Shown here: in pieces, positions 1 through 22,362 of the stretch
Layout of the letters: each line of letters opens with the position of its first letter
Position numbering within the stretch: position 1 is the stretch's first letter
From: a virus
DNA: 22,362 nucleotides
Direction: 5' to 3' (one strand)
Virus record (IMG/VR): IMGVR_UViG_3300040801_006079
Coordinates: 1 to 22,362 of that record
Position numbers and translations under genes: made by a program
The notes under the pieces: generated by a model
Told to the model about the DNA's origin: nothing
Seen by the model: the letters and a program-made list of their open reading frames with translations, nothing else
Database searches by the model: none

Positions 1-558
1 TCAGACGGCAGCCACTTCCTTCTTCACGCTCTGCGCATCAATACCGGCGTCGATAAAGAACTCGTCCACCTGCTCCACGCTAAGCCTGGAGGCGAAGGTC
101 TCTGCAACCTTGGCGTCAGCGCGCACAGCCTTGATCACCGCTTCCTTGTCGAGGGTCACCTTCACCCGCAGGAAGTCCTTCGCGCGCACCCAGCGAAGCC
201 CCTGCAGCCAGCCAACCACATCACCCAGCTTGACCTTGCGCGCCAACTTCACAGCCGGTGGTGTCTTGCGGATGCCGATCTTCGCCCCGCCCAGCTCGGC
301 CGATCTCTTACCCTTGGCGATATAGGCCGCGCCGCCAGCCTCCCACCATGCCTGTAGCGCCATGAACAACGGGCGAGCCTCGGCATCGATCTCGGCCAGC
401 AGGTCTGCGCGCTGTTCCTTCACGCGCGCGATAGCTTCATCTGCGGCCAGTTCCTCCAGCAGGCGGGCGCGCTCGAGCTCGCAATATTCGTGAATCATGA
501 TCAGCGCTTCATCGAGGTTCGCGGGCGGATCGGCGGCAAGGGACTTTCGGCGGGACAT
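1..558 (-). CDS. gam: Mu Gam-like host-nuclease inhibitor / DNA-end-binding protein (185 aa)
   Basis: Gam of phage Mu binds double-strand DNA ends as a Ku-like dimer and protects phage DNA from host exonucleases. Here residues about 15-80 are helical (LDEALIMIHEYCELERARLL ... IDAEARPLFMALQAWWEAGG). They are followed by the Gam core: IGIRKTPPAVKLARKVKLGD, VGWLQGLRWVRAKDFLRVK and VTLDKEAVIKA, which align with Mu Gam's W-R-x-RPP-S-V, RFIRTKQEINKEAIL region. The C-terminal VEQVDEFFIDAG also fits. The stop is the first three bases of the window. The ATG has GGAG about 8-9 nt upstream after a 52-bp gap from the 40-aa ORF. An early-type gene here marks the junction to the next module. Confidence 0.88.
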   Translation of the reverse strand: MSRRKSLAADPPANLDEALIMIHEYCELERARLLEELAADEAIARVKEQRADLLAEIDAEARPLFMALQAWWEAGGAAYIAKGKRSAELGGAKIGIRKTPPAVKLARKVKLGDVVGWLQGLRWVRAKDFLRVKVTLDKEAVIKAVRADAKVAETFASRLSVEQVDEFFIDAGIDAQSVKKEVAAV

Positions 559-610
559 CGGACATTCTCCTCAATTCGGGACTATCAGAATGCAGGCAAC
601 ACCAGGGCCA

Positions 611-733
611 TCAGCCGCCCCAGTGCAGGCAGACGATCAGGCAAATCTGGATGAAGTTCAGGAACAGCGAGACACCGCACAGGTCGCAGTGCTTCGCGTT
701 CTGGGCGGCGATCCATGCGTGGAGGGAGGTCAT
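611..733 (-). CDS. Tiny Cys-containing hydrophobic peptide (40 aa)
   Basis: Starts at an ATG overlapping the adaptor stop (ATGA), with GGAG-less but coupled initiation. It reads MTSLHAWIAAQNAKHCDLCG then VSLFLNFIQICLIVCLHWGG. It has a CxxC at 16-19 and a hydrophobic C-terminal half that could be membrane-bound. Short and unrecognised. The overlap is the main support for expression. Confidence 0.5.
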   Translation of the reverse strand: MTSLHAWIAAQNAKHCDLCGVSLFLNFIQICLIVCLHWGG

Positions 734-1011
734 CGCTCGCGCACCCGGTAAAGCACGCTGCGCTCGTCAATCCGGCCTTGGCTGGTCTCAACACGGCAGG
801 CGACCACATAGTCCTTGCGGTCGATGCCCCCGCTGATGCGGTACGACACCACGCCATCGGCCTGTGTGACCTGATCGACCGTGATCCCATCGGGGGCGGT
901 CATGGACTGCGCGGTGATCGCCTCGCCGTCTTGCAACCACGATGCCCAGCTTATGCTGTGGCGAAGCGTGGCTTGCGGGTCTTTGGGCGGCGCGGTGAAT
1001 GTGAATGACAT
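730..1011 (-). CDS. Fibre adaptor-like beta-sandwich protein (93 aa)
   Basis: Recognisable pattern of a small phage family: KDPQATLRHSISWASWLQDG, then AITAQSMTAPDGITVDQVTQ, and VSYRISGGIDRKDYVVACRV followed by RIDERSVLYRVRE. The KDP...W-x2-WL...I...SGG...Y-x-V...R-S-x3-V layout occurs next to tail fibre or head-fibre genes, where it is thought to link a fibre to the virion. It shares one base with the upstream stop (TAATG), and its stop overlaps the 40-aa ORF (ATGA). Together with the VFTV-repeat C-terminus of the previous protein it forms a common phage cassette. Family resemblance is good; function is inferred. Confidence 0.75.
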   Translation of the reverse strand: MSFTFTAPPKDPQATLRHSISWASWLQDGEAITAQSMTAPDGITVDQVTQADGVVSYRISGGIDRKDYVVACRVETSQGRIDERSVLYRVRER

Positions 1012-1796
1012 TAGGCAACCTCGGCATCGACGGTGAAAACGGTTTGCTCGCGCGCGACGGTGAACACGGTCGGCTCCAGCGCAACTGAGAAGACAAGCGA
1101 GGCCGGGAAGACCTCGAAATCGGAATATGCCCCGACGCCCGCCGCTTCGGGCGTGCCGAGCGTGAGCGCGGGGGCGAGTGCTTCGGCTGTCCCGGTGACG
1201 CCCGCGACAAGGAATTGCGCCGATGCGCTGGCGGTCGGTTGGCCGAGCACAAGCGCAGGCGCGATGGCTGCCCCGATGCCCTCCGCACCTTCGACAAAAA
1301 ACGAACCAACGCCAGACGCAACCGGAGCGCCAAAGGCAAGCGCAGGCGCGACAGCAACCGCTTCGCCAGCGACGGGCGCAATTGTAATGCCCGCGCCATC
1401 GGCCAGCGGATTGCCGAGCGTGAGAACCGGAGCAACAGCCACAACAGTTCCGGCAACGCCTGCCGCGACAAAAGCACCCGAACCCGACGCATCAGGCTGG
1501 CCTAGGCTTATTGCCGGGGCTTGCGCCTCACCCGTCCCTGCAACAGGTTCGACAGCGTATGATCCCGCGCCAGAGGACGCAGGATCGCCAAGGACAAGCT
1601 CCGGGGCAACAGCAGCGCCTGTGCCTGTGATCGCAAGCGACAGCGCACCTACAGCAGCGGCAATTGGTGCGCCGAGCGAGAGCAGCGGGGCGGATGCTGC
1701 GCCAGCGCCGGTGACGCCAGCGACTGAGCTTTCCAACAGGATCGCATCGCCATCTTCCTGAAGCAGTTTAAAGCCGTCTTCCTTCAAGAGGAACAT
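1011..1796 (-). CDS. Repeat-built fibre-region protein with seven 28-29-aa repeats (261 aa)
   Basis: Residues 1-22 (FLLKEDGFKLLQEDGDAILL) resemble the LLxEDG-type N-terminus seen in phage fibre proteins. Residues 28-227 are seven tandem repeats with consensus like VAGTGxAVAPALxLGxPxAS then GxGxFxVxG. Starts are at 28, 56, 85, 114, 142, 171 and 200. Residues about 231-260 carry three 9-10-aa units (LVFSVALEP, TVFTVAREQ, TVFTVDAEV), a C-terminal pattern known to precede fibre-adaptor genes. It is probably a rod or beta-solenoid-like structural element. The ATG has GGAGG 8 nt upstream. The stop overlaps the next start (TAATG). Confidence 0.75.
   Translation of the reverse strand: MFLLKEDGFKLLQEDGDAILLESSVAGVTGAGAASAPLLSLGAPIAAAVGALSLAITGTGAAVAPELVLGDPASSGAGSYAVEPVAGTGEAQAPAISLGQPDASGSGAFVAAGVAGTVVAVAPVLTLGNPLADGAGITIAPVAGEAVAVAPALAFGAPVASGVGSFFVEGAEGIGAAIAPALVLGQPTASASAQFLVAGVTGTAEALAPALTLGTPEAAGVGAYSDFEVFPASLVFSVALEPTVFTVAREQTVFTVDAEVA
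1116..1715 (-). repeat. Coding tandem repeats, seven units of 84-87 bp
   Basis: This is the DNA encoding residues 28-227 of the repeat protein. Units are diverged at the DNA level but keep the encoded pattern G-x4-APxLxLGxP-x-A. Lengths alternate between 28 and 29 codons, in frame throughout. Copy-number change by recombination or slippage would lengthen or shorten the protein without breaking the frame. Confidence 0.75.
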
Positions 1797-1799
1797 TTA

Positions 1800-2057
1800 T
1801 CAGTCCTCCAAATCAGCAGCCGATGCCCTGCAATGCCCTGCACCAAAAATCCCGTCGATCACCCGCTCCGCCGCCAAGGCCCACCAGCGGCCAGCAATGG
1901 CATTGCGGCCAACGCGGGACGAGAACGGCTCATCAGGATCAGGCTCGCTGCCCCGTCCGGTAATCACCCACCACAGGCCCGCTATCGTCGTGTTGACGAT
2001 GCCCTGGGTGAGAGCCACGCCGAACAGGTAAAGCCAGCGACGGAAGCGGGTAAGCAT
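1800..2057 (-). CDS. Conserved small phage protein with one membrane segment (85 aa)
   Basis: The ATG at 2057 overlaps the upstream stop. A basic start (MLTRFRRW) leads into a hydrophobic segment (LYLFGVALTQGIVNTTIAGL, extending to WWVIT), then DPDEPFSSRVGRNAIAGRWW and ALAAERVIDGIFGAGHCRAS. The second half (SSRVGR...ERVID...GHCR) is a pattern I recall from small unnamed proteins in other proteobacterial phages. The N-in orientation with a single helix would place the C-terminal half outside the cytoplasm by the positive-inside rule. Possible lysis or entry role, not established. Confidence 0.68.
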   Translation of the reverse strand: MLTRFRRWLYLFGVALTQGIVNTTIAGLWWVITGRGSEPDPDEPFSSRVGRNAIAGRWWALAAERVIDGIFGAGHCRASAADLED

Positions 2058-2425
2058 CACAGACCCTCGGCAGCGCGGAACAGATCGTCGATCTGCTCGT
2101 CGGTCAGGCCCAGCGCCGGAGCCAGCGCGTTAATTAGCGCGCTGCCCCGCTCGATGGCGAGGGCATATTCCCACTCGATCCGCGCCGCTTCGCCTTGCAC
2201 TCCGGGCATGGAAACAAGGGTCTGTTCGACCGTTGCCAGCATTCCCGCGCCGAGGAGCGCTAGGCGGGCTTGGCGAGCTGTGACCGAAGGAGGGACCGGC
2301 AAAGACACGGGGCCGAAGAAATCGAGGATAGCTGCCTGCAAATCTTCGCCACTCTCGACTAGGCGCTCTTGCCCGTCGTCCTTGGTCAAAAGGGCAGAGC
2401 CGTCAGGATGAAATGTTTGTTTCAT
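2057..2425 (-). CDS. Small tail/fibre-associated protein, copy 2 of a paralogous pair (122 aa)
   Basis: Residues 44-122 (SVTARQARLALLGAGMLATV, GEAARIEWEYALAIERGSAL, LGLTDEQIDDLFRAAEGL) are clearly homologous to the helical module of the gene at 3847-4245. The first 43 residues differ (FHPDGSALLTKDDGQERLVE), so each copy has its own N-terminal domain on a shared C-terminal module. It follows the fibre gene by one nucleotide, whereas copy 1 follows the gpJ-like gene, so each copy directly follows a host-contact protein. That suggests each serves its upstream partner, as subunit or assembly helper. The stop overlaps the next start (TGATG). Confidence 0.78.
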   Translation of the reverse strand: MKQTFHPDGSALLTKDDGQERLVESGEDLQAAILDFFGPVSLPVPPSVTARQARLALLGAGMLATVEQTLVSMPGVQGEAARIEWEYALAIERGSALINALAPALGLTDEQIDDLFRAAEGL

Positions 2426-2426
2426 G

Positions 2427-3098
2427 TTATGTCACCACAAATCTAAAGCCTGCGGCACGGTTATTCGCTGCGCCATAGGAAAACGCGTCAGTGCCAAAGC
2501 TGCCTGTGAGTGTCGGGAACGGATCAGCAAACGTCATGTTCTTTTGGATGTAACCAACACCAGTTTGGGGAGAGCCCTCCACGCCAATAAAACTCAGAAG
2601 ATAGCCGGGGGCTATGCCACCCAGCACCTGCATGTGCGTCGCACCGTCGCCCACGTGACCAGCCCAATGCCAGCCCCTTTCCAGCGATAATGACAGTCCG
2701 GCGAAGCTGGTGTTTGAAAGCGTCAAAGGGAAAGATGCCGACGCAAAAACCGGATCACCTGCGGGATAAAGGGTAAGCGGCGATGCAGCGTAAATCGCGA
2801 GCTTTGCATTGCCGCCTGCGTTATTATGTGAGGCTCGAATTTCACTAATCGACACCGCCTGCTCGACAAATACTGGCGAGAGGTAGAGAAGGTTTGCGGC
2901 GGGAGCATTGGAGGTCGTGGTGTTATGGCTTCCGGGGGGCTTGAACAGGTATTCACGCCCAGACTTGTAGTCCGTCGAGTCCCTGACCTGTAGCAACGTA
3001 GCCCGCCGAGTCTCCCCGTCCTGCACAATCGGCACCTGCCCAGTCCCCGCCAGCGGCAGGGTTGCTGCGGGGAGTTCGCTAATTTTTGCGTCAGCCAT
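2427..3098 (-). CDS. Tail fibre / receptor-binding protein (223 aa)
   Basis: The N-terminus (KISELPAATLPLAGTGQVPI followed by VQDGETRRATLLQV) is a widespread virion-attachment motif of phage tail fibres. The remainder (residues about 45-223) is Ser/Ala/Asn/aromatic-rich and beta-like, with NAKLAIYAASPLTLY, LERGWHWAGHVGDG and AAGFRFVVT at the end, as expected of a receptor-binding or jelly-roll head. The ATG is preceded by a perfect AGGAGG with 5-nt spacing. The gene is visibly more A/T-rich than its neighbours, for example around 2820-2850, which suggests exchange of the host-range part. Its stop lies 1 nt before the next start. Confidence 0.78.
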   Translation of the reverse strand: MADAKISELPAATLPLAGTGQVPIVQDGETRRATLLQVRDSTDYKSGREYLFKPPGSHNTTTSNAPAANLLYLSPVFVEQAVSISEIRASHNNAGGNAKLAIYAASPLTLYPAGDPVFASASFPLTLSNTSFAGLSLSLERGWHWAGHVGDGATHMQVLGGIAPGYLLSFIGVEGSPQTGVGYIQKNMTFADPFPTLTGSFGTDAFSYGAANNRAAGFRFVVT

Positions 3099-3110
3099 TG
3101 CGGCCTCCTA

Positions 3111-3548
3111 TCAAGCGTAAGAAGCGGTCTGCGTGATCGTCAGCGAGGTCACGGAAACCGAACCGCCCGCCACGATCTGCCCGCTCGACAGGTTCGAGAG
3201 GTTCAACTCCTGCCCCGATGCGCCTGCGGTTCCCTGATAGACAACCGTGGTGCCGTTCGATGCGAGCAGCCGGAAAAAGGTGGGCGTGCCGGTCGCGTCC
3301 GCGCTGCTATCCGCCGTGATCGCGTTGGCAGTCGCCACGCCCGCCGAAGCCGCGCCGAACGCGGTTGCTCCAAGCGGAAGCTGTGCCAGCATAGTATTTC
3401 CCGAAAGCGCCGCGTCCGCATTGGCCGGAGCCGTGCCGGAATAGATGCGCAGTGAGCCGTTATTGAGGGTCGCGGTGATGGCATCGATGGCCGCATTGCG
3501 GGCCGCGTTGGCACCGGTTGTCCGGGCCGCACTTGCAAAAGTTCCCAT
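3111..3548 (-). CDS. Phage structural protein, fibre-region (145 aa)
   Basis: Two in-frame ATGs exist. I chose 3548 (MGTFASAARTTGANAARNAA) because AAAGGA lies 8 nt upstream, whereas it is only 1 nt from the ATG at 3557. The protein is Ala/Gly/Ser/Thr-rich and mostly beta, with ITATLNNGSLRIYSGTAPAN, LLAQ-type strand MLAQLPLGATAFG, and GTPTFFRLLASNGTTVVYQG. This pattern (G-x-L-x-IY-x-GT-x-P ... FRL) is common in small structural proteins next to phage tail fibres. It is probably a fibre or tail-tip component. No catalytic residues are evident. Confidence 0.7.
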   Translation of the reverse strand: MGTFASAARTTGANAARNAAIDAITATLNNGSLRIYSGTAPANADAALSGNTMLAQLPLGATAFGAASAGVATANAITADSSADATGTPTFFRLLASNGTTVVYQGTAGASGQELNLSNLSSGQIVAGGSVSVTSLTITQTASYA

Positions 3549-3549
3549 A

Positions 3550-3693
3550 TCAATCATCCTTTCGTTTTAAAATCTCGACCCGCACGCCGTCACCGTCGCG
3601 CCAGACCTTCCATTGACCCGGAGCTGCAATGCGCTCGGCACGCCCAGAGCGGACGCGCCACATCGCGAGGCCCAGCTGCAGCCAGTGCTTCAC
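3550..3693 (-). CDS. Small basic hypothetical protein (47 aa)
   Basis: It starts with GTG, overlapping the lipoprotein stop as GTGA, and reads M-KHWLQLGLAMWRVRSGRA, then GQWKVWRDGDGVRVEILKRK, to its stop at 3550. It is basic, with four Trp and a short hydrophobic N-terminus but no clear membrane helix. The tight overlap and reasonable composition support translation. Its end overlaps the start region of the next gene. No family recognised; coupling to the lipoprotein hints at a shared role. Confidence 0.55.
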   Translation of the reverse strand: MKHWLQLGLAMWRVRSGRAERIAAPGQWKVWRDGDGVRVEILKRKDD

Positions 3694-3827
3694 TTGCACG
3701 GCTCGCCCTCAGGGCACTCGTCCTCGATCGGCACCAGCGTGGGCTCGGGGCGAGGCTGCACTTCGCCTTCACAGGCGGTGAGGGTGGCGAGAGCGGCCAC
3801 AGAGGCCAGGCAGATCAGGGTCTTCAT
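3690..3827 (-). CDS. Small Pro-rich lipoprotein, possible outer-membrane spanin (45 aa)
   Basis: A signal peptide (MKTLICLASVAALATLTAC) is followed directly by a canonical lipobox LTAC with Cys19. The mature part (CEGEVQPRPEPTLVPIEDE, then CPEGEPCK) is 27 residues, rich in Pro and Glu, with two further Cys. Size, lipobox and Pro content fit Rz1-type outer-membrane spanin lipoproteins that disrupt the outer membrane at lysis. I see no overlapping Rz-like inner-membrane partner, which leaves the assignment open. AAGGA lies a few nt upstream of the ATG (rc of TCCTTT at 3835-3840), and the stop overlaps the following small ORF (GTGA). Confidence 0.7.
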   Translation of the reverse strand: MKTLICLASVAALATLTACEGEVQPRPEPTLVPIEDECPEGEPCK

Positions 3828-3846
3828 GGTTCAGTCCTTTCTTCAG

Positions 3847-4245
3847 TCAGAGCATGGCCGCAGCCGTTCGGAAAAGATCGTCGATCTGGGTTTCGGTCAG
3901 GCCAAGCTGGCCGCCGATGGAATTGATGAGCGCGCTCGATCGCGTCACGCTGCCGGCGTATTCCCATTCGATCCGCGCAGCCTCGCCCTCGTCTCCGGGC
4001 AGAGCCTCGAGAAATTGCCGCACCGTCGACAGCAGGCCCGCACCCAGCAGCGCCAGACGCGCCTGCCGCATCGAAACCTCTTGCGGCACCGGATGCGTGC
4101 TGAACCCAAGCGTGGCCTCCCAATCGGCGCGCGCCTGATCGAGATCGGCCTGCTGCGTGCCCTCGGGCAGCTCCAGCGTCAGCTCGCCGAAGTGGAAGGT
4201 GAAGCGCCCGGTGTCGGGATCCTGCGTGACAAAGAACTCGCTCAT
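3847..4245 (-). CDS. Small tail/fibre-associated protein, copy 1 of a paralogous pair (132 aa)
   Basis: The ATG at 4245 overlaps the gpJ-like stop (TGATG). The preceding GTG in frame is not needed. Residues 1-50 form a variable beta-rich domain (DTGRFTFHFGELTLELPEGT). Residues 53-132 form a conserved helical module (VPQEVSMRQARLALLGAGLL, GEAARIEWEYA, LGLTETQIDDLFR). That module recurs in the gene at 2057-2425 with roughly 50 of 80 residues identical. Small proteins with this module commonly lie just after tail fibre genes in phages and may be fibre subunits or assembly factors. Exact role unknown. Confidence 0.78.
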   Translation of the reverse strand: MSEFFVTQDPDTGRFTFHFGELTLELPEGTQQADLDQARADWEATLGFSTHPVPQEVSMRQARLALLGAGLLSTVRQFLEALPGDEGEAARIEWEYAGSVTRSSALINSIGGQLGLTETQIDDLFRTAAAML

Positions 4246-7200
4246 CACCCCTCCAGAAACGTCTCGGATGCGACCTGGGCACCGCCTGCCGTTCCCGGCG
4301 ACCGAATCTCGGTCAGCCGGAATTCGAACGCGCGCCGTGCCCCGGTCGAATTGGTGAAGGTGGCGGAGACGTTATCGGCCCCCGGCTCACTGGCGTTGAT
4401 CGGGGAGCCGGGCCCGGTGGCCACCGTCACCCAGGTGCTTGCGCCCAGTTGCCGCTGCTCGATCCGCGCGGTGATCGTCCCGCTGTTGCCGCCTGCCAGT
4501 CTCGCGATCTGGCCGGTCAGGAACCGGCTGCCGCCATTGTCGATCGACCGCGTGATGATCTCCTGAAAACCCACTGTCAGGCGCGTGGCCGCTTCCGGCG
4601 CGGGCACGTAGGTGACATTCATCGGCAGATCGACCGCCGCGCCATCGGTATGCGTATAGCGCACCGTGTAGGCCCCGCTTGCGACGATGCCGGAGAGCGT
4701 GACCGTGCCGGTGCTCGAATTGATGCTGGCCGATCCTGCCCCAAGGTTCTGTCCGGGCAGGCTCCAAGTTCCCCCGGTGATCGTCGTCGTCTCGCGGCGG
4801 GCCGTGTGCGTCACGGTGCGATTGCCGACATTGCCCGCCTCGCCCTGCTTGACCTCGATCACCGGGAACTGGGGCACGATGGTTCGTTGCTGAGTCGCGG
4901 TTACGTCCGCGCCGTCGTCGGCATTCGGACCGGGAACGAAGGCCGGATGCGCGGTCTGGTCTGCTGTCGCCGAAGTCACCATCGGCTCGGCGATGGCAAG
5001 TCGAACGTCTTGGGTTGAACCTGTGCTTGTGAAGCGCAGTTCGAACCGACCAAACCACCGATTGGCGGGCACCGTGACGAAGGCCCGCTGCATTCCGGCC
5101 GAATTGCCGATCAGACCCGTACCGCTGGCAATGACAGTTGCAGAGCCAGTTGCCAGGCTTGCATCATACGTCCAGAATTCAAGCTGCCACGCCCCGTTGG
5201 CAGCCCCCTGTCGCGAAACAAGCGATTGCACCGAAAGGCGCTCGCCCGGCGTTAGCTTGATCGCATCGCGCCTATCATTGCCGATGGAGAATTGCTGGCC
5301 GACCGCACTGACAAAACTGGAGCCACTGAAGAAGCGCACACCAGCCCCTGTCGCGTTGTAGTCTGTCGCGATAGACAGGCCCTGAGGATTGTGCAGCACC
5401 GCATAGCCGCGATCACCCTCCATCCGCGAGAACGGCACTCGGTTGGAGTCGCCAGCAGGAACACTGCTGGCCCGCCTGCTCGCTTCGTCAGCGATCCCGT
5501 CCAGCACTGTCTGGCGCGCATCGTAATAATCCACGAACCGCTCGTTGAAGAGCGGGCGCGTGATTGCGGTATTGGTCGCGCTGTCGATCGCGAGTGTGGC
5601 GAGATAGTCGATCAGGTCATCGTATTTTTCATCGAACGGGCCAACATTCACACCAAGCGTCACCGCGCGCGCCCGGATCGTCGGATACTCTGCGATAATC
5701 GCATCGCGCTGCTTCCTGATTTCCGGCTTCTCGTCGCGCGAAAGGATGTTGTCGCTGGTGATCGTGTTGATGACCGCATTGGCTGCGTCCGCATTCGCCT
5801 GCGCTGCTGCTGCATCCGCAAGCGCCTGCGCTGCGACCGCTGTGTCGCGGTCGATACGAACCAAGGTGATCCGGTCGGTGATGCCGCCCAGCGTCGCCTC
5901 GACCGTCACCTGTCGATTGCTCCCGAAATTGGCGACCGAAAGCGTGCGCGTGTTGCCGCTGCCACCCAGCGTCACCGAAGGGGTAGTGGACCAGGCGACG
6001 GTGCCGGGAAGATTACTCAGCAGCGCCTCGAGCGTGATCGTCTGCGACCCCGGAGCCGCCGCGCCATCGGTGAAGGTGAATGCCTGCGCGCTCGCCTTCA
6101 GCGCAAGCGTTGGCCCCAAGACGACTTCCTGCACCTTGAAGGTCGAGTATTCCAGATCGGTCGGTGTGCTGCCGCCATCGCCATAGGTGAAGCCGACATT
6201 GAAGGAGCGGCCATTCGCCGGGGTCGGCAGGTAGCCGTTCGGCCCCATGATGACTTCGAAATAGCGCCACGATCCGGGGACGTTTGCGATGTTGGGCCAG
6301 TAAGAATAGGTGCCGTTGTTCCAGCCCGCAGGGCCGGGGGAAATGTTGGCTCCCGCCGCATCGGCGAAAGCGGTGGTGATGCGGAAATTGCGGTTTCCGG
6401 TGGTCTTCGCCCAGACCGAGAGCTTGTAGGTCTTGGTCGGGTCAAGCGGCATCGGCGCGCTGAACAAGCTTCGAATTCTCGCCGTGGTCTCCACCGCGCG
6501 GATAGCCTTGCCACCGATCGGCAGATCGGAAGGTGTGACCACGCTGTAGGTCGCCCCGCCACCGGTCGAGGAAAGCGGAGAATTCCTCGCAGTCCCCCCG
6601 AACCAGCGATCAAGATCGTCGGTCTGCGTGCCCGGATTGATCGAGGCACCGTCAGCCCCGTCGACGCCCGCCTTGGACTTCGCCAGCGTATAGGTGCGGT
6701 CGTAATTCACACCCGCCCAAGCCGCTCGGATCGTGGCCGTGGCGAGGTCAACGCCGGGATCGGTGACAGTATAGACACCCGTGCTGGAATTGATGCTGAT
6801 CCAGCTTGGTGATGCGGGCGATTGCGCCGCAATCGAAAAGGTCGGCGTCAGCACGGTGTCGCCGCGCAGCAAGCGGATCTGCCCGCCCGCGCCGGTATAG
6901 CTGCCACCACTGCCATCCTGCGCCGTGGCCACGACATGCGCCTCGTTCGACACCAGCACGCTGATGCCGGGCAGGCCATCATCACCCGCAGGCCCGCTGC
7001 CCGCCTGAGCAATCAGCGCCCAACGCGCCACATCGGGCGGCGCGTTGCCAGTGCTGCTCGCCACGATCAGGCGATAGGACGAACCCGAGAAGATAACCTC
7101 GTCACCGCGCACATAGGCCGTGCCCGCGTCATAGCTTCCGCGCGCCACGTTGCGGGTGCCGCCGGGTTCGGCAGGCTGCAGCTGCGAAACCGCCGTCCCG

Positions 7201-9041
7201 TCCGGGTAGGCAAGCGCGCCGGCCGTGATCGGTCCGATCACCCGCCGATCGCCGAGGATCCCGTCGACGACATAGGATACGGCGACCCAGAAGGTTCCGT
7301 TCGAGGCCACAGGGATATCGAACCGGGTGACATCGGGGCGCGAGGTGGAGGCGAACGTCCACACCGTCCCGGCATTGGGCGCGCCTGCCTGAAGGACGTA
7401 TTCGAACACCACGAACTGCGCCGCCGGATCGTCCGCCGCGCCGGTGACCCGCAAAGCAGGCACCCGCACCCCGCCGCCGTCGATCTGTATTCCGGCCGCG
7501 CTCCATGCGCCCTCCGCCGGAGCGGCCACCAATGGCGGCGCAGGCTGGTCGTTCGCGATCGACCCGTCATCAAGCGGCGCGGTATCGCTGAAGACGCTCG
7601 CCGAGATCTGGCGCAGCGTCAGCTCATGGTGCCAGGCCTGATCAGACCCCCAGGCCTCGACCCGGAAGGTGAAGGTCGCCCCGCCAAAGTGGCGATCGCT
7701 TTGCCAGGTTACCCAGTCCCCCTCTTCGATGAAGGCGAATCGCGGCGGCAGCTTCACCTGGCCGCGCCCCCACAGGCGCCCCAGGCGGCGGATGATCTCG
7801 GCCACCCGCTGCGCCTGTCCGCCGTTCGTGACGAAGTCGAGCTGGGGCTGCTGTTCCCTTGGCCCGCCATCGGAGACGATATCGGCCAGCTCGCGCCGCA
7901 CCGGGGCGCTGTGCAGGTTCCAGCGCTGAGCCGGTTCGACATAGCGCGCGGCGACGGTGTTGATCCAGCCATTGTCCTGCTGGCCAAGGAAGTCGCTCCA
8001 CTGCACCGTGCTGCCAACCAGAAGATCGGCATCGGTGAAGTGGGCAACCGGGGCCTTTGCCTCGCCGGGATCGACCTCGACAGCGCCTTCCGGCTGGCTG
8101 ATCACCCCGCCCACTGCCACGGCGAAATCGCTCTCGATGTCGATAAACGGCTCGTTGGATGAAACGATGCCACCGATGCGGTAACGCGCCGTGCCTGCGA
8201 CTATCTCGTCGCACAGATTGGCGCGGGCGAAGACGTTGGCGGGCGGGGCCTCGATCGCGGAAAGCCCGCGTCCGATCAGCAGCATCCCCGGCTGGTCGGT
8301 CAGATCCCCGGCATAGATCCCGCGCTGCCAGTTGTGCCGGATGTCGATCGGGTTCTCGGTCCACTCCCAGGTGGCCGGATCGCTGCGTCGGTGCGCGCCA
8401 CTGCCGCCAACGGTGCTGTCCTTCCTCGGCTGGTAGCACCTGAGGCCGCGAACCACCCAGCGAAAGCGCGGGCGTCCGCTCGGCCAGACCGGGTTCTTGG
8501 CCTTCTCGTCGTCCGACTTGTAGGCGACGACGACATAGGCGACACCGCGCCCGCGATCGTTCGCGGTCCAGCCCGGCCCATTCGATGTCAGGATCGCCGG
8601 CACCGTCTGGCCCCAGGTGCCGGATCGCCAGAACACCTGCAGCTGGTTGTTGAACCCGGCAACGTTGCCGTCGGCGGTGAAGGCGACATAGCGATCGTCG
8701 ACGAAGAAGCCTTCCAGCGCGTCGCAGCGGTGATCGGCCAGCGCGATCACCAGCACCTCCCAGTCGGTGCCGTATTTTCCGCCATAGTTGAACGCATCGA
8801 CCAGCGAGCCGGACACCGCCGCGCGCCCGAAGATCGCCTGGCGCGGCTGCTCGCCAGCCTGCAGCGTGGCAGCCACCGCCGCGCGGCGGGGACCGCGCGG
8901 TGATCCCAGCAGGGCGCGTGCACCGGCAGAGAACAGCGCTGCGCCGATCGTGGCGCCCAGCGGCCCGCCGATCGCAAAGCCGATCGCGGCCCCGACAATG
9001 GTGGACCCGATCGAAACGATGCCGCGAATGACCTTACTCAT
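4245..9041 (-). CDS. gpJ-like host-specificity / tail-tip attachment protein (1598 aa)
   Basis: The largest gene in the window. Residues 8-45 are Gly/Ala-rich and hydrophobic (GSTIVGAAIGFAIGGPLGAT), as in many gpJ-type proteins. Residues to about 480 form the conserved hub-like region (KYGTDWEVLVIALADHRCDA, GIYAGDLTDQPGMLLIGRGL, EEGDWVTWQSDRHFGG). The rest is modular. There are fibronectin/Ig-like beta domains; a GPAGDDGLPG linker; an Ig-like unit about 693-790 ending SINSSTGVYTV; a carbohydrate-binding-like jelly roll; an Ala-rich coiled coil about 1060-1115; another beta region; and a second Ig-like unit about 1393-1480 with SINSSTGTVTL. It should form the central tail fibre that contacts the host. 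The start lies 8 nt inside the previous gene. Confidence 0.88.
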   Translation of the reverse strand: MSKVIRGIVSIGSTIVGAAIGFAIGGPLGATIGAALFSAGARALLGSPRGPRRAAVAATLQAGEQPRQAIFGRAAVSGSLVDAFNYGGKYGTDWEVLVIALADHRCDALEGFFVDDRYVAFTADGNVAGFNNQLQVFWRSGTWGQTVPAILTSNGPGWTANDRGRGVAYVVVAYKSDDEKAKNPVWPSGRPRFRWVVRGLRCYQPRKDSTVGGSGAHRRSDPATWEWTENPIDIRHNWQRGIYAGDLTDQPGMLLIGRGLSAIEAPPANVFARANLCDEIVAGTARYRIGGIVSSNEPFIDIESDFAVAVGGVISQPEGAVEVDPGEAKAPVAHFTDADLLVGSTVQWSDFLGQQDNGWINTVAARYVEPAQRWNLHSAPVRRELADIVSDGGPREQQPQLDFVTNGGQAQRVAEIIRRLGRLWGRGQVKLPPRFAFIEEGDWVTWQSDRHFGGATFTFRVEAWGSDQAWHHELTLRQISASVFSDTAPLDDGSIANDQPAPPLVAAPAEGAWSAAGIQIDGGGVRVPALRVTGAADDPAAQFVVFEYVLQAGAPNAGTVWTFASTSRPDVTRFDIPVASNGTFWVAVSYVVDGILGDRRVIGPITAGALAYPDGTAVSQLQPAEPGGTRNVARGSYDAGTAYVRGDEVIFSGSSYRLIVASSTGNAPPDVARWALIAQAGSGPAGDDGLPGISVLVSNEAHVVATAQDGSGGSYTGAGGQIRLLRGDTVLTPTFSIAAQSPASPSWISINSSTGVYTVTDPGVDLATATIRAAWAGVNYDRTYTLAKSKAGVDGADGASINPGTQTDDLDRWFGGTARNSPLSSTGGGATYSVVTPSDLPIGGKAIRAVETTARIRSLFSAPMPLDPTKTYKLSVWAKTTGNRNFRITTAFADAAGANISPGPAGWNNGTYSYWPNIANVPGSWRYFEVIMGPNGYLPTPANGRSFNVGFTYGDGGSTPTDLEYSTFKVQEVVLGPTLALKASAQAFTFTDGAAAPGSQTITLEALLSNLPGTVAWSTTPSVTLGGSGNTRTLSVANFGSNRQVTVEATLGGITDRITLVRIDRDTAVAAQALADAAAAQANADAANAVINTITSDNILSRDEKPEIRKQRDAIIAEYPTIRARAVTLGVNVGPFDEKYDDLIDYLATLAIDSATNTAITRPLFNERFVDYYDARQTVLDGIADEASRRASSVPAGDSNRVPFSRMEGDRGYAVLHNPQGLSIATDYNATGAGVRFFSGSSFVSAVGQQFSIGNDRRDAIKLTPGERLSVQSLVSRQGAANGAWQLEFWTYDASLATGSATVIASGTGLIGNSAGMQRAFVTVPANRWFGRFELRFTSTGSTQDVRLAIAEPMVTSATADQTAHPAFVPGPNADDGADVTATQQRTIVPQFPVIEVKQGEAGNVGNRTVTHTARRETTTITGGTWSLPGQNLGAGSASINSSTGTVTLSGIVASGAYTVRYTHTDGAAVDLPMNVTYVPAPEAATRLTVGFQEIITRSIDNGGSRFLTGQIARLAGGNSGTITARIEQRQLGASTWVTVATGPGSPINASEPGADNVSATFTNSTGARRAFEFRLTEIRSPGTAGGAQVASETFLEG

Positions 9042-9462
9042 CGCCGATCACCCCGGCCGGCTTCCCGGTCACCGACCAGGCCATGGTCATCTCGTTGCGC
9101 CACAGCCGCTCGACCCCGGTCTCTCCGGGACCAACCAGTGTTGCCCCTTCCACCACCATCAGCCGCACGCCGAATGCCGCATCGGGCAGCCCGGCTATAT
9201 CGCCGCGCGTAGCCAGCGCCGCGGGCACACGATCGAACCGCGCGTCCAGCGCTGCGATCAGCCCGCCCAGCGATCGGGCCACCTTCAGCGCCTGTGCCCT
9301 GTTCTTCCAGTCAGGCAGATCGGCCAGGTGATCGACGCCGGTCTGTGCGTGGGCGCAGGCCAGCGCAAAGCTGACGCAGCAGCGCCCCTTCTGCCAGTCA
9401 TGCGACAGGCCCCGCCGCAGCTCGATCTCGCAGATCAGGGAAACAGGGTCGCGCACGATCAC
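9034..9462 (-). CDS. NlpC/P60-like (DUF6950-type) tail protein (142 aa)
   Basis: The start is GTG, overlapping the upstream stop (GTGA). W23-QKG-R-C27-C28-VSFALACAHAQTG is the place where NlpC/P60-type and DUF6950 proteins carry the catalytic Cys (usual form G-x-DC). GDIAGLPDAAFGVRLMVVEG near residue 90 matches the later GD...-G-x2 segment. I see no clear catalytic His after it; the end (WRNEMTMAWSVTGKP) contains none. It may be an inactive structural relative or use a non-standard triad. In gene transfer agents and alphaproteobacterial siphophages a peptidoglycan-acting gene lies exactly here, before the host-specificity protein, which it overlaps by 8 nt. Confidence 0.62.
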   Translation of the reverse strand: MIVRDPVSLICEIELRRGLSHDWQKGRCCVSFALACAHAQTGVDHLADLPDWKNRAQALKVARSLGGLIAALDARFDRVPAALATRGDIAGLPDAAFGVRLMVVEGATLVGPGETGVERLWRNEMTMAWSVTGKPAGVIGDE

Positions 9463-10091
9463 CGTTCCACCTCGTCGCGATTGCGCACGTCGCGGCCGCC
9501 ACCGCCGCCCACGACGGTTCCCGCGCGCGCAGGTCGCCTGCCACCCCAGTAAAGCGTCTTCTCACCGGCGTATGAGACGTTCTTGAAGAAGCCGTCATTG
9601 GCGTCGATCAGGCGCTGGTCAGCATCCGACCGCATGCGCGCTCCGCGGCGGCCAAGGCCCTTTGCAGCGGTCTCCAGCTGCGCGGTGATGCTCGCCGTGC
9701 CGCCGATTTCCTCCTGGCGCTGCAGCGTATCCAGCCGCCCGCGCGCCCAGACGTTGAAATCCAGCAGCGTGTTGCCGGTCTGGTCGAAGATCAGCCTCCA
9801 CAGGATCGTCGGCGCGCCCGAGACTTCCGCCGCATCGAGCAGGGCCAGCGTCTCTGGCTCGATCCCGGACAATGTCAGGGTGATGTTCTGTGCTGCATCG
9901 CCCAGTGCGCCGCCCACAACCTGCACCAGGCCGCGATCGCCGACGCCCTCGAATGTGCGACCATCGAATTCGATCTCGCTCCATCCGCCCCACACGCGAA
10001 GGGGCGGATCGCTGACGATCTCGATCGCTCCGGTGACGATGGCCTGTCCGGCCGCAAGCGCGTCCAGCGCGGCAGGGGCGATGATCTTCAT
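9459..10091 (-). CDS. Tail hub / tail-tip assembly protein (210 aa)
   Basis: The chosen start is the ATG at 10091 (MKIIAPAALDALAAGQAIVT), which overlaps the upstream stop as ATGA; the frame is open 102 nt further but that part is a shadow. The sequence is mostly beta: IEIVSDPPLRVWGGWSEIEF, ITLTLSGIEPETLALL, GTASITAQLETAAKGLGRRG, then MRSDADQRLIDANDGFFKNV. The pattern of a basic R-rich turn, DQ and D-x-F-x2-V near the C-terminus followed by YWGG recalls tail-tip proteins that sit beside NlpC/P60 tail genes (compare gene transfer agent gp13 by position). The tail end is Gly/Arg-rich. Stop overlaps the next start (GTGA). Confidence 0.6.
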   Translation of the reverse strand: MKIIAPAALDALAAGQAIVTGAIEIVSDPPLRVWGGWSEIEFDGRTFEGVGDRGLVQVVGGALGDAAQNITLTLSGIEPETLALLDAAEVSGAPTILWRLIFDQTGNTLLDFNVWARGRLDTLQRQEEIGGTASITAQLETAAKGLGRRGARMRSDADQRLIDANDGFFKNVSYAGEKTLYWGGRRPARAGTVVGGGGGRDVRNRDEVER

Positions 10092-10768
10092 GCGCGCAGA
10101 TCCTGAATGCCCACGATCGTCCCGCCGCCCAGCGCGCGCGCGGTGATGATCGGCCCCAGCCCGCTTTGCTCGGGCAGCAGCTGCATCACGCACATCGGGT
10201 TGTCGAGATGCGCGATCGCACCCGATGGCACGATCGCGGTGTTCAGCGGTGGCTCGATCATCACCAGCGCCTGCCCGGCACCGGTTGCGGTCGCGGGCAG
10301 TACCGCGCGCGCCATCGTGCGCCGGTCGAAATCGGGACCATTCCAGCGCAACCCGATGTAATCGCCCACGGCGATCTGGAACCCGGGCGGAAGGCCGTTC
10401 AGCGTCATCCGCGCATCACCATTGCTGTCGATGGCCTGCAGCCAGCTGGTCGCGCTGCCATCGAACGCGCCACCCCCGGCGCGGGTCAACCCGGCAAATC
10501 CGCCGCGATAGTTCAGCGGGAACCGGCGGGTCGGATCGTAGGCGTAGAAGCGCCGGATGCGTCCGCGCAGGCGGTCGAAGAACGCCTGCCAGCTGTCGGC
10601 ACTGTCAGGGTCGCTGCGTTCAAGTTCGAAGCGCGCGGACCACAGCGGCCAGCCCGCCTGCACGCCGCCCTGGCGTCCGCTTGCCTCCGGCGCGGCATAG
10701 TCGATCCGTTCGATATCCAGCCGCACGCGGGCGATGCCGCTGGGTGTATCGGGCTGCGCAAGGATCAT
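10088..10768 (-). CDS. Distal tail-like protein (226 aa)
   Basis: The first gene after the tape measure, where siphophages and gene transfer agents encode the distal tail or hub ring. The N-terminal half has IARVRLDIERIDYAAPEASG and WPLWSARFELERSD. These are followed by DSWQAFFDRLRGRIRRFYAY with DPTRRFP, a pattern I know from minor tail proteins in this position (W-x-AFF-x2-LRG...DP). The C-terminal half is beta-rich. ATGA overlaps couple it to both neighbours. The role is supported by order and this motif, not by a firm family match. Confidence 0.65.
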   Translation of the reverse strand: MILAQPDTPSGIARVRLDIERIDYAAPEASGRQGGVQAGWPLWSARFELERSDPDSADSWQAFFDRLRGRIRRFYAYDPTRRFPLNYRGGFAGLTRAGGGAFDGSATSWLQAIDSNGDARMTLNGLPPGFQIAVGDYIGLRWNGPDFDRRTMARAVLPATATGAGQALVMIEPPLNTAIVPSGAIAHLDNPMCVMQLLPEQSGLGPIITARALGGGTIVGIQDLRA

Positions 10769-12930
10769 GGGATCAATCTCCGGTCCTGCGCCTCGCGCAC
10801 GATGGTGACGATGCGACCAGGCAGACCGTCCTGCAGCTCGGAAAGCTGGGCACGAAGCCGCGCGATCGCCGCAGCATCCGCCCCGGTCGCATCGATGCTG
10901 ATCGGGATGGTGATGCTGGATCCGCCCAGCATGCGGCGGCTGTCGGAGTTGGAAAGGATGCTCAGGCCGCTGGTCCCGCCAAAGGCCAGTTCCGGCCCTT
11001 CCTCGCCAACCACCGCGAACTTGCCACTGGGGATCGGGCCGCCAAGCGCGCGCCCGCCAACGAACGATCCAAGAATGGCATCGAAACCGCCTCCAGAAGA
11101 CGGGATCGATCCGCCGCTGGAGAGCAAGCCACCAGCACCGCCACCGAAGATTGCGTCGGCCAGCGGGGCGATGATCGCGCGCTGGATCGCGATGCGCAGC
11201 AGATCGGCGATGATCTGGTCGGCGACCGAGCTGAAGACGTCGCCCAGCGATCGCACGCCGCGGATAGCATCGACCAGGCCGTTGTTGAGACTGTCCAGCC
11301 CGTCGATCTTGATCAGGTCGATCGCCTCGTTGATCTGCTCGGGCGTCTGGTTGAGATCGCGCAGATAGCGATCCAGCGTGGTCTCGTTCGCCCGTGCCAC
11401 CGCCGCCTGCCGGTCGCCCGAGGTGGCGCGCAGAGCGTTCAACCGGAGATCGGCATATTCCTTCTCTTTGTCGTTCGCAGTTTCGCTGTCGATAACGGCC
11501 TGCATCCGCGATTCAAGGAAGCGCTCCTCCGCCGCCAGCAGCGCCAGCGCGATCGCCTTCCTCTCGCCCTCGCTGTTCGCCAGATCCAGCTGGATCTGCA
11601 GCGCGTCCTGTTCGGCGCGATAACGCTCCTCGGTCAGCGCCAGCGCATCGCCTTCCAGCTCGCGGCGCTGGGCAAACTCGATGGCCTGCAATTCGGCATC
11701 GGCAAGGCGGGTGGTCGCGGCCTCCAGATCGGCCTTCTGCAGCTCGCTGTAGTGTTCGTCCGCCGCGATCTCATCCAGCGCGTCACGCCGCGCCCATTCA
11801 ACCTGCCGCGCCTCCAGCTCGGCGCGTTCGTCGGCGCTGGTGGCGATGGCGATGCGTGCGCTCAGGATGCGCTGGGTGATGCGCTGCAGATCGTCCTCGA
11901 ACCGCGCGGCGGTCTCCGCCTCGCTCGGCCCGGTGCGCCCGCCGCCACCGCCGCCGCGACCGGGCCTCAGAAAGCCCTGAAGTGCATCTTGATCGCCGTT
12001 TAGAGCCCGCTCAAGATTGTCCGCGATGCCAAGACTGCGCTTAGCCATGTCGTCCTGCTGGATTGCACCCACCGCTCGGAAATAGGCCTCGTCGGTGATC
12101 AGCGTCCCCCGATAGCTGCGCAGTTGTTCCAGCGCCTGCTGCGCGGTGTTGGTGCCGTCGACATAGCGCTGCACCACAGCCTCGGTCCCGTCACCTTGGC
12201 GGCCAACGCTGAGCCCGCCCCCCATTCCGCCACGCAAAACGATCTCGCCCTTGCGAATATCGCGCATGGTGGTCTGCGCCTGCATCTGCGAACGCTCAGC
12301 CTCGAACCGCATGGTCGCGGCCTGCGCTCGCGCGAGGTTCCAAAGCTCATTTGTCTGATTGACGATCTTGCCGGTAGTAAGGTCGATCACGCCGCCCAGA
12401 ATGCTCTGCGCATCTCCCATCCGGTCACTGGCCAGGTCGACCGCCTCGATCGCCTTTTCCGCCTCGAACAGCTTGCCGATGAACGGCGTCAGCACCACCA
12501 CCGCGCTGGTGATTGCGATCCCCCACGGCCCACCCAGGAAACCGGCGAGGCGGCTGGTCCCGCCCGTCATCATCTGCACAGCCTGCATCACCTGGCCGGA
12601 TTGCGATGCGAAGATCTGCATCGGCCGCGCGCCCAGCGCGTACATCGTGGCGACATCGTTCAGCTGGAAGCTCAGCTGCTGCATCCCCGCGCGCTGCGCC
12701 CCGGCAGAGGCGGTGACCGTGCGCCCGCCCGCCTCGAAGTTCTGCGACATGGCGCGCGCCTTCGTGCCCGCCTCGGCCATCTCGTCGCCCAGCCGGTCGC
12801 TGCTGGCCGCCGTCTTGTCCATCGCAGTGCCCAGCTGCTCGGATGCGCCCTTCGCGCGGGCCACGTCAGTGTAGAACGTGCCGTCGTCGGTGCGGATCGC
12901 AAGGAGGGCGCTGCCGAGCGTCTCAGCCAT
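10765..12930 (-). CDS. Tail tape measure protein (721 aa)
   Basis: Sets tail length and is ejected or repositioned at infection. N-terminal residues 1 to about 110 contain a coiled coil and LSFQLNDVATMYALGARPMQ followed by IFASQSGQVMQAVQMMTGG, a signature of tape measure proteins. A hydrophobic stretch follows (about 127-155, LAGFLGGPWGIAITSAVVVL). A Gly run near residue 325 leads into long Ala/Glu/Arg-rich coiled coils (about 335-540). The C-terminus has Gly/Ser-rich segments with GGRALGGPIPSGKFAVVGEE then GPELAFGG, the typical closing motif. At 721 aa it predicts a fairly short tail of about 110 nm, using the usual 1.5 Å per residue. The start lies 8 nt inside the chaperone frame; the stop overlaps the next gene (ATGA). 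Confidence 0.93.
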   Translation of the reverse strand: MAETLGSALLAIRTDDGTFYTDVARAKGASEQLGTAMDKTAASSDRLGDEMAEAGTKARAMSQNFEAGGRTVTASAGAQRAGMQQLSFQLNDVATMYALGARPMQIFASQSGQVMQAVQMMTGGTSRLAGFLGGPWGIAITSAVVVLTPFIGKLFEAEKAIEAVDLASDRMGDAQSILGGVIDLTTGKIVNQTNELWNLARAQAATMRFEAERSQMQAQTTMRDIRKGEIVLRGGMGGGLSVGRQGDGTEAVVQRYVDGTNTAQQALEQLRSYRGTLITDEAYFRAVGAIQQDDMAKRSLGIADNLERALNGDQDALQGFLRPGRGGGGGGRTGPSEAETAARFEDDLQRITQRILSARIAIATSADERAELEARQVEWARRDALDEIAADEHYSELQKADLEAATTRLADAELQAIEFAQRRELEGDALALTEERYRAEQDALQIQLDLANSEGERKAIALALLAAEERFLESRMQAVIDSETANDKEKEYADLRLNALRATSGDRQAAVARANETTLDRYLRDLNQTPEQINEAIDLIKIDGLDSLNNGLVDAIRGVRSLGDVFSSVADQIIADLLRIAIQRAIIAPLADAIFGGGAGGLLSSGGSIPSSGGGFDAILGSFVGGRALGGPIPSGKFAVVGEEGPELAFGGTSGLSILSNSDSRRMLGGSSITIPISIDATGADAAAIARLRAQLSELQDGLPGRIVTIVREAQDRRLIP

Positions 12931-13354
12931 CGGAAGGCTCCGCCGACGGTGCGCTCATCCCGCCGATCCCCATCCCGGCCCTGTCCTTCGCGCTTGCGGG
13001 CCGCGCCTTCTGCGGGCCGGTCGCTGCGCGCTGCAGGCGCCGTAACAGGTTGTCGCCCACGTCGCTCTTGAGGTTGCCGCCGCCCAGGGCGACGTCCTCG
13101 ATCCGGGCGATCCGTTCGCTTGCGTGGATGGCCGGCATCATCGTGATCAGGCTCGCGACCACAACCGAAGGAAGCTCTTCCAGCAGCTCGCGAGGGCTGA
13201 GGTGATAGAACCGCACCAGCCGCGGCAGGATGCGTCCCCAGTCTGGATCACGCCGCTCTGTGTCTGCCCCGGCAGAGGGAACTCCGGCGTCGTCCCCGCC
13301 GCCCGGTGCATCGCTCCTGCCACCTGGGCTGCGGATCGCAGCAGGAGCGCGGTA
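12923..13354 (-). CDS. -1 frame extension of the tail assembly chaperone (gpT part of gpGT)
   Basis: The -1 frame is open without a stop from before the proposed slip site to 12923. From about 13240 it encodes a convincing protein: DPDWGRILPRLVRFYHLSPR, then ELLEELPSVVVASLITMMPA, then IHASERIARIEDVALGGG. Its tail overlaps the tape measure start by 8 nt. There is no good independent start; the GTG at 13216 lies inside the conserved segment. If slippage occurs at 13354-13360, the fused product has 101 zero-frame residues plus 143 -1 residues, 244 aa. The last part is Ala/Gly/Ser-rich and probably flexible. This organisation matches the lambda gpG/gpGT principle. The exact slip position is inferred. 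Confidence 0.78.
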   Translation of the reverse strand, partial: YRAPAAIRSPGGRSDAPGGGDDAGVPSAGADTERRDPDWGRILPRLVRFYHLSPRELLEELPSVVVASLITMMPAIHASERIARIEDVALGGGNLKSDVGDNLLRRLQRAATGPQKARPASAKDRAGMGIGGMSAPSAEPSDG

Positions 13355-13656
13355 AAAACCTCGACGATCGCCAGCTTGTGCTGACCTGAAAGCTTGGCGA
13401 AAAGATCATCGCCGACATCCACCAGAACCGCGCGCGCGGCCAGGTCCACCAGCTGGTCCTGCTCCTTCGCCGCTTCCTCACCATCCTGCTGCTGCAGCGC
13501 GCGGATCCGCTCGCCCCAGCGGATGAAGCGGTGGTTCTGGATCACGCTCAGCTCGTCAGGGCTGAAGATCTCGTGAAACTCGCCGTCGATCTTGATGACC
13601 GGGCGCGTGATCTGCGTGAATAGGTCGAGCAGTGGTTCGGTGGTGGCCTCGGCCAT
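13147..13656 (-). CDS. Tail assembly chaperone (gpG-like, zero-frame product, 169 aa)
   Basis: Located between tail tube and tape measure genes, where siphophages encode a chaperone that coats the tape measure during tail assembly. Residues 1-100 look authentic: LLDLFTQITRPVIKIDGEFH, FSPDELSVIQNHRFIRWGER, a Gln/Glu-rich helix, then VGDDLFAKLSGQHKLAIVEV. From about residue 140 the zero-frame sequence (GDASCRGWCGSITSALASCW) loses protein-like quality, whereas the -1 frame becomes clearly coding, as expected of a gpG/gpGT pair. Val100-Phe101 are encoded by GTT TTT, the proposed slip site. The start is ATG with GGAG 8 nt upstream. Confidence 0.8.
   Translation of the reverse strand: MAEATTEPLLDLFTQITRPVIKIDGEFHEIFSPDELSVIQNHRFIRWGERIRALQQQDGEEAAKEQDQLVDLAARAVLVDVGDDLFAKLSGQHKLAIVEVFTALLLRSAAQVAGAMHRAAGTTPEFPLPGQTQSGVIQTGDASCRGWCGSITSALASCWKSFLRLWSRA
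13312..13360 (-). promoter_or_regulatory. Candidate -1 ribosomal frameshift signal: slippery GGTTTTT plus stem-loop
   Basis: On the minus strand the zero-frame codons GAG GTT TTT ACC give the heptamer GGTTTTT (plus 13354-13360), a rare T-run in this GC-rich gene. After a 4-nt spacer comes the stem CGCTCCTGC (plus 13341-13349), which pairs perfectly with GCAGGAGCG (plus 13312-13320). An inner TGCG-3nt-CGCA hairpin sits in its 20-nt loop. Slip site, short spacer and strong stem are the standard parts of a -1 frameshift element. GTT to GGT is an imperfect re-pairing, so this is not the ideal X XXY YYZ type. Confidence 0.5.
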
Positions 13657-13720
13657 GGCGGGTGCTCCGGTCAGGGGAAGAATGGCGGCCGGGGCTGCGC
13701 GCGCCCGGCCGCCAGCGCGA

Positions 13721-14326
13721 TCAGGCCAGCGGGGCCTGGTGCTGCGTGATGTAGCGCCCGAAACGCTGCTCGGGGTCGGTCGCCTGCAGATCTTCCAGCA
13801 CCATGAAGGTCAGCGCCAGCGCCGCACCCTGGCCGCCCTTGCGGAACACCGGCTCGGGGCTGGCGCTCTCGTAGACGCGCGGGAACTCGTACTGCATGTT
13901 CATGGTCTCGTCCTCGGGCGAAAGGCCGCGCGCCAGCAGCGCGAACTCGCGGGTGCGCCCGACGCTCTGCGAAAGGCCGATCCTCTTGAAACCGGCCGTG
14001 CCGCTTCCCGCAGCGACCGTGGTCACCTCGTTGCCGTTCAGCGCACGACTGTAGGTCTCGATCGTCAGGTCGAGCAGCGTCATGCGCAGCATCAGTTCCT
14101 CGCTCTCGAGGAAGGCCTTGACCGGCCCGCTCGATCCCGCGGTGCGCACGTTGCTGTAGTTCTTCGAATGGCTCACTGTCACGCCTTCCTCGGAAAGGCT
14201 GCGGTCGCCGTTCTTGCCCAGCAGCGACCAGTCTCCGGTCGGATTGACGTTGATGAGCGGGAAGGCAGTACCGATGGGCGCGATGTAGACCGAAAGCGGC
14301 GCGCCGATGATTTCAAAAGGGGACAT
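13721..14326 (-). CDS. Major tail protein (tail tube subunit, 201 aa)
   Basis: A beta-rich protein of the usual size for a siphophage tail tube subunit. It begins MSPFEIIGAPLSVYIAPIGT, continues with FPLINVNPTGDWSLLGKNGD and EEGVTVSHSKNYSNVRTAGS, and ends with a typical AALALTFMVLEDLQA strand plus short tail. The preceding terminator and following tail chaperone fix its role. The ATG has GAGGAG 8 nt upstream, one of the stronger ribosome sites here, in keeping with high demand. A 64-bp gap separates it from the chaperone gene. Confidence 0.85.
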   Translation of the reverse strand: MSPFEIIGAPLSVYIAPIGTAFPLINVNPTGDWSLLGKNGDRSLSEEGVTVSHSKNYSNVRTAGSSGPVKAFLESEELMLRMTLLDLTIETYSRALNGNEVTTVAAGSGTAGFKRIGLSQSVGRTREFALLARGLSPEDETMNMQYEFPRVYESASPEPVFRKGGQGAALALTFMVLEDLQATDPEQRFGRYITQHQAPLA

Positions 14327-14338
14327 GGCGATTACTCC

Positions 14339-14770
14339 TCAGGATGAAACTTGATTGAGCCCGAACAGGGCCTGGAAGGACTGGAAGTGGCGCGGCCATT
14401 CGGTGCCGGGCTCGCGCCCCTGGCTGCGCCCGCCCGCGCTGTTGACCCAGAAGATGCGGCACCCTGCGAAGGTGCCGGTCTCCAGGCCGCGCAGCGCGAG
14501 GGCAGCGGCGGCGAGGGTGCGGCCCGCCTCGAACGGCGTCTCGCCGAACGCGAAAAGGTCGAAGCGCTGCGTATCGTGCTGCAGCTTGCTCTCGCCGGTG
14601 GTGGAAACCCCGCCTGAAAGCCGCACCAGCAGCGCCTTGCGCGGCATCGGCGCGGCCTCGTCCTCGGGCAGCTCGCCCGCGAACACGCGCGTTTCCACCA
14701 GCGCGGTGACGCTGGCCTGCGCCAGCAGGAAGGCGCGGATGCCCGCTTCCAGATCAGCCGGCTCAGCCAC
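14339..14770 (-). CDS. Tail terminator / tail completion protein (gpU or DUF3168-like, 143 aa)
   Basis: The start is GTG (GTG GCT GAG CCG), overlapping the upstream gene by 8 nt. N-terminal ADLEAGIRAFLLAQASVTAL with VETRVFAGELPEDEAAP, a central strand KALLVRLSGG, the segment DTQRFDLFAFGETPFEAGRT, and a final beta/helix region fit the terminator family that caps the growing tail tube and joins it to the neck. Its place between the gp10-like protein and the major tail protein is the standard one. Twelve nt separate its start-proximal neighbour downstream, the tail tube gene. Confidence 0.78.
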   Translation of the reverse strand: MAEPADLEAGIRAFLLAQASVTALVETRVFAGELPEDEAAPMPRKALLVRLSGGVSTTGESKLQHDTQRFDLFAFGETPFEAGRTLAAAALALRGLETGTFAGCRIFWVNSAGGRSQGREPGTEWPRHFQSFQALFGLNQVSS

Positions 14771-15197
14771 GCTGGCCTGCCTGCCGTTCGAACGCGGCGC
14801 GGATCTTCGCGGGCAGCTGCGGATAGTTGGCGTCGGCGGCCGGGCGAAGGTAGGGGCGCGGCGGGATCGTCACGCTCTTGACCAGGCGCACGCTGCCATC
14901 GGGCTGAGGGATCGCCAGCGCGCGCGCCTTGACCGGCACGATCGTGCCGCCCAGTTCGTGGATCAGGGCGTAGTTGTTTTTCCTGACGCCCCACATTCCC
15001 TCAACCCCGCCCTCGATCGTGCGCGCATATTCGGCGACTTGGATATCGCCTTCCAGAGTGCCGCTCTGGTTCTTCCAGGGATGGTTGTTCTTGGCGTGGA
15101 CGACGCAATCGGCCATCACTTCGTCCACGCCTTCGATGCAGGCCCGCCGCATCTTGGCCGTCAGCGCATCGCCGTTCCATTTGAGCGATTGCGACAT
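14763..15197 (-). CDS. HK97 gp10-like neck / tail-completion protein (144 aa)
   Basis: I chose the ATG at 15197 (MSQSLKWNGDALTAKMRRA), which overlaps the upstream stop; the open frame extends upstream to 15428 but that part is a shadow of the head-closure gene. Features typical of the HK97 gp10 family are the N-terminal helix, HPWKNQSGTLEGDIQV, YALIHELGGTIVPVKARAL, and PPRPYLRPAADANYPQLPAK near the end. These proteins sit at the head-tail joint or help complete the tail top. The stop lies inside the next gene (8-nt overlap). Confidence 0.8.
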   Translation of the reverse strand: MSQSLKWNGDALTAKMRRACIEGVDEVMADCVVHAKNNHPWKNQSGTLEGDIQVAEYARTIEGGVEGMWGVRKNNYALIHELGGTIVPVKARALAIPQPDGSVRLVKSVTIPPRPYLRPAADANYPQLPAKIRAAFERQAGQRG

Positions 15198-15544
15198 CAC
15201 CCGATCCTCTGCAAGGCCAGCTCGCGGTGCAAGTGCTTGAACTGGACAGGGCCTTCCACCTTCAGCCGCCCGGCGATGATCACCGTGCCGCTGCGGTCGC
15301 GCACTTGCGCGATCTCGTCGCCTTCGCGGATATCGGCCGACAGCGAGACCATCGCGCGCAGGTCCTCGATCATCGCGGTCTTCTGGCCGTCCGCCAGCTC
15401 GCGGCTGCTGTTCGAATAGACAAAGCACGGGAGCGCAGCGTGCAGCTGCTGGAAATCGGGCAGCGCCGGGCCGCCATGCGGGTTGGTCCCGGTGGCGACG
15501 TTGCGCTCCACAAGGGCGCGCATGGTGAGCCGCGCCGCGATCAT
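15197..15544 (-). CDS. Head closure / head-tail joining protein (115 aa)
   Basis: The chosen start is the ATG at 15544 (MIAARLTMRALVERN), which overlaps the upstream stop as ATGA. Landmarks are a Pro/Gly-rich segment (GTNPHGGPALPDFQ), then IEDLRAMVSLSADIREGDEI, followed by beta strands with DRSGTVIIAGRLKVEGP and the final QFKHLHRELALQRIG. This layout resembles the small beta-rich head-closure proteins that seal the connector and present the docking surface for the tail. Gene order (connector, closure, gp10-like neck protein, tail terminator) supports the call. The stop overlaps the next start (TGATG). Confidence 0.65.
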   Translation of the reverse strand: MIAARLTMRALVERNVATGTNPHGGPALPDFQQLHAALPCFVYSNSSRELADGQKTAMIEDLRAMVSLSADIREGDEIAQVRDRSGTVIIAGRLKVEGPVQFKHLHRELALQRIG

Positions 15545-15732
15545 TTGTGCCCCCGCTCGGCGAGGCCGAAGATCCAGCCGACGAACGCGAAGGCGACCAT
15601 GAACGGCCACGCGAACGCGAAAAGGAAGACCAGCACCCCCCGTTCGACCAGCGTGTCCATCCGGTATCGGATGAAGACCGTTACGCCGATCGCGATCGAG
15701 AGCGCGATGTAGATGGCCTCGCCCAAGTTCAC
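15541..15732 (-). CDS. Small two-helix membrane protein B (63 aa), probable paralogue of protein A
   Basis: The frame opens at 15846. I chose the GTG at 15732 because it overlaps the upstream stop (GTGA) and the upstream translation is not protein-like. Hydrophobic segments lie at about 5-22 (EAIYIALSIAIGVTVF) and 33-58 (VLVFLFAFAWPFMVAFAFVG). Without gaps, IALS falls at residues 9-12 and WP at 42-43 in both this protein and the preceding one, and both open with GTG-AAC, which suggests tandem duplication. The C-terminus is charged (ERGHK). The stop overlaps the next start as ATGA. Holin-like, antiholin-like or assembly roles are all possible. Confidence 0.75.
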   Translation of the reverse strand: MNLGEAIYIALSIAIGVTVFIRYRMDTLVERGVLVFLFAFAWPFMVAFAFVGWIFGLAERGHK

Positions 15733-15926
15733 GATCGCCGCCTCCAGTCCTTGAAGGCCTCGATCACGATCACCGCCAGCAGCACCAGTGCCAGCAGCGG
15801 CCAGACCAGGGCGATGAAAACCGCCATGCCAAGGCGGACCAGCCACTCCTCGCCATTGTCGCTCGCCACCATCGCCAGGAAGACGATGGCCGAAAGCGCG
15901 ATGTGGTAGATCAGCACCGCGTTCAC
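15729..15926 (-). CDS. Small two-helix membrane protein A (65 aa)
   Basis: Two hydrophobic segments are clear, residues 3-21 (AVLIYHIALSAIVFLAMVA) and about 29-57 (MAVFIALVWPLLALVLLAVI core), joined by the acidic loop SDNGEE. The C-terminus is basic (KDWRRRS), which should remain cytoplasmic. The start is GTG, chosen because it overlaps the connector stop as GTGA; its own stop overlaps the next gene the same way. Size and topology would fit a holin, antiholin or superinfection-exclusion protein, but its place inside the connector cluster is unusual for lysis genes. It resembles the next gene. Function not assigned. Confidence 0.75.
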   Translation of the reverse strand: MNAVLIYHIALSAIVFLAMVASDNGEEWLVRLGMAVFIALVWPLLALVLLAVIVIEAFKDWRRRS

Positions 15927-16489
15927 GCCATCACCATCCCGCGCCGGTCGCCCAGCGTCTTCAGGATCGCCTCGCGATCGGCGGCCATGTCGCCCGAAAG
16001 CGTGAAGGAATAATCGCCCGCGCGCTCGCTCTTCAGCCCGCCCCGGTAGGTCAGGTCCAGCTGCACCAGCTTGATCACCGCCTCGTCGCGCGCGGCCTGG
16101 TTGCCCTGCGGCGTGTAGGTCACCTCCACGATCGGCGCCCAGAACTCGCGGCTGTTGGTGCCGCCCAGAAGCCGCTGGAGCGTGCGCCCGCCGTGCAGGA
16201 TGCGGAAATCGTCCGCCTCCAGCTCGGTCTCGTCGGATTGCAACCCGCTGTTGCCGGGGAACCGCTCGGTGATCGAGATCGGCTCGGCAGTGTCGGCGGG
16301 CAGCACCAGCCGCAAGGACCGCATGAAGCGCGAGCTGGGGCTGTCCAGATCGCCGATCGTCACCGTGGTTTCCGCGATCGACCCGAACCGCGCCTCGATC
16401 TCCTCGGTCGCGGCAGCGATCATCGCGGTGATCTCCGAGTAGGAAAGATCGGTGCCCGTGCGCTCCATGATGCGGTCGACCAGCGACAT
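15923..16489 (-). CDS. Head-tail connector (gp6-like adaptor) protein
   Basis: A 188-aa protein placed where HK97 gp6-like adaptors lie, after the capsid cluster and before head closure. These form the ring under the portal that begins the head-tail joint. The N-terminal helical half (VDRIMERTGTDLSYSEITAM, then IAAATEEIEARFGS) and the C-terminal VIKLVQLDLTYRGGLKSERA plus GDYSFTLSG and REAILKTLGDRRG fit this class. The RSERxGDYS-type motif near the end is typical of these connectors. The middle contains an extra beta segment. The stop overlaps the next start (GTGA). Family assignment is by motif and position only. Confidence 0.7.
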   Translation of the reverse strand: MSLVDRIMERTGTDLSYSEITAMIAAATEEIEARFGSIAETTVTIGDLDSPSSRFMRSLRLVLPADTAEPISITERFPGNSGLQSDETELEADDFRILHGGRTLQRLLGGTNSREFWAPIVEVTYTPQGNQAARDEAVIKLVQLDLTYRGGLKSERAGDYSFTLSGDMAADREAILKTLGDRRGMVMA

Positions 16490-16490
16490 C

Positions 16491-16733
16491 TCAGGCCGCC
16501 TCCCCGCGCATCAGTTCCGCCGCCGCCACCAGCTCGATCGCGTCGGCCGGGATATCCTCGCGGATCAGCACGTCGCGCCCGCTCCAGACCGAGAACTCGA
16601 TCGACGAATGCGGCGGCACGCTGCCGATCGCCTCGTAGCTTTCACCCTCGACCGACTCGCCCCGCTCATCGAGCGGAAAGGCGAACACAGAGGCTGAGCA
16701 ATCGTGCGTGGTGACGGTGACGGTGGTGGTCAT
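16491..16733 (-). CDS. Small hypothetical head-region protein (80 aa)
   Basis: It opens with a Thr/Val beta-rich stretch (MTTTVTVTTHDCSASVFAFP), then an acidic middle (GESVEGESYEAIG), and closes with a helix (ADAIELVAAAELMRGEAA). The start shares one base with the upstream stop (TGATG), and the stop lies 1 nt before the connector start, so it is translationally coupled on both sides. I do not recognise the family. Position suggests a virion or assembly role between capsid and connector. Confidence 0.7.
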   Translation of the reverse strand: MTTTVTVTTHDCSASVFAFPLDERGESVEGESYEAIGSVPPHSSIEFSVWSGRDVLIREDIPADAIELVAAAELMRGEAA

Positions 16734-17047
16734 CAGGCGGCGTCCCCGGTCTTGGCTTCACCCTCGGGCTCGCCTTCCGACTTGTCGTCGGCAGCCGCGC
16801 CACCCTTGTTCTCGGGCGTGACCTGCTCCTTGTTCTCGGGCGTCTGCTTCGACTTGGCAGCGGGCTTCTTCGCCTTCTTCACCGGCAGCTTGCCGTCGAC
16901 CAGGCCGAACTCCTCGGCCGCGCTGGCCGGGATTTCATCGCCCGGCGTGGCGTAAAGCGTGGCGGCACGCGCGTCGCCATCGCCCACCAGCGCGGATTTG
17001 TCGGCGGTGAGATAGAGGCGCTGTGCGCAGATCATGTTCTGGGACAT
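16733..17047 (-). CDS. Hypothetical protein with Lys/Ala/Glu-rich tail (104 aa)
   Basis: The chosen start is the ATG at 17047 (MSQNMICAQRLYLTADKS), which has AAGGAG 9 nt upstream; the frame opens 30 nt earlier. Residues about 8-55 resemble a small family of phage proteins carrying a pattern like YLTAD...VGDGDARAATLYATPGDE...AAEEFGLVDG, found between capsid and connector genes in siphophages. The rest is low-complexity and highly charged (KKAKKPAAKSKQ, then TPENKEQV/TPENKGGA). The two TPENK units are encoded by a perfect 16-nt direct repeat (16804-16819 and 16828-16843, 24-nt period). The tail is probably disordered. The stop overlaps the next start as TGATG. Role unknown. Confidence 0.75.
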   Translation of the reverse strand: MSQNMICAQRLYLTADKSALVGDGDARAATLYATPGDEIPASAAEEFGLVDGKLPVKKAKKPAAKSKQTPENKEQVTPENKGGAAADDKSEGEPEGEAKTGDAA

Positions 17048-17090
17048 TGCAGGGTTCTCCTTCTTGAAACGGATCACGTCTTGATGCCGG

Positions 17091-17348
17091 CTACTGGGCC
17101 TTCGCCCAGGTGATGATCAGCCAGCTGCCGGCAGTGTTGGCGGTGGCGATCTCGACGGTTTCGGACGTGCCGGCCGGGATCGACGCATTGGCGAAGCGAT
17201 CGGTGCGGGCGAGCGCGGCGGTGACCGAGACGACGCTCAGCAGCGTGTCGCCCGCGCGGATACCCGGAACGGCGAAGTTGCCGGGCGCGCCGCCGGGCAC
17301 GACAGCGGTCCCGACGGTGCGCGGGAAACCTGACTGGGTGTTGGACAT
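17091..17348 (-). CDS. Small hypothetical protein after the capsid (85 aa)
   Basis: The frame opens at 17363, but that ATG lies inside the purine-rich ribosome-binding sequence CAGGAGAG. I therefore take the ATG at 17348 (MSNTQSGFPRTVGT), with AGGAG about 6 nt upstream. The protein is Ala/Gly/Thr/Val-rich and looks all-beta, with TVGTAVVPGGAPGNFAVPG followed by IPAGTSETVEIATANTAG and a short tail. Its size and place right after the major capsid gene are where capsid decoration or head-stabilising proteins often lie, but I see no specific signature. Treat it as a hypothetical virion protein. Confidence 0.75.
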   Translation of the reverse strand: MSNTQSGFPRTVGTAVVPGGAPGNFAVPGIRAGDTLLSVVSVTAALARTDRFANASIPAGTSETVEIATANTAGSWLIITWAKAQ

Positions 17349-17479
17349 GATACTCTCCTGCAAGGGGCTTGCCGGGCGGCTCGGGTCAGGAGCCGCCGGG
17401 GAAGCCGGGGCCGGTCAACAGGGAAACCGGCCCCGACAGGGTCAGCGACCGGGCGGGACCGGCCCGGTCGCGAGACAGA
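17349..17479 (-). terminator. Three consecutive GC-rich hairpins downstream of the capsid gene
   Basis: In transcript order there are three perfect stems. The first pairs 17446-17454 with 17462-17470 (9 bp, 7-nt loop). The second pairs 17406-17415 with 17426-17435 (10 bp, 10-nt loop). The third pairs 17375-17381 with 17391-17397 (7 bp, 9-nt loop). None is followed by a U-tract, so a classic intrinsic terminator is not supported. Rho-related slowing, partial termination or protection of the capsid mRNA 3' end would all fit, leaving more capsid message than downstream message. The structures are seen; the role is inferred. Confidence 0.4.
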
Positions 17480-18799
17480 TCAGATGCCGGTGACGGTGCA
17501 GAAGGCCGCCGGACGGAACACCACCAGCGCGGCCCGCATGTCGGCGCGCACGGTCCGCTTACCCTCGACGAACTGGGTGCCGGTATATCCGATCTGGATG
17601 TCCACACCCCGGCGCTCGAACAGGCTGATCCAGCTCGGCTCGAAGCTGCCGACAAGCGCGGTGTTCTCGGTCAGGGACTCGTTCTGCACCACCGGCAGGC
17701 CCCACAGCCGCTCGATCCCCGTATCGGTCGGGTTACCGAGGATGTAGAGGCCGTCCGTCGTCCGGGTCAGGCGGATTGTCTGCCAGCCGTTCGGGTGTAT
17801 CAGGTGGTGGGTCGGCATCGCGCGGCCCGTCACGCGGATCTTGGTCATTGCGCGAAGGAAGGCATCCATCACAGGGTCGGCGCCCTTGGCTTCGGTCTGG
17901 ATGCCTACGGTGTTGAGGATCCCGCGCATATTGGGCGCGGTGCCGTTGCCGGCCATCGCCTGCCCGTCGAGCCGCTGGCGCACACCAAAGCCCAGACGGC
18001 CATTGATGTAGCTTTCGACCAGCGCCACGTCCTCAAGCTGCTCGTCGGTCACCGGCAGGCTGTCGGTGATCTTGACCACTCCAACCGACTTTTCGGTGAA
18101 CTCGAAGGTGCTCTCGGCGAAGGCGGCACCCTCGGCCCGCTCGGCCGCGGCGTGCGTGCGGGTGGTTTCCTCCATGTAGGGAACCGCCGCCTGACCGGTG
18201 CGCCCCATCGGCAGGATGTCGAGCAGCTGGATCGGACGGGTAACCGCTTCGACGAAGCCGGGCAGGCGGATGCTTTCCGGGGCGAAGCCCGCGGCGGTGG
18301 TCATCAGCGCCTTGTTGCCGATCGTCTCGAAGCGGGCGGCCTTGGCGAGGAACTCGGAAGGCAGCAGATCGTCGAACTGCAGGGTGACCCCGCCAGCAGC
18401 ACCCGCGCCGTGCCAGGACTTGAATTCCTTGGCCTCGAGCACACGCTCGCCCAGCGACTTGAACTGCGCCTGGTTGGCGGGCTGGCCACCATTGCCCTGG
18501 CCGGGATGGATGAAGCCGCGCACACCCTTTTCGCGCGCTTCGTAATCGCCCGCGGCCTTCTCGCCCGCGCGCAGCGTGTCGATGTGCTGACCCAGCTCGT
18601 TGGCCTCGGCGTTCAGCTGGGCGAACTTCTCGGCCACCGCGACCGATCCCTTCACCCCACCGCCGAACGCGGTCACCTTGTTGAAGTCGAGCTCGCCGTC
18701 GCTCTGCTTGGCCTGCGTCATCACCTCGCCCATCTTTTCCTGGACAGTGGCGAGCTTTTCCTCGGCCTGGGGCCGGGTCAGTTGCTTGATATCGGACAT
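17480..18799 (-). CDS. Major capsid protein, HK97 fold
   Basis: A 439-aa protein that forms the icosahedral shell. Residues 1 to about 100 are a charged, helical N-terminal region typical of the scaffolding delta domain that the prohead protease removes. The body carries family landmarks: RPIQLLDILPMG, VPYMEETTRTHAAAERAEGA, FEFTEKSVGVVKITDSLPVT, LVESYINGRLGFGVRQRLDG, PTHHLIHPNGWQTIRLTR, and the C-terminal WISLFERRGVDIQ. The frame is open upstream to 18982. I chose the ATG at 18799 (MSDIKQLTRP) because GGAG lies 9 nt before it and the extension has no protein-like character. The gene is isolated by a 354-bp gap upstream and a hairpin-rich gap downstream, which fits separate, high expression. 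Confidence 0.95.
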   Translation of the reverse strand: MSDIKQLTRPQAEEKLATVQEKMGEVMTQAKQSDGELDFNKVTAFGGGVKGSVAVAEKFAQLNAEANELGQHIDTLRAGEKAAGDYEAREKGVRGFIHPGQGNGGQPANQAQFKSLGERVLEAKEFKSWHGAGAAGGVTLQFDDLLPSEFLAKAARFETIGNKALMTTAAGFAPESIRLPGFVEAVTRPIQLLDILPMGRTGQAAVPYMEETTRTHAAAERAEGAAFAESTFEFTEKSVGVVKITDSLPVTDEQLEDVALVESYINGRLGFGVRQRLDGQAMAGNGTAPNMRGILNTVGIQTEAKGADPVMDAFLRAMTKIRVTGRAMPTHHLIHPNGWQTIRLTRTTDGLYILGNPTDTGIERLWGLPVVQNESLTENTALVGSFEPSWISLFERRGVDIQIGYTGTQFVEGKRTVRADMRAALVVFRPAAFCTVTGI

Positions 18800-19153
18800 T
18801 GTGTTGGTCTCCGTTTGAACTCGAAGACCGTCATGGCGATGCCGCCGATATGGAGGGACCCGGAACGCGTTCCTGCTGTGCGCAAATGATCGCTGGCCGA
18901 ACAACATCCGAAGTAGAGCGATTGTCTTGATCTGGCAAACACGAACCGGCATCGAACGCGTCATGCCGCCAGCATTCGCCACCGGCGCGCTTGCCTACCC
19001 CTGCACCGGCAAGGTGCATATCGGGCGCAAGGCGCACCCAAAGGCGCGTCTCAAAAGCCCTCTAGGGCCGATTTAAGAGGGTTTAAGAGGCCCCTCGCCG
19101 AAAATTTGGCTGGCGAGGGGCCTGAAAACGATCCTGAGGCTTTCTGGGGCGTT
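18800..19153 (-). other. Gene-free gap between protease and capsid, with inverted repeats and possible leader
   Basis: This 354-bp stretch is the longest non-coding interval in a region where most genes overlap. I see no convincing gene. The frame open through 18831-19037 has no family signature and no clear ribosome site. It holds a perfect 12-bp inverted repeat (19088-19123), an imperfect tandem TTTAAGAGGG/TTTAAGAGGC (about 19072-19090), and a small 6-bp palindrome, TGCACC-5nt-GGTGCA (19002-19018). Only weak promoter-like hexamers appear on the minus strand. A plausible role is termination or RNA processing downstream of the protease, with a separate leader or promoter for the abundantly needed capsid gene. 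This is inferred from position only. Confidence 0.5.
19088..19123 (-). terminator. Perfect 12-bp stem with 12-nt loop after the protease gene
   Basis: Arms AGGCCCCTCGCC (19088-19099) and GGCGAGGGGCCT (19112-19123) pair perfectly around a 12-nt A/T-rich loop. The stem starts about 30 bp downstream of the protease stop. On the minus strand it is followed by CTCTTAAACCCTCTTAAAT rather than a clean U-tract. It could therefore be a weak intrinsic terminator, an mRNA-stabilising end, or a protein-binding site. The structure is certain. The terminator role is not. Confidence 0.45.
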
Positions 19154-19912
19154 CTAGGCGAGGTGCCGCTGAGCCGCCCGGATCGCGTCTCCGGCGATCA
19201 TGCTGGCGTAGATCCGCTCGATCTCTTCCATCGCCTTGGCCTCGGCCTCAAGCAGCGCAGCGTTAGGCCCAGCAGAATGCTCTGGATCGGCCTTCGCCTG
19301 CATCAGCACAGCGCCCAGATTGGCGTGGATTTCGTCGAGCTGCTTCAGGCCGGTGGCGCTCAGCTTGCCCGGATCGGCGGCCAGCACATCGGCCATCGTC
19401 CCCAGCTGCTCGGTGATCGCCTTGAACTCGCCATCCTTCAGCGCCGCCTTGAGGCCTTTGATGTCGACCGTGCGCGTGCCGCGCCCCGCACCGCGAATGA
19501 CGGTGGAGACTTCGTGCACATCGACCTGCTTCAGCACCCGGCCCTCGGAAGCACCGCGAAACACCTTCTGGAAATCCATCGCCTGGTAGCCATAGCTCCA
19601 CTCCTGAACCGGCTCGCCCTTCGCCAGGTCGAACTTCAGCGCCGAATGCCAGTCGCGCCCGGCCTGCGTGTCGAGGTTCATGTGAAGCTCGGCGAAGGCC
19701 TTGTCACCTTCCTCGTAGACCCGCGCCTTGCCGAACGGCATCACGCGGCGATCATGCGCGCTGATCAGCGGGCTCCACTGCTCGCCCTTCCAGCTGAAGG
19801 CGCCCGGTTCGTAGCTGTCGCCATCGCTGTCCACTGCGGTGAGGTCGGCGAGCAGCGCCAGCCCCTTGCCGCTTTCGGCCATCTCGGTGACGGTGAGGTT
19901 CTTGGTCTGCAT
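19154..19912 (-). CDS. HK97-family prohead maturation protease
   Basis: A 252-aa protein that should act inside the prohead, removing the capsid delta domain and the protease itself before DNA packaging. Family landmarks are visible. LTAVDSDGDSYEPGAF (residues 24-39) is the typical opening. SAHDRRVMPFGKA carries the likely catalytic His53. EWSYGYQA carries the likely nucleophile Ser106. VDVHEVSTVIRGAG with Glu134 is the usual third conserved segment. The C-terminal 80 residues are helical and charged and may be a scaffold-like tail. The ATG has AAGGA about 9 nt upstream and starts 12 nt after the portal stop. It lies between portal and capsid, the standard order. Unlike most neighbours it is followed by a 354-bp gene-free gap. 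Confidence 0.92.
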   Translation of the reverse strand: MQTKNLTVTEMAESGKGLALLADLTAVDSDGDSYEPGAFSWKGEQWSPLISAHDRRVMPFGKARVYEEGDKAFAELHMNLDTQAGRDWHSALKFDLAKGEPVQEWSYGYQAMDFQKVFRGASEGRVLKQVDVHEVSTVIRGAGRGTRTVDIKGLKAALKDGEFKAITEQLGTMADVLAADPGKLSATGLKQLDEIHANLGAVLMQAKADPEHSAGPNAALLEAEAKAMEEIERIYASMIAGDAIRAAQRHLA

Positions 19913-19924
19913 GGTCGAATTTCC

Positions 19925-22204
19925 TTATCCGAAGTGGGGGGCAAAGCTCAGCGTGCAGTTGGGTCGCATGTTCTCGGCCATCAGCTGCGCCTGGTCGACG
20001 CTCACGATCTTGCCGTCGCGCGCGATGTGGCTCAGCTCGCTGCGCGGCTCGCCAAAGCGCCCGTCGAAGATCACCATCTGCCGCACGCCGTTGGCCCGCG
20101 CGGCGGCGATGGTGGAGATGTTCTGCGCGTGCTTGGTCTCGGTCCGCGCGATCAGCAGCGCGCGCTGCTGCGCATTCAGGCGCGGCCCGCCCTCAACCTG
20201 GTTGGCGATGCGGTTGGCCAGCGCCTGCGCGCCTTCGCCCTCGGCCCGGCCCTCGGCCAGCGCCTGGAAGATCGCGGCGCGCGTCTGTTCGCCCACGTCG
20301 ATCAGCCCGGCCCTGGTCCCGCCCTGGGCGATGATCTCGCGCATTACCGGATCAGGGATGCCGGTGGCAAAGCCCGATTGCTCGATCCCCTCGGCCACCT
20401 GCCGCGCGACCAGCAGGTAATGCGCCTGGTGCTTGGCCGAAAGGTCCAGCGTCCAGGCCTCAAGGTTCAGCAGCTCGATGATCTGGCGGATCAGGCTGTC
20501 ATCCGCCTTGGTCTCGATCAGCGCGGTCTCCAGCGCTTTCTCGCCGCTGGCGCGCAGCACGTCGATCGCGATGCGCCCGGCTTCATCGCCCCAGCCTTCG
20601 AAGGTGGGCACCAGCACCTGCTCGAACGTCTCGGCCAGCGGGCCTTGCTGGCGCTGCAGCGCCTCGACCAGCACCAGCCCGCGCGCGATCGCCTCGGCGC
20701 TGGCCTGCGTCGCATCCTCGGGCAGCCAGTCCGGGCCGATCGGGTTGTCGCTCTTGATCTGGGCAGGCTGCCGCCCGACCTTTTTGCCGGGACCGCGAAG
20801 AAGGTTCGCAGCCTTCGCGCCGTCCTCGGTATCGCAGTTCGGGCAGACGCCGCCCTTGATCGGCGCACCGCAATCGCCGCACCAGACCTCTTCCTCGTCT
20901 TCGCTCGCATCGGGCGCGGGCAGCGCCATCACCTGCCCCTCGGGCACCACCACCAGGTTGAACGGCCGCACGAAGAAGCGATGGCTGTCATCGGCATCGC
21001 GCCCGGTCTCCTGCCGGTATTCGAACAGCGTGATCGCCCCGGCCTGCAGTTCCTTCAGCTTGCGCTCGATCGCCTTGTCCTCGTCCTCCTGCAGGGCGAG
21101 GACGGTATCGGTGTTCCAGTAGAGCTCCAGCCGACGCCCGCGCTGCTGCGCGCTGCGCTGGAAATCGGGCAGCAGGCTGCGCTGCAGTTCGTCGGCCAGC
21201 TGGCGGGCCAGCGGCAGCACGCCGTTGTGCCAGGCCAGGCGGCGCAGCTCCTCCATCGTCGCGCCGACCTTGGTCTGCTCCAGCCCCGCGCCGAAGCCGA
21301 CCACCGCGGCCGGGATGCCTAGGCACGCGCACACGCGCTCCTCGGCCCGGTTGGAACCGTGGGTCAGGTTCATCTGCTCGGGATTGAAACCGAAGCTCTC
21401 CACCCGCGTATCCGCGCCCATCACCAGCGGCCCGCCGCGATTGTCGCCGCCAAATGCCTGCTTGAACCACGCCTTGGTCGCCTCGACATCGTCGGCCACC
21501 GGCATCGATCCGCCGCGCGGGGAAATCACCACGCCCGGCACGCCCATGTTGCGCAGCAGGCTGGCGATGAAGTTGCTCGATTCCAGATCGGTGAAGATCT
21601 CGCGGATCACGCCCTGAATGGGCGAGAGGCCCTTCATCAGGTTGCGCGGGTTGAGGCCGTGGCGAAAGTGGACGACATCGGCCGGGTCCAGCACCATCCG
21701 GCCCGCCCCAGTGCCCGGCGTGTATTCGTAGTGCGAGATGAAGGCGCCGCCATCCAGCGCAGCCTTGGGCTCCATCATCCACCAGGGCACCCACCACAGC
21801 TCGATTGGCTTGCCCACGCCGTTCCTCACCTTCACCAGGTATGCGTTGCCGTCGATCAGGTAGGACAGCACGATCGCGCCCCACAGCGCGATATCGCCGT
21901 AGAATTCGTTCGGGCGCTGGATCAGGGCCAGCAGTTCGTGATCCTCCAGCTGCTCGATCTCACCATCGGCCTTGCGCTCGCGCAGCGCCAGGGTCGCCTC
22001 GGGCAGCGCGCGCTGCACCCACATGATCGGTGCGGTGACCACGCTGGCATCCAGGCCATCGCCGATCTCGCTCTGGTAATCGAAGCGGGTGCGGCGCAGC
22101 AGCCGGTCGAACAGCACCGGCTGCCCCGGATGGCGCATAGCGCGCACGGCGGACATGATCTGGCCGAGCCCCGCCGCCAGCGCCTTGGTGAAGATGTTGC
22201 TCAT
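19925..22204 (-). CDS. Phage portal protein (HK97 type) fused to a MuF-like minor head domain
   Basis: At 759 aa this is much longer than the 400-500 aa usual for HK97-type portals. Residues about 1-430 look like the portal, the dodecameric DNA-translocation channel at the capsid vertex: an N-terminal basic segment, the IDGNAYLVKVRNGVG region, VVHFRHGLNPRNLMKGLSPI, and FGAGLEQTKVGATMEELRR. Residues 442-457 form a zinc-ribbon-like motif, C442-x2-C445-x8-C454-x2-C457. The C-terminal part, ending with ARTETKHAQNIS near residue 687, then DGRFG, ARDGKIVSVDQAQ and MRPNCTLSFAP, matches the Mu gpF/SPP1 gp7 minor head family. The start is the ATG overlapping the upstream ORF (ATGA), with AAGGA about 10 nt before it. 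The protease gene follows after 12 nt. Portal identity is firm. The MuF call rests on C-terminal motifs. Confidence 0.93.
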   Translation of the reverse strand: MSNIFTKALAAGLGQIMSAVRAMRHPGQPVLFDRLLRRTRFDYQSEIGDGLDASVVTAPIMWVQRALPEATLALRERKADGEIEQLEDHELLALIQRPNEFYGDIALWGAIVLSYLIDGNAYLVKVRNGVGKPIELWWVPWWMMEPKAALDGGAFISHYEYTPGTGAGRMVLDPADVVHFRHGLNPRNLMKGLSPIQGVIREIFTDLESSNFIASLLRNMGVPGVVISPRGGSMPVADDVEATKAWFKQAFGGDNRGGPLVMGADTRVESFGFNPEQMNLTHGSNRAEERVCACLGIPAAVVGFGAGLEQTKVGATMEELRRLAWHNGVLPLARQLADELQRSLLPDFQRSAQQRGRRLELYWNTDTVLALQEDEDKAIERKLKELQAGAITLFEYRQETGRDADDSHRFFVRPFNLVVVPEGQVMALPAPDASEDEEEVWCGDCGAPIKGGVCPNCDTEDGAKAANLLRGPGKKVGRQPAQIKSDNPIGPDWLPEDATQASAEAIARGLVLVEALQRQQGPLAETFEQVLVPTFEGWGDEAGRIAIDVLRASGEKALETALIETKADDSLIRQIIELLNLEAWTLDLSAKHQAHYLLVARQVAEGIEQSGFATGIPDPVMREIIAQGGTRAGLIDVGEQTRAAIFQALAEGRAEGEGAQALANRIANQVEGGPRLNAQQRALLIARTETKHAQNISTIAAARANGVRQMVIFDGRFGEPRSELSHIARDGKIVSVDQAQLMAENMRPNCTLSFAPHFG

Positions 22205-22362
22205 GCCAGGATGTCCTTCAGGTTGGCGAGGGCCTCGTCGGGCAGCCAGATCGAGTTCTCGTTGCCCAGCACCACGCGCCGCAGCACCGCGCCGCCCGGC
22301 TTCGACTGGATCGTCACCACGCCGCCCGCGCCGCTCGAAAGAAGGTGCGTGCCCTCCTTCAT
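22201..22362 (-). CDS. Small hypothetical protein upstream of the portal (53 aa, possibly 5'-incomplete)
   Basis: The reverse strand reads MKEGTHLLSS... to ...NLKDILA and stop, 53 codons from an ATG that is exactly the last three bases of the window. The real start could lie further upstream, outside the window. The stop overlaps the portal start as ATGA, so the two are probably translationally coupled. The protein has a Gly/Val-rich start and ends in an amphipathic stretch (LPDEALANLKDIL). I recognise no domain. In this position, normally between the terminase and the portal, small unnamed proteins are common. Function unknown. Confidence 0.55.
   Translation of the reverse strand: MKEGTHLLSSGAGGVVTIQSKPGGAVLRRVVLGNENSIWLPDEALANLKDILA

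Follow-up and report, generated by a model that had tools for sequence, protein, structure and literature searches.

A candidate programmed -1 frameshift at a conserved U_UUY slip site and stem in the predicted tail assembly chaperone gene of a phage lineage

Introduction

A precedent for a frameshift in phage tail genes is the tail chaperone frameshift of lambda G/GT, whose conservation in dsDNA phages was put forward by Xu, Hendrix and Duda (2004; as cited in PMC5009743 and PMC3711429). We analyzed a 22,362-nt stretch of viral DNA (positions 1 to 22,362 of the IMG/VR record IMGVR_UViG_3300040801_006079; hereafter, the window) that carries a comparable arrangement. As in lambda, the locus lies between the genes of the major tail protein and the tape measure protein, a short product and a -1-extended product would be made from a single start, and the short product presents an analogous predicted chaperone fold with a match to HK97 2ob9. 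In contrast to lambda, the slip site of the window is not GGGAAAG-like, it precedes the zero-frame stop by a long stretch of 68 codons and it is closely followed, in the window's lineage, by a conserved and covarying stem. Moreover, neither half of the protein has an informative Pfam match in any relative of the window.

Although the frameshift type itself is known from phage lambda, the slip sequence is unusual and its precedents are found elsewhere. The slip sequence of arteriviruses is RG_GUU_UUU, and the window shares the sequence GGUUUUU with the nsp2 frameshift site of PRRSV and the simarteriviruses. This -2/-1 frameshift is reported to be stimulated by protein and to operate in the -2 as well as the -1 direction (PMC6675879, PMC4937337); we found no evidence of a -2 product in the window. 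The heptamer G_GUU_UUU has also been proven by mutation and mass spectrometry to direct the 2B* frameshift of cardioviruses (EMCV and TMEV), where it depends on infection, through the viral 2A protein, and operates with noncanonical spacing on eukaryotic ribosomes (PMC4524249). The window presents the same heptamer, the same -1 direction and a downstream stem-loop. Unlike the cardioviruses, however, its lineage has a bacterial host, the spacing is 4-5 nt and the heptamer is variable among relatives. The original prediction described this sequence as an unusual slip site that departs from X_XXY_YYZ; this description is accurate, yet the cardiovirus site (PMC4524249) shows that it is not without precedent.

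In phages, the PRFect study, which likewise concerned tail chaperone genes, proposed the motif classes 'twofive', 'five', 'twofour' and 'twoonefour', with sites whose exact positions could not be fixed and that were given without experimental test (PMC10885494). Judging by the class names, the sequences GGTTTTT, TGTTTTT and GGCTTTT appear to belong to these classes. Unlike the PRFect sites, the position of the slip site is pinned by conservation in the window's lineage, which adds a covarying stem. We found no description of the slip site in this phage lineage in the mostly open-access literature that we searched.

Results and Discussion

Organization of the tail chaperone locus

The genes in this region of the window are encoded on the minus strand in the order major capsid protein, head-tail genes, major tail protein, chaperone ORF, tape measure protein and distal tail protein (Table 1). 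The chaperone ORF sits between the major tail protein and the tape measure protein, and the order is identical in phages Aussie, StopSmel and Mwe-Yong1. The extension ORF spans 13402 to 12923 and is offset by -1 from the chaperone frame; its end is overlapped by the start codon of the tape measure gene. A conserved domain of the extension opens with the residues DWG near 13246. The part of the chaperone that precedes the slip site is 101 aa long and the predicted fusion therefore amounts to 101 + 143 = 244 aa.

Table 1. Features of the tail chaperone locus, in window coordinates
Feature	Position	Strand	Evidence or details
Major tail protein	13721..14326 (14326-13721)	-	PHROG 117 major tail protein; relatives in phages
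Tail assembly chaperone, zero-frame product (169 aa; lambda gpG analogue; predicted)	13147..13656	-	Gene order and AF2 fold
Slip site G_GTT_TTT (candidate)	13354..13360	-	P-site GTT 13359-13357, A-site TTT 13356-13354
Spacer ACCG (4 nt)	13350..13353	-	Alignment of 38 loci gapless from slip site to stem
Stimulatory stem-loop (predicted)	13312..13349	-	Folding, RNAalifold consensus, covariation and shuffles
-1-frame extension (143 codons; lambda T analogue; predicted)	12923..13354	-	TAC (13354-13352) to TGA (12925-12923)
Tape measure protein	10765..12930	-	Pfam TMP_2 and PHROG tape measure matches

Gene order and the predicted fold of the N-terminal domain support the identification of the first ORF as a tail assembly chaperone. 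The AF2 model of this domain reached a mean pLDDT of 92 and its best match in BFVD was a tail assembly chaperone (E 5.4e-5, TM 0.64). Among the solved structures that were re-aligned, the HK97 chaperone 2ob9 ranked second, with a middling VIA-align Z score of 5.5 over 88 residues (rmsd 4.4 A). Searches of Pfam and PHROGs returned no informative or named match to either half of the protein, in the window or in its relatives; the unnamed PHROG 893 weakly matched 4 of 58 relatives. The predicted fold of the extension had no significant structural match.

Two other features of the window can be mentioned. Perfect strong hairpins without T tails are found on the minus strand at 13714-13683, 17471-17446 and 19123-19090, directly 3' of the stop codons that end the genes for the major tail protein, the major capsid protein and a protease-like product, and these might be mRNA 3' stabilisers or attenuators behind abundant structural genes. 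The minus-strand gene at 4245-9041 encodes a tail protein of 1598 aa that contains a Phage-tail_3 domain; it also shows a weak carbohydrate-binding module, and its C-terminal matches are repeat-like.

The slip site and stem in the window

The zero frame reads GAG GTT TTT ACC across the slip site, which lies in the context AGGUUUUU. Downstream, CGCTCCTGC (13349-13341) is the perfect complement of GCAGGAGCG (13320-13312) on the minus strand. The coordinates and the complementarity are those described in the original prediction, and its observation of a slip sequence GGTTTTT followed after 4 nt by a perfect 9-bp stem is therefore confirmed, with the addition that these elements lie on the minus strand, which had been left unstated. 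The inner TGCG/CGCA hairpin that the stem was thought to enclose is absent from the predicted fold. Folding yields instead an outer stem of 12 bp (13349-13338 with 13323-13312), with nine perfect outer pairs and two G-U pairs, around a 14-nt loop (13337-13324). In relatives that lack the outermost pair, the spacer is 5 nt long. A stem placed behind a spacer of 4-5 nt matches known -1 signals.

The window alone makes a weak case. The T-run had been considered conspicuous in GC-rich DNA, but the window contains 10 copies of TTTTT, with 9.9 expected, and we rejected it as a rare word. Likewise, the folding energy of the stem (z -0.25) is unexceptional for such GC-rich sequence. Only the inverted repeat is uncommon at this place: the probability that a perfect 9-bp repeat begins by chance in a given 12-nt stretch is about 0.004. 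It takes a comparison with relatives to make the slip feature convincing.

The -1 arrangement is conserved among relatives

We searched for relatives with the neighbouring major tail protein, a probe that is blind to the slip site, because the relatives must not be picked by the slip site itself. The probe alignment comprised the major tail proteins of the window, of the Sinorhizobium phages Aussie and StopSmel and of the Microcystis phage Mwe-Yong1 (loci L001, L002 and L003, respectively). This yielded 80 loci from viral contigs and four loci from bacterial genomes (Sphingopyxis, Sphingobium, Maricaulis and a Chloroflexi bin). We then translated the DNA that follows the tail protein gene and searched it with a profile of each protein half. 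The two halves could be recognised together in 84 loci, the window included, and the extension occupied the -1 frame in every one of them (84/84); we observed no in-frame fusion and no +1 arrangement among these loci. This bears out the claim that the chaperone and its extension occupy overlapping frames offset by -1. A search of the viral contigs with the single chaperone sequence gave no match. At locus L014, the homologue of the major tail protein is followed, after 4594, by unrelated ORFs, and the chaperone was not recognised in the 1.3 kb after this homologue.

Alternatively, the extension could be a separate protein translated from its own start by coupled or leaderless initiation, in which case no fusion would be needed. 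The records of Aussie, StopSmel and Mwe-Yong1 do show a small ORF after the zero-frame stop, and a GTG is found at 13216 in the window. However, the -1 frame of the window presents no ATG, GTG or TTG before 13216, which is already inside the conserved domain, and 70 of the 84 loci are devoid of any start codon in the 150 nt that precede the domain. A separate start would also leave unexplained the strict -1 offset of all 84 loci and the conservation of U_UUY and of the stem, and we consider it highly improbable.

Selection on the slip site

In each relative, we placed the slip-site Phe codon by protein alignment, without consulting the DNA. Phe was found at the slip column of 61 distinct loci, with the codon TTT or TTC preceded by T in 61/61 and with TTT in 55/61, whereas the control, 146 Phe codons located further upstream in these genes, showed a preceding T in 18 cases and T-TTT in only two; because the sequences are related and shared ancestry is ignored, neither these counts nor those of the stem represent independent events, and they are not exact probabilities. 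Among the stem-bearing loci, TTT was used at the slip site in 35/38, relative to 15% of background Phe codons. The codon that precedes the slip-site Phe is GTT, CTT or GCT, and these codons represent 10%, 6% and 6% of their families elsewhere. Indeed, TTT and NNT codons are strongly disfavoured in the rest of the chaperone genes.

The zero-frame peptides encoded at the slip site are varied (VEVFT, IDLFT, FKVFT, VQAFT and LAVFI). In 61/61 loci, the -1 frame stays open from the slip site up to the extension domain. The bases that precede UUU or UUY in the relatives are GGUU (17), GGCU (13), UGUU (12), CCUU (9) and others, and the P-site codons include GUU, CUU, GCU, ACU and more. The exact heptamer G_GUU_UUU is present in 14 of the 61 relatives, next to forms such as T_GUU_UUU, C_CUU_UUU and G_GCU_UUU, and U_UUY constitutes the sole invariant part of the slip site. 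Conservation of GGTTTTT and of the stem in related phages had been proposed as a check on the site. This check was passed, with T before every slip-site Phe and a stem that carries compensatory changes, but the conserved unit is U_UUY and not GGTTTTT as such.

It is conceivable that ribosomes slip elsewhere in the overlap, at the G-runs CCGGGGCA (13272-13265) or GCGGGGAC (13299-13292) or just before DWG. The overlap of the two ORFs spans about 250 nt with the -1 frame open throughout, and the linker from the T-run to DWG is poorly conserved. Both G-runs had been named as alternatives and are indeed present in the window; they are, however, unconserved in the aligned relatives, and the length of the linker ranges between 13 and 66 codons. 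The only conserved nucleotide element of the overlap consists of the T-run and the stem, separated by a fixed distance, which makes a slip at another position very unlikely. In 20 pairs of close relatives, 46% of the substitutions upstream of the site fell on position 3 of the zero frame, 61% of those past the start of the extension domain fell on position 3 of the -1 frame, and the linker was mixed. This periodicity puts the frame switch between the T-run and DWG, which agrees with a switch at the T-run without proving it alone.

Conservation of the stem

The stem was aligned across the 38 loci without a gap between slip site and stem, and RNAalifold recovered it unprompted. Over its 12 pairs, 90% of the cells are paired, relative to 36-65% when the partner is slid by 1 to 3 columns. 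Both sides have changed in 7 of the 12 pairs, and the number of both-side-changed cells is 17 vs 3.5 in shuffles, with none of 500 shuffles reaching 17. Compensatory changes include GCTCCGGC/GCCGGAGC (L004, L006 and L008), GCTGC/GCAGC (L053) and GCTCTTG/CAAGAGC (L048). We also searched viral contigs independently with the pattern TTTTTACNNNGCTCCTGCTG, which specifies the slip site and the 5' arm but leaves the 3' arm free. In total, 28 of the 32 matches were chaperone genes, all of them with the -1 arrangement and with a correctly spaced 3' arm (28/28), whereas the four matches outside chaperone genes did not possess the 3' arm. A stem of at least 10 bp was found in 65% of T-run loci vs 0.8% of codon-order shuffles. 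Loci beyond the main group often have another strong hairpin in the same place (L055 and L073), and a clear stem was absent in a few of the T-run loci examined (L045 and L054). The stem also encodes a helix in the zero frame, which could account for part of the conservation of single bases.

These patterns also bear on transcriptional slippage, by which RNA polymerase would produce a mixed mRNA population on the T-run. A homopolymer run is located at the switch point, but five T's represent a short run for polymerase slippage and relatives with only TTTT or TTTTC keep the arrangement (L042, L044, L031 and L036). Because these variants serve equally, and since slippage of the polymerase has no need for a compensatorily conserved stem 4-5 nt downstream, we regard this explanation as extremely improbable.

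Distant relatives present other slip sequences

Thirteen loci did not have Phe at the slip column. Several present canonical heptamers near the end of the zero frame: A_AAA_AAG (L066 and L070), C_CCA_AAA or A_AAA_AAC (L071), A_AAA_AAA (L075 and L076) and A_AAA_AAC (L082). Most of these loci with canonical sites belong to lower-GC genomes, and U-runs are found in L004-L055. Close to where the -1 overlap begins, two loci (L064 and L074) carry a run of five G's within GAG GGG GAA; neither a T-run nor a canonical heptamer was found in L039, L063, L064 and L074. According to the original prediction, relatives that keep the -1 overlap without the T-run and the stem would refute the slip site. The distant loci do keep the overlap without the T-run, yet the canonical heptamers carried by several of them represent a replacement of the T-run and not a refutation of the site. 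The -1 overlap is thus retained within one gene family in which the slip sequence has changed from U-runs to canonical sites.

Proposed mechanism of frameshifting

The comparison of relatives shows that the -1 arrangement is constant, that U_UUY is under selection and that the stem is constrained; that ribosomes slip, how efficiently they do so and what the fusion is for are what we infer. We consider it very probable that the chaperone is subject to programmed -1 ribosomal frameshifting of the lambda G/GT type, which supports the original reading of the site as a candidate of this kind. The most likely products would be a G-GT-type fusion of 244 residues beside the 169-residue chaperone. Most ribosomes would synthesize the 169-aa chaperone, and a minority would be halted by the hairpin while tRNA-Phe occupies UUU. 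This tRNA would slip one base back, from UUU to UUU inside UUUUU, and UAC would be read next. In the resulting 244-aa fusion, the C-terminal domain would join the tape measure and the tail tube subunits, a function for which smaller amounts would be needed.

This slip would not be the tandem re-pairing of a canonical X_XXY_YYZ site: re-pairing from UUY to UUU is always possible in the A site, but the P-site codon would re-pair poorly. In the window, the tRNA of GUU would face GGU, with a mismatch at position 2, and the shifted P-site codons of relatives include UGU, CCU, GGC, CGU, AGU and others. Since the P-site codon and its preceding base vary, only the re-pairing of the Phe codon appears to be strictly required; P-site re-pairing looks dispensable and seemingly unselected. 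It is tentatively proposed, at somewhat less than even confidence, that a large tail-chaperone lineage uses a minimal U_UUY slip site close to a stem, where tRNA-Phe alone re-pairs, and that this non-tandem mode persists across many phages.

A variant of the mechanism, compatible with -1 frameshifting, is that a single tRNA slips once UUU has moved into the P site, before the A site (ACC) is filled. The codon before UUU would then be free to vary with its re-pairing unselected, as observed. However, the distance of 4-5 nt between UUU and the stem is the usual spacing for UUU in the A site; in the single-tRNA model, only 1-2 nt would separate the stem from the A-site codon. Single-tRNA slippage is thus possible but less likely than not. 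Both models predict an identical peptide; the spacing favours UUU in the A site, although the sequence cannot tell the A site from the P site.

Implications

These results call for a correction of annotations, as the extension appears in the public records of relatives as an ORF of its own and in truncated form. In the deposits of Aussie, StopSmel and Mwe-Yong1, the chaperone is split into two hypothetical proteins and the frameshift is missed; the second ORF is annotated from after the zero-frame stop, with a loss of about 30 conserved residues. More generally, selection at the nucleotide level marks the position and the stem of a tail chaperone slip that does not follow X_XXY_YYZ. Because position and stem are marked in this way, the need for P-site re-pairing in bacterial -1 frameshifting becomes directly testable through the natural variants GGUU, UGUU, CCUU and GGCU.
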